A stretch of 64,000 nucleotides of DNA. Origin: Pseudomonas sp. N40(2020) (lineage in GTDB: Bacteria; Pseudomonadota; Gammaproteobacteria; Pseudomonadales; Pseudomonadaceae). A model generated the notes under the pieces. That model was given only the letters and a program-made list of their open reading frames with translations. It did not search any database and was not told the DNA's origin. The translations under genes and the position numbers were made by a program. Shown piece by piece: positions 1 to 64,000 of this stretch; position 1 is the first letter of the stretch, and each line of letters begins with the position of its first letter. The DNA is taken from the NCBI RefSeq assembly GCF_014472415.1, contig NZ_JACSZV010000030.1, forward strand, positions 1 to 64,000, written 5' to 3'.

Positions 1-62
1 GCGATCTTTTGATCCTGATCTTTAAAATCAAAATCAAAAGATCGCAGCGTGCCGCAGCTCCT
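1..62. repeat. Pseudomonas intergenic palindromic repeat, partial
   Basis: Positions 1-13 and 33-45 form a perfect 13-bp inverted repeat built on GATCTTTTGAT/ATCAAAAGATC. It is followed by a version of the GCAGC...GCAGCTCCTAC motif that recurs at 4620-4637 and 5531-5606. It lies just past the amidase stop and may serve as its 3' hairpin. The left part may continue outside the window. Confidence 0.6.
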
Positions 63-77
63 ACAGAGATATCGGCG

Positions 78-1781
78 TTACGACAACGGTGGCGTGCGTG
101 GCGGGATCATTCGCTTGCTGCCCGTCGATTCAAATGCCGCCGCCAGCCGCAACAGGCTCGAATCGTCGTAGGCACGACCGGCGAAGGTCAGGCCGACCGG
201 CATGCCGATATCGGCCATCACGCCCATGGGCACGGTGACGGTCGGTACGCCGAGGTGGCGAATGGCGAGGTTGCCGTTGGCGACCCAGATGCCGTTGCTC
301 CAGGCGATGTCGGCTGATGCCGGGTTGACGTCCGCATCTGCCGGGCCGACGTCGGCGACGGTCGGGAACAGCACGGCGTCTAGGCCGAGTTTGTCCATCC
401 AGTCTTCGAGGTCGATGCGTCGGGTCTGTTCGAGGCCGCGCAGGCCATCGGGCACGGTGGAGATTTCATTCCACGGCGTGATGCCGCGCTCGGCCATGCG
501 CACGTATTCGTCCATGCCGGCAACGAGATCGCCCTCACGGTTGGGCAGGGTGCCCGGTTCGTGCGGGAAGATTTTCGGCCCGTCGACGTCCACCAGACGA
601 TTGAGTTTCGGATCCCCGTTGGCTTGCAGGAAGTCGTCAAACGCCCACGCGGTCAGATCCCACAGTTCGTGGTGGAGGAACTCTTTCGACACCAGTCCAC
701 GGGTGAACACGGTCGGCGCACCGGGACGGTCGCCTTCACAGTTGGAGACCAGCGGGAAGTCGGTTTCGATGACTTCGGCGCCCGCTGCTTCGAGGGCCTG
801 ACGCGCCTGTTTCCAAAGGTCGATTACCGAAGCGCGGGTGTTGATGCGCTGGCCGGTCGGGCCGCCGATACCCGGTGCTTCGCTGGTGCCAGCCTCAGGG
901 TCGGCGTTGATGAACATGCGCGGTACGGCGAAGCGCTTGCCGGCCAGTGCTTTGGCGTCGGCGGCCAGTTCGGCGTAAGCGGCGGGGCGCACGGAGCTGA
1001 CGCTCGGAATCGGCACCCAGGGTTGCAGACGCCATAGATCGCCACGGGTGTCCGGGTCTTCGGCGACAACGATGTCGAGCACTTCCAGCAGATCGGCCAT
1101 GGTACGGGCGTAGGGCACCACAACGTCCATGGTCGGGGTCAACGGCCAGTTGCCGCGCACCGAGATCACCCCGCGCGAAGGCGTGTAGGCGCACAAACCA
1201 TTGTTCGAGGCCGGGCCACGACCGCTCGACCAGGTTTCTTCAGCCAGACCAAATGCGGCGAAACTGGCGGCAGTGGCGGTGCCGGCGCCATTGGACGAAC
1301 CAGAAGCGAATGGAGCAGTGAGGTAATCGGCGTTATACGGGCTCTCGGCGCGGCCATAAACCCCGCGCTGCATCCCGCCATTGGCCATCGGCGGCATGTT
1401 GGTCTTGCCCAGGCAAATCGCCCCGGCACCACGCAGGCGCTCGATGGTGAAGGCGTCGCGATAGGCGACCAGATCGACGAAGGCCGGGCTGCCAGACGCC
1501 GCCGTCAGGCCTTTGACCAGATAACTGTCCTTGGCGGTGTAAGGAATGCCATCGAGCGGGCTGAGCGTTTCGCCTTTGGCGCGGCGGGCGTCGGAGGCTT
1601 GCGCTTCGTTCAGCGCTTCGGGATTGCGCACCACAACAGCGTTCAGCGCAGTCGGGGTGTCGGCGCCATCGTAGGCATCAATGCGGGCCAGATAGCCCTG
1701 CACCAATTCAACCGAGGTGGTCTGGCCGGATTCAAGCGCAGCGCGCAGTTGAGCAATGGAAACTTCGGTGACTTCGATCAT
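78..1781 (-). CDS. Amidase (amidase signature family)
   Basis: A 567-residue amidase-signature enzyme, expected to hydrolyse a carboxamide to the acid and ammonia in the cytoplasm; substrate unknown. The Ser-cisSer-Lys triad can be placed at Lys84 (in TAKDSY), Ser161/162 (in ASGSSNGAG) and Ser185 (in ETWSSGRGPA). The segment around the nucleophile differs from the textbook TGGSIR form, but Ser, Arg and Pro-Ala align. Length is normal for the family. Transcribed alone, leftward; an 18-codon open frame overlaps its start. The ATG at 1781 begins a typical N-terminus (MIEVTEVSIAQL). Confidence 0.85.
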   Translation of the reverse strand: MIEVTEVSIAQLRAALESGQTTSVELVQGYLARIDAYDGADTPTALNAVVVRNPEALNEAQASDARRAKGETLSPLDGIPYTAKDSYLVKGLTAASGSPAFVDLVAYRDAFTIERLRGAGAICLGKTNMPPMANGGMQRGVYGRAESPYNADYLTAPFASGSSNGAGTATAASFAAFGLAEETWSSGRGPASNNGLCAYTPSRGVISVRGNWPLTPTMDVVVPYARTMADLLEVLDIVVAEDPDTRGDLWRLQPWVPIPSVSSVRPAAYAELAADAKALAGKRFAVPRMFINADPEAGTSEAPGIGGPTGQRINTRASVIDLWKQARQALEAAGAEVIETDFPLVSNCEGDRPGAPTVFTRGLVSKEFLHHELWDLTAWAFDDFLQANGDPKLNRLVDVDGPKIFPHEPGTLPNREGDLVAGMDEYVRMAERGITPWNEISTVPDGLRGLEQTRRIDLEDWMDKLGLDAVLFPTVADVGPADADVNPASADIAWSNGIWVANGNLAIRHLGVPTVTVPMGVMADIGMPVGLTFAGRAYDDSSLLRLAAAFESTGSKRMIPPRTPPLS

Positions 1782-1834
1782 GCGGTCACCGCCGTTTGCA
1801 GGGGGGCGGCTTTTTTCTTGAAAGGGGTGTTCAT
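1778..1834 (-). CDS. Possible 18-aa leader peptide overlapping the amidase start
   Basis: An ATG at 1834 opens an 18-codon frame (MNTPFKKKAAPLQTAVTA) whose TGA overlaps the amidase ATG in an ATGA arrangement. Such overlap usually means translational coupling. The Shine-Dalgarno before it is weak (GAGAACCGAT). It could be a coupling peptide, the remains of an earlier N-terminus in another frame, or chance. Confidence 0.3.
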   Translation of the reverse strand: MNTPFKKKAAPLQTAVTA

Positions 1835-2040
1835 ATCGGTTCTCGTTGCACGGCTTTACGCGACAAGGTTAAGACTGGCGCCTATTTAACACCATGCTGC
1901 GCGCGGAGTAATCGTGAACATAGCGGTTATTCGACTGGCGACGGAGGCTTCTCCGATTCGAGAGGCGCATGGACGATACAGGCGTGGCGTCCTGGAATTG
2001 ATCTGTCACGGCCGTTGGCCGAGGTCGAGGAAGGGAAGGA
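1835..2040. other. Intergenic region upstream of the amidase gene
   Basis: About 200 bases between the small upstream frame and the ProP terminator hairpin. It should hold the amidase promoter, but no convincing -35/-10 pair or operator was identified. Confidence 0.4.
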
Positions 2041-2085
2041 ACAGTGAGGCCTGCGGCGAGGTAGCACCCGCCGCAGGTTCACTGT
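2041..2085 (-). terminator. Long hairpin after the ProP-type gene
   Basis: ACAGTGA (2041-2047) pairs with TCACTGT (2079-2085), and inside it CCTGCGGCG (2050-2058) pairs with CGCCGCAGG (2069-2077). It lies immediately past the stop of the transporter gene. There is no long U tract, so it may act as a Rho-assisted or mRNA-protecting end. Confidence 0.6.
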
Positions 2086-2086
2086 C

Positions 2087-3592
2087 TTACTCGTTAATCC
2101 GCGGATGCTGCTGCACCAGATTCTTGCGCTTGGCCTCCAACTCGGCGATCTCAGCGTCGATGTCTTCGATCTTCTGCTCGATGTTGTCGTGATGTTCCTG
2201 CAGCAGCTCCTTCGCTTCCTCAAGATCGGAAGCCGCCGGAGCCGCGCCGCGCAGTGGTTTGTTCGCGGTTTCTTTCATGGTCACGCCAGTGACCAGGCCG
2301 ACCACGGCAATCACCATCAGGTAATACGCCGGCATGTACAGGTCATTGGTGCTTTCCACCAGCCAGGCCACGACGGTCGGGGTCAGACCCGCAATCAACA
2401 CCGAAACGTTGAATGCCGCTGCCAGTGCGCTGTAGCGAATGTGGGTGGGGAACATCGCCGGCAGGGTCGAGGCCATCACGCCGATGAAGAAGTTCAGCAG
2501 CACCGCCAGCATCAGCAGGCCGGCGAAGATCAGGCCGATCTTGCCGCTGTTGATCAGCATGAATGCCGGAATGGCCAGGATGAACAGGCCGATACTGCCG
2601 ACGACGATGAAAGGCTTGCGGCCGATCTTGTCGCTGACAAAGCCAATCAGCGGCTGCACAAACAACATGCCGACCATGATCGCGATGATGATCAGCACGC
2701 CACGGTTTTCGCTGTAGTGCAGGTTGTGCGACAGGTAACTCGGCATGTAGGTGAGCAGCATGTAGTAGGTGACGTTGGTCACGGCCACCACGCCAATGCA
2801 AGTCATCAGGCTGCGCCAGTGTTTGGTGGCGACTTCCTTGAACGACACTTTCGGGCCGCCGGCCAGACCTTCGCGGTCGCCTTGTTCGAGTTGTTCCACG
2901 TGCTGCTGGAAAGCCGGGGTTTCTTCGAGGGCGTGACGCAGATACAGGCCGATCATGCCCAGCGGCAGGGCGAGGAAGAACGGCAGACGCCAGCCCCATT
3001 CCTCGAACTTGGCTTCGCCCAGCGTCGTGGAAATCAGCACCACGACACCGGCACCCAGCACGAAACCGGCAATCGAGCCGAAGTCCAGCCAGCTACCGAG
3101 AAACCCGCGTTTGCGGTCGGGTGCATATTCGGCGACGAAGATCGAGGCGCCGGTGTATTCGCCACCGACCGAGAAGCCTTGGGCCATTTTCGCCAGCAAC
3201 AACAGGATCGGCGCCCAGATGCCAATCGAGGCATAGGACGGAATCAAACCGATGGCGAAGGTGCTCAGCGACATGATGACGATGGTCGCGGCGAGGACTT
3301 TCTGCCGCCCGTATTTGTCACCCAATGCACCGAAGAACAGTCCGCCCAAAGGCCGGATCAGGAAGGGCACGGAGAACGTCGCCAATGCGGCGATCATTTG
3401 CGTGCCGGGATCTGCACCGGGGAAAAACACCTTGCCGAGGACATAGGCCACAAAGCCGTAGACCCCAAAGTCGAACCATTCCATGGCATTGCCGAGCGCC
3501 GCCGCCGTGATGGCTTTGCGCATCTTCGCGTCGTCGACGATGGTGATGTCTTTCAGGCCGATCGGTTTGACGCTGTTTTTACGTGATTTCAT
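2087..3592 (-). CDS. proP: ProP-type MFS osmolyte/proline-betaine transporter
   Basis: A 501-residue major facilitator of the metabolite:H+ symporter family, predicted with 12 membrane helices in the inner membrane. Family marks are GNAMEWFDFGVYGFVA near residue 35, the loop GALGDKYGRQK near 110, and QGFSVGGEYTGASIF. The last ~45 residues (EEAKELLQEHHDNIEQKIEDI onward) form a charged heptad coiled coil, as in E. coli ProP where it tunes osmotic response. Likely substrates are proline, glycine betaine or ectoine. Single gene; the 150 bases upstream of its start show no clear promoter. The symbol reflects family and coiled coil, not proven substrate. Confidence 0.85.
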   Translation of the reverse strand: MKSRKNSVKPIGLKDITIVDDAKMRKAITAAALGNAMEWFDFGVYGFVAYVLGKVFFPGADPGTQMIAALATFSVPFLIRPLGGLFFGALGDKYGRQKVLAATIVIMSLSTFAIGLIPSYASIGIWAPILLLLAKMAQGFSVGGEYTGASIFVAEYAPDRKRGFLGSWLDFGSIAGFVLGAGVVVLISTTLGEAKFEEWGWRLPFFLALPLGMIGLYLRHALEETPAFQQHVEQLEQGDREGLAGGPKVSFKEVATKHWRSLMTCIGVVAVTNVTYYMLLTYMPSYLSHNLHYSENRGVLIIIAIMVGMLFVQPLIGFVSDKIGRKPFIVVGSIGLFILAIPAFMLINSGKIGLIFAGLLMLAVLLNFFIGVMASTLPAMFPTHIRYSALAAAFNVSVLIAGLTPTVVAWLVESTNDLYMPAYYLMVIAVVGLVTGVTMKETANKPLRGAAPAASDLEEAKELLQEHHDNIEQKIEDIDAEIAELEAKRKNLVQQHPRINE

Positions 3593-3743
3593 CCGGGTTT
3601 TCTCTGTTGCTGATCCATTTGCCGCTTCGATGCCATCTCTTTGATGGCGCGTGCTCTTTGGCTCAGATACATGCGGACACGAAATAATTCACCGCTAACT
3701 GCTTTTTTCCCTGCCGGAACTGCCGGAACTGCCGAAAAAAACA

Positions 3744-3780
3744 AAACCCGCCGTCCCGATTGAACGGGGCGACGGGTTTT
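3744..3780 (-). terminator. Rho-independent terminator, DUF6124 copy 1
   Basis: AACCCGCCGTCCC pairs imperfectly with GGGGCGACGGGTT. Read leftward the hairpin is followed by TTTTGTTTTTTT, a strong terminator tail for the DUF6124 gene at 3933-4292. T runs on both sides make it bidirectional. Confidence 0.85.
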
Positions 3781-3816
3781 TTTCATGTCTGAATACAGGT
3801 GGTGACTGTGACGCCG

Positions 3817-3884
3817 CCTTCGCGAGCAGGCTCGCTCCCACCGTTGACCGCGCTCCAATGTGGGAGCGAGCCTGCTCGCGAAGG
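3817..3884. repeat. REPIN (REP pair), copy 1
   Basis: Two perfectly inverted 24-bp REP arms (3817-3840 and 3861-3884; core GCGAGCAGGCTCGCTCCC) flank a 20-bp loop at 3841-3860. This is the canonical fluorescens-group REPIN. The loop is the exact reverse complement of the loop in the second copy at 4753-4772. Confidence 0.9.
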
Positions 3885-3932
3885 GGCCGGAGTTGACACC
3901 GAAAAGCTCAGCCCCTGTTCACCGCATCGAGG

Positions 3933-4292
3933 TCAGCCCGGCAACTCCAGATTATCCAGCACCCGATTTACCGCCAGTTCCCCTAGCATGATCAGTTGCG
4001 CAATGCCCTGCAGCGTCCTGCGCTGCGATGCGGGTACGAGATGGGCAAAGTCATTGGCGATGGTTCTTGCCGAAGCCAGAGTTCCGCAGGCATCGGCCAG
4101 CAACTCCTCGTTTTTGAAGTCCGCGGTCACGGCGTACATCCTGCGGGTTTTACGTGGAGGCGGCGTTGACCCCGGAGGGCAGAGGTAGTGATCGAGTGCG
4201 CGGTCTGCGGCTTCGTTGAGCTTTTTCGAATCGAGGGATTCGTAGGGGGAGGTGGGATCGGTTTCGGGCGGGTTAGGTGTTGGTTTGATCAT
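3933..4292 (-). CDS. DUF6124 family protein, copy 1
   Basis: A 119-residue protein beginning MIKPTPNPPETDPTSPYESL, the hallmark of the Pseudomonas DUF6124 family; function unknown. A proline-rich N-terminus is followed by SKKLNEAADRALDHYL, a basic PPRKTRR stretch near residue 47 and a helical C-terminal half rich in Ala/Leu. No signal peptide or membrane segment, so cytoplasmic. It is identical residue for residue to the copy at 4845-5204. The Shine-Dalgarno (AGAGG) lies inside a palindromic CTCTAGAG segment that can pair with the upstream leader, so translation is probably controlled by RNA structure. Confidence 0.85.
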   Translation of the reverse strand: MIKPTPNPPETDPTSPYESLDSKKLNEAADRALDHYLCPPGSTPPPRKTRRMYAVTADFKNEELLADACGTLASARTIANDFAHLVPASQRRTLQGIAQLIMLGELAVNRVLDNLELPG

Positions 4293-4607
4293 GGGTAAAG
4301 CCTCTAGAGTAGTGAAGCTGCCACCGTTCGCTGCTAACGAAGGAGGTGGCGGCTGTACGCGGGTTAGCAGACCAGGACTCTAGAACCCGGCGCACCGAAG
4401 TGCCCCACGCAAAGCCGCCATAACGGCAACGGACTTTGTGCGTCTAGAGAAAACCCGGGCTGCTAAACCCGATCACTGAGAAATCAGCGACGGCTCAACA
4501 ATAGGCCCCACCCCCAAGGCGCACAAGCCGGCGGATTCTGGCGTAGCTGTAGGCAATTACGCAAGGTTGTGTAGCCTCGGACGCGTGTCTGAAGGTGTCT
4601 TTTAAAC
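4293..4607 (-). ncRNA. Structured 5' leader of DUF6124 copy 1, three-strand switch
   Basis: Read leftward, strand A (CTGCTAAACCC at 4460-4470 and TCTAGAGA at 4443-4450, plus-strand letters), strand B (ACTCTAGA at 4377-4384 and GGGTTAGCAG at 4361-4370) and strand C (CTGCTAAC at 4331-4338 and CTCTAGAG at 4302-4309, covering the ribosome-binding site). B is complementary to both A and C, so pairings A:B and B:C exclude each other. A stable UUCG-capped hairpin (4392-4403) sits between A and B, and a CTGA-TTTC-TCAG hairpin lies further upstream. Copy 2 carries compensatory changes in the variable segments. No metabolite-riboswitch class is recognised. Confidence 0.7.
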
Positions 4608-4619
4608 GTCGCTGTTTAA

Positions 4620-4637
4620 GGCTGCGATCTTTTGATC
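4620..4637. repeat. Half copy of the GATCTTTTGATC palindromic repeat
   Basis: GGCTGCGATCTTTTGATC matches the right arm of the complete palindrome at 5531-5606. It lies between the two duplicated units, so one arm was lost here or gained there. Confidence 0.6.
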
Positions 4638-4655
4638 TCGCCTTGCGAAAACAAC

Positions 4656-4696
4656 AAAACCCGCCGTCCCGATTTAACTGGGCGGCGGGTTTTTTT
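4656..4696 (-). terminator. Rho-independent terminator, DUF6124 copy 2
   Basis: Second copy of the AACCCGCCG...CGGCGGGTT hairpin with T-rich flanks, downstream of the gene at 4845-5204. The stem differs from copy 1 by changes that keep pairing. Confidence 0.85.
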
Positions 4697-4728
4697 CATG
4701 TCTGAAGACAGGCGGGACTGTGTGGTCG

Positions 4729-4796
4729 CCTTCGCGACCAGGCTCGCTCCCACATTGGAGCGCGGTCAACGGTGGGAGCGAGCCTGCTCGCGAAGG
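4729..4796. repeat. REPIN (REP pair), copy 2, loop inverted
   Basis: Arms 4729-4752 and 4773-4796 match those of copy 1 with one mismatch in the left arm (GACCAGG for GAGCAGG). The 20-bp loop 4753-4772 is the exact reverse complement of the loop at 3841-3860. Confidence 0.9.
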
Positions 4797-4844
4797 GGCC
4801 GGAGTTGACACCGAAAAGCTCAGCCCCTGTTCACCACATCGAGG

Positions 4845-5204
4845 TCAGCCCGGCAACTCCAGATTATCCAGCACCCGATTCACCGCCAGCTCTCCCAACA
4901 TGATCAGTTGCGCAATGCCCTGCAACGTCCTGCGCTGCGACGCGGGTACGAGATGAGCGAAGTCATTGGCGATGGTTCTTGCCGAAGCCAGAGTTCCGCA
5001 GGCATCGGCCAGCAATTCCTCGTTTTTGAAGTCCGCGGTCACGGCGTACATCCTGCGGGTTTTACGTGGAGGCGGCGTGGATCCAGGTGGGCAGAGATAG
5101 TGATCGAGGGCGCGGTCTGCGGCTTCGTTGAGCTTTTTCGAATCGAGGGATTCGTAGGGGGAAGTGGGGTCGGTTTCGGGCGGGTTAGGTGTTGGTTTGA
5201 TCAT
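4845..5204 (-). CDS. DUF6124 family protein, copy 2
   Basis: A 119-residue protein identical to the product of 3933-4292, with a few silent base differences. Function unknown. Its Shine-Dalgarno (AAGGAG) is better than that of copy 1 and lies in the CTCAAGGAG segment, the C strand of its leader. Identical proteins behind leaders with different pairing sequences suggest that regulation, not protein function, has diverged. Confidence 0.85.
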   Translation of the reverse strand: MIKPTPNPPETDPTSPYESLDSKKLNEAADRALDHYLCPPGSTPPPRKTRRMYAVTADFKNEELLADACGTLASARTIANDFAHLVPASQRRTLQGIAQLIMLGELAVNRVLDNLELPG

Positions 5205-5519
5205 GGTGAAGCTCCTTGAGAAAAATGGAGCCGTCAGCTATCGCTGCTAAACGAAGAGGTGGCGGCTGTACGCGGGTTAGCAGACCAGGCTCAAGGATCC
5301 CGGCGCACCGAAGTGCCCCACGCAAAGCCGCCATAACGTAGCGGAACCTGCGTGCCTTGAGAATTGCCGGGCTGCTAAACCCGATCACTGAGAAATCAGC
5401 GACGGCTCAACAATAGGCCCCACCCCCAAGGCGCACAAGCCGGCGGATTCTGGCGTAGCTGTAGGCAATTACGCAAGGTCGTGTAGCCTCGGACGCGTGT
5501 CTGAAGGTGTCTTTTAAAC
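5205..5519 (-). ncRNA. Structured 5' leader of DUF6124 copy 2, three-strand switch
   Basis: Same architecture as 4293-4607 with different pairing letters. Strand A is CTGCTAAACCC at 5372-5382 with CCTTGAG at 5355-5361. Strand B is CTCAAGG at 5290-5296 with GGGTTAG/CAG at 5274-5283. Strand C is CTGCTAAAC at 5244-5252 with CCTTGAG at 5214-5220 (plus-strand letters). B pairs perfectly over 7 bp with either A or C. The UUCG hairpin is at 5305-5316. The hairpin between A and the UUCG stem (ACGCA.../...TGCGT) also differs from copy 1 while staying paired. The region 5373-5519 is almost base-for-base the same as in copy 1. Confidence 0.7.
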
Positions 5520-5530
5520 GCGGCTGTTTA

Positions 5531-5606
5531 GATCAAAAGATCGCAGCCTTCGGCAGCTCCTACATAGGCCGGTGTAGGAGCTGCCGAAGGCTGCGATCTT
5601 TTGATC
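5531..5606. repeat. Complete 34-bp inverted repeat (GATCAAAAGATCGCAGC family)
   Basis: Perfect 34-bp arms (5531-5564 and 5573-5606) around an 8-bp loop. This is a second Pseudomonas intergenic repeat class, distinct from the GCTCGCTCCC REPIN. It lies just past the stop of the membrane-protein gene at 5625 and could also act as its terminator. Confidence 0.85.
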
Positions 5607-5624
5607 TGTCTTCTGAAACAACGC

Positions 5625-6188
5625 CTAATTCGTCAGCGAAACGACGATGTCCAGCGCACAGATCGGCAGGTAAATCAGGGTAATGGTCGTATAAGTCTCG
5701 CGTGATTTCGCCGCGAAGGCGCAGAGCGGAAGAATGATCATCAACACATCCAACACCCCCCACAGCGCAATCGGTGAGGCTTGAAACAGAAAGACATTGA
5801 CGATCAGCCCGAGCAACAGATAAGTCGACAACGAGAGCAGGGCGTAGCGACCATCCTGCTCGAAATAGACCCGCAGGCCGTTCTGCTCATCCTCACTGCG
5901 GCTCGGCAGCAACAGCGCCGACGAGACAAACAACGACAGCGCCAATACCACCAGTAACAAAAACTCCGCGAACGAAAATGTCGACTTGATCTGCGGCAGC
6001 GAATTGACCGCCCACCAAAAGTCCAGTTGGGTGGCGAACAACGTAATGGCCCAGACCAACGCCACCCAATCCGGCGCGGCCGCCCGGCGGATGCGGAATA
6101 CCGTCAACGCGCCAAGCAGCAGCCGAGTGACGGACAGCCCCAGAATCATCGAGAGCACCGTTGCAACGATAGGGAAGTTGCTCATCAT
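5625..6188 (-). CDS. Hypothetical integral membrane protein
   Basis: A 187-residue protein with about five or six hydrophobic segments: near residues 5-27, 40-60, 72-95, 117-137, 140-160 and 165-184. A short charged loop (PSRSEDEQNGLRVYFEQDGR) lies in the middle. No recognised catalytic or transport motif, so function is unknown. Both neighbours are on the same strand, but a gap of about 60 bases separates it from the lipoprotein gene upstream. Composition matches the rest of the chromosome. Confidence 0.65.
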   Translation of the reverse strand: MMSNFPIVATVLSMILGLSVTRLLLGALTVFRIRRAAAPDWVALVWAITLFATQLDFWWAVNSLPQIKSTFSFAEFLLLVVLALSLFVSSALLLPSRSEDEQNGLRVYFEQDGRYALLSLSTYLLLGLIVNVFLFQASPIALWGVLDVLMIILPLCAFAAKSRETYTTITLIYLPICALDIVVSLTN

Positions 6189-6248
6189 CAGTCGTGGCCC
6201 GTGTTATGCAGATAGCTGCACATCACGGTAGACGAGAAAACGGGCGCA

Positions 6249-6908
6249 CTAACGCCGAATCGCCACATACGATTGCCCCAGGTCGCTGGCCCAACCCTCC
6301 AGCACCATTTTCACGTCATCGGCCGTCAGCACCTGTTTGTCGTTCTCCAGCGGCATGCCGGTGCCCTTGCGCACGACCTCTGCGACGACTTCCCCGGTCG
6401 AGCCGTCCTCGAACGACACTTCCGTGAAAATTTCACTGTCCTGATCGCGGATCCCGACGGCAGTGCTTACCCCGGCCGCGACCAGCGTGACCGGCAGCCA
6501 TTCATAAAATCGCAAGCCTTGGGTGCTGGCACTGACCCGGGTGATAGCCGGCCTGACGATCAGCGTATTCGGGCCGGGTAATGACACCAGTTGCAGCACC
6601 TTGCCCAATTCGTGCCTGAGGGCCGCATCGTAATAGTCAGTCACACCGGAGAGCGTGCTCATTGGAATCCGGTCAGTCGGCTCTACGCTGGGGTAAAACT
6701 GACTCGGCGCCAGATAGGCCTGGGTGTAACGACCTCTGGCCAATGCCGGACTGACCCAGACCATTACATCCTGTCCCGACGGCGACTTGCGCTCCTTCAA
6801 TACGCTGTAGTCGTGCAGAAACCCGGTATGTTCGACCTTTTGGCTGCTGCAAGCCGACAGGCTCAGGGATGCCGTACACAACACCGTCATCAGGCAATGG
6901 CTTCTCAT
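6249..6908 (-). CDS. DUF3313 family lipoprotein
   Basis: A 219-residue lipoprotein with a signal peptide ending in the lipobox LSAC (Cys20), followed by SSQKVEHTGFLHDYSVLKE, typical of DUF3313. The family is found in many proteobacteria without a known role. Start 6908 (MRSHCLMTVL) is preferred because it gives a proper signal peptide and its ATG overlaps the TGA of the upstream gene by one base. A longer upstream start would bury the signal peptide. Confidence 0.75.
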   Translation of the reverse strand: MRSHCLMTVLCTASLSLSACSSQKVEHTGFLHDYSVLKERKSPSGQDVMVWVSPALARGRYTQAYLAPSQFYPSVEPTDRIPMSTLSGVTDYYDAALRHELGKVLQLVSLPGPNTLIVRPAITRVSASTQGLRFYEWLPVTLVAAGVSTAVGIRDQDSEIFTEVSFEDGSTGEVVAEVVRKGTGMPLENDKQVLTADDVKMVLEGWASDLGQSYVAIRR

Positions 6909-7222
6909 CAATGGGATTCCTTGTGCTTTGGCGGGGTGTCTTGCGAACACTCGATGTGCAACTGGCCGTGGCTCATGATCCAGTGGATGAGCTCGGCGGT
7001 CGGAATCGAATGGGCATACTCCACCCATTGCGCGTTGGCCGGGCTGTACTGTTCGAAATAGCGGCGCAGGACAATGCGGCTCTGATCGCTGGCCAGCCCC
7101 AGGCAGAACTCCTGAAAGAGGATCGGCGTATCCTCCGTGGGCGCCGTGGTGCGTTGGCTTAGGATCAACGGATACTTGGCGTTATGGCCGTCGGCGGTGT
7201 AGCGGCTATGTAAAACCTTCAT
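6908..7222 (-). CDS. Hypothetical small protein coupled to the DUF3313 lipoprotein
   Basis: A 104-residue protein of unknown function, soluble by composition, with two Cys and several His (HWIMSHGQLHIEC, HKESH at the end). The one-base overlap (TGATG) with the lipoprotein gene points to translational coupling. About 160 bases separate its start from the divergent response-regulator gene, so the two transcripts may share a control region. Confidence 0.6.
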   Translation of the reverse strand: MKVLHSRYTADGHNAKYPLILSQRTTAPTEDTPILFQEFCLGLASDQSRIVLRRYFEQYSPANAQWVEYAHSIPTAELIHWIMSHGQLHIECSQDTPPKHKESH

Positions 7223-7380
7223 GAAAAGCCCCCTGAGTTGGAATGCGTGCAGGGTGCCCCAGGGATTTTGCCGGACGATGTCCGGTTGATGTCCGTGGTG
7301 AAGGAATGTTGCTCGATTGAAATAAATGACCTGAGCGTCGGAATGGTTTTAGATGCGCTCTTTTCTGGTCTGAGGAGCCT

Positions 7381-8091
7381 GTGACCGTGAGCAGACTGCT
7401 GTTCGTTGACGACGACGTGGAAATTCTCGCCCTGCTGAAGAAGTTCTTCGTCCAGCACGCCTACGAAGTCGACGTCGCTGCCGATGGCGAGGCGATGTGG
7501 GCGGCAATCGCGCGGCAGCGCCCGGACACGATCATTCTTGACGTAATGATGCCCGGTGAAGGTGGCCTGAGCCTGTGCCAGAAAGTCCGGGCGCAGATGG
7601 GCATTCCGATCATCATGCTGACGGCGATGGCCGAGCTGAGTGATCGCATTGTCGGTCTGGAACTCGGCGCGGACGACTACCTGACCAAACCGTTCGCCCC
7701 TCAGGAATTACTGGCCCGCGTGCGCGCCTTGCAGCGGCGTGCCGGTGACCAGAAGACGCCGCTCGAACCGTCAAGGCCGGTGATCGCCTTCGCCGGTTGG
7801 CATCTGGATATCACCTGCCGCGAATTGCGCTCCCCGGAAAACGTGATGATCCCGTTGTCCGGCGGCGAGTTCGATTTGCTGGTGGTGTTTCTGGATCATC
7901 CGCAGCGCATCCTTACCCGTGAGCAACTGATCGACTTGACCCACGGCCAGGGTCACGACGCTTTTGATCGCAGCATCGACGTGCAGGTCAGCCGGTTGCG
8001 GCGCAAGATTGAGCCGGACTGCAAGCGACCGGACCTGATCAGAACCGTGCGCAACGGCGGCTATATGTTCAGCGCCAAGGTCAGTCGCTGA
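7381..8091 (+). CDS. OmpR-type response regulator
   Basis: A 236-residue regulator with an N-terminal receiver domain: acidic DDD at residues 10-12, phospho-acceptor Asp54 in IILDVMMPG, and the conserved LTKPF lysine. The C-terminal OmpR/PhoB winged helix (about residues 135-233) ends with the DVQVSRLRRKIE and RTVRNGGYMF motifs. The start is a GTG at 7381 (a second GTG at 7387 is possible). Its TGA overlaps the ATG of the kinase by one base, so the two form an operon. The regulated genes are unknown; the divergent small gene and lipoprotein are candidates. Confidence 0.9.
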   Translation: MTVSRLLFVDDDVEILALLKKFFVQHAYEVDVAADGEAMWAAIARQRPDTIILDVMMPGEGGLSLCQKVRAQMGIPIIMLTAMAELSDRIVGLELGADDYLTKPFAPQELLARVRALQRRAGDQKTPLEPSRPVIAFAGWHLDITCRELRSPENVMIPLSGGEFDLLVVFLDHPQRILTREQLIDLTHGQGHDAFDRSIDVQVSRLRRKIEPDCKRPDLIRTVRNGGYMFSAKVSR

Positions 8092-9425
8092 TGATTCGCC
8101 GGATGCTGCGCCGCGACACCCTGAGTCGGCGGATCGCCCTGACCATCGTCGCGGCGATGCTCGCCTCGCTGGCGCTCAATGCCCTGTTTGTGCAGGTCGC
8201 GGGTATTTGGGCTCGTCCGCCCATCGAACGCACCGGCCTGCTGGAACAGATTGCCGCGACCAGCAAAGTCATCGAGGCGGCGCCGGCCAATTTGCGCCCG
8301 CAACTCGCAGCGGCGGCGACCAGTCCCGCGCTTCAGGTGGCGTGGAGCGCGCAACGCAGCGACCTCGGATTACCCGCGGTCGGCACGCAGGTCGAAGCGA
8401 GCAGGGTGCCGGCGCTGCATCAGTTGCTGGGCGATGATCGCAACATTCAAGCGTTCAATCCGCACGACTGGCCAGAGGACAGCCCGCAGGCACGCTATGC
8501 CGCACTGGTGCAGTTGCATGACGGCAGCTGGTTGGCATTCTCACCGCCCGAGCGTTCCTGGGGCCTGGACATCGGCACGCGGATCGCAGTGATCATTGCT
8601 CTGGGTTTGATCGCCACTGTGCTGGTCGCCTGGATTGCCACACGCCAACTGGCCAAACCATTGCAACGGTTTGCCAACGCCGCGAAACGCTTTGGCGGGG
8701 ATTTACGCGCACCACCGATCAATGTCGAAGGCCCCGAGGAAATACGCCAGGCCATCGTCGCGTTCAACACCATGCAGGCGCAGATTCAGCATTTCATCGG
8801 CGAGCGCACGCACATGCTGGCGTCCATTTCCCACGACCTGCGCGCGCCGCTGACACGGATGCGTCTGCGCAGTGAGTTCATGGAGGACCTTGATCATCAG
8901 GGCAAACTGATTCGCGACATCGAAGAGATGCAATCGATGATCAACGCTGCGTTGGCGTTTTTCCGCGAAGACACGCACCGCGAGCAAACTACCGCGTTCG
9001 ACCTGTCCGAGCTGCTGCAAACCATCGTTGACGACTACCGCGACCAACACATCGTTGTCGACTTCAACGGCCCCGCGCATCTGGTGTACAGAGGTCGCCC
9101 GCTGGGTATCAAGCGGGTGATCGTCAACTTGCTGGAAAACGCGGTGAAGTATGCACACAACCCGCGCGTCGCCTTGAGCCGCACTGATTACTCGATACGC
9201 ATCGAAGTCAACGATGAGGGGCCGGGTATTCCTGAAGAGGCGCTGGAGCAAGTGTTCGACCCGTTTTTCCGCCTCGAAGCCTCACGCAACCGCGACACCG
9301 GCGGGGTCGGCCTCGGACTGTCGGCGGCGCGGGCCATCGTGCGCGAGCAGGGCGGCGAGTTGACGCTGAGTAATCGCGAGGGGACAGGGCTGGTGGCAAG
9401 GGTGGAACTACCCTTTATCCGTTAG
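8091..9425 (+). CDS. Membrane sensor histidine kinase
   Basis: A 444-residue kinase with a first membrane helix at about residues 13-38, a periplasmic domain of ~120 residues, a second helix at about 165-188, a HAMP linker, and a HisKA domain with phospho-acceptor His248 in SISHDLRAPLTRMR. The ATPase core shows an N box (NLLENAVKYA), a G1 box (DEGPGIP) and a G2 box (GVGLGLSAARAI). This is the EnvZ-like layout. Pairs with the overlapping response regulator upstream. The sensed signal is unknown. Confidence 0.9.
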   Translation: MIRRMLRRDTLSRRIALTIVAAMLASLALNALFVQVAGIWARPPIERTGLLEQIAATSKVIEAAPANLRPQLAAAATSPALQVAWSAQRSDLGLPAVGTQVEASRVPALHQLLGDDRNIQAFNPHDWPEDSPQARYAALVQLHDGSWLAFSPPERSWGLDIGTRIAVIIALGLIATVLVAWIATRQLAKPLQRFANAAKRFGGDLRAPPINVEGPEEIRQAIVAFNTMQAQIQHFIGERTHMLASISHDLRAPLTRMRLRSEFMEDLDHQGKLIRDIEEMQSMINAALAFFREDTHREQTTAFDLSELLQTIVDDYRDQHIVVDFNGPAHLVYRGRPLGIKRVIVNLLENAVKYAHNPRVALSRTDYSIRIEVNDEGPGIPEEALEQVFDPFFRLEASRNRDTGGVGLGLSAARAIVREQGGELTLSNREGTGLVARVELPFIR

Positions 9426-9439
9426 GCGGGGGTTGTCGG

Positions 9440-9491
9440 CATGAAATTAACGCTGTAGATTTTCATGAAATTATAAAAAGATAATTTCATG
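9440..9491 (+). promoter_or_regulatory. Three CATGAAATTA boxes, candidate operator of the polyamine genes
   Basis: CATGAAATTAT (9464-9474) and ATAATTTCATG (9481-9491) form a perfect 11-bp inverted repeat with a 6-bp spacer. A further direct half site, CATGAAATTAA, lies at 9440-9450. The set lies 10-60 bases before the oxidase start. The XRE-cupin regulator two genes away is the obvious candidate ligand (inference). Confidence 0.6.
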
Positions 9492-9500
9492 AGGCCGTGA

Positions 9501-10790
9501 ATGTTTCAGCAATCCCAGCGCCATGTCGACAGTTACTACGCCCACAGTTGCGCCGATATTCTTAGCCATCGACCCGCGCTGGAAGGGCAACACGACACCG
9601 ACGTAGTGATCATCGGCGCCGGCTTCAGCGGGCTGCACACCGCGTTGCGCCTGGCGTTGGCCGGCAAGCGCGTGACGCTGCTGGAAGCCAGTCGCGTGGC
9701 GTGGGCCGCTTCTGGGCGTAATGGTGGGCAAGCGATTCTGGGTTGGTCTTGTGACATGCCGCCGCTGGAAGCCGCGCTGGGTCATGAGCGGGCAAAGCGG
9801 CTGTGGGACGGCATGCGTTGGGCGGCCCGGGAATTGCGTGAATTGCCCGGACGCCATGGCTTCGACTGCGATTATCGATCGGGGCATTTATGGACGTCGG
9901 TGATGCCGCGTCGCGTGAGCCTGTTGACCGAGTGGCAACATGAGGCCAGCCATAAGTGGGGCCACGATGCATTGCAATTCATCCCACGCGAAGAGCTGCC
10001 GCAATGGGTGGCCAGCGAGCGTTATCAGGCTGGTCTCTATGACCCGGAAGGCGCGCACCTTAACCCGTTGAAACTTGCCTTGTGTCTCGCGGCTGCCATC
10101 GAGCGGGTCGGCGGGCGTATCCATGAACAAAGCAAAGCGCTGAGTTATCAGGAGGAGGGCGCAGGTTTTCGGGTGAACACCGAGCGTGGCTCGATTAAAG
10201 CCGATGTACTGGTACTCGCCTGCAATGCCTATCTCGATGAACTCGACCCCAAACTCGCCAGTTGCATCTTGCCGGTTGGCACTTATCAAGTCGCCACCGC
10301 ATCGCTCACTCTGGAGCAAGCCACCGCACTGTTGCCGAGCAACGTCTGCGTCACTGACAACCAATTCGTCCTCGATTACTTCCGTCGCACGCCGGACAAC
10401 CGCTTGCTGTTCGGCGGCGGCTGCACTTACTTGGGTGGCATGCCCAAAGACATCACAGCGGCGACCCGGCCGTTTCTCGAGCGAGTGTTCCCGCAGCTCA
10501 AAGGTGTCGAGGTGGAGTTCGCCTGGGGCGGGCACATTGATCTGACCCTGAACCGCACGCCGGATGTTGGCGGCGAGGGCAATCGTTATTGGCTGCAGGG
10601 TTATTCGGGGCATGGCGTGCTGCCGACACTGGCAGCGGCTCGCGCGGTGTCTGACGCCATTCTCGGCGATGCGGATGAATTGGCGTTGTACCAAGGCTTG
10701 AGTAATGGCAGTTTTCCCGGCGGCAAATACCTTGCGGCGCCGCTGGAAGCCATTGGCAAGGCCTGGTATCGATTGCGCGACAGCATCTGA
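9501..10790 (+). CDS. Gamma-glutamylputrescine oxidase-like FAD enzyme (PuuB/PauB type)
   Basis: A 429-residue DAO-family flavoenzyme. The Rossmann FAD motif is VVIIGAGFSGLHTALRLALAG near residue 36, followed by GRNGGQAILGW and a C-terminal GYSGHGVLPTLAAARAV. These are characteristic of PuuB-like oxidases, which oxidise gamma-glutamylated polyamines to the aldehyde with release of H2O2. It heads a three-gene set with an XRE-cupin regulator and a glutamine-synthetase-like ligase, the standard gamma-glutamylation route for polyamine use in Pseudomonas. The exact polyamine cannot be read from the sequence. Confidence 0.8.
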   Translation: MFQQSQRHVDSYYAHSCADILSHRPALEGQHDTDVVIIGAGFSGLHTALRLALAGKRVTLLEASRVAWAASGRNGGQAILGWSCDMPPLEAALGHERAKRLWDGMRWAARELRELPGRHGFDCDYRSGHLWTSVMPRRVSLLTEWQHEASHKWGHDALQFIPREELPQWVASERYQAGLYDPEGAHLNPLKLALCLAAAIERVGGRIHEQSKALSYQEEGAGFRVNTERGSIKADVLVLACNAYLDELDPKLASCILPVGTYQVATASLTLEQATALLPSNVCVTDNQFVLDYFRRTPDNRLLFGGGCTYLGGMPKDITAATRPFLERVFPQLKGVEVEFAWGGHIDLTLNRTPDVGGEGNRYWLQGYSGHGVLPTLAAARAVSDAILGDADELALYQGLSNGSFPGGKYLAAPLEAIGKAWYRLRDSI

Positions 10791-10805
10791 TTTGGAACCC
10801 CTGTC

Positions 10806-11363
10806 ATGAACAAGCAAGAAGAAATCGCCGCGCTGGCGATCCTGATCCACGACCTGCGCAAGCACAAGAAGTGGACCCTGAAGGAACTCGCCGACAAGAT
10901 CGGCCGCTCGGTGGGTTTCCTCTCGCAAGTCGAGCGCGGCTTGTCGCGGCCGACGGTGGCGGACCTGACGGCAATCAGCGAAACCTTTGGCGTGCCGACC
11001 ACCTATTTCTACAGCCTGCCTAAAGCCAAAGAGTTGCCGTGGGTCACCCGGCCGGACGAACGCCGCACGCTGTATTACGCCAACGGCATCACCGACATTC
11101 TGGTGTCGCCGCAGATCCGCGCCTCATTCTCCATGCTCGAAAGTCACCTTGAACCCGGCGCCAGCAGCGGCGACCGGCACCTGAGCGACAGCTCGGAGCA
11201 GGGCGGTTACGTGCTCGAAGGCGAATTGACCCTGTGGCTGGGCAATGACGAAGAACCGGCGACGCTCAAGGCCGGCGACAGCTTCCAGTTCGACAGCCAC
11301 ACCCGTTGCCGCTACGGCAACCTCACCGATCAGCTCACCCGCGTGCTGTGGGTCTACACCTGA
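10806..11363 (+). CDS. XRE-cupin transcriptional regulator (PuuR/PauR type)
   Basis: A 185-residue regulator with an N-terminal helix-turn-helix (WTLKELADKIGRSVGFLSQVER, about residues 23-44) and a C-terminal cupin domain (about 110-183, with GYVLEGELTLWLG and AGDSFQFDSHTRCRY). PuuR-type proteins repress polyamine catabolism and are released by putrescine or related ligands. It lies 15 bases after the oxidase gene and ahead of the ligase gene. Likely acts at the CATGAAATTA boxes upstream of the set (inference). Confidence 0.85.
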   Translation: MNKQEEIAALAILIHDLRKHKKWTLKELADKIGRSVGFLSQVERGLSRPTVADLTAISETFGVPTTYFYSLPKAKELPWVTRPDERRTLYYANGITDILVSPQIRASFSMLESHLEPGASSGDRHLSDSSEQGGYVLEGELTLWLGNDEEPATLKAGDSFQFDSHTRCRYGNLTDQLTRVLWVYT

Positions 11364-11385
11364 TAACAATAAAAGGATGAACACG

Positions 11386-12732
11386 ATGGACGCTGTCTGC
11401 GCAGGCTTGCTGGCTGAAGTGCGTGCGTTTCGCCAACGCTACCCCGAGGTGCGTTATGTCGACCTGATCTCCCTGGACATTCCCGGGCACTTCTACGGCA
11501 AGCGCTATCCCGTGGACATGCTCGAAAAAGTCGCCGCCGGCAGCGCGCTCAAACTGCCGCAAAACTGTGTATTGCTCGGCGTGCAGGGCGGCTTGTTCAA
11601 GATTGGCGATTACTGCTTCAACGACGGCGACCCGGACGCGGTGCGCCGCTTGGTGCCTGGCACACTGAAACCAGTGACTTGGGAAGTCCAGCCGCTTGGG
11701 CAGATGCTGATCACCTCTGACGGCACGGAAAAACCAATCGAATTCGAACCCCGCGAAGTCCTCGCTCAAGTGCTGAACCGACTGGCACGCAAAGGCATTC
11801 ACCCGGTCGTAGCGTTTGAACTGGAGTTCTACCTGTTCGACAAAAAACTGCGCGACGGCCTGCCGCAATTCCCCCGCGACGACCTGACCGACGACGCCGA
11901 TGACCAACCGAACATGCACATCGAGCGCTTGTCACGCTTCGCGCCGGTGCTGGATGAAATGGTCGAAGCAACACGCGCTCAGGGCATCGACGCCACCGTG
12001 ATCACGGCGGAATTGGGGCCGGGCCAGTTCGAAATCAATTTCGGCCACCTCGACGATGGCTTACGTGCAGCGGACTGGGCTGCTTTGTTTTGCCGCAGCA
12101 CCCGTGGCGTCGCGCTTAAACACGGCTATCGTGCCAGTTTCATGGCCAAGCCGTACTTGCAGCATCCGGGCAGCGGCATGCATATGCATGTCAGCCTTTA
12201 TGACGCGGCCGGCAATAATCTGTTGGCGGCGAATCAACAGCAACCACTGCGCCATGCAGTTGCGGGGTGTCTGGAACTGTTGCCGCACAGCATGCCGATC
12301 TTCGCCCCGAATCAGAATGCGATGCGGCGATTGGGCGGTACGGTGAACACCGCCACCAAAGCAAGCTGGGGCTTTGAAGATCGCGATGCGTGTTTGCGCA
12401 TTCCCGAGTCGGACGAGAAGAACTTGCGCATTGAGTACCGACTGGCTGGCGCGGATGCCAATCCGTATCTGGTGTTGGCCGCGATTCTGGTGGGGTTGGA
12501 GCATGGGTTGGCTTCGGCAAAAGAACCGATCGCGCCACTGAATGAGGATCGCAACAGCGGGATAGGCTTCCCGACAGAGATGTTTGAAGCGGTGAGGGCG
12601 ATGCAGCATCAACCGCAACTGCGCGAAGGGTTGGGTAGCGAGTTCGTGGATGTGTATTGCGAGAATAAACGCCAGGATCATCTGGCGTTTATGCAGGAGA
12701 TCAGTGCGCGGGAGTATCGGTGGTATTTGTGA
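11386..12732 (+). CDS. Gamma-glutamylpolyamine synthetase (glutamine synthetase family)
   Basis: A 448-residue GS-like ligase that joins glutamate to a polyamine using ATP. GS marks include ELGPGQFEINFGH (ATP/metal site), HPGSGMHMHVSLYD, FAPNQNAMRRLGGTVNTATKAS, and RIEYRLAGADANPYLVLAAIL. Biosynthetic GlnA differs in the adenylylation-loop region and is longer (~469 aa). Start 11386 is chosen because AAGGA lies 8 bases before it; an ATG at 11377 lies on top of that Shine-Dalgarno. Together with the oxidase it performs the first two steps of polyamine degradation. Confidence 0.85.
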   Translation: MDAVCAGLLAEVRAFRQRYPEVRYVDLISLDIPGHFYGKRYPVDMLEKVAAGSALKLPQNCVLLGVQGGLFKIGDYCFNDGDPDAVRRLVPGTLKPVTWEVQPLGQMLITSDGTEKPIEFEPREVLAQVLNRLARKGIHPVVAFELEFYLFDKKLRDGLPQFPRDDLTDDADDQPNMHIERLSRFAPVLDEMVEATRAQGIDATVITAELGPGQFEINFGHLDDGLRAADWAALFCRSTRGVALKHGYRASFMAKPYLQHPGSGMHMHVSLYDAAGNNLLAANQQQPLRHAVAGCLELLPHSMPIFAPNQNAMRRLGGTVNTATKASWGFEDRDACLRIPESDEKNLRIEYRLAGADANPYLVLAAILVGLEHGLASAKEPIAPLNEDRNSGIGFPTEMFEAVRAMQHQPQLREGLGSEFVDVYCENKRQDHLAFMQEISAREYRWYL

Positions 12733-12757
12733 TGGGGTGGCATTGGCGGGGGGCAAG

Positions 12758-13510
12758 TTATGCTTTCCGCGCCCAGCTTCCGAACATCACATCGCCGATG
12801 TAGACGCCAGAAGAGGCTGAGCGCTCCTGATCCAAACGCTCTTGCAGCGTTTCAATGTCGACCTCTTCTGCACTGGCCACCCCTAGTGCAGCGATTCGCG
12901 GCAAGCAGGCTCGAACAATGTAACCAAGGCCGTAAGGAGTACTTGGTGTTTGTATAAGACATTCGGCCCGAACGCTTTCGACGGTCAAGCCTGCCTTAGT
13001 AAAAATGCCATGCAGGTTGAAACCAATGTGTAGGTCGGCCCCTTCACGAGCAATCATTTCTTGTATCCAGGATTGCGCTCTTTTATGCAGAGGGAAAGGG
13101 TCCAGGCTTGCAGGCACCATCGTCGTGTCGTGTTCTTGAAAGACCACGATGCCATTGGGGCGCAAATACTTCGACAGCGCACGGATCGATGCCACCGCAT
13201 CCTTCTGATACATCAGCACGCGCCGTCCGACGATTGCGTCAAACGTACCGATAGAGTCCTGCAGCTCTAGAAGCTCGCACTGGAGAAATGTCAGTGAAGG
13301 GTGGTTTTGTGCTGCGCCGCGCTGGCGTGCAGTGGCGATGGCTTGGGCGTCATGATCAACTCCGATGACCTCTGCGTCTCTTCCCACCAGATCGCACAAC
13401 AGAAAAGAAACATCACCCGAACCACAGCCCACGTCCAGGATTCGCATGCCTTTTTCAATTCCCGCGTCGATCAGCAAACGCGTGGTGAAGTCGGGCAGGT
13501 TGGTCGACAT
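12758..13510 (-). CDS. Class I SAM-dependent methyltransferase
   Basis: A 250-residue methyltransferase with motif I ILDVGCGSGDVSFLL (about residues 24-38), the acidic loop VIGVDHD, and the post-motif FDAIVGRRVLMYQ. The C-terminal part is not diagnostic of a substrate. Cytoplasmic. Convergent with the polyamine ligase gene, 25 bases apart. It is followed upstream by the GST gene on the same strand after a gap of about 130 bases with no recognised feature. Substrate unknown. Confidence 0.8.
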   Translation of the reverse strand: MSTNLPDFTTRLLIDAGIEKGMRILDVGCGSGDVSFLLCDLVGRDAEVIGVDHDAQAIATARQRGAAQNHPSLTFLQCELLELQDSIGTFDAIVGRRVLMYQKDAVASIRALSKYLRPNGIVVFQEHDTTMVPASLDPFPLHKRAQSWIQEMIAREGADLHIGFNLHGIFTKAGLTVESVRAECLIQTPSTPYGLGYIVRACLPRIAALGVASAEEVDIETLQERLDQERSASSGVYIGDVMFGSWARKA

Positions 13511-13644
13511 TACTAAGCCTCGCTGAGTTTTCCGGGAAGTCTATTGCATACTCTTCGGCCATCATGCCGCTCGGGTCGATAGCTGCCCGCTGCGATTGAC
13601 TGCTACCGACCATTGACGCCTTTGGGAAGGCTCCATGTTGAGTA

Positions 13645-14322
13645 TCAGCCCATGGCGCCCAGCAGCGCTTCATCCTTCGCCACCGCACGTTTGTAGGCAT
13701 CGCGGCTCATTAACTTCTCGGCGTAAGCGAGAAACGCTGCTCTGTGTGGCAAGGTGCCCAAGCCAAGCCCCCAGCCGATGTGGGAACCAACATAAACGTC
13801 GGCAGCGCAGAAGCGCTCTCCGGCAATGAACGGATTAGCAAACACGGCGCGTTCGAGTTGGTCCACGGTGCGCTCGTAGCTCCCGTAGCCAAAGAAGAAC
13901 TCCTGATCCGGCGTTGGGTTGAAGCCCGCGCGGTGGTTGGTCACGGCCTGCTCCAGGGGGCCTGCAGCGAAAAACATCCATCGGTAGTAGGCCGCCCGCT
14001 CCGCTGCTGCAGGAGCCAGGTTCGCTTCGGGGAACGCATTAGCCAGATACGCACAGATGGCGGCCGTTTCTGTTATGGTTTGCCCGTTATGCACGAGTGC
14101 AGGGACCTTCCCCATCGGGTTCACATCGCGAAAAAAAACTACGCGTGGATCATCAGGGTCGGCCACCGTCGGCGCTGCCAGCGCAGCACCTCCCCAACGG
14201 TCAGACTCGCTGGTCGACTGGTAATCCAAGATGACCGATTCATACGTGCAGCCGATTTCTTCGAGCATCCAGCGCACCATGCGGCCGCGAGAATTGGGAT
14301 TGGTATAGAACGTCATTGTCAT
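13645..14322 (-). CDS. Glutathione S-transferase family protein
   Basis: A 225-residue GST with an N-terminal thioredoxin-like domain (MTFYTNPNSRGRMVRWMLEE, with the active-site Ser/Arg region at 9-13), the conserved cis-Pro segment NPMGKVPALV and TETAAICAYLA, and an all-helical C-terminal domain. Expected to conjugate glutathione to electrophiles or act in a specific catabolic step. Start 14322 has GAGGAG seven bases upstream. Divergent from the AraC-type regulator at 14476, which is its likely controller. Confidence 0.85.
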   Translation of the reverse strand: MTMTFYTNPNSRGRMVRWMLEEIGCTYESVILDYQSTSESDRWGGAALAAPTVADPDDPRVVFFRDVNPMGKVPALVHNGQTITETAAICAYLANAFPEANLAPAAAERAAYYRWMFFAAGPLEQAVTNHRAGFNPTPDQEFFFGYGSYERTVDQLERAVFANPFIAGERFCAADVYVGSHIGWGLGLGTLPHRAAFLAYAEKLMSRDAYKRAVAKDEALLGAMG

Positions 14323-14475
14323 CGTGAGCTCCTCTTGGCTCGGTTCGTTGACGACAATGGTAAGAGCGACGCTGCATAACCCCTTGGGCGGTTTGCGCCA
14401 GAATACTTGCTTAACGCGCCATTAATGGAGCGTTGCGTTACGCGCTGCCGCTCACTTGCGGCTCGGAGCATATAA

Positions 14476-15486
14476 ATGTCCCACCTTCATACCAGCACCG
14501 AGCGGTGTAAATTGCCCAGAGTATTCTGGCAATCGATAGAGCAACTGGGAGTCGATCCCGCGTTGATTCAACAGCACGCTCAGTTGCCCCATGACCTTCA
14601 CCTGAACGAATCTGCCTTTGTCAGCACGCCTCAGCTCTTTGCCGTCTGGAACGCCATCGAGGCGATTTCTGCAGACCCTGCCTTTGCGATAAAAATGGTC
14701 CGTGATACCCCCAGTGCGAAACACAAACTGGCGTTCCTCGCGGCGTTATATGCGGCTGATTTTCGCGACGGACTTGCGAGGTTGTCTCGCTTCCAGCGCT
14801 TGTGCAGTCCCGACAAAATTTGCATCGACGAGCACAAGGGCAATGTGTCATTCACGATTGTGTGGCCTTCTGGCACGGGGCCGGCGCCTTATCTCTCGGT
14901 GGAGGCGTGTTTTGCTTTGATACTGGAACTGGGTCGACGAGGCACTGGCAAACACATTGAGCCCATTGCATTGAGCTTGAGACGGCCGAGGCAAAAACTG
15001 GAAACCCATTCAAGTTACTTCGGTTGCCCCATTCGCTACGGCGCAACCCGTGACGAGTTGACTGTAAGCGCCACCGACATCGATCTACCGTTTCTTGAGC
15101 ACAACCCGGAAGTGCTGCACATGATGACGCCCGGCCTTAGTGCCGCAATCCGAGAGATCGAAGCGCCCTTTGGATTCTGTGAGCAGGTCATTGAAGTGCT
15201 GAAACGAGCCCTGGCAGCGGGGCGGCCAAGTTTGCAGTATCTCGCCCAAGAACTATTGCAGAGCGAGCGGACGCTGCAACGACGATTAGCCTCAGAGGGT
15301 ACGACATTCAGCATGCTGCTCAACGAGGCCCGGCGCCAAGTCGGATTTCACCTGCTTGCTGATACGACCCTTGAACTGAAAGAGGTGGCGTATCTGCTCG
15401 GTTACGAGGACGTCAACTCCTACTACCGGGCTTTTCGGCAGTGGGAGAAGGTTTCACCGAGTCAGTGGCGACGCCTCAATACGTGA
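14476..15486 (+). CDS. AraC family regulator (arabinose-binding-like N-terminus)
   Basis: A 336-residue AraC-type activator of the OruR/ArgR-like architecture. The long N-terminal ligand domain includes SVEACFALILELGRRGTGKHIEP. The C-terminal double helix-turn-helix lies at about residues 235-335 (SLQYLAQELLQSERTLQRRLA and the signature LKEVAYLLGYEDVNSYYRAFRQWEKVSPSQWRR). A GGAG lies 8 bases before the ATG. It is divergent from the GST gene with 150 bases between starts, so it probably regulates it. Ligand unknown. Confidence 0.85.
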   Translation: MSHLHTSTERCKLPRVFWQSIEQLGVDPALIQQHAQLPHDLHLNESAFVSTPQLFAVWNAIEAISADPAFAIKMVRDTPSAKHKLAFLAALYAADFRDGLARLSRFQRLCSPDKICIDEHKGNVSFTIVWPSGTGPAPYLSVEACFALILELGRRGTGKHIEPIALSLRRPRQKLETHSSYFGCPIRYGATRDELTVSATDIDLPFLEHNPEVLHMMTPGLSAAIREIEAPFGFCEQVIEVLKRALAAGRPSLQYLAQELLQSERTLQRRLASEGTTFSMLLNEARRQVGFHLLADTTLELKEVAYLLGYEDVNSYYRAFRQWEKVSPSQWRRLNT

Positions 15487-15524
15487 AGTATGCCGCCAGG
15501 GGGCGATAACCCGATGCCGCTCCC

Positions 15525-15872
15525 TCAACTATTCAACGACATCAGCTTATCGCCACCCGGCGGCAAGCCAAACAGCTTGCGCACCACGTTCAGAAACGCC
15601 CCATAAGGCCGTCCCAGAAACAACATCATCAACGCCGCGCCGAGTGTGCCGCGCACCATGCCGTCTCCCGAAGCGCCACTGAAGGCAATGATCGCTGCAT
15701 AGATGGGCACCTGAAAACTGATGAGGGCAATGCTGTCCCACAGCAACTTCGAACCCCGATGCTCACTGGCTCGCGTCATTAACCAGTCGCGCCAAAGGCC
15801 GTAAGGTCTCGCGACTGGAACCATCAGGGCTGCACCCATAAGGCGAGCATGAAGGACCTGATCCCACGTCAT
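15525..15872 (-). pseudogene. AlaE-type L-alanine exporter, N-terminally truncated
   Basis: 115 codons matching the C-terminal three quarters of AlaE. Recognisable landmarks are RPYGLWRDWLM, SIALISFQVPIYAAIIAFSG and RPYGAFLNVVRKLFGLPPGGD. E. coli AlaE is ~149 residues with four membrane helices; here the first ~40 residues and helix 1 are missing. Upstream in-frame codons (SERNERFIAD) do not resemble the missing part. It lies head to head with another gene that has also lost its N-terminus, which points to a deletion across a divergent promoter region. Probably inactive, though a short product starting at 15872 could still be made. Confidence 0.65.
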
Positions 15873-15952
15873 GTCGGCAATGAAGCGTTCATTACGTTCA
15901 CTACACCAGTGCTTCGTCTTGATGCGACACCGGCAGCACCGCCAGGTGCGGA

Positions 15953-16336
15953 GAGTCGCCGAAGTACTCGATCAACAGTTGGGAGGACACCGAGTTCAAG
16001 CAGGCGGTCAAGGCGTTCGGGCGCAGGAAGCTCATCATGACCGCGCTTTGGACCGAAGCCTGCCTGGCATTCCCGGTACTCGATGCAATCCAGGAAGGCT
16101 ATGAAGTCTATGTGCCGGTCGATGCGGTTGGCGGCACGTCGCTCGCCGCGCACGAAGCGGCGTTGCGCAGGATGGAACAGGCGGGCGCGAAGCTGATCAG
16201 CCGGGTGCAAATGTACTGCGAACTGCAGCGCGACTGGGCGCGAGAAGTGACCGTGCCGGGCTTCTTGGGCGTGTTCGAGAACTTTGACGGGTTCAACGCT
16301 GAAAAAGCTCTGGAGGAGGCGGCCAAGAAAGCCTGA
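15953..16336 (+). pseudogene. Isochorismatase-family (YcaC-like) hydrolase, N-terminally truncated
   Basis: The frame reads SPKYSINSWEDTEFKQAVKA then FGRRKLIMTALWTEACLAFP, the central and C-terminal part of a cysteine hydrolase of the isochorismatase/YcaC family. The catalytic Cys corresponds to TEACLAFP. The N-terminal ~75 residues, with the catalytic Asp, are missing, and a stop at 15920 closes the frame. An internal ATG at 16037 could give only a 99-residue fragment. The loss mirrors that of the divergent AlaE remnant. Confidence 0.75.
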
Positions 16337-16352
16337 TTAACCCGCAATTGAT

Positions 16353-16386
16353 GAAGGTGGCGTTCGCAACAGCGGACGCCACCTTC
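16353..16386 (+). terminator. Hairpin after the hydrolase remnant
   Basis: GAAGGTGGCGT (16353-16363) and ACGCCACCTTC (16376-16386) are perfect 11-bp arms followed by ATTTG. It probably terminated the hydrolase transcript. The short T tail makes it a moderate terminator. Confidence 0.6.
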
Positions 16387-16519
16387 ATTTGCAATTCAAA
16401 GTACAGACCACATTCAGAAGCGTGGCTTGTCCCCATTTAAACGCACACTTTTTCACAAAGCCCTCTCCCTAACCATTCAATGGCAGAATCCCCTCAACTT
16501 GAAAGTTTTGGAGATCACC

Positions 16520-18379
16520 ATGCTTCGTGCGTTTGAACGAAGACTCGACCCTTTTCCTCCTGACGAGGTACCACCGCCACCCAACGGTCTGGCGCGTTTT
16601 CTGTGGGCCTGCACACGGGGTGCTCGCGGTTACATCCTGGTGCTGGCGCTGCTGAGTGCCGGTGTGTCGATTTACGAAGCCTGGTTGTTTTCCTTCCTCG
16701 GCCAGGTCGTGGATCTGCTCTCGACCTGGCAGGCCGGCGGTGAAGCCGCGGCGCAGGAGAGCCGCGTGCTGTGGGGCATGGGCATTGTCATGGTGACCAG
16801 TGTCGGGCTGGTGGCGCTGCGCACGATGGTGCAGCACCAGATATTGGCGATTAACCTGCCGTTGCGGCTGCGTTGGGACTTCCACCGGCTGATGTTGCGA
16901 CAAAGCCTTTCGTTTTTTTCCGATGAGTTTTCCGGGCGGGTCACGACCAAGGTGATGCAGACGGCACTGGCAGTGCGCGACGTGCTGTTCACCATGATCG
17001 AGATCATCCCCGGGATCGGTGTGTATTTCATCGCGATCATCGCGCTGGCCGGCGGCTTCGCTTTGAAACTGATGCTGCCGTTCATTGGCTGGGCGGTTTT
17101 GTTCGCGCTGGCCATGTGGTACTTCGTGCCACGCTTGGGCAAAGTCGGGCAGGAGCAGGCCAATGCACGCTCGATGATGACCGGGCGTATATCAGACGCT
17201 TACACCAACATCACGACGGTAAAACTGTTCTCCCACTCCAATCGTGAAGCGCACTTCGCCCGCGCTGCGATGGAAGATTTCAAACTCACCGGGTTTCGCC
17301 AGATGCGTCTGGTCAGCATGTTCGAGATCGTCAATCAGGCACTGGTGGTAGGGCTGATCATGTCGGCCGGAGGTTATGCGCTGTGGCTATGGCACCAGGG
17401 TGATGTCGGCGCCGGTGCCGTGGCGGCGATCACCGCCATGGCGTTGCGGATCAATGGCATGTCGAACTGGATCATGTGGCAAATGACCTCGCTGTTCGAA
17501 AGCATCGGCACCGTTCAGGATGGCATGGCGACCCTGACCCAAGGCGCCAAGGTGCAGGACGCGCCGGATGCCGGCGTGCTGGTGACCAATGGCGGCGCAG
17601 TCACCTTCGACAAAGTGCATTTCAACTACAACGGCGAACGTCAGGTGCTCGATGGCCTGAACCTGAACATCCGCCCGGGCGAAAAAATCGGTCTGGTCGG
17701 TCGTTCCGGTGCCGGTAAATCCACGCTGATCAACTTGCTGCTGCGCTTCTATGACGTCGACAGCGGCGAGATTCGCATCGACGGGCAAAACATCGCGCAC
17801 GTCACGCAAGACAGCCTGCGCAGCGCCATCGGCATGGTCACGCAGGATACTTCGCTACTGCACCGTTCCATTCGCGACAACATCGCCTACGGCCGTCCCG
17901 ATGCGACCGACGCGCAAATCCGCAGCGCCGCCGCCAGTGCCCAGGCCGATGAATTCATCAGCCAACTGAGCGACCGGCAGGGCCATAGCGGCTACGACAC
18001 GCTTGTAGGTGAGCGGGGCATCAAGCTGTCGGGCGGCCAGCGCCAACGGGTTGCGATTGCCCGGGTGATGCTCAAGAACGCGCCGATCCTGTTGCTCGAC
18101 GAGGCCACCAGCGCGCTGGACTCGGAAGTCGAAGTGGCAATTCAGGAAAGCCTCGATGACATGATGCAAGGCAAGACCGTGATCGCGATCGCCCATCGGC
18201 TGTCGACCATTGCGGCGATGGACCGGCTCATCGTCATGGACGAAGGACGCATTATTGAACAGGGAACGCACAGCGAACTGCTTGAGAGAAACGGCGTCTA
18301 TGCGCGGCTTTGGCAGCATCAGAGCGGCGGGTTTCTGGGGGAAGACAATGGCGTGATCGAGGCGATGGATCAGGTGTGA
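16520..18379 (+). CDS. ABC exporter, fused permease/ATPase (MsbA-like)
   Basis: A 619-residue half-transporter. An ABC membrane domain (about residues 40-330, with six helices) is followed by a nucleotide-binding domain: Walker A LVGRSGAGKSTLINLL, Q-loop MVTQDTSLLHRSI, signature LSGGQRQRVAIARVML, Walker B ILLLDEATSALDS and the H-loop IAIAHRLSTI. It would act as a homodimer in the inner membrane, exporting a lipid or hydrophobic drug; the substrate is unknown. Start 16520 has TTGGAGA six bases upstream. An upstream in-frame extension to 16427 lacks a ribosome-binding site. Confidence 0.9.
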   Translation: MLRAFERRLDPFPPDEVPPPPNGLARFLWACTRGARGYILVLALLSAGVSIYEAWLFSFLGQVVDLLSTWQAGGEAAAQESRVLWGMGIVMVTSVGLVALRTMVQHQILAINLPLRLRWDFHRLMLRQSLSFFSDEFSGRVTTKVMQTALAVRDVLFTMIEIIPGIGVYFIAIIALAGGFALKLMLPFIGWAVLFALAMWYFVPRLGKVGQEQANARSMMTGRISDAYTNITTVKLFSHSNREAHFARAAMEDFKLTGFRQMRLVSMFEIVNQALVVGLIMSAGGYALWLWHQGDVGAGAVAAITAMALRINGMSNWIMWQMTSLFESIGTVQDGMATLTQGAKVQDAPDAGVLVTNGGAVTFDKVHFNYNGERQVLDGLNLNIRPGEKIGLVGRSGAGKSTLINLLLRFYDVDSGEIRIDGQNIAHVTQDSLRSAIGMVTQDTSLLHRSIRDNIAYGRPDATDAQIRSAAASAQADEFISQLSDRQGHSGYDTLVGERGIKLSGGQRQRVAIARVMLKNAPILLLDEATSALDSEVEVAIQESLDDMMQGKTVIAIAHRLSTIAAMDRLIVMDEGRIIEQGTHSELLERNGVYARLWQHQSGGFLGEDNGVIEAMDQV

Positions 18380-18627
18380 GCGGGAAGGGCGCACGGTGAG
18401 TTCAATCCGGGCGCCCGTTAATTTCGCACGTGCATTCAGCGTTTAGGCGAGCGCGTCTAAAAGCGGTTCAAATTTCTTGAGGTGGCCATATTTGCCGCAA
18501 GCCAGGGGTGAATGCACGGAGGGATGCCAGAAGCAGGTCACCATTCGTCCAATACCCGGCACTCGCCACGCCTGATTGCCTCTCAACCTTAAGCACGGAC
18601 TTCCCGCGCCTTGGTAGGAGAGCCAGC

Positions 18628-18819
18628 ATGGAAATTGATGAGAAAGCGCCAGGCAACACGTCGCAGCAGGAAGTGACGCGCACTACGGACAATGAAACCG
18701 GCCATGATCCGCGCCGAGATGAGTCTTCGAACCCGTTGCCGGCGGACGATGAAGCGGCGGTCGATGAAGACATGAGCGATGTGGATGCGAACAACTCGGT
18801 GTCGAGTGAGCACCCTTAG
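18628..18819 (+). CDS. Small acidic hydrophilic protein, unknown
   Basis: A 63-residue protein, MEIDEKAPGNTSQQEVTRTT and onward, rich in Asp, Glu, Asn and Ser with no hydrophobic core. It is probably intrinsically disordered. TAGGAG lies nine bases before the ATG and a clear terminator follows the stop, which supports it as a real gene. Small acidic proteins of this kind are common and unstudied in Pseudomonas. Function unknown. Confidence 0.5.
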   Translation: MEIDEKAPGNTSQQEVTRTTDNETGHDPRRDESSNPLPADDEAAVDEDMSDVDANNSVSSEHP

Positions 18820-18842
18820 CCAAGTTAAAACGAAGGCAAAAG

Positions 18843-18867
18843 AAACCCGGCGTTCAGGCCGGGTTTT
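18843..18867 (+). terminator. Rho-independent terminator
   Basis: AAACCCGGC (18843-18851) pairs with GCCGGGTTTT (18858-18867), giving a stem with a T tail right after the 63-residue gene. The A-rich left side lets it also serve the leftward oprB transcript. Confidence 0.85.
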
Positions 18868-18925
18868 CTATTGGCCCTCAGCCTGACCCTCGCCCAGAGA
18901 GAGAGGGGACTGATAGGGGGAATGC

Positions 18926-20212
18926 TCAGAGCGCAGCCTTCACCTGCAAGCCAAACACCAGCGCATTGTCGATATCCTGCCCGGAAAACGCCCCCGGCTC
19001 GATGATGTATTGCAGATTCGGGCGCAGGGTCAGCCAAGGCGTGGCCTGATAACCGTAACCGAGCTCGATCAACTGTTCGGCGCTGTCCAGGTTCGGGAAC
19101 GCCGTGCCATTGTTCAGCGCAGCGTCTTGCAGCACGTCGCGACTGCGCGGGTTGGGCACGGCGCGGCCATAGCCCAGGGCAACGGTGTCACGCGGGCGAC
19201 CTTCGAACGGTTTGTACAGAACCACGCCAGTGCCGTACCACTTGCTGAATGGCGAAGCCGCTTCACTGGCAGCCGAGTATTGGCCGAAGGCGTGCAAGCT
19301 GCGTCCTTCGGACGATTTCGAGCTCCATACGGCCTGATCGACCAGCAGGTAATGACCACCACGACCGGATACTTCCTTGTCGCTGCCGATGCGTTTTACG
19401 TCGGAGCTGTCGTAGTAGTAGCCGACCTTGTATTCGCCGGGCAGCTCACCCGCGTGCTTGTACACCAGCTCGATCGGCACCACGGTGCCAGTGGTGTGTT
19501 TCGGGCCCAAGTGCCAGGCGCGGCTGGAGTTGCCGTTACTGTCCGGGTCGACATTGAACGCGGCAACACGCAGTTGCCACTCAGGCGACAGGTCGTATTT
19601 CACACGCACGCCGAGATGGGCGTTGGGATAGTTGGTCCAGCCGCTGCCGCCGGACATGTTCAGCGGGTGCCCGCAGAAGCCGGCGTTCATGAAGTTACAG
19701 AGAATGCCGCTGTCGAGGCCGCCGAGGTCGTTGCCCATGGCCATGTAACCGAGCTTGACGTTCAGCGCCGGAGTGAACAGCGTGCGCTCGTAGCTGAGTT
19801 CGGTCAGGCGGGTGTAGAGACCGCCGTAGTTTTCCTGAATCGGCAGACGGTTGCCGACCAGATCCTCGGAAGCGCTGTTGCCGCGCCGGTCGTTGATGCT
19901 CAGTTGCACCTTGCCGGCGTTGTCGACGCCATACAGTTTGCTCAGATCGAACTGCACACCGAGCTTGATGTTTTGCGAGTAACGGGCCGAACGGTGCAGG
20001 CCACCGTCAGCGTTGTAGGCCATTTCGCCGGTGTAGTCGCCGGTGAACTTGATACCGTCTTCGTCCATCTGGTGGCGCAGGCCACCCCAATCACCGGTCA
20101 GCGTGTTGCGGGTCATCAGGTTCGAATCGGCATCGGCGAAAGCGGGCAGGGTAGCACTGCAGGTCAGGCCCAACAGCAAGCCGACATGAGAAAAGCGAAC
20201 AGGCAAAAACAT
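18926..20212 (-). CDS. oprB: Carbohydrate-selective porin OprB
   Basis: A 428-residue outer-membrane porin with a signal peptide ending AFADADSN. It continues with the OprB opening NTLTGDWGGLRHQMDEDGIK and ends in the beta-barrel pattern LVFGLQVKAAL. OprB admits glucose and other sugars to the periplasm. It lies directly downstream of gcd on the same strand, about 100 bases away with two hairpins between. The pairing delivers glucose to the periplasmic dehydrogenase. Confidence 0.9.
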   Translation of the reverse strand: MFLPVRFSHVGLLLGLTCSATLPAFADADSNLMTRNTLTGDWGGLRHQMDEDGIKFTGDYTGEMAYNADGGLHRSARYSQNIKLGVQFDLSKLYGVDNAGKVQLSINDRRGNSASEDLVGNRLPIQENYGGLYTRLTELSYERTLFTPALNVKLGYMAMGNDLGGLDSGILCNFMNAGFCGHPLNMSGGSGWTNYPNAHLGVRVKYDLSPEWQLRVAAFNVDPDSNGNSSRAWHLGPKHTTGTVVPIELVYKHAGELPGEYKVGYYYDSSDVKRIGSDKEVSGRGGHYLLVDQAVWSSKSSEGRSLHAFGQYSAASEAASPFSKWYGTGVVLYKPFEGRPRDTVALGYGRAVPNPRSRDVLQDAALNNGTAFPNLDSAEQLIELGYGYQATPWLTLRPNLQYIIEPGAFSGQDIDNALVFGLQVKAAL

Positions 20213-20253
20213 GTGAATCTTCCAGCTGAAATTTTAGCGATAGCGCAAAGCAA

Positions 20254-20309
20254 CGCGGCACCCTAAGGTGCCGCGCTATAAATGAAATGCCCATGTTCAC
20301 CATGGGCAT
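20254..20309 (-). terminator. Two hairpins between gcd and oprB
   Basis: CGCGGCACC/GGTGCCGCG (20254-20275) and ATGCCCATG/CATGGGCAT (20287-20309) lie in the gcd-oprB spacer. Neither has a strong U run, so they may attenuate rather than end transcription and could set different levels of the two proteins. Confidence 0.5.
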
Positions 20310-20315
20310 GGCGGC

Positions 20316-22721
20316 TTACGGCAAGGCGTAAGCCATCACGTAGTCGCCACGATCGGTCGACTGACGAGCGCCACCGGCGGTGATGACGATGTATTGCTTG
20401 CCGGTTTTTGGCGAAACATAAGTCATCGGGCCGCCCTGGCTGCCGACCGGCAGACGGGACTTCCAGACTTCCTCACCGTTGCCGCTGTTGAACGCGCGCA
20501 GGTAGAAGTCCTGGGTGCCGGCGATAAAGATCAAGCCACCTTGAGTCGACAGGGTGCCGCCCAGAGTTGGCAGACCAATCTTGATCGGCAGGTGCATGCG
20601 GATACCCAGCGGACCGGTGTCTTCAACGGTGCCGACCGGAACCTGCCAGGCGACTTTTTGCGTCTTCATGTCGATGGCGGTCAGTGTGCCGAACGGCGGC
20701 GCCTGGCAAGGAATGCCGGCGACCGACAGGAAGCGGTTCTTGTTCACCGCGTAAGGTGTGCCTTTGAGGGGTACGGCGCCCATGCCGGTGTTCAATGCTT
20801 CGCCACCGGAAGTGGCCTGGCCCTTGTTTTGCGACGGGATCATCTGAATCCACAGACCCAGACGCATGTCGTTGACGAAGATGAAACCGTGCACCGGATC
20901 AGTCGAGATGCTGCCCCAGTTCATGCCGCCCAGCGAGCCCGGGAAACTCAGGGATTTGTCGGTGCCCGGCGCGGTGTACAAGCCGTCATAACGCATCGAC
21001 TTGAAGTCGATACGGCACAGCAATTGGTCGTAAGGCGTCGCGCCCCACATGTCCGATTCGGTCAGGTGCTGGGCACCGATCTGCGGCATGCCCACCGATT
21101 TTGGCTGGGTTGGCGAGTAAGGCTCGTCAGGAATGTTCGCCGCTTTGACCGGTACCTCTTTAACGTCGGTCAGCGGTTTGCCAGTGGCGCGATCCAGTAC
21201 GTAGATCTGCCCGGCCTTGGTGCCGATGACCAGCGCCGGTACGGTTTTGCCGTCCTTGGTGAAGTCGATCAGGCTCGGCTGCATCGGCAGGTCGAAGTCC
21301 CAGAGATCGTTGTGAACGGTCTGGAATACCCACTTTTCTTCGCCGCTGTTGGCGTCCAGCGCCAGGATCGAAGCGCCGTAGGTGTGATCCAGTTTGCTGC
21401 GCTCGACACCATAAATGTCGGTGGAAGAGCTGCCCATCGGCAGGAACACGGTGTTGGTCGCCGCGTCGTAAGACATGGGCGCCCAGCTGTTCGGGGTACT
21501 GCGCACATAGGTGCTGCCGTCTGCCGGTGCCTTCTTATCCTGCGGATTACCCGGGTCGGACGCCCAACGCATGGCGCCGGTCATCACATCAAAACCACGA
21601 ATAACGCCGCCCGGCATATCGGCTTGCACGTTGTCGGCAACCCGGCCGCCAACCACGACAGTGGTGCCTGCCATCAACGGTGCGGACGACAATTGATAGT
21701 AGCTGTCCGGGACATCACCCAGACCGGCCTTGAGGTCGACTTGACCGTTATTGCCAAAGCCTTGGCAGAACTCACCGGTGTCGGCATCGACGGCTATCAG
21801 GCGCGCATCAATCGTGTTGGTCAGCAAGCGGCGCTGGCAGTTGGCGGCTGGCGCTGGCTGGGCCTCTGCGACTGGCGAGCTGCTCGGCTTGGCGACTGCG
21901 GCAGTGGCGTCGAAATAGGCCATGCCACGGCAACGCTGCCAGACTTTCGACTGCGCGTTGATGGCGTTTTTCCACAGTTCCTTGCCAGTGTCGGCATCCA
22001 GCGCGATCAGGTTGTTGTGCGGGGTACAGATGAACACTTTGTTGCCGACCTGCAGCGGGGTGAGCTGGTCTTCGGCACCGTTGCCGTCGCTCACGGCGAC
22101 ATCACCGGTGTGATAGGTCCACGCTACTTTCAACTTGTCGACGTTGTTGCGGTTGATCTGGTCCAGCGCGGCGAAACGGCTGCCGCCTTCAGTATTGCCG
22201 TAGTGAGCCCAGTCTTTCTGGGCTTTTTCCGGCTCGACCGGCGTAATGCCCGGGCCATTGCCCGTAGCAGCAACAGTCGGGTGAGCGACGAACATGTTGC
22301 CAGCGGCTACGGCCAGACCGACCGCCAGTACCGCAGCAAGGGCATAAGCACCACGCCCCGGAACACTACCGTTGGCACGTTTCAACAACGGGTAAACCAG
22401 CGTGACGGCCAGACCCACTGCGCTGAACATGAACAGGCGCGAGAACACCGGCCAGAACAGCAGCCCTGCGTCGCTCACTGCCCAGATCGCGGTCCCCATC
22501 AGGAACACCGCGAACAACCACGCACCGGCCGGTTTGAAGCGAGCAATCAGCAGGCCGGAGACTGTCATCACCAGACCACCCACCAGGAAGTACCAAGAGC
22601 CTCCCAGGCTGACCAATTTCACGCCGCCAGCAGCAAGCGCCAAGCCGAGCAGGGCGATGATCACGCCCAGCCCTACCAGAATGAATTTTGATATGCCCGA
22701 GAGGCGTTGACTCTGCTTCAC
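20316..22721 (-). CDS. gcd: PQQ-dependent membrane glucose dehydrogenase
   Basis: An 801-residue quinoprotein that oxidises glucose to gluconolactone in the periplasm and passes electrons to ubiquinone. The N-terminus has five hydrophobic helices (about residues 10-140) and is followed by the PQQ propeller, seen in DWAHYGNTEGGSRFAALDQI, NLIALDADTGKELW, PMQPSLIDFTKDG and GGPMTYVSPKTGKQYIVITAGG. Length and order match Gcd of Pseudomonas. The start is GTG at 22721 with GGGA upstream. Gcd is the main route of gluconate formation and phosphate solubilisation in this genus. Confidence 0.95.
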   Translation of the reverse strand: MKQSQRLSGISKFILVGLGVIIALLGLALAAGGVKLVSLGGSWYFLVGGLVMTVSGLLIARFKPAGAWLFAVFLMGTAIWAVSDAGLLFWPVFSRLFMFSAVGLAVTLVYPLLKRANGSVPGRGAYALAAVLAVGLAVAAGNMFVAHPTVAATGNGPGITPVEPEKAQKDWAHYGNTEGGSRFAALDQINRNNVDKLKVAWTYHTGDVAVSDGNGAEDQLTPLQVGNKVFICTPHNNLIALDADTGKELWKNAINAQSKVWQRCRGMAYFDATAAVAKPSSSPVAEAQPAPAANCQRRLLTNTIDARLIAVDADTGEFCQGFGNNGQVDLKAGLGDVPDSYYQLSSAPLMAGTTVVVGGRVADNVQADMPGGVIRGFDVMTGAMRWASDPGNPQDKKAPADGSTYVRSTPNSWAPMSYDAATNTVFLPMGSSSTDIYGVERSKLDHTYGASILALDANSGEEKWVFQTVHNDLWDFDLPMQPSLIDFTKDGKTVPALVIGTKAGQIYVLDRATGKPLTDVKEVPVKAANIPDEPYSPTQPKSVGMPQIGAQHLTESDMWGATPYDQLLCRIDFKSMRYDGLYTAPGTDKSLSFPGSLGGMNWGSISTDPVHGFIFVNDMRLGLWIQMIPSQNKGQATSGGEALNTGMGAVPLKGTPYAVNKNRFLSVAGIPCQAPPFGTLTAIDMKTQKVAWQVPVGTVEDTGPLGIRMHLPIKIGLPTLGGTLSTQGGLIFIAGTQDFYLRAFNSGNGEEVWKSRLPVGSQGGPMTYVSPKTGKQYIVITAGGARQSTDRGDYVMAYALP

Positions 22722-22760
22722 GTTGAATGTCCCGTTGAAATGAGGCGCGCAGTATATAGA

Positions 22761-22774
22761 TAGGTAACTACCTA
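22761..22774 (-). promoter_or_regulatory. gcd promoter with an embedded palindrome (TAGGTAACTACCTA)
   Basis: TAGGTA and TACCTA are inverted around two bases, about 40 bases before the gcd start. Read leftward the palindrome sits between a weak TTTAAC and a TATATA hexamer, 16 bases apart. This is the typical place for a TetR-type repressor site. The remaining ~300 bases to the SolA-like gene at 23074 show a lone TTGACA at 22915 but no convincing -10. Confidence 0.5.
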
Positions 22775-23073
22775 GTTAAATCACTATTTCTGAGTGAAGC
22801 GTAGTTCGCTGCTTAAGCACGCGCCGAGAAGGGCAGCCGGGCGTTCCGCATAGGGTCGATGCAATTATCCATAGGTCGGTGAAAGCGTTGTTTATGTCAG
22901 AAGGATCGTCAGTTTTGACAGTGTTAAAATTGCGATCAGAAACCTTCGATTAGCCGACGTACGGCAACTGACGGAGAGGATCGGTGACACGATCAGGCAT
23001 ATGCATATGCTCATTTAATCTTTGATTCGCGATCGGTTTACCGCTCAACTGGCGCTTTTTTGATAGGTGGCTA

Positions 23074-24249
23074 ATGATGTCGGAGCGGTGTGACGTAGTG
23101 GTATTGGGCCTGGGCGCCATGGGCGCCGCCACCGTGTATCAGTTGGCGAAGGCCGGTGTGGATGTAGTCGGTATTGACCGCCATTACCCGCCGCACAACC
23201 TTGGCTCCAGCCATGGCGATACGCGCATCACTCGGCTTTCGGTCGGAGAGGGGGCGCAATACGTACCGATTGTGCGCAATTCCCACCGGATCTGGCGCGA
23301 ACTTGAAGTGCTGACGGGGGAGTCTCTGTTCGAGCAATCAGGTCTGCTGGTACTGACATCAAGCCCCGAGTTCGACCCAAACGACAAAACCGACTTCACC
23401 CTGCGCACCATCGGTTTGGCGCAGGCCTACGGTATCGAGCACGAAGTCTTGTCCGCCGCACAGATTCGCCAGCGCTTCCCGCAATTCGCCCACGTGCATG
23501 ACTCGGCCATCGGCTATTTCGAGCCCGGTGGAGGGTTTGTGCGACCCGAGCGCTGCATCGACGTGCAGCTCAAACTGGCCGAACGACACGGCGCGACCCT
23601 GTACAAAGGCGAGACGGTCACCGGGATCACATCGGACGAGCAGGGCGTCACTGTCACCACTGACCAGCGCACGCTGCAGGCCAAAAAACTGGTGATCAAT
23701 GCAGGCAACTGGAGTGGCGAATTGCTCGGTAAACCGTTTGAAAATCTGCTGAGTGTCTACCGGCAAAAGCTGTTCTGGTTCGAACTGGAGGAGCACGCCG
23801 GGCTGGTCGGCCACTCGCCGACATTCATCCTCACCCACGGCCATGGCGACGACAAAATCAACTACGGCTTCCCCGCATTGTCCGGCGAAGGCTGCATGAA
23901 GATCGCCACCGCCCAGTACCACACCGCCTCGTTGCCGCAAACGATCGACCGCACCGTCTCGACGGCCGAAGAGCAGGACATGTATGCACACCAGGTACAC
24001 GGCCGCATCGCCGGCGTGACTTCCAAAGTGATCAAGTCTGCGGTCTGCGCCTACACGGTGACGCCGGATCGCCACTTCATCATCGACCAGCATCCGTCAC
24101 TGCAACACACCTCGTTCGTGTCGGCCTGCTCCGGCCACGGCTTCAAACATTCCACCGCACTGGGCGAGGCGTTTGCGCAGTGGTGCATGCGCGGTTCGAC
24201 CGACCTGGACCTCTCGTCTTTCTCCCTGAAACGCTTTGAAGGCTGCTGA
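23074..24249 (+). CDS. solA: N-methyl-L-tryptophan oxidase / monomeric sarcosine oxidase-like (SolA)
   Basis: A 391-residue flavoenzyme of the MSOX family, with covalent FAD expected. Landmarks are VVVLGLGAMGAATVYQLAKAG near residue 8, the SSHGDTRITRLSVGEG segment, and the C-terminal SACSGHGFKHSTALGEA. These enzymes demethylate N-methyl amino acids to formaldehyde, the amino acid and H2O2. Substrate specificity between sarcosine, N-methyltryptophan and others cannot be read here. The start is ATGATG at 23074 with AGGTGG upstream. Not in an operon. Confidence 0.85.
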   Translation: MMSERCDVVVLGLGAMGAATVYQLAKAGVDVVGIDRHYPPHNLGSSHGDTRITRLSVGEGAQYVPIVRNSHRIWRELEVLTGESLFEQSGLLVLTSSPEFDPNDKTDFTLRTIGLAQAYGIEHEVLSAAQIRQRFPQFAHVHDSAIGYFEPGGGFVRPERCIDVQLKLAERHGATLYKGETVTGITSDEQGVTVTTDQRTLQAKKLVINAGNWSGELLGKPFENLLSVYRQKLFWFELEEHAGLVGHSPTFILTHGHGDDKINYGFPALSGEGCMKIATAQYHTASLPQTIDRTVSTAEEQDMYAHQVHGRIAGVTSKVIKSAVCAYTVTPDRHFIIDQHPSLQHTSFVSACSGHGFKHSTALGEAFAQWCMRGSTDLDLSSFSLKRFEGC

Positions 24250-24460
24250 GCCCGCTACTGTGGCTTCAAGATGAGCCGATGGATCGCCAAGTGACACATC
24301 ACGATGGGATGTCAGTTCAGCAGGGTATTTACTTGAGTCAAAATGCGCTATTTCCAAAGCAATAAAGCGCCAAGATGGTTTTCAACTACACTGAAGAAGC
24401 AAAAACTATTTTAATAATCTTGGCTGCGGGTTGTTTATTCATGCTGGCGGTGAGGCCTAT

Positions 24461-25393
24461 ATGGACATTGAAATCCTTAAACAGGCTGTCATGGATTCGC
24501 GCGATGGAATCACCATCTCCGACAACTGCAGAGATGACAATCCGTTGATTTTTGTCAATCCCGCCTTTGAACGCATGACCTGCTATTCTCTCGAAGAATC
24601 CATAAATATTAACTGTAGGTACTTACAGGGAGATGATCGTGAACAACCTGAATTAGAGGTCGTTCACCACGCCATTGCAAACGGGGAGTATTGTCTGGTT
24701 GTGTTGCGAAACTATCGGAAGGACGGAACGATGTTCTGGAATGAATTGAGCATATCGCCAATTCATGACGAGGCGGGAGCGGTCAGCAATTTTATAGGGA
24801 TACAAAAAGATGTCACATCGCGAGTTATTCTGCAGCAGCAACTCAATGACGAAATTCACTCCCTCGAAAAAACAAAATCGCATCTCGAGCAGCTATCGAT
24901 AAAAGACGGGCTTACCGGGGTTTATAATCGGCGCTTCTTTGATAGTCAGTTTGAGATTCAATACAAGATCGCTTGTCGGAACAGTGAGGCGCTCACGCTG
25001 ATCATGATTGATGTTGATGACTTCAAGTCATTCAATGACATATATGGGCATCAAGCAGGTGATGAAGCATTGATAGGTGTGGCGAATGGTTTGAGTAAAT
25101 CATTCCAGAGGGGCTCTGATTTTGTTGCCAGGTACGGGGGCGAAGAGTTTGTGATTTTATCCAGCGGCATGACGATGGATCAGTCATCTGTTTACGTGAA
25201 CTCACTGTGTCAGCGTGTGCGCGACTTGAGAATTGCGCACTCCTCTTCGCGCACGGGCTATTTAACGATAAGCATCGGATTTTCTGTTCATCAATTCACC
25301 CCGACAAACACGTCCAACTTACTGCTTACGCAAGCTGATAAAGCACTTTATCTAGCGAAAGAACGAGGTAGGAATCAGTGTGTAGGTTTTTAG
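24461..25393 (+). CDS. LOV-domain diguanylate cyclase (blue-light/redox c-di-GMP synthase)
   Basis: A 310-residue protein with an N-terminal LOV-type PAS domain (about residues 1-125). It carries the photo-reactive Cys in INCRYLQGDD and the flavin-domain signatures NPLIFVNPAFERMT, NYRKDGTMFWNELSISP and FIGIQKDVT. A short coiled linker leads to a GGDEF domain with an intact GGEEF motif (ARYGGEEFVIL). The RxxD I-site (RGSD) five residues before it implies product inhibition. It should make c-di-GMP in response to light. The LOV Cys motif is INCRYLQ instead of GRNCRFLQ. Start 24461 follows GTGAGG. The downstream EPS locus is a plausible but unproven output. Confidence 0.85.
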   Translation: MDIEILKQAVMDSRDGITISDNCRDDNPLIFVNPAFERMTCYSLEESININCRYLQGDDREQPELEVVHHAIANGEYCLVVLRNYRKDGTMFWNELSISPIHDEAGAVSNFIGIQKDVTSRVILQQQLNDEIHSLEKTKSHLEQLSIKDGLTGVYNRRFFDSQFEIQYKIACRNSEALTLIMIDVDDFKSFNDIYGHQAGDEALIGVANGLSKSFQRGSDFVARYGGEEFVILSSGMTMDQSSVYVNSLCQRVRDLRIAHSSSRTGYLTISIGFSVHQFTPTNTSNLLLTQADKALYLAKERGRNQCVGF

Positions 25394-25462
25394 GCGCGCT
25401 TTTCGGCCTCTTAATCATCGCCAACCCGACATGTCTGTCATGATCTTCCTTGAAAAATCTGC

Positions 25463-25493
25463 CCCACCTCAACGTTTCACTCGTCGAGGTGGG
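25463..25493 (-). terminator. Terminator for msrA (possibly bidirectional)
   Basis: CCCACCTC (25463-25470) pairs with GAGGTGGG (25486-25493). Leftward the stem is followed by GCAGATTTTTC, giving a U run for msrA. It lies between two convergent genes. Confidence 0.75.
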
Positions 25494-25504
25494 CAACCCT
25501 GCTC

Positions 25505-26011
25505 TCAGCCGCGCTTTGGCAGCTTCCAGTTCGGGCGAATGAAGTGGCAGGTGTAGCCATTCGGAATACGTTCCAGGTAATCCTGGTGCTCAGGTTCCGC
25601 TTCCCAGAACGGTCCCGCCGGTTCGATTTCGGTGACGACTCGGCCTGGCCACAGCTTTGAAGCGTCGACGTCGGCGGCGGTGTCTTCGGCGATGTCGCGT
25701 TGCTGTTCGTTCAGGTAATAGATCGCCGAGCGGTAGCTGGGGCCGAGGTCGTTGCCCTGACGGTTGGGCGTGCTCGGGTCATGGATCTGGAAGAAGAACT
25801 CAAGGATCTGCCGATAGCTGATCACCGCCGGGTCGAAGACGATCTCGATGGCTTCGGCGTGGTTGCCATGGTTGCGATAAGTGGCGTTCGGCACCTCGCC
25901 GCCGGTGTAGCCGACGCGCGTTTGCAGCACGCCGGGATAGCGCCGCAGCAGGTCCTGCATGCCCCAGAAGCAGCCGCCAGCGAGGATGGCAGTTTCGGTT
26001 TGGCTGGTCAT
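25505..26011 (-). CDS. msrA: Peptide methionine (S)-S-oxide reductase
   Basis: A 168-residue MsrA with the catalytic motif [17 protein letters not shown] (active Cys at about residue 14) and the downstream [21 protein letters not shown]. Also present is [25 protein letters not shown]. It repairs oxidised methionine in proteins using thioredoxin. Start 26011 has GAGGAAG upstream; a longer frame reaching 26122 lacks a site and homology. The C-terminus (PNWKLPKRG) has no second recycling Cys, so this is a short MsrA form. Confidence 0.9.
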
Positions 26012-26118
26012 GGTCTGTGCTTCCTCTCGGGAATTTTGGGTGTAGCCATTGTTATGCGGGCGTGTCCGGCAATTCCAAGTCTGGACGATACAAATAAGTC
26101 TGCTGATCACTCCCCACT

Positions 26119-27021
26119 TCAAGCGTGCTCTTCAAACCTGCGCACATCACCCAAAGAGTCACGCTGCATCGATTGCAGGTTTTTCTCGATGGTTTCGCAC
26201 AGGGCTTCCATCTGGATCTGGTGTTCGCTGTGGCGAAACGGGCTTTGCAGGTCAGTGCCGATGCGCTCGATGGCCAGTAGCATAAAGCCCACCACGGTGG
26301 AAGCCAGCGGAGTGAACCAGCCCAGGGATTCCACCAGACCTACGGGCACGATCAGGCAGAACAGCGAAATAAACAGCCGCGGGAAATACACATAGGGGTA
26401 GGGCAGCGGGGTATTGGCGATGCGTTCCATGCCGCCCTGGCTGTTGGAGAGTTCCACCAGCGTCGACTCCAGCCGTGCCAGGCGAATGCTGTCCAGGCGT
26501 CCAGCCTTGTATTCCCTGGCGAGCAGGGCGGCGGAACCGGTGAGGATGTCGTTGGCAAAGTTGTTGGTGGTGCCACTGCGGGCGAATTCATCGGCGGGAA
26601 TGAACGCCCGGACTTCCTCCGGACAAGGCTGACCCTGCAGATGCGCCGCGAGGCAGTTCACATACGCCACATGGCGTCGCAACAGGGTCGACTTGACCGG
26701 ATTGACTTCGCTGTCGGGGTCATCCAGCAACGTCAGGACCTGGCGGGCAAAACTGCGCGAGTTATTGATCATCGTGCCCCACAGCGTCCGCGCTTCCCAC
26801 CAACGGTTGTAGGCGCTGCTGTTACGAAAACTGATCAGCACCACCAGCGCCGAACCCAGCAACGTCAGGGGCATCAGCGGCAGGTTCATCTTGGCGTTCA
26901 GGAACAGCATGAAGTCCACGGTGACGGCGATGTCCCAGAGCAACAGCCAGAACAAGGCCCAACCGACATAGCCCATGGTCTTGATGATCAGACGGTATTT
27001 TTTGACGATGGCAGCTTTCAA
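26119..27021 (-). CDS. Bestrophin family ion channel
   Basis: A 300-residue bacterial bestrophin (UPF0187). Diagnostic are the N-terminal helix [20 protein letters not shown], the [22 protein letters not shown] motif and the later [31 protein letters not shown]. Four membrane helices are expected and the protein should form a pentameric channel for anions or cations in the inner membrane. About 100 bases separate it from the msrA start. Physiological role in Pseudomonas is unclear. Confidence 0.85.
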
Positions 27022-27057
27022 ACGGAAACCTCGTGGCGAGCGATAAGCATTGATGCC

Positions 27058-28170
27058 TTAGCTCGGACGGTGTTTTCGGGGTAAAGGTTCGGTCAGTCGC
27101 GCAGGTTCTTCACTGGCTGGCTTATCAGCTCTGACACGATTGAGGGAGAAGGAAAGGAATCTTTTCATGAATCTGGCAATCGGCGTTTCTACTTTTTTGT
27201 GGATGAGCCACGACGCACCAATCATCAGGATGAGGGTTCCCCACAGCAGCAGATGCGGATTCACAGCCGGATAAGCAATGTTGAAAATCATGAACCCGAT
27301 CATTTGATGTAACAGGTAAAGCGGGTAAGTCAGTGCCCCTAATGCGGTCCAGTTCAACCTGCCTATGGCCGCTGTTTTGTTGGTCACAATCAAAAGAAAC
27401 GTCATGAAAAACAGGAAAATCACGCCGCAGATAATCAGAGGGTCGTATTCGGTCGAATACTTGCTTTCGATCGATTCGGCCCATGCTATGGCGGTGAAAC
27501 AGGCCAATGCCAATGCCCCCAGCAAGAGGAGAATCCGGGCAACTGTGAATCCTTTCGCCCATATGAGGTAGAACGTGGCACCTGCGATGAAATACGCCGC
27601 GTAGTCGGTGATCAAGATCGAACGCAGTTTTTCAAATACGAGTATTTCTGCTGTAGCAGAGACCAGTAGCCAAAGCACGAGGCAGGGTTCGATTTTCTCT
27701 ATTTTTTTGAAGCCCAACAGTATGGAGATCATCAGGTAGAACTTGATTTCCACAAACAGTGACCAGTAAACGCCGTCTATTTGCTCGACACCCATCAAGT
27801 CGCCAAGCAATGTCATGTTGATAAGGTATTGATAAAGAGTGGCCGTAAATCGTGGCTGGCCGATGGCGAGGATAAAAAGAAAAGTCAGGGTGCAGCACAC
27901 CCAGAACGCCGGGCAGAGCCGAACGACGCGGGAGATGAAAAAAACTTTGAGGTTATTGCTCGACGCGGTCATCAGAATGACGAATCCGCTGATCATGAAA
28001 AAAAGTTCGACGCCCAAATACCCGTACTTGGCGGGCTCAGCCAATAACGGGTAAGGCATTACAGACATGTCGCCCTTTGCATAGCCGCGAAAAGCATAGT
28101 GAAAAAACACTACGGCGATCGCAGCAAGGAATCGCAGCAAATCCAATTCCTTCAATCGTCGGTCGTTCAT
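27058..28170 (-). CDS. Acyltransferase 3 family membrane protein
   Basis: A 370-residue membrane acyltransferase of the OafA/NodX type with ~10 helices. The N-terminal ELDLLRFLAAIAVVFFHYAF carries the conserved arginine and histidine, and YLGVELFFMISGFVIL and RVVRLCPAFWVC follow. These enzymes O-acetylate surface sugars. It is the last gene of the exopolysaccharide locus, 125 bases beyond the GH16 gene, and probably decorates the polymer. Start 28170 follows GGAG; an earlier in-frame start at 28239 lacks one. Confidence 0.8.
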   Translation of the reverse strand: MNDRRLKELDLLRFLAAIAVVFFHYAFRGYAKGDMSVMPYPLLAEPAKYGYLGVELFFMISGFVILMTASSNNLKVFFISRVVRLCPAFWVCCTLTFLFILAIGQPRFTATLYQYLINMTLLGDLMGVEQIDGVYWSLFVEIKFYLMISILLGFKKIEKIEPCLVLWLLVSATAEILVFEKLRSILITDYAAYFIAGATFYLIWAKGFTVARILLLLGALALACFTAIAWAESIESKYSTEYDPLIICGVIFLFFMTFLLIVTNKTAAIGRLNWTALGALTYPLYLLHQMIGFMIFNIAYPAVNPHLLLWGTLILMIGASWLIHKKVETPIARFMKRFLSFSLNRVRADKPASEEPARLTEPLPRKHRPS

Positions 28171-28295
28171 GTATAGGCGCTCCAGACTTGTTAGCGCTGA
28201 TTGAAAACTGACGACTCTGGCGAGTGAAATTCGACCCAAGGCGAAAGCTGTTACAGCAAGGGCTGCTTATGGACTATCCAGGCTCCGTGAGACGG

Positions 28296-29771
28296 TTATG
28301 GACTGCGTTGCCACATGTAGAAGTAGTCAACTTCGAAGGTGGAGGGCAGGTCAGCATCGTCGACCACCCCGAACCATTTCCACATGGCCTCACTGTCAAA
28401 GTTCACCTCCATCGGGAAGAAGAAGTAGTTGTTCTTCGACTCCCTGACCAGCACGCCATCGACGTACCAGCGCAGGGTGTCGGGCTGCCAGTCGAAGCCG
28501 TAGATATGGAACGCATCCGCCAGGCGCCACGGACTGACCCAGATGCTGCCATTGTCGATATGTTCAGTGCTTTGTGGCGTCGCCCAGAGGTGGGCATTCA
28601 TGTGATACGAGCGGTCCAGGGCCGCGTCTTTGGTCTTGCCGGCGATTTCAAAGATGTCGATCTCGGTGGCGTTGTCGAGCATGCCTGTCCAGGCGAGCCA
28701 GAATGCGCTGGAACCTGCGGAGTTCATGGGTTTGGCACGGGCTTCGTAGTATCCGTAAAAACCGCGTTCAATTGTCCGCACCATCGCTGAGGTGTAGTCC
28801 TTGAAGCCGAGTTTGACGTACTTCTGCGGCAAGGTTTCCTTGCGGAAAACAATGTTCAGATTGCCATTGCTGACGGAGGCATTGTTCGGCGTGTAAAGCG
28901 CCGGTTTGCGTCCGAGCGACTCGTTCCCGATGGCGTTGTTGACGTGCCAGCGTGTGCGGTCGAGGGTGCTGCCGTTGAAGTCGTCGGACAGCTTCCTGTT
29001 GAGCGTCCACTGACCGGCATTGGCCTGGTCGGACAACGGCAGATTGGCGCGGGTCCGGGTCGGTAGTGCGCCGAGTGGTCCGACTCGGGTCCAGGTATCG
29101 GCTTGTTTGGGAATGGCAACGGACCATTTTTCCGCCAGGTACTGAAAGGCACGCTGGCGTTCTGCGAGTGAGGCAAACGCACGGTCGTACACCATCACTT
29201 CGGCGATGTCGCCGCGAAAGTTATCAGACTCACCCACGGCACTGCGCCCGATTGCATACGGACCGATCGGCACATCGTAAAGCTCAAGGACGGAAACGGT
29301 CGGCGCATACGCCGTGGTCTGTTGCAGGCTGATGGCGAAATTCGGCAAGACGTTATCGTTTTGGGCGGTTTGCGGGCCTGAGCTGAACAAGCGTTGCCAG
29401 GGATCAACCTCGGCTTGTTCGGGCAATCGGCGAGACACGATCAATACCGTCACCGGGCCTTTGGCGCTGCGCAGGGCTTTGCCCTGAAACGCCGACGCGC
29501 CACTGAAACGCACGACGGAATGGCCATTCAGGGCGTTTGCCATCCGCTGTGGCGGCGAGGCAGCATTGTCGACTGTCGCGTGATTGGACTTGCCGGATTT
29601 GTCATTCCAGCGCTGGACCCGGTTCTGCGCATCCAGGGTCATTGTTGACGCATCGTCCGCGTCCAGCCACAGCACCAGCCCGGTGGTGGGGGCACCGGGA
29701 GGCGCTGGTGCGGCGTTGCACACCATCGAAACCGACAGCAGCAGCAACGGCAGCAATCCTTTGAACGTCAT
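28296..29771 (-). CDS. Secreted LamG-GH16 glycoside hydrolase of the EPS locus
   Basis: A 491-residue protein with a signal peptide (LLPLLLLSVSMVCNA). An N-terminal concanavalin-like/LamG domain spans about residues 27-210 (GLVLWLDADD, FRGDIAEVMVYDRAF). A GH16 domain covers ~250-491 with the catalytic motif TEIDIFEIAG, where the first Glu is nucleophile, Asp assists and the second Glu is acid/base. GH16 enzymes cut beta-1,3 or beta-1,4 glucans and galactans. Its ATG overlaps the galE stop by four bases, so it belongs to the locus and probably trims the polymer in the periplasm or outside. Confidence 0.85.
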   Translation of the reverse strand: MTFKGLLPLLLLSVSMVCNAAPAPPGAPTTGLVLWLDADDASTMTLDAQNRVQRWNDKSGKSNHATVDNAASPPQRMANALNGHSVVRFSGASAFQGKALRSAKGPVTVLIVSRRLPEQAEVDPWQRLFSSGPQTAQNDNVLPNFAISLQQTTAYAPTVSVLELYDVPIGPYAIGRSAVGESDNFRGDIAEVMVYDRAFASLAERQRAFQYLAEKWSVAIPKQADTWTRVGPLGALPTRTRANLPLSDQANAGQWTLNRKLSDDFNGSTLDRTRWHVNNAIGNESLGRKPALYTPNNASVSNGNLNIVFRKETLPQKYVKLGFKDYTSAMVRTIERGFYGYYEARAKPMNSAGSSAFWLAWTGMLDNATEIDIFEIAGKTKDAALDRSYHMNAHLWATPQSTEHIDNGSIWVSPWRLADAFHIYGFDWQPDTLRWYVDGVLVRESKNNYFFFPMEVNFDSEAMWKWFGVVDDADLPSTFEVDYFYMWQRSP

Positions 29772-30823
29772 TTAACGGCAACCAGCGCTGGAATTTCGAA
29801 TGACGACTGATATCCCTGCGGATTACACGACTGCCAGCGCCATGTATCGACAATCATCTGTTGCAGATCGCGTTGCGCGGTCCAGCCCAGCTCCCGTCCG
29901 GCCTTGCCGGGGTCGGCCCAGCATTTGGCGATGTCACCTTCGCGTCGCGGTACAAACCGGTACGGAATGGTAATGCCGGTGATGTCTTCGAAACTCTGGA
30001 TGATTTGCAGCACGCTGTAGCCGATGCCTGTGCCGAGGTTCCAGACATTGATGCCGTTGTTGTACTGCAACACTTGAAGCGCTTTGAGGTGGCCGATGGC
30101 AAGGTCGACCACGTGGATGTAGTCGCGCACGCAGGTGCCGTCCACGGTGGGATAGTCGTTGCCGTACACCGTGAGTTCGGGAATCCGGCCAATCGCGACC
30201 TGCGTCAGACACGGCAACAGATTGTTGGGGCGGCCTCGGGGGTCTTCGCCGATCATCCCGCTTTCGTGAGCGCCAATCGGGTTGAAGTAGCGCAACAACG
30301 CGATGCTCCAGCGTGGATCGGAATGGCACAGATCGGTGAGCAACTCTTCGATCATGAGCTTGGTGCGGCCATAGGGATTGACTGGTTTGCCGGTGCCGAA
30401 ATCTTCGGCGATCGGTGTGCGAGTGGGCTCGCCGTAGACTGTGGCCGATGAGCTGAACACCAGTCGGAAGACGTTATGGCGAGCCATTGCCCGGCACAGG
30501 TCAAGCGTGCCGGCGACATTGTTGGCGTAGTAATCCAGCGGTTTGCGCACGCTTTCCGCAACGGATTTGAGGCTGGCAAAATGCACCACGGCCTCGATGT
30601 CATAGCGGCTGAAAATGTCGTCCAGCACGGCCGAATCACGGATGTCGCCATGGATGAAATCGACCCGGCTCAGGGTCAATTGCTCCAGGCGCGCGATGCA
30701 CTCTCGACAGCTGTTACTCAGGTTGTCGAGCACCAACACATGGTGTCCGGCATTGATGAGCGCCAAAGCGGTATGCGAGCCGATGTAACCGGCCCCGCCA
30801 GTAATCAACGTAGTTTTGCGCAT
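29768..30823 (-). CDS. galE: UDP-glucose 4-epimerase
   Basis: A 351-residue short-chain epimerase interconverting UDP-glucose and UDP-galactose. NAD motif TGGAGYIGSHTALALINAG, catalytic Tyr-Lys in NPYGRTKLMIEE, and the GalE-specific RYFNPIGAHESGMIGEDP. Length is slightly above the ~338 of E. coli GalE, with extra residues at the C-terminus. Located within the EPS operon, it suggests galactose (or GalNAc) as a building block. Overlaps the GH16 gene by four bases. Confidence 0.9.
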   Translation of the reverse strand: MRKTTLITGGAGYIGSHTALALINAGHHVLVLDNLSNSCRECIARLEQLTLSRVDFIHGDIRDSAVLDDIFSRYDIEAVVHFASLKSVAESVRKPLDYYANNVAGTLDLCRAMARHNVFRLVFSSSATVYGEPTRTPIAEDFGTGKPVNPYGRTKLMIEELLTDLCHSDPRWSIALLRYFNPIGAHESGMIGEDPRGRPNNLLPCLTQVAIGRIPELTVYGNDYPTVDGTCVRDYIHVVDLAIGHLKALQVLQYNNGINVWNLGTGIGYSVLQIIQSFEDITGITIPYRFVPRREGDIAKCWADPGKAGRELGWTAQRDLQQMIVDTWRWQSCNPQGYQSSFEIPALVAVK

Positions 30824-30853
30824 GGTGAGCTCTTCCTGTCTAAGGGACTGAAT

Positions 30854-32272
30854 TCAGCGGGAGGTGAAAACCGATTTGAATTCTTGCGGCCAGCGCGGGT
30901 GCATGACGCTATACGCCACGGCATAGCTCAGCGCGCCAACCACGATGTTGCAGATCAGGTGCAGGTAACCTTGAAAACCTTGCAGCGGTGACACGTACAC
31001 GACGGTCGTGGCCATGACGAGTGAGGCGATCACGCTGCGGTAATTGGAGTCGAAGAACCGACCCCAGCCGTAACCAATGGCCTCGTTGAGTCCACGGATT
31101 TGCAGCGGTGTGATCAACAGCATCCTGGCCAGCAACGCGATGGCCGCGGCCATGCCGCCGTACACGCTGCCGAACCCGTAGACCAGCGCCAGCGCCAGCA
31201 CGGTGGTGACCACTTCAGCCTTGATCGTCAGGTGGCTGCGATTGACCGCAACCAGTGCGGTGGTGGCGTACATGGCGGTGTTACCAATTGCCGCCGTGCA
31301 GGCCAGTACTTGCAGCAAGGGAATGGCCTCGGCCCACTTGGCGCCGAATATCAACAGGATGAGGTCGTTGGCCGTGAGCGCGATTCCGATGAACAGGGGC
31401 GTCAACAGAAAGCCGCTGACGGCAGTGGAGTCGCCAATGATCCCGAGCAGTCGCGATGGCTCTGCGCTGCGCCGGGCGAACACCGGCAGCGCATAGCTCA
31501 GCAGGCCGTTATAAATCGCCGTGCGTGGCAGATCGATGATGCGCATTGCCATGTTGAACATGCCGACCGCGTTCGCGCCGGCCGTCATCCCCAGCACCAC
31601 GTTGACCCCGCGCTGGAGTGTTTGTGTACTCAGCGCGTTGATGGCAACCGGTGTGCCGGCCTTCAACAGCTCCCGCAAGAACGGACCGTCAATGTAAAAG
31701 GCTATGCGCCGCGGGTCTGAGCGCATCAATACGATGATCGACACGAACTCCATGATCAGCACCTGGGCAATGACCGCCCAGGCCCCCCATCCCCAAAGCG
31801 CGACAGCGATGCCGCCGACGCCACCAAACACTTTGCCCAGTAACGTGCGCGACGCCAGCGTCTTGAAGTTGCCGCTGCGGCGCATTTGCGCCACATAGAC
31901 ACGCGCCATCATGGTGAAGAGGATTTTCACCGAGGCCACCGCCGTCATCGCTTGCAGCATCGGGTCGGGCGTATACAGCATCACCGCGCCCGAGATGACG
32001 ACGATGGAGACCAGGCTGACCAGTACCGAGGCCCAGAACGCGGTAGAGATGTGTTTATCTTCCAGTCGTTCAAGCCGTACCAGCGGATCTTCCAGCACCG
32101 AGGAGTAGATGAGACCGACCAACTCGACGATGGCAATGATGATCGTGCCGACCCCCAGTTCGGCGGGCGACAGCAGCCTGGCATACACGACAAAGGTAAT
32201 CATCGACAGGAAAATCAGGCCGAATTTTTCGGTGAAGATCCAGCCCAGGGAAATGAGGCGTCGATTGGCCAT
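30854..32272 (-). CDS. Wzx-type polysaccharide flippase
   Basis: A 472-residue MATE/MVF-like membrane protein with about 12-14 helices, opening MANRRLISLGWIFTEKFGLI and then FLSMITFVVYARLLSPAELG. This is typical of PST-family (RfbX/Wzx) flippases that move lipid-linked repeat units across the inner membrane. Start 32272 lies 14 bases past the stop of the glycosyltransferase gene. The Shine-Dalgarno is weak, so it may depend on coupling. Together with the Wzy candidate it identifies the locus as Wzx/Wzy-dependent. Confidence 0.85.
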   Translation of the reverse strand: MANRRLISLGWIFTEKFGLIFLSMITFVVYARLLSPAELGVGTIIIAIVELVGLIYSSVLEDPLVRLERLEDKHISTAFWASVLVSLVSIVVISGAVMLYTPDPMLQAMTAVASVKILFTMMARVYVAQMRRSGNFKTLASRTLLGKVFGGVGGIAVALWGWGAWAVIAQVLIMEFVSIIVLMRSDPRRIAFYIDGPFLRELLKAGTPVAINALSTQTLQRGVNVVLGMTAGANAVGMFNMAMRIIDLPRTAIYNGLLSYALPVFARRSAEPSRLLGIIGDSTAVSGFLLTPLFIGIALTANDLILLIFGAKWAEAIPLLQVLACTAAIGNTAMYATTALVAVNRSHLTIKAEVVTTVLALALVYGFGSVYGGMAAAIALLARMLLITPLQIRGLNEAIGYGWGRFFDSNYRSVIASLVMATTVVYVSPLQGFQGYLHLICNIVVGALSYAVAYSVMHPRWPQEFKSVFTSR

Positions 32273-32285
32273 GGCGGATACCGGT

Positions 32286-33239
32286 TCAATGAGCGGTGGT
32301 TGACACCGTTGGCTTGCGCAAGGATCTGGCGCGGGCATAGAGGTAACGCAGGGTTGGTTTGCCGTGGTCGAAGAACAGCGTTTGCCAGGAATGCTTGAGC
32401 ATTCGCTGGTACACATCGATCACCTCGCCATGCCAGCCGCCTCGGGAAAAGGTATTGAGAAAGTCGGTGTGGTTGGCCAGCACGAAATCGATCTGTTGCT
32501 GCTTGCTGAGCTGCGCGCCATAGCGGGCGAGATAGACTTCGACGAACTTGATCTTGTTCTGGTAGTGCTTTTTCGGTTGCGCGGTCATGTTGCCGCTGTT
32601 GATCGTGCGCTCCAGCAACACCTGCGGCACCGTGTGGATCTCCCAGTGTTCAGCGATTCGGGTCCACATGAAGCGATCCTCGCAATAACGCAGGCCGGCA
32701 TCGAAGCAGCCGAGTTGCATCATCACGTCGCGCTTGACCAGCGCGGCGGATACGCCGTTGAGGACGTTGGCGTGGATGAAATCGTAGAAGTGCATGCCGC
32801 TCTTGCGGATGTTGTCCAGTTGCCGCCTGCCGTCGCTGTAGTTGACCTGGCAGTAGCAGTCGATCAGCCCCACCGGCCGTCCCTGAAGACTGAGCTCGTC
32901 ATACAGCGCCAGTTGCAGCTCCAGCTTTTGCGGGCGCCATTGGTCATCGGCATCGAGCATCGCCACAAACGTCTCTTGAGAGTGCCGAATCCCATGGTTG
33001 CGGGCGCTGGCCTGACCTTCGTTGGCTTGCTGCAACAGCGTCAGGCGAAACGGCGCCGCGAAGTCTTTGACCCGTTGTGGCCCGTCATCGGTGGAACCAT
33101 CGTCAATAACGATGACGTGATCGGGCAGTCGGGTTTGCTCGGCCAGGGATACCAGCGTTTGCTCAATGCTGTCGGCGCCGTTGTACATCGGGATCACGAC
33201 GCACACGGTATGCGGTGAAGGGGAGGCTTGGTTTATCAC
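32286..33239 (-). CDS. Family 2 glycosyltransferase
   Basis: A 317-residue GT-A enzyme: VVIPMYNGADSIEQTLVSLA near residue 13, HVIVIDDGSTDDGPQ, NEGQASARNHGI and the metal-binding DADD (AMLDADDQWRP). It adds one sugar to the lipid-linked repeat unit on the cytoplasmic face of the inner membrane. The start is GTG at 33239, with AAGGAG eight bases before it. Donor and linkage cannot be read from the sequence. Confidence 0.85.
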   Translation of the reverse strand: MINQASPSPHTVCVVIPMYNGADSIEQTLVSLAEQTRLPDHVIVIDDGSTDDGPQRVKDFAAPFRLTLLQQANEGQASARNHGIRHSQETFVAMLDADDQWRPQKLELQLALYDELSLQGRPVGLIDCYCQVNYSDGRRQLDNIRKSGMHFYDFIHANVLNGVSAALVKRDVMMQLGCFDAGLRYCEDRFMWTRIAEHWEIHTVPQVLLERTINSGNMTAQPKKHYQNKIKFVEVYLARYGAQLSKQQQIDFVLANHTDFLNTFSRGGWHGEVIDVYQRMLKHSWQTLFFDHGKPTLRYLYARARSLRKPTVSTTAH

Positions 33240-33256
33240 GGGTGTTTCTCCTTCTG

Positions 33257-34570
33257 TTACGCCTTGGCTGAATCACGCGGTAATGCCCTGCCAGACGGAC
33301 GCTGACGCAGGGTGGCCGGTGATAACTCGGGAAATATCGCGCAGTGATGTCGGAAGGACAGCGCCAGGGTGCAGAACACCAAAAACTCGGCGGAGCGGTA
33401 GTTGGGGATCACGTACGCCACATAATTGGTGACGGCGAACAAGCCGATGATCACCAAAGCGCTGGCACGAAACTGTGCGGACTGGTTCGCCGTCACAGCG
33501 CGGTATTGTTTGAATAACGCTTCGCCCAGCAGCAGCACCAGCGCAGTCAACTGGATAAAACCACCGTTGAGCAGCGTCTCCATGTAGCCGCTGTGGGCGT
33601 TGCCGATGTAGCCCCAGCGAGTGATGAAAGCATCCGCGTCGGGGCTGGCCCAGAAGGCGCCGAAGCCGTAACCCTTGAGCCACTGCTGGTCGATAAATGG
33701 CGCCAGCAGCTCCCAGATCAACGTGCGATCAGTGAGAGAAGGATCGCGACCGGCGATTTCCAGCAGCCACGCAAGGTGGTTGTACAGCAACAGACAAACC
33801 AGCAGAAACACCAGCGTGCAACCGAAGAACAGCCACTGCGAGCGATTGATACGCAAGCGAATCAGAGTGAGGAAGTACCAGTAGCTCACCGTGCCAGACA
33901 CTATCAGTGCTACGCCGGTCGCCGATTGGGCGAGCAGGATGGCGATCAGCGAAGAAAACGAGCAGAAGAGGGCCCAGCGGTTGCCCTGGCGGATCATCGG
34001 CAGCAACAGCAGGATGGCGATCGCGTTGAGCCGTGCACCGGCATTTTTTTCGGCAAAAATCCCCTTGAAGGCGCCGTCGCGAATACCACCGGACAAGAAC
34101 GCGAGGTCAGGCCTGACCACGGCGAGTATCAAGCCAACCAACGCCGCCACGCCGATGGCACAACCGAGCATGTAGGTGATTTTTTCGAGGGGGTAGTTAT
34201 AGGCAATGAAACCGGCAAAAAAGACCACGCTGAGCATCGCGATAACCCGCTTGAACGTCAGCATCGGGTCGTAGGACCAGCCAATAGAGGCGATCACACA
34301 AGCCATGAACACCAGCAGAAAGAAGTTACTGCGGTAAAAGGTTTTGCTGAGGAAGACCTTGTTGCGGATGAAGAAGAACAACGGCACCAGCAGCGTGATG
34401 AGGCCGCAGACCTGGTTGGCGACGCTGCCTTCGAGGTCTTTATCGACGTCACCGAAACTGAATGCGCCGCCCAGCCCAAGGACAAACGTGATCACCTGGA
34501 TGTAAAACAGCACGCCGAACAGGGTGAAGCCATCGCGTAACGTCGAGTATCTGATCGCCAGTGTGCTCAT
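33257..34570 (-). CDS. O-antigen ligase/polymerase family protein (Wzy candidate)
   Basis: A 437-residue membrane protein with ~11-12 helices and the Wzy_C/O-antigen ligase features. A large periplasmic loop carries RDPSLTDRTLIWELLAPFID and GYGFGAFWASPDA, followed by GNAHSGYMETLLNGG with the conserved His. In this context it most likely polymerises the EPS repeat units in the periplasm. Its ATG overlaps the stop of the upstream glycosyltransferase gene by four bases. Confidence 0.8.
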   Translation of the reverse strand: MSTLAIRYSTLRDGFTLFGVLFYIQVITFVLGLGGAFSFGDVDKDLEGSVANQVCGLITLLVPLFFFIRNKVFLSKTFYRSNFFLLVFMACVIASIGWSYDPMLTFKRVIAMLSVVFFAGFIAYNYPLEKITYMLGCAIGVAALVGLILAVVRPDLAFLSGGIRDGAFKGIFAEKNAGARLNAIAILLLLPMIRQGNRWALFCSFSSLIAILLAQSATGVALIVSGTVSYWYFLTLIRLRINRSQWLFFGCTLVFLLVCLLLYNHLAWLLEIAGRDPSLTDRTLIWELLAPFIDQQWLKGYGFGAFWASPDADAFITRWGYIGNAHSGYMETLLNGGFIQLTALVLLLGEALFKQYRAVTANQSAQFRASALVIIGLFAVTNYVAYVIPNYRSAEFLVFCTLALSFRHHCAIFPELSPATLRQRPSGRALPRDSAKA

Positions 34571-35679
34571 GATGTTGGGCTCCCGAGCAACGCGTCGAGG
34601 TAAGTCTGCACCGCGCTGGCATTCATGAAACGGGCGGCTGCTTCAAGGCGCGAATGGCGCTGTAGATCCCGCGGTGTAGCGAGTTGCAAGGCAATCGCCT
34701 GCGCCAGCTCGAGCGGGTCGTCGACAGCGACGAGCGGTGCCACCAGGCCGCCGATCAAAATATCCTGGGGGCCATGGGGGCAGCGGGTCGCTACCACCGG
34801 CGTGCCCGTGGACAAGGCTTCTACCAGCGCATTGGGACTGCCCTCGAAGCGCGACGACAGCACAAAGCAATCGGCCGCCGCCACTTCTGCCAAGGGATCA
34901 CTGGTGTAACCCGGCAGGTCGACGCGATCGGCGACGCCCAATGTGCGTGCGAGTTCAAGCAGTCGAAGTCTGAGTGCGCCTTCACCAAAAATGATCAGGC
35001 GTACGTCGGTATCCGGCAACGCGGCGAACGCTTTAATCAAGGTGTCGAAACCTTTTTGCGACGCCAGGCGACCCACGGCGACAATCACCGCGCCAGACTT
35101 TTCCAGCAGCCAGCGGTGACTTGGCAGGCCCGGTGGCTTCTCGCGGAAGTTGTTGTCGAGCACCGGGTTGTCGGCAATGGTTACGTCCTGGCGGCGCGCG
35201 ATGGTGGTATCGACCAGATCCTGGGCGACACCGCGCGACACGCAAATCACCGGGTTGGGAATAAGCCGATAGAGCAGCGGGGCCACCAGATAGGCGGCCC
35301 GCACCATGAAGTCGGGATTAACGTGTTTGTCATGGGAAAAGGCATTGCGCTCGCTGACGTGCAGCCGCGCCAGCGTGCCGGACAGCATGGCAGCGGCGAT
35401 CGCCACGACGTTGACGTGTGTGAGCGCCGCCAGTTGCGCGTCAAAGCGATTGGCACGAAGAAATCGCGCGAGCGCCGGCACCGCACGAGAGCTGCGCGGA
35501 CTGCGCAGTTCAACCTTTTTGACGCGTGGGTCGAGGTGCGCTGCATTGATGCCGCCGCCGGTGAGCATCAACAGCGTCACGTCATTGCCGGCGTCGACCA
35601 ATGCTCCGGCCAGGCGCGTCATCATTTTTTCAGCCCCGCCCGCGCTGAGGTCATGCAGGATAATCAGCAATTTTTTCAT
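34567..35679 (-). CDS. Family 4 glycosyltransferase
   Basis: A 370-residue GT-B enzyme. N-terminal MKKLLIILHDLSAGGAEKMM (the GGAE acceptor-side motif) and C-terminal VAVGRLASQKGFDTLIKAFA, LPGYTSDPLAEVAAADCFVL and SSRFEGSPNALVEALSTGTP, with the EX7E pair. Adds a sugar to the lipid-linked intermediate. Start 35679 gives an ATGA overlap with the preceding gene; an ATG three codons further upstream is less likely. Confidence 0.85.
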   Translation of the reverse strand: MKKLLIILHDLSAGGAEKMMTRLAGALVDAGNDVTLLMLTGGGINAAHLDPRVKKVELRSPRSSRAVPALARFLRANRFDAQLAALTHVNVVAIAAAMLSGTLARLHVSERNAFSHDKHVNPDFMVRAAYLVAPLLYRLIPNPVICVSRGVAQDLVDTTIARRQDVTIADNPVLDNNFREKPPGLPSHRWLLEKSGAVIVAVGRLASQKGFDTLIKAFAALPDTDVRLIIFGEGALRLRLLELARTLGVADRVDLPGYTSDPLAEVAAADCFVLSSRFEGSPNALVEALSTGTPVVATRCPHGPQDILIGGLVAPLVAVDDPLELAQAIALQLATPRDLQRHSRLEAAARFMNASAVQTYLDALLGSPTS

Positions 35680-36764
35680 TGGTTCCACACCTGGTAATAC
35701 GCCTGCGCCGCGTGCTGGCTGGTGTACTGGCGGAGGGCGTCAGTGACCATTTTTTCGCTGGGAGCCACGTGATCGGTTGATGTCAGGCTTCGCAGCATTC
35801 CATCGGCCAATGCCGGGATGTCGTTGACCTTGACCAGTTGGCCGAGCTGGCCGTTGTCCAGCAGTTCTCTGGGACCCGTCTCGCAGTCGCATGCCAGCAC
35901 GGGAGTCCCCAACGCCAACGCCTCGATCAATACGGTCGGCATGCCTTCGTGAAGGGAACTCAGAATGAACAGGCGTGCTTGCCTGAGCAGTGAATAGGGG
36001 TTGCTCAGGAAACCGGTAAAGTGCACCCGGTGGGCGATGCCCAGCCGCTGCGCCTGAGCGATCAGTGCGCCGCGCAACGGCCCGTCGCCAGCGATCACCA
36101 GATCGGGTAGCGCCTGGCGGTGCAGCGCCATGGCGTAGGCATCGAGCAGCAGGTGAAAACCTTTCTGTTCCGTCAACCGGCCCAGACCCAACCAGTAGTC
36201 GTCGGGTAACCCGGCGGGCAGCGGCGCGTGTGAGGCTTGAAACAGTTGCTCGGTGATGACCGCGTTGGGGCAATAGCAAACACGCTGCTGACCCCATGGC
36301 AGTAAGTCGGCCAGAGACTGGCGCAATGCCGTGGAGACCGTCACCACTTTTCCGCTGCCACACAAGTACAAGGCATAGAGCAGGCGCAGGCTTGAAGGGC
36401 TGGTTTTCTGCTCAGTGCAATCGAGCGTGACGTGCCGGCTATAGATGACTTTGCAGGCACTGCCCAAGGTGGCGAACCAGGTGCAGACGTTGGCCTGTTC
36501 CTTGGCGGAAATCAGGTGAGTGACGCCCTCGCGACGAATGAGCCGACGCAACAGGACGATTGATTTGAGCAGCCCGACGATGCCGTTGCCACCGCCGCTG
36601 TTGTGGCGTTGATCGCCGTCAGTGTCCGGCGTTTCACCGTTCATGACGAAAAAGCTCACCCGCTTTCCATCCTTGTGAAACTGCTCGGATAACCGTTGCT
36701 GTACCCGCTCGACGCCGCCGCCGGTCTTGAAATCTTTGAGAATGAACAGGATGTGCATAGTCAT
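35676..36764 (-). CDS. Family 4 glycosyltransferase
   Basis: A 362-residue GT-B enzyme with FILKDFKTGGGVERVQQRLS at the N-terminus, and GLGRLTEQKGFHLLLDAYAM, HFTGFLSNPYSLLRQARLFI and SSLHEGMPTVLIEALALGTP (EX7E) at the C-terminus. It is a paralogue in fold, not a close copy, of the next gene. Start 36764 creates an ATGA overlap with the WecG gene. Substrate unknown. Confidence 0.85.
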   Translation of the reverse strand: MTMHILFILKDFKTGGGVERVQQRLSEQFHKDGKRVSFFVMNGETPDTDGDQRHNSGGGNGIVGLLKSIVLLRRLIRREGVTHLISAKEQANVCTWFATLGSACKVIYSRHVTLDCTEQKTSPSSLRLLYALYLCGSGKVVTVSTALRQSLADLLPWGQQRVCYCPNAVITEQLFQASHAPLPAGLPDDYWLGLGRLTEQKGFHLLLDAYAMALHRQALPDLVIAGDGPLRGALIAQAQRLGIAHRVHFTGFLSNPYSLLRQARLFILSSLHEGMPTVLIEALALGTPVLACDCETGPRELLDNGQLGQLVKVNDIPALADGMLRSLTSTDHVAPSEKMVTDALRQYTSQHAAQAYYQVWNQ

Positions 36765-37465
36765 TCCCCAACGCTGATGGCGACTTTGTGCCGAGCGAGC
36801 ATCGTCAACAGGTGCACAAAGTTGCTGGGGTAATCGATAAGGTAGCGTTTGATCGTATGAGGCTCGCGATACATTCGATAAAACGCGCGCAGGTGCAGGC
36901 GATTGATCATCGCCGGGTAGTACTGCCGCGTGGCCAGCGCTTCCTGGCGAATGAACCCGCCACAGGTGAAGGCGACACCGCGAAAGCCTGCGCGCAACGC
37001 ATCCTGTTCGAACTGTTCTTGCAGTCCCGCGCCCAGGCCAACGATCAGGATGTCCGCTTCGCTGTGGCAAATGTCGGCCTGAATGGCCTCGGCCTGCGAG
37101 GTATCAAAGTAGCCGTTGTGATAACCGGCGATGGCCAGTTGCGGGTAGAGGCTCTTGATCTTGCTGATGAACAGATCCAGTTCAACTTGCCGAGCGCCGA
37201 CGAAATACACGCGCTTGCCCAGTTGCTCAGCGCTGCCGAGTACAAGATCGGCAATCGAGGTGAAGTCAAAGCTGACCCGGCCGATCGTCTTGCCGGTTAC
37301 GCGAGACATGAAGGTCGACATCAGCATGCCGTCGCAAAAATAGTTGATGGTGCTTGGGGTCTGCCCGAACACGCTGCCGATGGAGGCGAAGTTGATGAAG
37401 GAGTAGGCCTGGTTGGCCTCCAGTAATTTCGGTGAGTACTGCCCGACTAATTCCAGCTTGAACAT
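36761..37465 (-). CDS. WecG/TagA/CpsF family glycosyltransferase
   Basis: A 234-residue GT26 enzyme, recognised from TINYFCDGMLMS, RVYFVGARQVELDLFISKIK, IAGYHNGYF, ILIVGLGAGLQEQF and the C-terminal FYRMYREPHTIKRYLIDYP. Members transfer ManNAcA, ManNAc or glucuronic acid to lipid-linked acceptors. With Ugd beside it, a uronic-acid donor is plausible. Peripheral inner-membrane, cytoplasmic side. The C-terminal basic/hydrophobic segment probably binds the membrane. Confidence 0.85.
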   Translation of the reverse strand: MFKLELVGQYSPKLLEANQAYSFINFASIGSVFGQTPSTINYFCDGMLMSTFMSRVTGKTIGRVSFDFTSIADLVLGSAEQLGKRVYFVGARQVELDLFISKIKSLYPQLAIAGYHNGYFDTSQAEAIQADICHSEADILIVGLGAGLQEQFEQDALRAGFRGVAFTCGGFIRQEALATRQYYPAMINRLHLRAFYRMYREPHTIKRYLIDYPSNFVHLLTMLARHKVAISVGE

Positions 37466-37478
37466 GGCGCGGCTCCTT

Positions 37479-38819
37479 TCAGATGACTGAGGGGGTCTGC
37501 CGCCCCACGGAAACGTAGGTGAAGCCGCGTTTGCTCAAACGCTGTGGATCGAACAGATTGCGTCCGTCGAAGATCAACGGCTGTTTGAGCCGCTGACTGA
37601 GCAGGTCGAAGTCCGGTGCCCGAAACGATTGCCACTCGGTGACGATGATCAGCGCGTCGGCATTTTTCAGTGCCGCTTCCTTGGTGCCTGCCAACGTCAG
37701 GTCATCGCGCGAGCCATAAATGCGTTGGGCTTCTTCCATGGCTTTGGGATCAAACGCCTGAACGTTGGCGCCGGCCTGCCACAGGGCCTCCATCAATACC
37801 CGGCTGGGGGCTTCGCGCATGTCGTCGGTGTTGGGTTTGAAACTCAGCCCCCAGAGGGCAAAGGTCTTGCCGCGAAGGTGACCGTCGAAGTGATTGAACA
37901 CTTTGCTGTACAGGCTGGTTTTCTGTTCCTGGTTGCGCGCCTCGACGGCCTTGAGTACCCGAGCGTCAATGTCGACGCTGGTGGCGGCATGTATCAGCGC
38001 TTTCACGTCTTTGGGAAAGCACGAGCCGCCGTAGCCGAGGCCGGGGTAGATAAATTGATAACCGATGCGTGGGTCGGAGCCGATGCCGTGGCGGACATTC
38101 TCGATGTCGGCACCGAGTTTTTCGGCGAGGCAGGCCATTTCGTTCATGAAGCTGATCTTCGTCGCCAGCATGCAGTTGGCGGCGTACTTGGTCAGTTCGG
38201 CGCTGCGAACGTCCATGACAATGATTTTTTCGCGGCTGCGATTGAACGGTTCATACAGCTCGCGCATGACTTCTTCGGCACGCGGGCTGTCGGTGCCGAT
38301 GATGATCCGGTCGGGCCGCATGCAGTCTTCGACCGCGCATCCTTCCTTGAGAAATTCCGGATTGGAGACCACGTCGAACGTCAGGTCGCTGCGATTGTTG
38401 TCGGCCAGTACCTGCTCGACACGCTCACGCACCACGTCCCCAGTGCCGACCGGCACCGTGGATTTGTTGACGATGATGTGGTGCCGATCCATGTTCAACG
38501 CGATGGTTTGCGCCACGCTCAACACGTATTTGAGGTCTGCCGAACCGTCTTCGTCTGGCGGTGTGCCGACGGCAATCAACAGCACATCGCCATGGTGAAC
38601 GGCCTCGGCGAGATCAGTGCCGAAGCGCAGCCGGCCACTTTGATAGTTGTCCCGCACAAGGTTTTTCAGACCCGGCTCGTAGATGGGCAGCGCGCCTTCC
38701 TTCAGCGCCTCGACCCTGGCAGCGTCGACATCGACGCAGAGCACGTTATGCCCAACCTCGGCCAGTGCGGCGCCTTGAACAAGGCCCACGTAACCAATAC
38801 CGAATACGCTCACATTCAT
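37479..38819 (-). CDS. ugd: UDP-glucose 6-dehydrogenase
   Basis: A 446-residue enzyme oxidising UDP-glucose to UDP-glucuronate with two NAD+. N-terminal Rossmann motif [20 protein letters not shown], catalytic Cys in [14 protein letters not shown] and the C-terminal [18 protein letters not shown]. Ends in [10 protein letters not shown]. It could equally be a GDP-mannose dehydrogenase relative, but the UDP-glucose type fits with the UDP-glucuronate 4-epimerase across the promoter region. Start 38819 is ATG with TGAGG upstream. Supplies uronic acids to the EPS. Confidence 0.85.
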
Positions 38820-38888
38820 GGTCAAACCTCAGGTCGTCGTGACGGTTGTCAACGCAGGGCAGGGGGGGCTGTAGAGCTGGGGCAGGGG

Positions 38889-40280
38889 TCAGTAGATGTT
38901 TTTCGAAAACAGCGTGAAGGGCGTCTTGATGAGGATTTTTATGTCGAGCCACAGCGACCATTGGTTGATGTAGTTGAGGTCTTGGGCGACGCGCAGCTGC
39001 ATCTTTTCCACCGTCTCGGTTTCGCCGCGATGCCCGGTGATCTGGGCCAACCCGGTGATGCCCGGCTTGAGACGATGGCGGGCCATGTAGGCGCGGACTT
39101 TGCCGGTGTAGTAAATGTTGTGAGTGACGGCATGCGGGCGCGGGCCGACCAGGGCCATCTGCCCGGACAGGACATTGAACAGCTGGGGCAATTCGTCGAT
39201 GGAACTGCGGCGCAGCAAGCGTCCGATCGGGGTGATGCGGTCATCGTCACGGGTGGCTTGGCGCACCTCGTGGTCGTCGTGGACGCGCATCGAGCGAAAC
39301 TTCCAGACCTTGATCACTTCACCGTTGCAACCGTGGCGGTTCTGCTTGAACAGCACCGGGCCTGCGGAGGTCAGCTTGACCGCTGCCGCCACCACCAACA
39401 GCAATGGGCTGAGCAGAATAATCGCCACGGTGGCCAGGCTGCGCTCGAACAAGTCTTTGCAAAACAGGCTGGCCGGATGCGAGCTGATCAGGCTTTCATT
39501 GAGGTAGATGGCCGGCATCCGCTCGATTTCCGAGATCGAATGGTTGAGCAACACCATGCTGCCGAAATCCGGGATCCACACCACGTCGACATTCATGTCC
39601 AGCAGGTCGATGTAGAGCGCTTCGATGGTGGCGGCATGCGCCATGGTCAGCACGACGTAGACGCGGCGCACTTCCAGGCGCGTGATGATTTCGCGGATCG
39701 CGTCAACGTGACCGAGCAGCGGCAGAATGCTCGGGGCCGGGCCGCTGTTATCGGCGGCGGCGATGAAACCCAGTACCAGCGCGCGATTCGGCCTGGAGAG
39801 TTTTTTCGCCAACTCATGGGCCGTCGGGCAGGTGCCGATGATCACTGAACGACGCTCGTTACAGACCTTGCGCGAGTGCAGTCGGGCCAAATAATGAAGG
39901 GGCAGAAAACTCGCCGCCTGCACCACGAAACCCAGCACCGCCCAGACAATGATCACCTGGCGCGAAAACGTCGCACTGGTCTGGGTGATGAAGGCAATCG
40001 CCGCGAGCACGGCCAGCAGGATCAACCAGCCGGCGAGCAATCTGCCGAGCCCGACCAGCAGGCCATGGCGTTTGTGGTAGACCCTCATCAGGCTGTAAAT
40101 CGGCACTGAACCGAGCACCGTCAGAATGATCAGGATGCGGTATTCGCTGGTCAGACTGCCGACGCGCCAATACACGAGCAGCATCAGCAGCGAAGTCACC
40201 AGCGACAGCGCACACAGCCACTGGCCCCAGAATGTCAGGCCACGGCGTTGCGTCATATGAGCGGTATAGAGCGGTGTCAT
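38889..40280 (-). CDS. Initiating polyprenyl glycosylphosphotransferase (WcaJ-like)
   Basis: A 463-residue protein with four N-terminal membrane helices (about residues 15-130), a CoA-binding-like middle, and the C-terminal bacterial sugar transferase domain: SAGPVLFKQNRHGCNGEVIK, VWKFRSMRV, RSSIDELPQLFNVLSGQMAL, VGPRPHA and RHRLKPGITGLAQITG. It loads the first sugar-1-phosphate (probably glucose-1-P) onto undecaprenyl phosphate and so starts each repeat unit. Start 40280 is ATG with TGAGG. A hairpin at 40320-40343 lies just upstream, between it and the kinase gene. Confidence 0.9.
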   Translation of the reverse strand: MTPLYTAHMTQRRGLTFWGQWLCALSLVTSLLMLLVYWRVGSLTSEYRILIILTVLGSVPIYSLMRVYHKRHGLLVGLGRLLAGWLILLAVLAAIAFITQTSATFSRQVIIVWAVLGFVVQAASFLPLHYLARLHSRKVCNERRSVIIGTCPTAHELAKKLSRPNRALVLGFIAAADNSGPAPSILPLLGHVDAIREIITRLEVRRVYVVLTMAHAATIEALYIDLLDMNVDVVWIPDFGSMVLLNHSISEIERMPAIYLNESLISSHPASLFCKDLFERSLATVAIILLSPLLLVVAAAVKLTSAGPVLFKQNRHGCNGEVIKVWKFRSMRVHDDHEVRQATRDDDRITPIGRLLRRSSIDELPQLFNVLSGQMALVGPRPHAVTHNIYYTGKVRAYMARHRLKPGITGLAQITGHRGETETVEKMQLRVAQDLNYINQWSLWLDIKILIKTPFTLFSKNIY

Positions 40281-40424
40281 CGGCTTAACCTCAGGCAACA
40301 GTCATCCATCAGCGCTAATCAGGCAGACACGAGGTGTCTCCTGAAGGCTGTTCCGTAGTTCGGCAGAGGTGAAGCGGTTGTGTGATGGCAGAACGGGGGC
40401 AACGGCAGGCTTGTTCGCCCGACG

Positions 40425-42734
40425 TTACCTGGGCGCGAAGTCGTAGTTATAGAACGCCCGGGAGTGGTGGTGGCCATACTTGCGCGCCTTGCGCAGGTCC
40501 ACCTGATTGAGCACGGTGCCAAATACCGGCACATGGCTCTGTTGCAACATGGCAAGGCCCCTTTGCACTTGGCTAATGGGCGTGCTGTCGGCCTTGACTA
40601 CATAGATCACCGCATCCGAGTGCTTGGCCAGCAACAACGCGTCGCTGATCATCTCCGCAGGGGGTGAGTCGATGATGATGTGGCGGTAACGCGATCTGAG
40701 TACCTCAAGCATGCGCGCCATGCGCGGCGAGCTGAGCAAATCCTGTGGTGGCGGCTGCAACGCGTTCGGTGAAGTGGCAGGGGAAGGCAGGCGCGGCGCG
40801 GCGAACATATCCAGCGAAGGCGGCAGAACCTTCCCGGCCGGCAGCATGTCCAGGTTGCCCACCGAAACGATGCAGTCTTCGAGCCTGGCGGTGCCTGCAA
40901 TGACGTTCGCCAGTCCCGGACTGTCCGGTGGGAAGTCGAAGTTCAGCGCCAGGGTTGGCTGACGCATGTCAGCATCGATCAACAGCACCCGCTCCAGCGA
41001 ACTCAGTGAACTGGCCAGGTTGTTGGCAATGGTGCTTTTTCCCTCACCGGCAACGGTCGACGTCACCAGTACCACCTGCGAGGGCATTTCGCTGCTTTGC
41101 AACATCAGCCAGGTGCGCAGATTGCGAATGGTCTCGGAAAAACGCGGGTTGTCGTTGTCTTCGAACAAGCGCGCCAGTTGCCGGCGAGTTTTCTTCGTTA
41201 CCAACGGCACGACGCTGAGCAGCGGAATGTTAAGTGCGCTTTCGATCGATTCGTCGGTTTTGAAGGTATTGCTCAGGCTCTCGAAGAGCAGCGCCAAAGC
41301 AACGCCGATCACCGCAGCGATCAACCCGACGATCCCGACAATCAAAGTTTTACGGGGCTTGCTCGCTTCAACTGGAACAATGGCCGGGTCAACGATGCGC
41401 ACTTTGGTCGAGTCCATGTCGGCGGTGGCCGTGGTCTCTTTCAAACGGGTGACGAACGTTTCATAGAGCGCGCGGGAGCTGTCGACCTCACGCTGGAACT
41501 CGCGTAACTGGAACTCTTTGCGAGCGATGTCCTGGATTTGCGCCTTGTTGCTGTTGAAGGATTGGCGCAGCGAAGCTTCACTGGCCGTCGCGAGCTGGTA
41601 TTGCCGTTCAATACCGGCCACCACTTGCTGGACTTGCAATTGCAGGCTGGTGGTGGCGGTGCGCAATTCGGACTGCGCAGACACCAGGCTCGGGTGTTTT
41701 GGACCATAGCGTCCCGCCAGTTCATCAACCTTGGCCTGGGCCAAGGCGCGGTCCGCCTGAAATTTCTGCACCAAAGGGTTGCTCAAGACGGCCGGTACGC
41801 TGGAGAGCCGACTTAGATCGCCATTGCTCAGAGACTTCGCCTGGCGGTACTCGCTCTCGGCTTCAGCGCGATTACGACGGGCGTCAACCATGCGATTACC
41901 GGTCATTTCCAGTTCGTTGGCGCTGATAGTGGCAACCCCACCAACGTCGACCAGACCTTGCTCTTCGCGGTAGCCCTGAAGCTTTTTCTCGGCCGCACGC
42001 AAGTTGTCACGCAGCTTGACCAGCCTTGTGTTCATCCACGCCGTGGTGGTTTGCGACGACTTCTCGCTGGTGTCGAGCTGGCTGTCGGTAAAACCCTGGG
42101 CCAGCGCATTGGCTGCTGCGGCCGCCAGATCAGGGTCGGGCAGCTCGACCTCGATTTCGAGCAATTGGCTCTTGCCGACGAACTTGACGCTGGTGTGCAG
42201 CATGAGGTTCTGCGTGACCTGATTGAAGACGTCTTCTTCGGTCAGCACATCTTTGAGCGGCATCAACATGCCCAGCCCCGGAACCCACTGCTCGAGATCA
42301 AGATTGGTCAGCCATTGGCGCGGAGTGAACCAGGGCTTCGGTTGCTGGCGCGGGTCGGTGACCGGGTGAGTCGTCAGGCCGAGTTTTTTCACCGCGCGTT
42401 CGGCAAGATCCCGCGATTGCAGGAGCGCTTGCTGGGTCTGCAAGTAATCCGTGGCGTTGCCGCCTGAATCCTTGACTTGCTGGAAGGACATCAGCGGAGG
42501 CGTTTTATCGTTGAACAGCAACGTGGTACTGCCGATGTATTGCGGGGTGATGGTCGAGACCACCACGGCCGCCAGCAGACCGCTCACCAGAACCAGCCAT
42601 CCGATGCTCCATTTGGCACGCCAGATCACCCTCCAGAGCTTTAAAAGATCAATGGTGTCCTTGTCTTCGCTGTACTGCTGATGCAGATGCGCTTGAAGAG
42701 GACGTTCGACGTAGGTGCTAGGGCTGTTGTCCAT
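40425..42734 (-). CDS. Wzc-like chain-length regulator / tyrosine autokinase
   Basis: A 769-residue inner-membrane protein. N-terminal Wzz domain flanked by helices at about residues 37-60 and 450-470, with a long periplasmic coiled coil between. The C-terminal BY-kinase has Walker A STVAGEGKSTIANNLA, Walker A' LLIDADMRQPTLAL and Walker B HIIIDSPPAEMISDA. The C-terminal tail has only three tyrosines (RKYGHHHSRAFYNYDF) versus five to seven in E. coli Wzc. It controls polymer length and export together with the OM export protein encoded two bases downstream. Confidence 0.9.
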   Translation of the reverse strand: MDNSPSTYVERPLQAHLHQQYSEDKDTIDLLKLWRVIWRAKWSIGWLVLVSGLLAAVVVSTITPQYIGSTTLLFNDKTPPLMSFQQVKDSGGNATDYLQTQQALLQSRDLAERAVKKLGLTTHPVTDPRQQPKPWFTPRQWLTNLDLEQWVPGLGMLMPLKDVLTEEDVFNQVTQNLMLHTSVKFVGKSQLLEIEVELPDPDLAAAAANALAQGFTDSQLDTSEKSSQTTTAWMNTRLVKLRDNLRAAEKKLQGYREEQGLVDVGGVATISANELEMTGNRMVDARRNRAEAESEYRQAKSLSNGDLSRLSSVPAVLSNPLVQKFQADRALAQAKVDELAGRYGPKHPSLVSAQSELRTATTSLQLQVQQVVAGIERQYQLATASEASLRQSFNSNKAQIQDIARKEFQLREFQREVDSSRALYETFVTRLKETTATADMDSTKVRIVDPAIVPVEASKPRKTLIVGIVGLIAAVIGVALALLFESLSNTFKTDESIESALNIPLLSVVPLVTKKTRRQLARLFEDNDNPRFSETIRNLRTWLMLQSSEMPSQVVLVTSTVAGEGKSTIANNLASSLSSLERVLLIDADMRQPTLALNFDFPPDSPGLANVIAGTARLEDCIVSVGNLDMLPAGKVLPPSLDMFAAPRLPSPATSPNALQPPPQDLLSSPRMARMLEVLRSRYRHIIIDSPPAEMISDALLLAKHSDAVIYVVKADSTPISQVQRGLAMLQQSHVPVFGTVLNQVDLRKARKYGHHHSRAFYNYDFAPR

Positions 42735-42736
42735 GA

Positions 42737-43270
42737 TTAGAAAAAGCCTTGTGCAATGGAAATGGTGTCGCCGGGGGCAATCGTGGTGTTTCGCGTAACG
42801 TCATCGGTGAGGGTCGAACCACCGTCACCGCGCAAAATGGTCACGCGCTTGATTGAGGCCCGCTCGGTCAAGCCACCGCCCAATGCGATGGCTTTCTCTA
42901 GCGTCAGGCCTGGCACGAATGGATAGCTGCCGGGTTTTTTCACTTCGCCATTGATGTAGAACGAACGGTATTCGATCTGGCTCAGGCTGACTTTCGGGTC
43001 GATCAGGTAACCCTGTTTAAGCCCGTCCACAATGATTTTTTCGACTTGGCCGGGGGTGAGTCCCTTGGCGGAAATCTCGCCCAGAAAAGGATAGGAAAAG
43101 GTGCCAGCGTCGCTGAGACGGATCTTTTTCAGGCTCAACTCCGGCTCACCGAACACGATGATGCGCAAGACATCACCAGCAGCCAGTTTGTATTGAGTGC
43201 TGGGGTCTGCTGCATACGCAGAAGGGACAAAAACCAGCGCGAACAACAAGACAAAGGTGTGTGTGTTCAT
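42737..43270 (-). CDS. Polysaccharide export protein (Wza/GumB family, short form)
   Basis: A 177-residue protein with a cleavable signal peptide (FVLLFALVFVPSAYAA). The Poly_export domain reads YKLAAGDVLRIIVFGEPELS, and an SLBB domain contains YINGEVKKPGSYPFVPGLTL. No lipobox Cys is seen and the C-terminal barrel helix of Wza is absent, so it is probably a periplasmic adaptor. The 386-residue beta-barrel protein next door may supply the outer-membrane pore. Confidence 0.85.
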   Translation of the reverse strand: MNTHTFVLLFALVFVPSAYAADPSTQYKLAAGDVLRIIVFGEPELSLKKIRLSDAGTFSYPFLGEISAKGLTPGQVEKIIVDGLKQGYLIDPKVSLSQIEYRSFYINGEVKKPGSYPFVPGLTLEKAIALGGGLTERASIKRVTILRGDGGSTLTDDVTRNTTIAPGDTISIAQGFF

Positions 43271-43282
43271 GTCGAGACCCTC

Positions 43283-44443
43283 TTAAAGGCTGACGTTGAA
43301 GCTGATCTGAAACACGTTGCGGCTGAAGCTTTCATTGTCGGCATCAGAATCGTTGTCGCGGAAGCGATAACCGAGTTCGATATCCAGCCATCGGCGCATC
43401 GCGTACACCACCGCCAGGTTGTAGTCCTGAAGATTGTCGGTTCGGTCTTGACCTTCGTAGACATAACGCCCAACCCCGGCTTGTGCCACCGTAGTGATGC
43501 GTTCCGTCCAGCCATGACGCCAACCCACCTGGGTGAACGTCGACTTCACGGCTTCAGCGCCATCGTCGCCTTCGGCGAGGGCTTGGCGAGCGACAAAGGT
43601 AAACGTCGAGTAAGTTCGCGGCTTCCATTGCAAATCCACTTGCCAGGTGGGGTTGTTGAGGTCATTGGATTCGTCGCTGTCGAAGTTCTTTCGCTCATAA
43701 CCGAGGCGGACTTTGCCCGTGGTGCGAGCCGTGAAATCCCATACGGCACCGGCCAACACGGCATCTGATTTACTGCTGCGCGGACTGTTGGCTTGCTGGT
43801 AATCAAAGTTGGTGTGGTCATATTCCAGCAGGCCTCGGGTATTACTGCCGATGCGGTGGTACCAGGTGCTGGTGAGTGCGGTGGTATTACGTTCTTTGTC
43901 GTCGTTGATGCCATCGGCATTGTCGTAACGCAGTTCGGCGTAATTGGCCCCGAACTCGAGTTGATTGTCAGCGCTCTTCGCGCCGAAGGTGTAGAGGCCA
44001 CCGACCTTTTTGTTGTTGAGCTTGTCGTTGACGCCTTCGACTGCCGTCGATTCCGTGCGCTCCCATTTCCGATATTCGGCTTCGAGTTTCAGCCGATGCC
44101 GGTCGGTGAACTCCATGACGCTGTCCGCACGCACGCGTTGTGCCGTGTTCGAGGCATCCGTTTCGTCGTGATAGATGTAGCGAGTGGGCTGCCAGATCAG
44201 CCGAGTGGCGCTGTTGCGATCTTCGGCTTTGAGTTCGAAGGAGGGCGCCAACTTGGTGATCATGGAAGACTGCGTATTGTTTTCCAACTCGCGAAAGTTG
44301 TCGTCATAACTTTCTGAAAACAAAAAAGTCGGAGTAAAGTCGAATCCGTAAACATTTATCGCTTGCGGTTCAATACTCCAGACCATTCCGGAATAAAGAG
44401 AGGCCGTCATCAGTACAACAGGGCAACGTGACATCAAGGCCAT
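43283..44443 (-). CDS. Outer-membrane beta-barrel of EPS operons (EpsL-like)
   Basis: A 386-residue protein with a signal sequence (CPVVLMTASLYSGMVWS) followed by alternating polar/hydrophobic beta strands. It closes with an aromatic-ending strand, NVFQISFNVSL. The opening INVYGFDFTPTFLFSESYDD, then DNFRELENNTQS, resembles proteins annotated as exopolysaccharide operon protein EpsL. It is probably the outer-membrane export channel for the polymer. CTCAGGAGC precedes the ATG. Function is inferred from family and position. Confidence 0.75.
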   Translation of the reverse strand: MALMSRCPVVLMTASLYSGMVWSIEPQAINVYGFDFTPTFLFSESYDDNFRELENNTQSSMITKLAPSFELKAEDRNSATRLIWQPTRYIYHDETDASNTAQRVRADSVMEFTDRHRLKLEAEYRKWERTESTAVEGVNDKLNNKKVGGLYTFGAKSADNQLEFGANYAELRYDNADGINDDKERNTTALTSTWYHRIGSNTRGLLEYDHTNFDYQQANSPRSSKSDAVLAGAVWDFTARTTGKVRLGYERKNFDSDESNDLNNPTWQVDLQWKPRTYSTFTFVARQALAEGDDGAEAVKSTFTQVGWRHGWTERITTVAQAGVGRYVYEGQDRTDNLQDYNLAVVYAMRRWLDIELGYRFRDNDSDADNESFSRNVFQISFNVSL

Positions 44444-44482
44444 GTTATAGCTCCTGAGGAAAAGGCATATAAAGGCAGGCAG

Positions 44483-45016
44483 CTAGTTGTAGGTTTGATA
44501 GCTGGGTTGTTGACGTTCAAGAACGCTGAGTGGCAAGCAGACAGATTGTTCCCGGTTGAGAAACTGCAGAAGGATCATCACCCGGTCGGTACCGTGCGCA
44601 GCAACGAACACGCCCTCGAGTGGCGACAGTGGGCCGCTGATGATCTGTAAATGCTCGCCGGGTTTGAGCGCTTCGTCCGCGTCCGACTCTGATTCAAGAC
44701 AGCGCCCACGCAAATGCTCGATGACATGCTCTGCCACCGTCGCAGGACCATGGTTGAATTCGACAATGCGACTGACACCGCGAGTGGAACGCAAGGGCGC
44801 CCAATTGTCGTTGCGGCTGAGTTGGATAAACAAATATCCGGGGAAGAGGGATTCCAACACCCGCTGTCGTTTCCCGCGAATGACGCGTTCACTGACTAGC
44901 TGGGGGTGGTAGACCACATAATTCTGTTGCAGGAGGTTGAGGTGGGCACGTTCATCCTGACGTGGTTTGCATTGCAATAAGTACCAATTAGGTCGATCTG
45001 AGCTGGTTGCTGGCAT
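44483..45016 (-). CDS. rfaH: RfaH-like transcription antiterminator (NusG paralogue)
   Basis: A 177-residue NusG-type factor: NGN domain opening WYLLQCKPRQDERAHLNLLQ, then VYHPQLVSERVIRGKRQRVL and ESLFPGYLFIQL, followed by the linker and a C-terminal KOW-like domain (LQIISGPLSPLEGVFVAAHG). RfaH proteins ride RNA polymerase from ops sites and let it read through long surface-polysaccharide operons. Being the first gene of the EPS operon it is a dedicated, operon-encoded factor. Start 45016 is an ATG matching the family N-terminus; a longer frame to 45121 is untypical. Confidence 0.85.
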   Translation of the reverse strand: MPATSSDRPNWYLLQCKPRQDERAHLNLLQQNYVVYHPQLVSERVIRGKRQRVLESLFPGYLFIQLSRNDNWAPLRSTRGVSRIVEFNHGPATVAEHVIEHLRGRCLESESDADEALKPGEHLQIISGPLSPLEGVFVAAHGTDRVMILLQFLNREQSVCLPLSVLERQQPSYQTYN

Positions 45017-45104
45017 GCTGGTAAACTCTGTAATGATCGAAAGTTTATGCAGGCAGTAGCTCAATGGTGGGCTAAGAAGAGACCGTTGGCAGAAGAGTGT
45101 TTTT

Positions 45105-45132
45105 ATTATGATGTAACGCAAGGGTGTTTCAA
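45105..45132 (-). promoter_or_regulatory. Sigma-70 promoter proximal to rfaH
   Basis: Read leftward, TTGAAA (45132-45127) and CATAAT (45110-45105) are separated by 16 bases, five of six matches each. Transcription would start near 45098, about 80 bases before rfaH. It lies downstream of the ops-like site, so only the distal promoter would include ops. Confidence 0.5.
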
Positions 45133-45237
45133 TAATGAATCACATAAGGTTTCATTAAAGTGCGTGACGTCAGGGCGTGACGCTATATTGTGCAGCGCAC
45201 TAGGAGCGATTAACCGTCTAACTTTTCCAGAGACAAA

Positions 45238-45245
45238 GCTACCGC
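45238..45245 (-). promoter_or_regulatory. ops-like element in the EPS leader
   Basis: GCGGTAGC on the leftward strand equals the core of the E. coli ops site (GGCGGTAGCGTG); the bases outside the core differ. It lies ~220 bases ahead of rfaH and ~100 bases past the distal promoter, the usual place for ops in polysaccharide operons. Confidence 0.5.
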
Positions 45246-45352
45246 ACGGTCTGCATATCGCAGCGTTTATGATAGGTAGCTAAGTAGTTGTCTCTAAAAT
45301 GTCAGCTGTCGAGTAAATTAGCGCTCGCGCCTTGTTCGACGAGACCTTGGTA

Positions 45353-45381
45353 GTTATCGGCCAGTCTTCACGGTCTGTCAA
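45353..45381 (-). promoter_or_regulatory. Distal sigma-70 promoter of the EPS operon
   Basis: Read leftward, a perfect TTGACA (45381-45376) and GATAAC (45358-45353) are 17 bases apart. It would give a ~330-base leader containing the ops-like site. The interval 45382-45623 holds the divergent epimerase promoter region, which was not resolved further. Confidence 0.5.
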
Positions 45382-45623
45382 ACGTTCCTTGTCAAAAAAC
45401 ACGCCATTGATCCAATAGTGAATTCGGCCGATTACATCATGTTGTTTTTATTGAGTATTTATTTCTGACGGATGGCTCGGAATTTTTTCGTCTTTCAAGG
45501 TGAAGGCTAATAGGCAAGATCAACAGACGAATCCCCATAGTTGGGGGTTATTATAAAGTCTGGACTGCGTTTCCCGATCAACGCTATAAGTAATCACCTA
45601 TTGAGTTGATTGGAGCAGGGACT

Positions 45624-46601
45624 ATGACCGTTCTTGTGACAGGTGCTGCGGGCTTTATTGGATATCACACGGTCAAACGATTGACTCTGGACGGCCACAC
45701 AGTAATAGGCATCGACAACCTCAACGATTATTACAGCGTGGCGCTCAAACAGGCGCGCCTCAAGCAGTTGAGCGAGCTGCAAGGTTTCCGTTTCCACACG
45801 ATGGATATTGTCGATAAGCCGTCCTTGATGGCGCTGTTCGATGAGCACAGTTTCACCGAGGTCGTCCACCTGGCCGCCCAGGCGGGTGTTCGCTACTCAC
45901 TGGATAACCCGGATGCCTACGCGCAATCGAATCTGGTGGGATTTTTGAATGTGCTGGAAGCCTGTCGACATTACCAGCCTGCGCATCTGATCTACGCGTC
46001 GAGCAGCTCGGTGTACGGTGCCAACAGCAAGCAGCCTTACAGTGTCGACGACGCGGTCGAGCAACCGGTTTCCCTGTACGCCGCCACCAAACGCGCCAAT
46101 GAATTACTTGCCCACAGTTACTGCCATCTCTACGGGCTGAAGGCCAGCGGGCTGCGTTTTTTTACCGTTTACGGGCCATGGGGCCGACCGGACATGGCGC
46201 TATTCAAGTTCACCGAAGCGATCCTGCAGGGCCGTCCGATCGATATTTACAACCATGGTCAAATGGCGCGGGACTTTACCTACGTCGATGACATTGTTGA
46301 AAGCATCGTGCGGCTGTGTCCGAAACCTCCGGTAGCCGACAAGGAGGGCAAAGGCGTCAACCGGATCTTCAACATAGGGCGCGGCAGCCCGGTTGCGCTG
46401 CTGGATTTTGTCGATTGCCTGGAGACGGCATTGGGCACAAAGGCTCAGCGCAACTTTATGCCGATGCAAGCGGGCGATGTCATCAATACCTGGGCCGATG
46501 TTTCGGCGCTGGCAGAATGGATCGGTTTTTCTCCGCAGGTGGAGGTTGAAGCAGGGGTGGCGCAATTTGTGAAGTGGTATCGAGATTACTATCAGGTTTG
46601 A
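45624..46601 (+). CDS. NAD-dependent epimerase, UDP-glucuronate 4-epimerase type
   Basis: A 325-residue extended SDR: TGAAGFIGYHTVKRLTLDGH, IDNLNDYYSVALKQARL, the HLAAQAGVRYSLDNPDAYAQ segment specific to UDP-glucuronate 4-epimerases (CapI/LpsL), catalytic YAATK, and FFTVYGPWGRPDMALFKFT. It would convert UDP-glucuronate (from Ugd) to UDP-galacturonate. Divergent from the RfaH-headed EPS operon but clearly part of the locus. Start 45624 has GGAG upstream; an earlier frame start at 45606 lies on the site itself. Confidence 0.85.
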   Translation: MTVLVTGAAGFIGYHTVKRLTLDGHTVIGIDNLNDYYSVALKQARLKQLSELQGFRFHTMDIVDKPSLMALFDEHSFTEVVHLAAQAGVRYSLDNPDAYAQSNLVGFLNVLEACRHYQPAHLIYASSSSVYGANSKQPYSVDDAVEQPVSLYAATKRANELLAHSYCHLYGLKASGLRFFTVYGPWGRPDMALFKFTEAILQGRPIDIYNHGQMARDFTYVDDIVESIVRLCPKPPVADKEGKGVNRIFNIGRGSPVALLDFVDCLETALGTKAQRNFMPMQAGDVINTWADVSALAEWIGFSPQVEVEAGVAQFVKWYRDYYQV

Positions 46602-46688
46602 GTCTGACGGTTAAGACCGTTCCAGGCTTGAACATCGCGGCGGCTGCATCATTTTCAGGCTCGCTAAGCCGGCACATTTATTGCTTTT

Positions 46689-46717
46689 CTAGCAATAAAT
46701 TGACTTATAGCTAGCAA
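46689..46717 (+). promoter_or_regulatory. Paired CTAGCAA boxes upstream of the GGT-like gene
   Basis: CTAGCAA at 46689-46695 and GCTAGCAA at 46710-46717, two helical turns apart (22 bases). They lie 20-50 bases before the start of the GGT-like gene. The same arrangement stands before the ABC operon at 54932-54961, so they are candidate operators for the GntR regulator at 48425. Confidence 0.55.
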
Positions 46718-46737
46718 AATATGAGAGGCCTTTGATT

Positions 46738-48309
46738 ATGATTGCCACGTCGCGCCGCGCGGTTATCTGTACACCTCATGCTGAAGCCAGTGCTGCCGGC
46801 ATGCGGGTTCTCGACGCGGGAGGCACCGCGATCGACGCGATGTTGTCGGCCAGCGCCATGCTTGCAGCGGTTTTTCCGCACATGACCGGGCTGGGCGGCG
46901 ATGCGCTGTGGATGATCCATGATCGTCAGGTACGCACCATTGTAGGGATCGGGCAGGCCGGGCAGCGCTTGCCAGAGGCCGGCAAGATCAGCCTGCGTGG
47001 ACCGGCTTCGGTCGCCACGACGGCGGGTGCCCTGGCCAGCTGGCAGACAGCGGCGACTATCAGTCGGCATGAGTGGGGCTCGAAACTGGGCTGGGCCGAT
47101 TTGCTGGAGGACGCGGCATTCATGGCCGGGCGGGGCACGCCCGTCTCACAATCGCAATTGTTCTGGCAGACCCTGCGCCAGCCGCTGATCGAGCAACTAC
47201 CGGGTCTCCATCACCTGTGCAAGACCGAGGGTCGCTGGTTGCGTGAGGGCGACATTCTGCGCCAGCCAGAACTGGCCAATACCCTTCGCCATCTCGGGCG
47301 GCACGGTGTTGAAGACTTTTATCACGGCGAACTCGCGCAAGCCTTCGGCGCTGCATTTGACCGCTTGGGTTGCGGCTTGACGGCCGCCGACCTGGCTCAG
47401 ACCCGAGCCCTTGAAGCCGCACCGATTTCCGTGCGTTATCGCCAGGGCACGCTGTACAACGTCGCGCCGCCCTGTCAGGGACTCTATACCTTGCAAGCCA
47501 TGGCCGCGCTGCAACACAAGCCACTGGCCGACGTCGGCAATGGCAGCGCGCTCTACTATCACTACCTGGTTGAAGCGATCAAACAAAGTCTGCTGCGCCG
47601 CAATGCGCAATTGTGCGATCCGCTGACGTCTGAGCGGGATTTCACCTCAAGCCTGCACGCGGCGCAGATTCAAGCCTATGCGGAGGCGATTGATGATCAG
47701 CGTGCGGCGCCCTGGAACGAACCCGGTCGTCCCGCCGACACCGTCTGGATGGCCGCAACCGATGAGCAAGGGCGTACTGCATGCCTGATCCAGAGCCTGT
47801 TTCATGATTTCGGCTCCGGCTGCGTTATGGGCGATACCGGCGTGTTGTGGCAGAACCGTGCCGCCGGGTTCAATGCCGACGCCAGTCATGTCAACGGCTG
47901 GGCGCCGGGCAAGCGGCCGGCGCATACCCTGAACCCTTCCTGCTACCTGGCCGACGACGGGCGTCGCTGGTTTTTCGGGACGCAAGGAGGCGATGGCCAG
48001 CCACAGACGCAAATGGTCCTGGCGACGCAGTTGATTGACTATCAGCAACCCATTGACCTTGCACTGCAGACGCCACGCTTTCTGCTCGGCCGCAGCTTTT
48101 TCGACAGCACCGACAACCTCAAGCTGGAAGGCGATATCCACGAGTCGACGATCACAGGACTCGCCGCACTGGGCCACGAGGTGGAAGTGATTCCGGCACT
48201 TAGCGCCATGACCGGCCACGCCGGGATCATCGCGATTGGCGCCGATGATCACCGCAGTGCCATGCACGATCCCCGGGGGGAGGGCGTCAGCCTCGGTCAA
48301 TCGAGCTGA
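46738..48309 (+). CDS. Gamma-glutamyltransferase-like Ntn hydrolase (cytosolic, YwrD type)
   Basis: A 523-residue member of the GGT family without signal peptide. N-terminal AVICTPHAEASAAGMRVLDA, then GGTAIDAMLSA and MTGLGGDALWMIHD. The self-cleavage nucleophile is probably Thr335 in ADTVWMAATDEQG, aligned with the TTHFSVVD segment of classical GGT but lacking its second Thr and His. SLFHDFGSGCVMGDTGVLWQN and the GTQGGDGQPQTQM segment follow. It likely cleaves a gamma-glutamyl or other amide-linked compound in the cytoplasm. Start 46738 has GAGAGG upstream. Confidence 0.8.
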   Translation: MIATSRRAVICTPHAEASAAGMRVLDAGGTAIDAMLSASAMLAAVFPHMTGLGGDALWMIHDRQVRTIVGIGQAGQRLPEAGKISLRGPASVATTAGALASWQTAATISRHEWGSKLGWADLLEDAAFMAGRGTPVSQSQLFWQTLRQPLIEQLPGLHHLCKTEGRWLREGDILRQPELANTLRHLGRHGVEDFYHGELAQAFGAAFDRLGCGLTAADLAQTRALEAAPISVRYRQGTLYNVAPPCQGLYTLQAMAALQHKPLADVGNGSALYYHYLVEAIKQSLLRRNAQLCDPLTSERDFTSSLHAAQIQAYAEAIDDQRAAPWNEPGRPADTVWMAATDEQGRTACLIQSLFHDFGSGCVMGDTGVLWQNRAAGFNADASHVNGWAPGKRPAHTLNPSCYLADDGRRWFFGTQGGDGQPQTQMVLATQLIDYQQPIDLALQTPRFLLGRSFFDSTDNLKLEGDIHESTITGLAALGHEVEVIPALSAMTGHAGIIAIGADDHRSAMHDPRGEGVSLGQSS

Positions 48310-48424
48310 GCTGCCGGTCACAAGGTTTGCCGCCGCCCGGGCGGCTGGCGGATAATGCCGCCCATTACTTACCGTCAGCCGTTTTGCGCGACGGGATGAG
48401 GCCTTTTTTGAAAAAGAGGAAAGG

Positions 48425-49117
48425 ATGGGCTTGACCACAGTCACCGCCAAACAGCTTGAGGTCCAGCGCATCGTCGATGCGTTGTACAAGGCCATCGCCC
48501 AGCATCGTCTGCCGCCTGGCACGCGATTGATCGAAGCGCAGATCGTCGAAACGCTGCAAGCCAACCGCAATCATGTGCAGGTCGCATTGCAGCGTCTGGC
48601 CATGCAAAAAGTCGTGACCATCGAAGCCAACCGAGGCGCCATGGTGGCTCAGCCAACCGCGCGCGAGGCGAAGGATATATTCAGCGCTCGGCGGGCCATC
48701 GAGCGGGCCATTGTCGAAGCGATCACCCCGGCGGTCATGCGCAAACAGCGCCAGCGCGTGGCCAGTCACATGAACAACGAACGCAAAGCCACCAACGACA
48801 CCGACCGCCGCGCCATCGTCAGGGAATTGAGTGAGTTTCACTTGATGCTGGGCGAGCTCTGCGGCAATACCGTGCTCAGCGATATCCTCGCCAACCTGAT
48901 GGTGCGCAGTTCGTTGATCGTCGCGCTGTATCAGCGTAACGACGTACCGTCCTGCGCGTCCGATGAGCACCAGGAAATCATCACGGCGCTGGAAGCGGGC
49001 GATAACGCCAAGGCAGTCAAGGTCATGATCGAACACCTGGACGAGCTGGAAGGGCAACTGGCTCTGGAAGAATCAGCGCCTGAAGAGTTCAACCTCAAGC
49101 AGGCGTTGAGCGACTGA
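48425..49117 (+). CDS. GntR family regulator (FCD/FadR subfamily)
   Basis: A 230-residue regulator. N-terminal winged helix (LYKAIAQHRLPPGTRLIEAQ, then IVETLQANRNHVQVALQRLA) and C-terminal helical FCD ligand domain (DIFSARRAIERAIVEAI, HLMLGELCGNTVLSDILANL, DEHQEIITALEAGDNAKAVK). FCD proteins usually bind a carboxylic acid near three His residues. Encoded between the GGT-like gene and the convergent deaminase/ABC operon, it probably represses both at the CTAGCA boxes. GAGGA precedes the ATG. Confidence 0.85.
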   Translation: MGLTTVTAKQLEVQRIVDALYKAIAQHRLPPGTRLIEAQIVETLQANRNHVQVALQRLAMQKVVTIEANRGAMVAQPTAREAKDIFSARRAIERAIVEAITPAVMRKQRQRVASHMNNERKATNDTDRRAIVRELSEFHLMLGELCGNTVLSDILANLMVRSSLIVALYQRNDVPSCASDEHQEIITALEAGDNAKAVKVMIEHLDELEGQLALEESAPEEFNLKQALSD

Positions 49118-49136
49118 AATATTGCCGCAAGCCACG

Positions 49137-50363
49137 CTATGGCTTGAGTAATACCCCTGCTGGCCTGCTGAACGTTTGGCGCCCAGCCTTGTAGCCCATT
49201 AACGGCGGGCTGATCTCGGCAATCACCGCTGCCGGTGAAGGCGCGTCGAAGACGATGAAATCTGCACGGCAACCAGGTAGAAGGCCGTAATCCGTCAGGC
49301 GGAGCAGGCGCGCCGATTCACTGGACACCCATGACAGGCATTGCAGCAACTCCGGCACAGTGCCCATCTGACTGACGTTGGCGAACAGATTGGCCTGGCG
49401 AATCAGCGAAGCGTCACCATAGGGCGTGAACGGGTTGCCGATGTTGTTGGTCGAGACCGAGCAGGTCACCCCGCAGGCATGCAGTTGAGCCAAGGGTGCA
49501 AGACCGCGTGGTTTGTTATGAAAGGCATCGCGCCCCATCAGGAACAGATCGGTGCTGGGCAGGCAAGTGACCTGCACGCCAACGTCCGCCAACTGCCGGC
49601 CCAACTCCATCAACTGTTCGCGAGGCAACGTCGACAGTTTGGTGACATGGCCGATGGTCACTCGACCGCCCCAGCCATGCAGTTGCGTACAGCGGGCAAC
49701 TTCCATGACGGTCATGCCGTCAGGATTCAGATCGAAATCCAGGTGCAAATCCAGATCGCAATCGTAAGTTACAGCCAGTTCGAACAGGCGCTGAATCTGC
49801 CCGAGAGGATCACTGTCCATGTAGGGGCAGCCACCAAGCACCGTGGCGCCACACTCCAGCGCCTGGCAGAGCAGGGCTTCGGTGCCCGGGTTGTTGAGCA
49901 GTCCCTCTTGAGGAAATACGCAGATCTGGAGCGTGATCGCCCAGGCGTAATCGGTCTGCAGGCGTCGAATCGCATTGAAGCCGATCAGTCCTATTTGCGG
50001 GTCAAGTTCGACGTGGGTGCGCATGAAGGTGGTGCCCTGCAGAATCGCCTTGTCCAGCACCTGTGCACCGCGCAGATAGATGTCTTGCTCGGTGAATTCG
50101 GCTTTCGCCGCCCGAGTCTGGGCAATTGCTTCGGCCAGCGTGCCTTGCTGCAAATGGCAGCGCTGCATGATGCACGCCTTGTCCAGATGGATATGGGTTT
50201 CGACCAGCCCCGGTAGCAACAGGCGGCCCTGCAGGTCGAGGGTTTCCCATGCGGTAGTGGCCGGGTGAAAGGCCGGGACGAAACAGCCATTCTCGATGTA
50301 CAACACCGCGTCCGCAGAGGTCTTTTCGCCGACGCGTGCATTGATGATTTTCAGGGCACTCAT
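49137..50363 (-). CDS. Cytosine deaminase-like amidohydrolase
   Basis: A 408-residue metal-dependent hydrolase of the CodA-like subgroup. HxH in GLVETHIHLDKA, then THVELDPQIG, DLDLHLDFDLNPDG and VTIGHVTKLSTLP. The late Asp that normally binds metal and activates water (in GHDD or SDN) is replaced: this protein reads SVSTNNIGNPFTPYG near residue 303. The same STNN form may define a subfamily. Expected to deaminate or open a nitrogen heterocycle. Overlaps the ABC gene by four bases (ATGA), so both are in one operon. Confidence 0.8.
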   Translation of the reverse strand: MSALKIINARVGEKTSADAVLYIENGCFVPAFHPATTAWETLDLQGRLLLPGLVETHIHLDKACIMQRCHLQQGTLAEAIAQTRAAKAEFTEQDIYLRGAQVLDKAILQGTTFMRTHVELDPQIGLIGFNAIRRLQTDYAWAITLQICVFPQEGLLNNPGTEALLCQALECGATVLGGCPYMDSDPLGQIQRLFELAVTYDCDLDLHLDFDLNPDGMTVMEVARCTQLHGWGGRVTIGHVTKLSTLPREQLMELGRQLADVGVQVTCLPSTDLFLMGRDAFHNKPRGLAPLAQLHACGVTCSVSTNNIGNPFTPYGDASLIRQANLFANVSQMGTVPELLQCLSWVSSESARLLRLTDYGLLPGCRADFIVFDAPSPAAVIAEISPPLMGYKAGRQTFSRPAGVLLKP

Positions 50364-52852
50364 GCGCTGACTCCTTCGCCCAGATACGCGGCGGCCAGTT
50401 CGTCGTCGCCGCGCAACTGTGCGGCGCTCCCGCATTTGACGATGCAGCCGGTTTCCAGCACGTACGCCCGATCGGCGACTTGCAAAGCAAGGTTGGCCAT
50501 TTGGTCCACCAGCAACAAGGTCACACCATCGTCGCGTAGGGCTGCCAAGGCGTCGTACAGCTCGCCGATCATGGCAGGGGAGAGGCCCAGCGACGGTTCG
50601 TCGAGCAGCAGTATTTTGGGTTTGGCCATCAAGCCGCGTCCCACGGCAACCATCTGTTGTTCGCCACCGGACAACAGGCCCGCCGGGCTGTCGATGCGGT
50701 CGCGCAAACGCGGAAAGCGCCGCAGGATCGCCTCGATTTCGGCATCGGCGTCGAACGCTTCGCGCCGCGAATAACCACCCAGCAACAGGTTGTCGCGCAC
50801 TGTCAGGTACGGGAATACCTGGCGACCTTCCGGAACCAGTGCCAGACCTTTACCGGCGATGCCACTGGCGCTGGCCATCTCAATGTTTTCGTTGTCCAGC
50901 AGGATGCTGCCGCTGGCGGCCCGATGCAGCCCGGCCAGGCACTGCAAGATACTCGATTTACCCGCGCCGTTGGCGCCAAGGATCGCCACCATCTCACCGG
51001 GATTGACCACGAGGTTGACCTTGTTGACCACCGGCGCTGCGCCGTAATCGATCACCAGATCTTTGACGTACAAGCGTGCGTCGCGACTGCCATCCCAAGT
51101 CTGTTCACGGGGCGTCGCCTGATAGTCGGTCCCGCCCAGATAAGCAGCGATGACCTGTTTGTTCTGGCGGATTTCGGCCGGTGTACCGAAGGCGATGGGC
51201 TTGCCCGCGTCCAGCACCAGCAGGCGTTCGGACACCGACATGACCAACGCCATGTCGTGCTCGACCAGAATGACCGTCAAGCCGAAATCCGCCAGTTTGC
51301 GCAGCAGCAGCGCCAGGTCATCGGTGTCACGTCGGCTCAGGCCAGCGGCGGGTTCGTCGAGGAGCAGCACCGCCGGCGCGGTCGCCAATGCCCGGGCAAT
51401 TTCCACCAGACGACGATCCACGTGGGGCAAGTCCTCGGCGGCGATGTTGACCGCGCCGCGATAGCCGACCAATGCCAGCAGATCCAGCGCAAGGTCGCGC
51501 TGCTCGGCACTGCACAGCCTGAACGGTGATCCGAGGCGGCCTTTCTGCATGGCCACCAGCAGATTGTCGAGCACCGACATATCGCCGAATAACTGAGTGG
51601 TTTGGTAAGTGCGCGCAATCCCGGCGCGGGCCGTTTTCCAGGCGGGTAAACCAGCGAGGGCGGTTTGCAGTTCGATCTGGCCACTGTCAGGCGTATAGAA
51701 GCCACTGATCATGTTCAGCACCGTGGTTTTGCCTGCACCGTTGGGCCCGATAATGCTGGTGATGCTGGCGGCGGGGGCATGCAGATTGACGTGCTGCGCG
51801 GCCTGGACGCCGCCGAAGCGAATGCCGATGTCGGTGACGCGTAAACCGCTCGAAGCCCCTCGACTTTGCAGATGCGCGGCCAGCCTCGCTTGATTGATCG
51901 TGTTTGGTGGCACCAAGTGCGTGGGTTTGATCCAGCGACGAGCGAGCGCACCCAATAAGCCGTTGGGGGCGATCCACAACACCACCAGAAGCAAGGTCGA
52001 GAAAATCAACAGGCGGTATTCGGCGAAATCCGAAAGTAATTCCGGCACCAGCACAATCAGCAACGCCCCCAGTAAAGGGCCGAACAATGTCCCGCTGCCA
52101 CCGACAATGACGGCCAGCACGAACAGGATCGATTGCGAGAACGGAAAGGATTCGGGGTTGATAAACATCAACAGTGGCGCCAGCACAGCTCCCGCCAGAC
52201 CGGTCAGCGCGGCCGACAGGGCGAAGGCCAGGGTCTTGCTCAGAACCGGATTGAACCCCAGCGAGCGGGCGGCAATCTCCGATGCCTTGACGGCGAGCAT
52301 GGCTTTGCCACAACCGCTGTGGCGCAGACGCTGATAAAACGCAAGGGCGCCGATCATCAAGGCAGTGGCCAGCAGTGCCAGGAGGATGGCCGGATCGAGT
52401 CCGGCGAACTGCGGTAACGGAATGCCCATCAAACCGTTGGAACCGCCGGTAACGTCACGCCATTCGATCAGGCTGTGATGGACGATGAAGGCAAAAGCGA
52501 TGGTAATCATCGCCAGATAAGGACCGCTGACACGCAACGCAGGAATCGCCAGCAAGGCGCCGATCAGCCCAGTGACGACAGCCGTCACCGGCATCGCCAG
52601 CCACAACGGCCAGCCCGCGATGGTCAGCAGTGCCGAAACATAGGCGCCAATGGCATAAAACGCGATATGGCCGAAGGAGATCTGGCCACTCAGGCCAATC
52701 AATATATTCAGCCCTACACCGACCACTGCCGCCAGCGCGCAGAGGGTGAAGACCAACAGGGAATAGCTGTCTAGCGTGAACGCCATGACAACGCATAGCA
52801 GCGCCAACAACGCGATGAACACCGGGCCGAGCAGCGTTTTGAAGTCATTCAT
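50360..52852 (-). CDS. Fused LivM-LivG-LivF ABC transporter component
   Basis: An 830-residue fusion of three normally separate proteins. A LivM-type permease (residues ~1-320, LNILIGLSGQISFGHIAFYA) is followed by a LivG-type ATPase (~335-590, Walker A IGPNGAGKTTVLNMISG) and a LivF-type ATPase (~600-830, Walker A LGANGAGKSSILQCLAGL, signature LLSGGEQQMVAVGRGL, Walker B ILLLDEPSLGLSP). In the LivG domain the ABC signature is degenerate (DLPHVDRRLVEIARAL). Forms a complete importer with the LivH permease and the binding protein next to it. Confidence 0.9.
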   Translation of the reverse strand: MNDFKTLLGPVFIALLALLCVVMAFTLDSYSLLVFTLCALAAVVGVGLNILIGLSGQISFGHIAFYAIGAYVSALLTIAGWPLWLAMPVTAVVTGLIGALLAIPALRVSGPYLAMITIAFAFIVHHSLIEWRDVTGGSNGLMGIPLPQFAGLDPAILLALLATALMIGALAFYQRLRHSGCGKAMLAVKASEIAARSLGFNPVLSKTLAFALSAALTGLAGAVLAPLLMFINPESFPFSQSILFVLAVIVGGSGTLFGPLLGALLIVLVPELLSDFAEYRLLIFSTLLLVVLWIAPNGLLGALARRWIKPTHLVPPNTINQARLAAHLQSRGASSGLRVTDIGIRFGGVQAAQHVNLHAPAASITSIIGPNGAGKTTVLNMISGFYTPDSGQIELQTALAGLPAWKTARAGIARTYQTTQLFGDMSVLDNLLVAMQKGRLGSPFRLCSAEQRDLALDLLALVGYRGAVNIAAEDLPHVDRRLVEIARALATAPAVLLLDEPAAGLSRRDTDDLALLLRKLADFGLTVILVEHDMALVMSVSERLLVLDAGKPIAFGTPAEIRQNKQVIAAYLGGTDYQATPREQTWDGSRDARLYVKDLVIDYGAAPVVNKVNLVVNPGEMVAILGANGAGKSSILQCLAGLHRAASGSILLDNENIEMASASGIAGKGLALVPEGRQVFPYLTVRDNLLLGGYSRREAFDADAEIEAILRRFPRLRDRIDSPAGLLSGGEQQMVAVGRGLMAKPKILLLDEPSLGLSPAMIGELYDALAALRDDGVTLLLVDQMANLALQVADRAYVLETGCIVKCGSAAQLRGDDELAAAYLGEGVSA

Positions 52853-53718
52853 ACTTTCACCAGTGCCTGACTGCCGAACAGGCCGTTTGGACGGATCGCC
52901 AACGCCAGAATCACTAGGGCGAAGGTCAATATCTGCGTGAAGGCCGAGCCGAAATACAGGGTGATCAGCGCTTCCGAGAGACCGAATATCAAGCCGGCGG
53001 CAAAGACCCCTCCGGCGCTGGTAATCCCGCCAAGGATCGCCACGGCGAACGCCTTGAGGCCGAACAGCAAACCCATCTCGGCATTGACGCTGAACAGGGG
53101 CGCAATCAGCAGACCCGCCAGGGCCGCGAAGACGGTTGAGATGGCAAACGCGATGGCAACCACCCGATTGACGTTGATACCCATCAGCATGGCCGCACGT
53201 GGATTTTGCACGCAGGCCTCCAGCACCTTGCCCAACCGGGTATAGCGCCGCACCAGAAATAGCGCGAGCGCGATGGTTGCGCCGGCCAAGGGGATCAGCA
53301 GTTGCAGCGCGCCAACACTGGCGCCTGCCAGCTCGACATTGACGTTGAGCAGACTGCTGGTGAATTGCCGAGGCTCCTTGCCGAAGGTGAACAACGCCAG
53401 GTTATCGACCAGAATGCCGCCGGCCACCGTTGCCATCAGCCAAGCCTGAGAACCACGACTGTGAAACGGCCGCACCAGCCAGCGCTCGATCACCAGGCCA
53501 TACAGCGCACTGAGGATCAGCGTTGCCGGCAGTGCCAGCCACATCGACCATCCCCAGGTGATGCAAAAGGTGTAACCCAGCACGGCGCCGACCATCATGG
53601 CGCTGCCTTGAGCGAAGTTGACGGTGCGTGAAACCACGTAGGTCAGGTGAAAACCCAGCGCCAGCAGGGCGTACATACTACCTAGCCCAAGGCCGGTGAC
53701 GATGGCGGCGGTGAACAT
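52849..53718 (-). CDS. LivH-type branched-chain ABC permease
   Basis: A 289-residue permease with about eight helices: GLGLGSMYALLALGFHLTYV, VNFAQGSAMMVGA, the conserved AILGGITSAGGVFAAGLIFG and LAIRPNGLFG. It pairs with the permease half of the fused protein, whose ATG overlaps its stop (ATGA). Start 53718 has CTGAGGAG upstream. A longer frame to 53802 runs into the binding-protein gene and lacks homology. Confidence 0.9.
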   Translation of the reverse strand: MFTAAIVTGLGLGSMYALLALGFHLTYVVSRTVNFAQGSAMMVGAVLGYTFCITWGWSMWLALPATLILSALYGLVIERWLVRPFHSRGSQAWLMATVAGGILVDNLALFTFGKEPRQFTSSLLNVNVELAGASVGALQLLIPLAGATIALALFLVRRYTRLGKVLEACVQNPRAAMLMGINVNRVVAIAFAISTVFAALAGLLIAPLFSVNAEMGLLFGLKAFAVAILGGITSAGGVFAAGLIFGLSEALITLYFGSAFTQILTFALVILALAIRPNGLFGSQALVKV

Positions 53719-53728
53719 GGCGAACTCC

Positions 53729-54916
53729 TCAGGGCTTGAGTGGAACGATCTGACCGTCGACGAAATGAGTGAACAGATAGTCGTCCGGCCCCAGCGCGTC
53801 ATGTTTTTGTGCCGTAAACGGCTGCTGGTACTGTTTGATCAGGCCGTCATAGCCCTCGATCGCATAGAAGCCGTTGCGCACGGCAGGGCCATCGGTATTG
53901 CCTGCCTTTTCAATGGCCAGAGCACTCAAGTGCAGAGCGTCGTAAGCATTGGCAATGCCCACGGCGGGCGTGACGTCGGCCAGGCCTTTGATCTGCGGAT
54001 AAGTTTTTTTCAGTGCGGCGAGCACTGCATCGCCCTTGGCGCTGTTGTGTTCTGTGAACACGTAGGTCTGGACGAAGTGGACCCGCGAAGCGTTCGGGCC
54101 AGCCAATTCACCGAAGCGGCCACCGGCCGGGCCCCAGTGTGAAACCACCGGCACGTCCCACCCCATGCGATCCAGAGACTTGACCACTTGCGCCGATGGG
54201 CCGACGTTGCCGACCATCAGCAGGGTGTCGGCGCCGGCGTTTTTAAGGCGAGTGAGCTGAGGCACCACATCGAGATCGCTGTCCTGGATACGCTCGACGC
54301 CGGCATTGGCCAGACCGCGTTTCTCCAGGGCGCGCTTGAAGCCCGCTTCATTGGATTCGCCCCACGGGTTATTGATGAGGATCATCCCCGGCTTCTTCAT
54401 TCCTTTCTCGACGCCGTATTTCACCAGCGCTTCGTCCACCAGTTCGTCGACGGCAGAGACGCGGAACACATAGTTATCCGCAGCACCGTTTTCGGTGATT
54501 TTCGTGCCGGCGGCCCAGATGCCCATGAAGGGCACTTTCAGCTGGTTGGCCAAAGGCACGATGGCCAGTGAAACCGGGGTGTCCAGCCCACCGAAGAGCA
54601 CGGTGACTTTCTCGCGCTGAACCAACTCGCGCGCCGCCAGCATGCCTTTGGACGGATTACTTTCGTCGTCGCGGCGCACCAGCTCGAGTGGTCGGCCGAG
54701 CACGCCACCTTTGGCATTGACCTCCTCGATGGCGATGGTCAGGCCGCGAGTCAGCGCCTCGCCGGACTTCGCCGACTGACCCGAAAGGGCTGCGACCAGA
54801 CCAACCTTGATCGGAGGCTCGGCCGCCTGGGCACCACCAAACAAAGCCACATTGAGCGTGACTGCGGCAGCCACGGGAAACACAAGACGCTGCAGGTTTA
54901 AAAGCGGGAAGGCCAT
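53729..54916 (-). CDS. Periplasmic substrate-binding protein of the Liv-type ABC importer
   Basis: A 395-residue type-I periplasmic binding protein. Signal peptide to about AQAAEPP, then IKVGLVAALSGQSAKSGEAL, NAKGGVLGRPLELVRRDDES, LFGGLDTPVSLAIVPLANQL and the hinge region GIANAYDALHLSALAIEKAG. It belongs to the broad LivK-like group that binds amino acids, amides, urea or aromatic acids. The neighbours (amidohydrolase, GGT-like enzyme) suggest an amide or nitrogen-heterocycle ligand instead of leucine. First gene of the leftward operon. Confidence 0.9.
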   Translation of the reverse strand: MAFPLLNLQRLVFPVAAAVTLNVALFGGAQAAEPPIKVGLVAALSGQSAKSGEALTRGLTIAIEEVNAKGGVLGRPLELVRRDDESNPSKGMLAARELVQREKVTVLFGGLDTPVSLAIVPLANQLKVPFMGIWAAGTKITENGAADNYVFRVSAVDELVDEALVKYGVEKGMKKPGMILINNPWGESNEAGFKRALEKRGLANAGVERIQDSDLDVVPQLTRLKNAGADTLLMVGNVGPSAQVVKSLDRMGWDVPVVSHWGPAGGRFGELAGPNASRVHFVQTYVFTEHNSAKGDAVLAALKKTYPQIKGLADVTPAVGIANAYDALHLSALAIEKAGNTDGPAVRNGFYAIEGYDGLIKQYQQPFTAQKHDALGPDDYLFTHFVDGQIVPLKP

Positions 54917-54931
54917 TGATCGTTCTCCTGA

Positions 54932-54961
54932 TTGCTAGCATTTGCATAATTATTGCTAGCA
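54932..54961 (-). promoter_or_regulatory. Paired TTGCTAGCA boxes, operator of the ABC operon
   Basis: TTGCTAGCA occurs at 54932-54940 and 54953-54961, 21 bases apart; each contains the perfect palindrome TGCTAGCA. They lie 16-45 bases before the binding-protein start. They are shared in sequence and spacing with the boxes at 46689-46717. Confidence 0.6.
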
Positions 54962-55103
54962 AGTAGGATGCCAGTCAGCCGCCCCAGTAAAACCGGGTGA
55001 CGGGGCACAAATAACTTGAACTAAACGCGCCAAATTAACGCGCCCTGCACTAAGCAGAGGCGTCGATCCAGTGCTTATCAATTGTCAGTCAGGAGATTCG
55101 ACG

Positions 55104-55502
55104 ATGTCGCAGGCAAATACAGACGTGCAGATTGTTAGCAGCTTTCTCGAGGCCTCCATGGCGCCCGATCCCGTCAGGGCCGCAACCTTCATGAGTGCCG
55201 ATGTGAAGATCACTTTCACCGGCGGCCGGGTCATGCCTGACCCACAGGCCATCACGGCGTTCAACGGTTCCCGTTATGCCTGGGTAAAAAAAGCCTTGGG
55301 CAACTTCGACTGGATGGATCGCGGTGATCACACCGTGGTGTATTCCAACGGTACCTTGTATGGCGAGTGGTCCGATGGCCGCAGTTTTTCCGGTAATCGC
55401 TATCTGGATCGCTTCGAAGTGCGCAACGGCAAGATCACCCACATGGATGTCTGGAACGACAGCGCCGAATGGCTTTTGACGCCGGAAATAGCCAAGGCTT
55501 GA
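55104..55502 (+). CDS. SnoaL-like/NTF2-fold protein
   Basis: A 132-residue protein with the NTF2-like pattern: an N-terminal helix (VQIVSSFLEASMAPDPVRAA), a strand with FMSADVKITFTGG, and then VVYSNGTLYGEWSDGRSFSG, RYLDRFEVRNGKITHMDVWND. Members act as small isomerases, hydrolases or ligand binders. It is divergent from the ABC operon across the CTAGCA boxes, so it may be co-regulated and take part in the same pathway. Start 55104 has CAGGAG nine bases upstream. Confidence 0.75.
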   Translation: MSQANTDVQIVSSFLEASMAPDPVRAATFMSADVKITFTGGRVMPDPQAITAFNGSRYAWVKKALGNFDWMDRGDHTVVYSNGTLYGEWSDGRSFSGNRYLDRFEVRNGKITHMDVWNDSAEWLLTPEIAKA

Positions 55503-55582
55503 GTTCACGCAGTGTTGAGGCGACAGGTCGGGTCACCGGTCAGGAACAAGAAGCCAGCGCAATAATGTTCAGAAATACATAC

Positions 55583-55610
55583 AAAAACGCCGCTCAATGA
55601 GCGGCGTTTT
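55583..55610. terminator. Bidirectional terminator
   Basis: AAAAACGCCGCTC and GAGCGGCGTTTT form a strong stem between two convergent genes, with A and T runs on both sides. It serves the SnoaL-like gene and the carboxynorspermidine operon. Confidence 0.9.
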
Positions 55611-55648
55611 CGGAGCAGGCAGTGAAGCACCCCTGAATGTTGCGAGCC

Positions 55649-56893
55649 TTAGGCGTCGCCGTTCCAGGGGCGGTCTCCATTCTCGTCCTTGATGCGGGTC
55701 GGCAGACCCATTACATCCAGTGCCTTGAGGAACGGCTCAGCCGGCAGCTCCTCGACGTTGGCCATACGCTGCACATCCCACTCGCCGCGGGCGACCAGCA
55801 GGGCAGCAGCGACTGGTGGTACGCCGGCGGTATAGGAAATGCCCTGGCTGTCGGTTTCGGCAAAGGCTTCCTCGTGGTCGGCCACGTTGTAGATGAACAC
55901 TTCACGCGGCTGGCCATCCTTGGTGCCTTTGACCAGATCACCGATGCAGGTCTTGCCGGTGTAGCCGGGCGCCAGCGAACTCGGATCAGGCAGCACGGCC
56001 TTGACCACTTTCAGCGGCACAACCTCCAGGCCTTCGGCGGTCTTGACCGGTTGCTCGGACAGCAGGCCGAGGTTCTTGAGTACGGTGAACACGTTGATGT
56101 AGTGCTCGCCGAAGCTCATCCAGAAGCGCACGTTGGGCACGTCCAGATTCTTCGACAGCGAGTGCACTTCATCGTGACCGGTCAGGTACAGATTCTGCGA
56201 CCCTACGACTGGCAGGTCGTCGGTGCGCTTGACTTCGAACATGGTGTTACTGGTCCACTGGCTGTTCTGCCAGCTCCACACCTGTCCGGTGAACTCACGG
56301 AAATTGATTTCCGGATCGAAATTGGTGGCGAAATACTTGCCATGGGAACCGGCATTGACGTCGAGAATATCGATCGATTCAATTCGGTCGAAATACTGTT
56401 GCTGCGCAAGTGCAGCATAGGCGTTGACCACGCCTGGGTCGAAACCCACACCGAGAATGGCAGTGATGTTCTTTTCTTTACACTCTTCGAGGTGATTCCA
56501 CTCGTAGTTGCCGTACCAGGGCGGCGTCTCGCAGATTTTGCCCGGCTCCTCGTGAATGGCAGTGTCCAGGTAGGCTACGCCGGTATCGATACAGGCACGC
56601 AGTACCGACATGTTGAGGAACGCGGAACCGACGTTGATGACGATCTGTGATCCGGTTTCGCGGATCAGCGACTTGGTCGCCTCGACATCCAGCGCATTCA
56701 GCGAGAAGGCTTTGATGTCGGCGGGTTGTTTGAGGCTACCCTTGGCCTTGACGCTATCGATGATGGCCTGGCATTTGGAGATGTTGCGCGACGCGATAGC
56801 GATACGACCGAGTTCATCGTTATGCTGTGCGCACTTGTGGGCCACCACCTTAGCGACACCTCCTGCACCAATGATAAGAACGTTCTTTTTCAA
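55649..56893 (-). CDS. Carboxynorspermidine synthase (saccharopine dehydrogenase family)
   Basis: A 414-residue NADPH enzyme, MKKNVLIIGAGGVAKVVAHK, typical of the Lys1-like carboxy(nor)spermidine dehydrogenases. Also present are INVGSAFLNMSVLRACIDTG, YLDTAIHEEPGK and FDPGVVNAYAALAQQ. It condenses aspartate semialdehyde with a diamine to carboxyspermidine or carboxynorspermidine. It lies 28 bases downstream of the decarboxylase gene, in the same operon, giving a SpeD/SpeE-independent triamine route. The length is normal. Confidence 0.9.
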   Translation of the reverse strand: MKKNVLIIGAGGVAKVVAHKCAQHNDELGRIAIASRNISKCQAIIDSVKAKGSLKQPADIKAFSLNALDVEATKSLIRETGSQIVINVGSAFLNMSVLRACIDTGVAYLDTAIHEEPGKICETPPWYGNYEWNHLEECKEKNITAILGVGFDPGVVNAYAALAQQQYFDRIESIDILDVNAGSHGKYFATNFDPEINFREFTGQVWSWQNSQWTSNTMFEVKRTDDLPVVGSQNLYLTGHDEVHSLSKNLDVPNVRFWMSFGEHYINVFTVLKNLGLLSEQPVKTAEGLEVVPLKVVKAVLPDPSSLAPGYTGKTCIGDLVKGTKDGQPREVFIYNVADHEEAFAETDSQGISYTAGVPPVAAALLVARGEWDVQRMANVEELPAEPFLKALDVMGLPTRIKDENGDRPWNGDA

Positions 56894-56921
56894 TTGCTTT
56901 TACTCTCCTTTATCTGTCCGT

Positions 56922-58019
56922 TTACGAAAGGCTGGACAGGTAGTCTTCATAACCAAATTGGCGCACCACTTCGACCGTTCCGTCGAGTTGCTTCACCACG
57001 ATGGATGGCATTTTCAGGCCGTTGAACCAGTTTTTCTTGACCATGGTGTAACCCGCGGTATCGATGAATGACAGTCGATCGCCGATGGCCAGCGGACGTT
57101 CAAATTGGTACTCGCCGAAGATGTCCCCGGCCAGGCACGACTTGCCGCACACCATGTAGGTGTGTTCACCGTCGCTCGGTGCCAGTTTGGCGTTGAGGCG
57201 ATAAATCAGCAGGTCAAGCAAATGGGCTTCAATGGAGCTGTCCACCACTGCCAGGTGCTTGCCGTTGTAGAGGGTGTCGAGCACCGTCACTTCCAGCGAG
57301 GCACTGTTGGTGATCGCCGCTTCGCCGGGCTCCAGGTAGACCTGCACGCCGTACTTTTGCGAAAACGCCTTCAACCGCGCACAGAAAGCATCCAGCGCAT
57401 AGCCTTCACCGGTGAAGTGAATACCGCCGCCCAGGCTGACCCAGCTGACCTTGTGCAGCAGCTCACCGAAGCGTTCTTCGATGGTGCAGAGCATTTGGTC
57501 GAACAGACCGAAGTCGCCGTTCTCACAGTTATTGTGGAACATGAAGCCGGATATCTGATCGATAACGCCTTCGATCTTCACCGGGTCCCATTCGCCGAGA
57601 CGGCTGAACGGACGCGCCGGGTCGGCGAGCAGATAATCGGAACTGCTGACTTGCGGGTTGACTCGCAGGCCGCGGACTTTGCCTTCAGCGCGCTTGGCAA
57701 AGCGTTGCAGCTGGCTGATGGAGTTGAAGATGATCTTGTCGCAATTGTCGAGCATCTCCTCGATCTCATCGTCGGCCCAAGCCACGCTGTAGGCGTGGGT
57801 TTCGCCTTCGAACTTCTGCCGGCCGAGCTTGAGCTCGTACAGCGACGACGAGGTGGTGCCGTCCATGTATTGCTGCATCAAATCAAACACCGACCAGGTC
57901 GCGAAGCACTTGAGCGCCAGCAGGGCCTTTGCCCCGGACTGTTCGCGCACATAGGCAATCTTCTGCATGTTGGTCAGCAGTTTCTGTTTGTCGATGAGGT
58001 AGTACGGTGTCTTGATCAT
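56922..58019 (-). CDS. nspC: Carboxynorspermidine decarboxylase
   Basis: A 365-residue PLP enzyme of the alanine racemase-like decarboxylase fold. The PLP lysine lies in ALLALKCFATWSVF (about residue 39), followed by TTSSSLYELKLGRQKF, GFMFHNNCENGDF, VSLGGGIHFTGEGY, EPGEAAITNSASLEVTV and the dimer-interface Cys in VCGKSCLAGDIFGEY. It makes spermidine or norspermidine. Start 58019 with GGAGG twelve bases upstream. First gene of the operon. Confidence 0.9.
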   Translation of the reverse strand: MIKTPYYLIDKQKLLTNMQKIAYVREQSGAKALLALKCFATWSVFDLMQQYMDGTTSSSLYELKLGRQKFEGETHAYSVAWADDEIEEMLDNCDKIIFNSISQLQRFAKRAEGKVRGLRVNPQVSSSDYLLADPARPFSRLGEWDPVKIEGVIDQISGFMFHNNCENGDFGLFDQMLCTIEERFGELLHKVSWVSLGGGIHFTGEGYALDAFCARLKAFSQKYGVQVYLEPGEAAITNSASLEVTVLDTLYNGKHLAVVDSSIEAHLLDLLIYRLNAKLAPSDGEHTYMVCGKSCLAGDIFGEYQFERPLAIGDRLSFIDTAGYTMVKKNWFNGLKMPSIVVKQLDGTVEVVRQFGYEDYLSSLS

Positions 58020-58443
58020 TTCGAGGCCTCCGGCAAGGCCAGCCAAAAAAGGATGCGCATTGTGCCCGGACTGACTCCATATCGAAAGAGCTGAGCGTAC
58101 GACTCATTGAGCTAATGAATCTAAAGGGCGCGATTCACTGCACATGAGGTTCGTTCGGCGGCCGTTAGTAAGAAGGTAGTCAGGTGATGACTGCCCAATG
58201 GCGGAGTAAGAACAGAAGGGGGGATAAGCCCTAGCTAGACAGTCTTGAGGCCGATCAGTAGCGTCAAGCCATTACGTTACCTTTGCTGGTTTGGTACGTG
58301 TTGCCTTTCATATCGCGTTTTCACCTGACTTAGTCGCGTTTGCCATTTTCGCTTCTATGCAAATCAGGTGTTTACTGCATGACAACGGATGTTATCAGTC
58401 AGCTCAAGATGCGTTGTGCGACAGCAATGTTGCCTGATTAATA
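58020..58443. other. Intergenic region upstream of nspC and before the cassette-like unit
   Basis: About 420 bases that should hold the leftward nspC promoter. No coding frame, terminator or repeat is convincing. The base composition is lower in GC than in the neighbouring genes from ~58200 on, consistent with the start of a horizontally acquired patch. Confidence 0.4.
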
Positions 58444-58993
58444 GTTAGGTCGTTAGGGAGGTGGTACTTATGTCAGAGAAGTCCGAATTCTGGTTCCGGT
58501 GGCTACAAATTGCTTGTGTTGCGGTCCAGGCCTTTGGTGCGTTCATGATTCTGTCGCAAGCTGGAACGAGAGCGTTCTTCGGCGCGCTGCTGATGCGCGA
58601 CACGTCGGCCATAAGCAGGTTTCAGGAGCCAGCAGTCAACTACATCGATCTGCTACATGTGGTACTTGGTGCAGTGCTTGTGGGGTGGGGCGTAGCTCTC
58701 TTCTTGATGGTCCGCTATTTCTACAAGCTTCAGCCGTTGCTAGTAAGTCGGGTCGTTACTGTTTCCATCCTCTGCTGGGCCGTTCCTGACACTGCGTACT
58801 CCTTGTGGTCCGGGTTCTGGCAAAACGCTGTCCTGAATGTTGTCTTCATAGCCGTGTTTTTCCCTCCGCTGCTCGCGTTGAGACGGATCCCGCGTGCCTA
58901 GCGGCCTAACTATGCGTTCAAGCGGACCGCGGGTAGAGGTTTCGATGCTTCCTGATGCGCTGTCGGCCCACAACCGCTTAACGCGAAGGTAAG
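58444..58993 (+). mobile_element. Integron gene-cassette-like unit (GTTAGGT boundary, ORF, attC-like site)
   Basis: GTTAGGT at 58444-58450 fits the integron core site GTTRRRY. A gene follows within 20 bases. Two bases past its stop begins an attC-like palindrome: R'' GCCTAAC (58904-58910), a 7-base spacer, L'' TCAAGCGG (58918-58925), a variable middle, L' CCGCTTAA (58974-58981), a 7-base spacer and a degenerate R' (GTAAGAG). Spacing is as in true attC sites, about 90 bp overall. No integron integrase is visible. Confidence 0.6.
58470..58901 (+). CDS. Small membrane protein encoded in the cassette-like unit
   Basis: A 143-residue protein with four predicted membrane helices (about residues 10-30, 58-80, 88-108 and 115-137) and a C-terminal RRIPRA. 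No family recognised; DoxX-like or DUF4149-like small membrane proteins are the nearest in general layout, without clear motif support. GGAGGT lies seven bases before the ATG. The stop is within two bases of the attC-like site, the classic cassette arrangement. Function unknown. Confidence 0.65.
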   Translation: MSEKSEFWFRWLQIACVAVQAFGAFMILSQAGTRAFFGALLMRDTSAISRFQEPAVNYIDLLHVVLGAVLVGWGVALFLMVRYFYKLQPLLVSRVVTVSILCWAVPDTAYSLWSGFWQNAVLNVVFIAVFFPPLLALRRIPRA

Positions 58994-59077
58994 AGTGAAG
59001 GGCGCTACGCGTACCCGATCAGTGAAAAATCGAAGCGTTACGTCGAGAGGTTCTGCATTCCGTATGGACGTTGGTAA

Positions 59078-59281
59078 CCCACCACAGCCATTGGCCTTGA
59101 CCCAACAATGTACGGAACTCATACGCTACGCAGAACCAAAGCATCTCTGATTTATCGGAGGACGAAGAATCCGGGAGCTGTTCAACTCCTGCTTGGTTAT
59201 ACGAAGCTTGAAAGCACCGTCAGATACCTGGGAATCGAGGTCTATGATCCCTTGGAAATTGCGGAACAGACGGAAGTTTAA
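59078..59281 (+). pseudogene. C-terminal remnant of a tyrosine recombinase/integrase
   Basis: The frame reads IGLDPTMYGTHTLRRTKASL then IYRRTKNPGAVQLLLGYTKL and ESTVRYLGIEVYDP, ending EQTEV. This is the end of a lambda-type integrase: HxxR (HTLR), a Tyr in place of the usual second His (LLGYTKLES), and the nucleophile Tyr (VRYLG). Everything before ~residue 59078 is missing and a stop precedes it, so it is inactive. Its closeness to the cassette-like unit marks a former mobile element. Confidence 0.75.
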
Positions 59282-59441
59282 CCACCCGTTGCGACGGTCG
59301 ATGGCAAACCGTCGCGATCCGGCCCAACAGGACCGGTCAATCAAGGAAAGGACTGAATCACTGTTCAAGTGAAAAGCATTGGCATCAGGTCTGAGCTTTT
59401 GGGTCTACAGTCTTGTATGTCGGGCACTGGAAGAAATTGAA

Positions 59442-59906
59442 ATGAACGTGTCGTCTTCGATCTCGCCGCCAAGGTATATCGTCCTGCTGGGCTATGGCGG
59501 TTTGCTGCCGTTTATTGGTCTCGCGCTACTCATCCTCACGTCTCTAGAATATCGACCGTTTGGGGCTGTGGCGCTGGTCAACTATGGCGCTGTCATCCTG
59601 AGCTTCATCGGCGCCTTGCACTGGGGCTTCGCCATGTCAGTGCAAAACATGACTGCCGAACTGCGCCGCGACCGGCTTATATGGAGCGTCATCCCGGCTC
59701 TTATCGCTTGGCTCAGCACGTTACTGCCGGTGTCATTGGGTTGCTTGCTGTTGATCGTCGGATTTGTCGTCCACTTCTGGCAAGACCGACAGTTGGTTCG
59801 GGTTGTGAGCCTGCACGCCTGGTACCTGCCAATGCGATTGCGCCTGACTGCTGTGGCTAGCGTTTGCCTGCTTATTGGCGCAATCGCTGTAGTCATTTAT
59901 TCGTGA
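59442..59906 (+). CDS. DUF3429 family membrane protein
   Basis: A 154-residue inner-membrane protein with five helices. The DUF3429 pattern is seen in YIVLLGYGGLLPFIGLALL, NYGAVILSFIGALHWGFAM, and the LHAWYLPMRLRLTAVASV end. Function unknown; the family is often encoded next to quinone or ABC1-kinase genes. Start 59442 opens the family N-terminus; an upstream frame to 59379 is unlikely. Its TGA overlaps the GTG start of the kinase gene (GTGA), so the two are coupled. Confidence 0.8.
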   Translation: MNVSSSISPPRYIVLLGYGGLLPFIGLALLILTSLEYRPFGAVALVNYGAVILSFIGALHWGFAMSVQNMTAELRRDRLIWSVIPALIAWLSTLLPVSLGCLLLIVGFVVHFWQDRQLVRVVSLHAWYLPMRLRLTAVASVCLLIGAIAVVIYS

Positions 59907-61222
59907 AACCGCGTCGACCCGAATCGTCTGCAGTGCCGGGCAGTCGCTTGTCGCGGCTGATGCGTTTTGGCAGTTTGGCCTCGGGCGTGGTGGGCGGCAT
60001 GTTGGCCGAAGGTGCGCGGCAGTTGGCTCAAGGAAAACGTCCGGCGTTCAGTGACCTTCTGTTGACGCCGGGTAATGTGCAACGGGTGGCCGAGCAACTG
60101 TCGCAACTGCGTGGTGCGGCCATGAAGATCGGACAGTTGTTATCAATGGATGCGGGTGACTTGTTACCGAGCGAGCTTAGCGACATGCTTTCTCGTCTGC
60201 GTTCCGACGCGCATCCGATGCCAATGAGTCAGTTGGTCGCGGTCCTTGACGAAAGCTGGGGTAGGGGCTGGGAAGGGCGCTTCGAACGGTTTTCCTTCAC
60301 GCCATTGGCGGCGGCATCCATCGGCCAGGTTCATGCTGCGCAAGGCAAAGACGGCCAGCGTCTGGCGATCAAAGTGCAATATCCAGGTGTGCGCGAAAGT
60401 ATTTCCAGCGATGTGGATAACGTCGCTACTTTGCTGCGCATGTCCGGGCTGCTGCCTCACGGCATGGACGTCGCACCACTGCTCCAAGAGGCCAAGCTTC
60501 AACTGCATAATGAAGCCGATTACCTACAAGAAGCCATGCACTTACAGCGCTTCCATCAACTGTTAGCCGATAGTCCGGACTTTCTGGTTCCTCGTTGGTA
60601 TGCCGAGTTCAGTACGTCAAACATTCTGGTGATGTCCTTCGCCGACGGCGTCGCATTGGAGAGCCTTGAACACGCGCCACAGACAGAGCGCGACCGGATC
60701 ATCACATTGCTGTTTGCTCTGTTTCTGCGCGAGGTCTTTGAGTTTCAGTGCGTCCAGACTGACCCCAACTTTGCCAATTACCGTTATCAGCAGGAAACCG
60801 GGCAGATAGTGCTGCTCGACTTCGGTGCCACGCGCCTTTATAGACGCAACAGCACCGAGGCATTTCGGAAACTGTTAGTTGCAGGCCTGCGTGAAGACCG
60901 CGCCGCCATCACTGACGCAGCGCTGGATGTCGGCTACTTTCAGCATGAAACCCTGCCCAAGCATCGGTTATTGCTGACTGACCTCATCTCCCAGGCCTGC
61001 GAGCCATTGCGGCATCAAGGCGCCTATGACTTTGCGATGTCCGACCTCGCAGGACGCTTGCGCGATGCAGGTTGGCAACTGGGTACCGATCGCGACTTCT
61101 GGCACACGCCACCGGTGGATGTCCTGCTTCTGCATCGCAAGATAGGAGGGTTGTATATGTTGGCTGCGAAGCTTAAGGCGAGGGTGAATGTGCGATGCCT
61201 GTTCGAGCCTTACGTAGTTTGA
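59903..61222 (+). CDS. ABC1/UbiB (AarF) family atypical kinase
   Basis: A 439-residue ADCK/UbiB-like protein. The family-specific KxGQ motif is seen in AAMKIGQLLSMDAGDLLP, the Ala-rich nucleotide loop in PLAAASIGQVHAA, the catalytic lysine in LAIKVQYPGV, and the later ExD/DFG-type motif in QTDPNFANYRY and IVLLDFGATRLY. UbiB proteins support ubiquinone biosynthesis as ATPases, not protein kinases. The start GTG at 59903 overlaps the DUF3429 stop. No C-terminal membrane helices are evident, unlike E. coli UbiB, so this is a paralogue. Confidence 0.85.
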   Translation: MKPRRPESSAVPGSRLSRLMRFGSLASGVVGGMLAEGARQLAQGKRPAFSDLLLTPGNVQRVAEQLSQLRGAAMKIGQLLSMDAGDLLPSELSDMLSRLRSDAHPMPMSQLVAVLDESWGRGWEGRFERFSFTPLAAASIGQVHAAQGKDGQRLAIKVQYPGVRESISSDVDNVATLLRMSGLLPHGMDVAPLLQEAKLQLHNEADYLQEAMHLQRFHQLLADSPDFLVPRWYAEFSTSNILVMSFADGVALESLEHAPQTERDRIITLLFALFLREVFEFQCVQTDPNFANYRYQQETGQIVLLDFGATRLYRRNSTEAFRKLLVAGLREDRAAITDAALDVGYFQHETLPKHRLLLTDLISQACEPLRHQGAYDFAMSDLAGRLRDAGWQLGTDRDFWHTPPVDVLLLHRKIGGLYMLAAKLKARVNVRCLFEPYVV

Positions 61223-61321
61223 GCGCTTCCTGAACGAAAAATATCCCGGCAGGCTTACGTCTAACCGCTTCGATTTCCCTGACGCGCCAGGCCATCCGGT
61301 AGGTCCCTCGAATGTTTATCC

Positions 61322-61486
61322 AACACTTCCAGTGCCTTGGCCGCCGCTTATGGGGTAGCTGTGGCCGGCACCATGTTGTTCACCACCATTCTGTCTTCGG
61401 CGGTCGTCCGGTTCCTCTGGAAAGCGCAGCGCTAGTTGGCCATCCCGATGCTGCTCAGTTTTCTTCTGGTAGACAGCCTGTACTGT
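61322..61486 (+). pseudogene. Remnant of a Kup-type potassium transporter
   Basis: The frame reads NTSSALAAAYGVAVAGTMLF then TTILSSAVVRFLWKAQR, a stop at 61433, and LAIPMLLSFLLVDSLYC. This matches the NLANAYGIAVTGTMVLTSIL segment of Kup. Only ~55 codons remain, interrupted by a stop. The rest of 61223-62014 holds short open stretches that could not be assigned, and appears to be decayed sequence. Confidence 0.55.
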
Positions 61487-62014
61487 GATCGCCGGTATTG
61501 GTCTGTTTATTACGTCACAGATACTAACCTTGTGCGCGTAGTCGACGTCTTTATCGACAAACTCGAGCCGGCCACACCGGGTTTTGACGGCGCAATACCG
61601 GCAGACACTGGCCGGCCGGCTGACCATCAACGATAAGACGTTCGAGCGAAAGAGACATGAAGCGTATTCAAAATGAAATGTGTGGTCTGAAAATTTATAG
61701 GGACCTGAATCCATCTTGATCCATCAACCCGTGCCGATCATTCGAAACCCTCGATCAGGCAGCCTGGCGTATGCGAATCGCTCACACAGAGCGTGTCTTC
61801 TGAAAAAATAAACTACTGCCTTTTACGCCCTCCGATGGAATAGAAAGCCTCGGCAAACATCTTACTGTGCGTACGCCATTGTGCTCCCTTGTCCCGCATT
61901 TCATCGCGCGTTGTGGACAGTGCCAACCAAGCTGGAGGCGAGGTCATATGCGTCACTCGCAGTGGTCAATGACAGGTTGTACGCTCGTTTTCATAAATCA
62001 GGAGAACCTATATT

Positions 62015-62598
62015 GTGAGTTCATTTAATCAAGATACCGAATCAAATCATCTTTTAACTGCCATGAGCCAAGGCGCTCATACAGTCCGCGTGGACGATGT
62101 TCTCCTGCACTACCGCGTTGATGGCAATGGACCTCTGCTGTTTGTCGTGTCACCTGGTTGGGGTGTGGGTAGTGGCTACCTGCAACGAGGCATGAATTTC
62201 CTAACGAGGCTGTTCAAGGTTGTGTTTATCGATACCCGTGGCAGCGGTCAGTCCGGTCGCCCTGCTGACGGCGCAAAGATGGGCAGCAACGAGATGGCCG
62301 ATGACATAGAGGCGCTCAGGGCCTACTTGGGTATTCCTGCCATTTCACTGCTAGGTCATTCAAACGGCGGAGCCATTGCGCTTTCTTTCGCCCAGCATTA
62401 TCCGGATCGGATCAACAAACTGATGTTGATCGACAGCCAATTGTTCGGGTTCGGTGCTGGGGAAGACACCCAAGCTTTTTTGGCAAGAAATGCCGAGGAC
62501 TTGCGCTATGCATCAGCCGCTCAGTTAGCCGCAGGGGTATTTTCCGGACAGGTCAAGCAGCCTTCAAACGATGAGGAACTTTCCGAGTTCTCGAAACG
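62015..62598 (+). pseudogene. Alpha/beta hydrolase, C-terminally truncated
   Basis: The first ~192 residues are a normal alpha/beta hydrolase: oxyanion region FVVSPGWGVGSG, FIDTRGSGQSGRP, and the nucleophile elbow LLGHSNGGA (Ser116). The frame then runs into the reverse strand of an AraC-type gene, so the catalytic Asp and His are lost; the shifted frame continues to a stop at 62728. The start is GTG at 62015 with AGGAGA. Likely inactive, created by a deletion joining two convergent genes. Confidence 0.7.
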
Positions 62599-62790
62599 GC
62601 TGTCGCCAAACATTGCCCATTTGGCGCCTTGCGCAACGATACAAATGGCGGGTGTGAATACTCTGTGGACGGGACGCTTTACTCGATCGGAGCGAATGAT
62701 CAATACGTCGCTGATCGGAGTGGTGTAAGGGCTGTCCCCAGTCTGCCGATCCGTATAGTCGACGATTGCTTCTATCAACTGCTGAGACAT
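62595..62790 (-). pseudogene. AraC family regulator, N-terminal fragment
   Basis: The frame reads MSQQLIEAIVDYTDRQTGDS, then SDVLIIRSDRVKRPVHRVFT, ICIVAQGAKWAMFGDSRFE. This is the start of the AraC_N cupin domain (AraC-type regulators of SDR and hydrolase genes). Homology ends at GDSRFE where the hydrolase sequence begins; the DNA-binding domain is absent. Its start faces the SDR gene, the usual layout of such regulator/SDR pairs, so the SDR has lost its regulator. Confidence 0.7.
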
Positions 62791-62926
62791 TTTCGGGTTC
62801 TCTCGGTTTATCGGCCGATTGAGGTGAGGAGCAAGAATAGGCAAATAAACGCCAGTTTTCGGCATCCTAGCTGAGGCATATCGCACCTAAGATCAGCCTA
62901 CACCATCAAAAAACGCGAGATGTGCC

Positions 62927-63706
62927 ATGACTATAGAAAATGCCGGTAAGCAATCAGACAAAATCGCAATAGTGACAGGAGGCAGCCGGGGCATAGGCCG
63001 CAGTACCGTAATTTGCCTGGCAAAACAGGGCATACGGTCAATATTTACCTATAACTCTAACAAAGTCGAAGCGGAGCGAGTGGTTGCGCTGACAGAGGAA
63101 GTAGGGGCCAAAGCGATCCCCCTTCAACTGGATACCGGTAACGTTAGCCAATTCGCCAACTTTGCTGATCAGGTCAGCCGAGCGCTTGGAGTCTTAGGGG
63201 CGAATCGCTTTGATTACCTTGTGAATAATGCGGGTACATCGTCCAACTCAAGTTTTGCTCAAACCACTGAAGCGGAGTTAGACGCTCTGTACGCCGTGCA
63301 TTTCAAGGGCGTTTTTCTGCTGACACAAACTCTCGTCCCGCTCATGAATGACGGTGGAAGGATTGTGAATATTTCGTCGGGATTGACACGATTTGCGATC
63401 CCGAATCGCGCCGCCTACGGTTCAATTAAAGCCGCGGTCGAGTCGCTCACGAGGTACATGGCCGTTGAGTTGGCGCATCGCCGAATAGCAGCCAACGTTG
63501 TCGCCCCTGGCGCCATTGCTACTGACTTCAGTGGCGGTATTTTGCGAGATAACGCTGATGTGAACAAAATGGTGGCCAGTCAAACCGCTCTCGGTCGCGT
63601 TGGACTGCCTGAGGATGTCAGCTCAGTGATTTCAGGGTTGCTTTCGGATGATTTTGGGTGGGTTAACGCTCAGCGCATTGAGGTAGCTGGCGGCGTACAC
63701 ATCTAG
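62927..63706 (+). CDS. SDR family oxidoreductase
   Basis: A 259-residue classical short-chain dehydrogenase. NAD(P) motif AIVTGGSRGIGRSTVICLA (about residues 14-32), YLVNNAGTSSNSS, catalytic Ser in IVNISSG and Tyr/Lys in RAAYGSIKAAV, and the C-terminal VAPGAIATDF. NADP preference is suggested by TGGSRGIG and an early basic residue. Substrate unknown. It lies divergent from the truncated AraC regulator, which probably once controlled it. The Shine-Dalgarno is weak. Confidence 0.85.
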   Translation: MTIENAGKQSDKIAIVTGGSRGIGRSTVICLAKQGIRSIFTYNSNKVEAERVVALTEEVGAKAIPLQLDTGNVSQFANFADQVSRALGVLGANRFDYLVNNAGTSSNSSFAQTTEAELDALYAVHFKGVFLLTQTLVPLMNDGGRIVNISSGLTRFAIPNRAAYGSIKAAVESLTRYMAVELAHRRIAANVVAPGAIATDFSGGILRDNADVNKMVASQTALGRVGLPEDVSSVISGLLSDDFGWVNAQRIEVAGGVHI

Positions 63707-64000
63707 ATAGATGTGGAGGTGATACCCCCCCACGAGAGTCGAGGAAATTGGATGTTCCGTTATGGTCTATTCTAGAAGAAATTAATACGATTTCGGATGC
63801 AGGTCAGACCTTAAAGCCATCGGCAGAAAGCTTTAGAAATACTTCGCTTTTGTGGTTGGTTTCCACTTAGGTGACGCATGATAGACCATAGGTCGCTGTA
63901 CTCATGAAAGGGCGGAGGCGGGCGAAAACGTTGCGAAGGTTCACATATTTTCGCAACCAGCAGATCTGTATTTTCTTGGCGCTGAAGCGGAACGGGTACT
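63707..64000. other. Unassigned end of the window
   Basis: About 290 bases of lower GC content after the SDR gene. No coding frame, repeat or terminator that can be supported. Confidence 0.4.

Follow-up and report, generated by a model that had tools for sequence, protein, structure and literature searches.

The closest described relatives of the leaders analysed here are found in phages. In P1 and P7, as far as the accessible text of PMC5320573 goes, C4 is an RNA of about 77 nt that is excised by RNase P, and the two phages are told apart by only a few differing letters; the accessible part of a second source (PMC12197685) lists C4 as acting in trans. The P1 record sets out its elements in the order a1, b1, C4 (77 nt), a2, b2 and the start of icd, with a1 and b1 marked "putative," and the target of C4 there is an antirepressor. 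The class reaches further than these two phages: the accessible part of Weinberg 2010 (PMC2864571) lists both elements for phages and, among bacteria, c4 for Proteobacteria and c4-a1b1 for gamma-Proteobacteria, and according to the accessible part of PMC5320573, which describes numerous C4-like RNAs of Acinetobacter, Weinberg also predicted C4 in Pseudomonadales. The Group 1 sRNAs of Acinetobacter baumannii resemble the RNAs reported below in that there are many per genome and their specificity segments vary; they differ in that the accessible text leaves their targets open (PMC5320573), whereas here a1/b1 and a2/b2 stand in the RNA's own leader, ahead of a named protein family. Weak matches over both of our leaders also come from IsrK (RF01394), of Salmonella prophage Gifsy-1, which the accessible part of PMC12197685 lists as a prophage RNA; at 23.0 and 23.2 bits, these reach less than half the cut-off of 50, and we rejected IsrK as the identity of the leaders.

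Our subject is a pair of leaders, each in front of a short DUF6124 gene, in a window by which we mean the whole stretch of 64,000 nucleotides of DNA that was analysed. A sequence-only reading of them had proposed a three-strand RNA switch belonging to no named family. The observation was a good one, and the RNA class was already known: both halves of the arrangement are in Rfam (RF01695 and RF03163), and phage P1 is arranged in the same way. When the whole window is searched against Rfam, only two matches rise above the curated cut-offs, and they are exactly these two leaders, which score 68.3 bits (copy 1) and 68.9 bits (copy 2) as C4 antisense RNA (RF01695; cut-off 45). A permissive Rfam search of 3900-5700 listed 18 matches. 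The c4-a1b1 family (RF03163), entitled "a1, b1 targets of C4 antisense RNA," scores 46.3 bits (E 4e-10) in copy 1 and 44.2 bits (E 2e-9) in copy 2, both just below its cut-off of 46.7, and in both copies the upstream segments are complementary to a′/b′. With the same models, P1 itself scores 68.8 bits (C4) and 51.0 bits (c4-a1b1).

All elements and genes lie on the minus strand, and we name the segments as in P1. Copy 1 opens with a −35-like hexamer, TTGTGC (4521-4526), and a −10-like hexamer, TATTGT (4498-4503), both taken from a pattern over 43 aligned leaders. There follow the c4-a1b1 element (4452-4504), made of hairpins, one of which holds the a1 target TTAGCAG (4460-4466; seven pairs with a′), and the b1 target CTCTAGA (4443-4449; seven pairs with b′). 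The C4 RNA occupies 4342-4425; its b′ segment, in the loop of the third hairpin (4377-4384), makes eight pairs with b2 and seven with b1, and its a′ segment, CTGCTAAC (4363-4370), makes eight with a2 and seven with a1. Downstream come the a2 target GTTAGCAG (4331-4338), which pairs with a′, the b2 target ACTCTAGA (4303-4310), which makes eight pairs with b′ and overlaps the Shine-Dalgarno-like AGAGG, and the DUF6124 gene (3933-4292; 119 aa; PF19619, 59.8 bits).

Copy 2 repeats the order: the hexamers TTGTGC (5433-5438) and TATTGT (5410-5415), from the same aligned-leader pattern; the c4-a1b1 element (5364-5416); a1, TTAGCAG (5372-5378; seven pairs with a′); b1, CTCAAGG (5355-5361; seven pairs with b′); C4 (5255-5338), with b′ TCCTTGAG (5290-5297; eight pairs with b2, seven with b1) and a′ CTGCTAA (5277-5283; seven pairs with a1 and seven with a2); a2, TTAGCAG (5244-5250; seven pairs with a′); b2, CTCAAGGA (5213-5220; eight pairs with b′), overlapping the Shine-Dalgarno sequence; and the second DUF6124 gene (4845-5204; 119 aa; PF19619, 59.8 bits). 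In both copies, then, a′ and b′ find matches of seven to eight pairs each at a2/b2 near the ribosome-binding site, and the predicted fold has three stems, leaving a′ unpaired and placing b′ in a hairpin loop. The C4 of P1 is likewise matched by seven to eight pairs at all four sites, and the same three stems are predicted for it. By eye, we see GG where the 5′ end of C4 would be expected and CCACC close to its 3′ end, candidate ends for RNase P processing.

Palindromic repeats are present around both units, at 3817-3884, 4729-4796 and 5530-5607; the first two are inverted copies of one another (98.5%), and the third is its own inverse (94.9%). MicroRNA matches at 5526-5611, which we rejected, are far below their cut-offs and sit on a palindromic repeat.

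The likeness to P1/P7 therefore extends over the covariance models, the predicted fold, the order from a1 through b1, C4, a2 and b2 to a start codon, and the 7-8 nt matches. The differences lie in the setting: icd/ant is what is controlled in the phages, whereas here the gene behind the leader belongs to DUF6124 and not to an antirepressor family; and here the leaders stand on a bacterial contig, with no phage genes among the tested neighbours and at least 47 C4 in the genome. That both copies are C4 operons of the P1/P7 kind, with a DUF6124 gene downstream, we hold with high confidence. Against this reading, besides the weaker pairing and covariation results given below, count the c4-a1b1 scores just under the cut-off in both copies and a strict consensus promoter scan of 3600-5700 that found nothing, these hexamers included. 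The looser promoter-like pattern, TTGTGC-17 nt-TAtNNT, precedes a1b1 in the aligned leaders; 44 of the 47 leaders could be anchored and 43 were counted, and among those 43 the −10-like hexamer has its first T in 36, its A in 39 and its last T in 34. From this hexamer to a1 is 31 bases in copy 1, and the same in P1.

Seen against this anatomy, the segments that the sequence-only reading had called A, B and C are a1/b1, the C4 RNA with its a′ and b′, and a2/b2 over the Shine-Dalgarno sequence. The strings it quoted are present: TCTAGAG-type letters at 4443-4450, 4377-4384 and 4302-4309 in copy 1, and CCTTGAG, CTCAAGG and CCTTGAG at 5355-5361, 5290-5296 and 5214-5220 in copy 2. So is the second set, TTAGCAG against CTGCTAA. 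The likeness of the three places in copy 1 comes from TCTAGA being its own reverse complement. That B is complementary to both A and C holds for both segments, with cognate runs of seven to eight Watson-Crick pairs, and b2 does cover the ribosome-binding site in each copy, as had been said of C. The surroundings had been called almost unchanged; the proteins are indeed identical (identity 1.0), but the units, 3733-4618 and 4646-5530, are only 91.6% identical, and their coding regions share 95% of their DNA; the coding comparison used 71 genes of 119 aa, out of 86 found behind 89 leaders. The proposal that copy-specific letters would keep the two from cross-pairing fits the loop segment, whose match falls from 7-8 pairs to 3-4 when the C4 of one window copy is set against the sites of the other, while the a match stays at 7-8; b alone must therefore distinguish them.

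The same reading had proposed that the pairings of B with A and with C covary, and it had put its weight on what we call the b segment. Close relatives of the DUF6124 protein in named Pseudomonas genomes led us to 79 loci, 78 of them with a C4, and to a set of 89 leaders (87 from fetched loci plus the two of the window; 238 matches, 233 with flanks). For column counts we aligned 28 leaders, the two of the window and 26 of 77 listed ones, hand-picked for different letters; four of the 28 are cut short at an earlier ATG, within b2 or ahead of it, which leaves the a columns unaffected, and the counts cover the a segments, the b segments varying in length and register. In this alignment, a1:a′ and a′:a2 each pair in 99.0% of 194 cells, with two-sided changes at six of seven pairs (36 cells) for each helix, whereas controls in which the partner was slid by one to three columns pair in 8.8-49.0% and show at most two pairs changed on both sides; the structure counted was drawn from the window sequence and is thus favoured over its slid versions. 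Two of the seven a pairs hold most of the double changes, three depend on a single sequence each, and on the measure of further pair types, one of five, shuffles do as well as the a helices, 495 and 498 of 500 reaching the values of the two. The a segment (a1, a′ and a2) passes the covariation test; for b, the evidence is the cognate matching described below, in two genomes, and not column covariation.

The b segments are highly variable. Over the 89 leaders, mean entropy is 1.16 bits in b1, 1.13 in b′ and 0.84 in b2, against 0.43 in the rest of C4 and 0.25 in the first 60 coding bases, and the a segments, at 0.38-0.50 bits, are not raised; the spacer between b1 and C4 is just as variable as b (1.42 bits over ten columns).

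Does each C4 fit its own leader better than it fits the others? We took the longest Watson-Crick run between each C4 of the genome and its own and all other leaders (n = 47), with most stem letters omitted and with positional windows set after the result of a looser test; that test, with the stem letters in and a ranking by duplex energy, had separated cognates poorly, placing them first in 6, 2, 2 and 12 of 47. Mean cognate and non-cognate runs are 6.81 against 4.11 for b′:b2, 6.26 against 4.19 for b′:b1, 7.04 against 3.81 for a′:a2 and 7.09 against 4.57 for a′:a1, and runs of at least six occur, in the same order, in 33/47 (non-cognate 7.3%), 32/47 (8.1%), 44/47 (10.0%) and 44/47 (13.0%). 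In none of the four comparisons did any of 5000 shuffles of these 47 leaders reach the cognate mean. Runs of at least six at a2 and b2 together are found in 32 of the 47 cognate pairs against 11 of 2162 non-cognate ones, and a ranking by summed score puts the cognate leader first in 42 of 47 cases when ties are counted and in 37 outright. At least two of the 47, the damaged-looking copies C52:13939 and C24:38237, have no good match at the sites. A second Pseudomonas genome, with the same windows and 29 distinct leaders (from 30 loci out of 36 matches, 35 of the 36 over cut-off), gives runs of at least six in 25/29 for b′:b2, 20/29 for b′:b1 and 29/29 for both a′:a2 and a′:a1, with non-cognate rates of 8.9-12.9%. 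Among 20 leaders with different b′ strings, representatives of the 89 taken one per string, such runs number 14, 13, 20 and 20 for b′:b2, b′:b1, a′:a2 and a′:a1 (non-cognate 11.3, 11.6, 29.7 and 27.4%), and four control segment pairs in the same 20 leaders give 0, 0, 1 and 0.

Counted over the 47 C4 RNAs, distinct strings number 46 for b′ and 33 for a′, and within the letters compared no two of the RNAs agree in both; the second genome has one pair with identical letters, both in one locus. Letters are shared in 1 of 100 pairs within a genome against 308 of 3555 between genomes, where overlapping loci may repeat one physical copy, and such low sharing would also follow if the letter classes are old orthologous loci, so that it is no proof of selection. 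Flanks are common to 78 of 206 pairs of same-letter loci against 516 of 2793 different-letter pairs, though flanks may include neighbouring copies. The coding regions of the window are 95.0% identical to each other against 87.7% to the best same-letter copy elsewhere. General gene conversion was considered and rejected: over 57 loci, the count is 28 versus 28, with 1 tie. One damaged C4, L067 (C52:13939-14023), has no matching upstream sites and only a fragment of DUF6124 behind it; its b′ letters and a′ core are those of locus C52:110694, on which it could act in trans, if transcribed.

The alternative that fares best is the one in which a single RNA chooses in cis, perhaps driven by a signal, whether to form A:B, with the gene on, or B:C, with the gene off, as an attenuator or riboswitch would. 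Both pairings are conserved, and they covary for the a segment. Moreover, A is present in most leaders (runs of at least six in 44/47 for a′:a1 and 32/47 for b′:b1), so that a1/b1 probably does something, and since even the P1 record marks the upstream sites as "putative," we keep this rival. We nevertheless consider it unlikely, and what had been seen is better read otherwise than as a riboswitch or attenuator. B is a complete C4 with its own closed predicted fold, and in P1/P7 the accessible accounts make it a free, processed RNA listed as trans-acting. No riboswitch family scores above its gathering threshold in the Rfam search of the window (an undescribed aptamer would escape such a search), and we rejected that identity. 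The one terminator-like hairpin, at 4455-4472, lies over a1 of copy 1, within the putative leader, and the same scan reported none at the matching place in copy 2.

If these are C4 operons, how many are there, and what do they precede? The genome holds at least 47 C4, all over the cut-off, from 150 scored of 1606 first-look candidates. An ATG reading frame of at least 55 aa begins within 110 bases downstream in 45 of the 47, and 38 of the 47 lie within 500 bases ahead of a same-strand DUF6124 match; conversely, only 5 of the genome's 43 DUF6124 matches are not behind such a C4. Other C4 precede DUF3077 proteins (L001, L002) or Bro-N proteins (L004, L029). The latter have matches in phage antirepressor families, which supports the C4 reading, as the C4 of P1 controls an antirepressor; L001 has its match in a phage family whose function is unknown, and none among the phage records searched. 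The Bro-N antirepressor-like protein at L029:941-1453 (C58:12594) starts MFKATPNPPED, like many DUF6124 proteins of the same genome, as if leader and first codons had moved jointly onto another gene. Two small proteins behind C4 in this genome (L066:597-917 and L076:617-916) have no Pfam or PHROGs family.

Within the genus, C4 exceeds its cut-off in 183 of 199 Pseudomonas genomes, this one included, with at least 20 copies in 69 of the 199, all counts per genome being minima; c4-a1b1 is matched in 53 of 59 genus genomes, over its cut-off in 48 of 59, with up to 48 matches per genome, and DUF6124 is matched in 158 of 199. In a sample drawn from the class, C4 is present in 17 of 273 genomes, this one not counted, with 1-6 copies each where at most 15 candidates were scored per genome. 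The RNA class, to repeat, is known; what is new is the setting, with at least 47 C4 in one genome, mostly before DUF6124 genes. In the accessible literature on C4, c4-a1b1 and DUF3077, we found no description of C4 before DUF6124, although the supplement of Weinberg 2010 may show Pseudomonas cases, and a literature search for DUF6124 itself returned nothing.

A setting of this kind invites the thought that these are remnants of prophage immunity, decayed so far that the letters are kept by descent and regulation is lost; C4 is a phage regulator, after all, and the two damaged-looking copies are of the kind that decay would leave. We think this very improbable, since the letters differ between copies and yet remain matched at their sites, which would be hard to maintain without selection. 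Nor is there a phage gene among the seven neighbouring proteins given to Pfam, which comprise an amidase, a transporter, an oxidoreductase, a two-component pair, a DUF3313 protein and one without family (5625-6188). Twelve loci, this one included, hold the gene at 5625-6188 or a relative; seven of them have C4, with the same or other matched letters, and in the other five no C4 was found in the stretch examined. DUF6124 itself occurs in one phage record (DVM-2008), as an edge gene of a prophage sequence with C4 in front, and in no plasmid record. In DVM-2008 (L112:2868-3354), a prtR repressor gene adjoins C4 and DUF6124. DUF6124 has no match in PHROGs or among PADLOC families, its best hit among solved structures has an E of 0.21, and its structure model reaches a mean pLDDT of 63 and a pTM of 0.39. 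Finally, chance or simple duplication of short complementary words can be set aside as negligible, for the palindromic TCTAGA, any three occurrences of which would seem complementary in copy 1, is offset by the non-palindromic letters of copy 2, the cognate excess in two genomes, the control segments without such an excess and the covariation of the a segments.

How, then, might such a C4 operon work? By analogy with P1/P7, the unit would consist of a promoter-like sequence, a1/b1, C4, a2/b2 at the ribosome-binding site and a short DUF6124 gene. The leader would be transcribed and C4 then cut out of it, by RNase P as in P1; acting in trans, its a′ and b′ would bind a2/b2 of the mRNA, cover the Shine-Dalgarno sequence and keep the gene silent. 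Because the copies differ in their b letters, each C4 would control its own gene. A larger reading, which we offer tentatively and regard as possible rather than probable, is that a phage immunity RNA has been turned, throughout the genus, into dozens of largely insulated silencing units per chromosome, in which a1/b1 and a2/b2 would compete for each C4 and give each small gene a private, tunable off-switch. Be that as it may, at least 47 C4 with 46 b′ strings in a single genome make a natural set in which to study how short antisense pairs stay separate, and they open a way to study DUF6124 and DUF3077, two families whose names mark their function as unknown; if C4 works here as it does in P1, the genes of both would be off by default.
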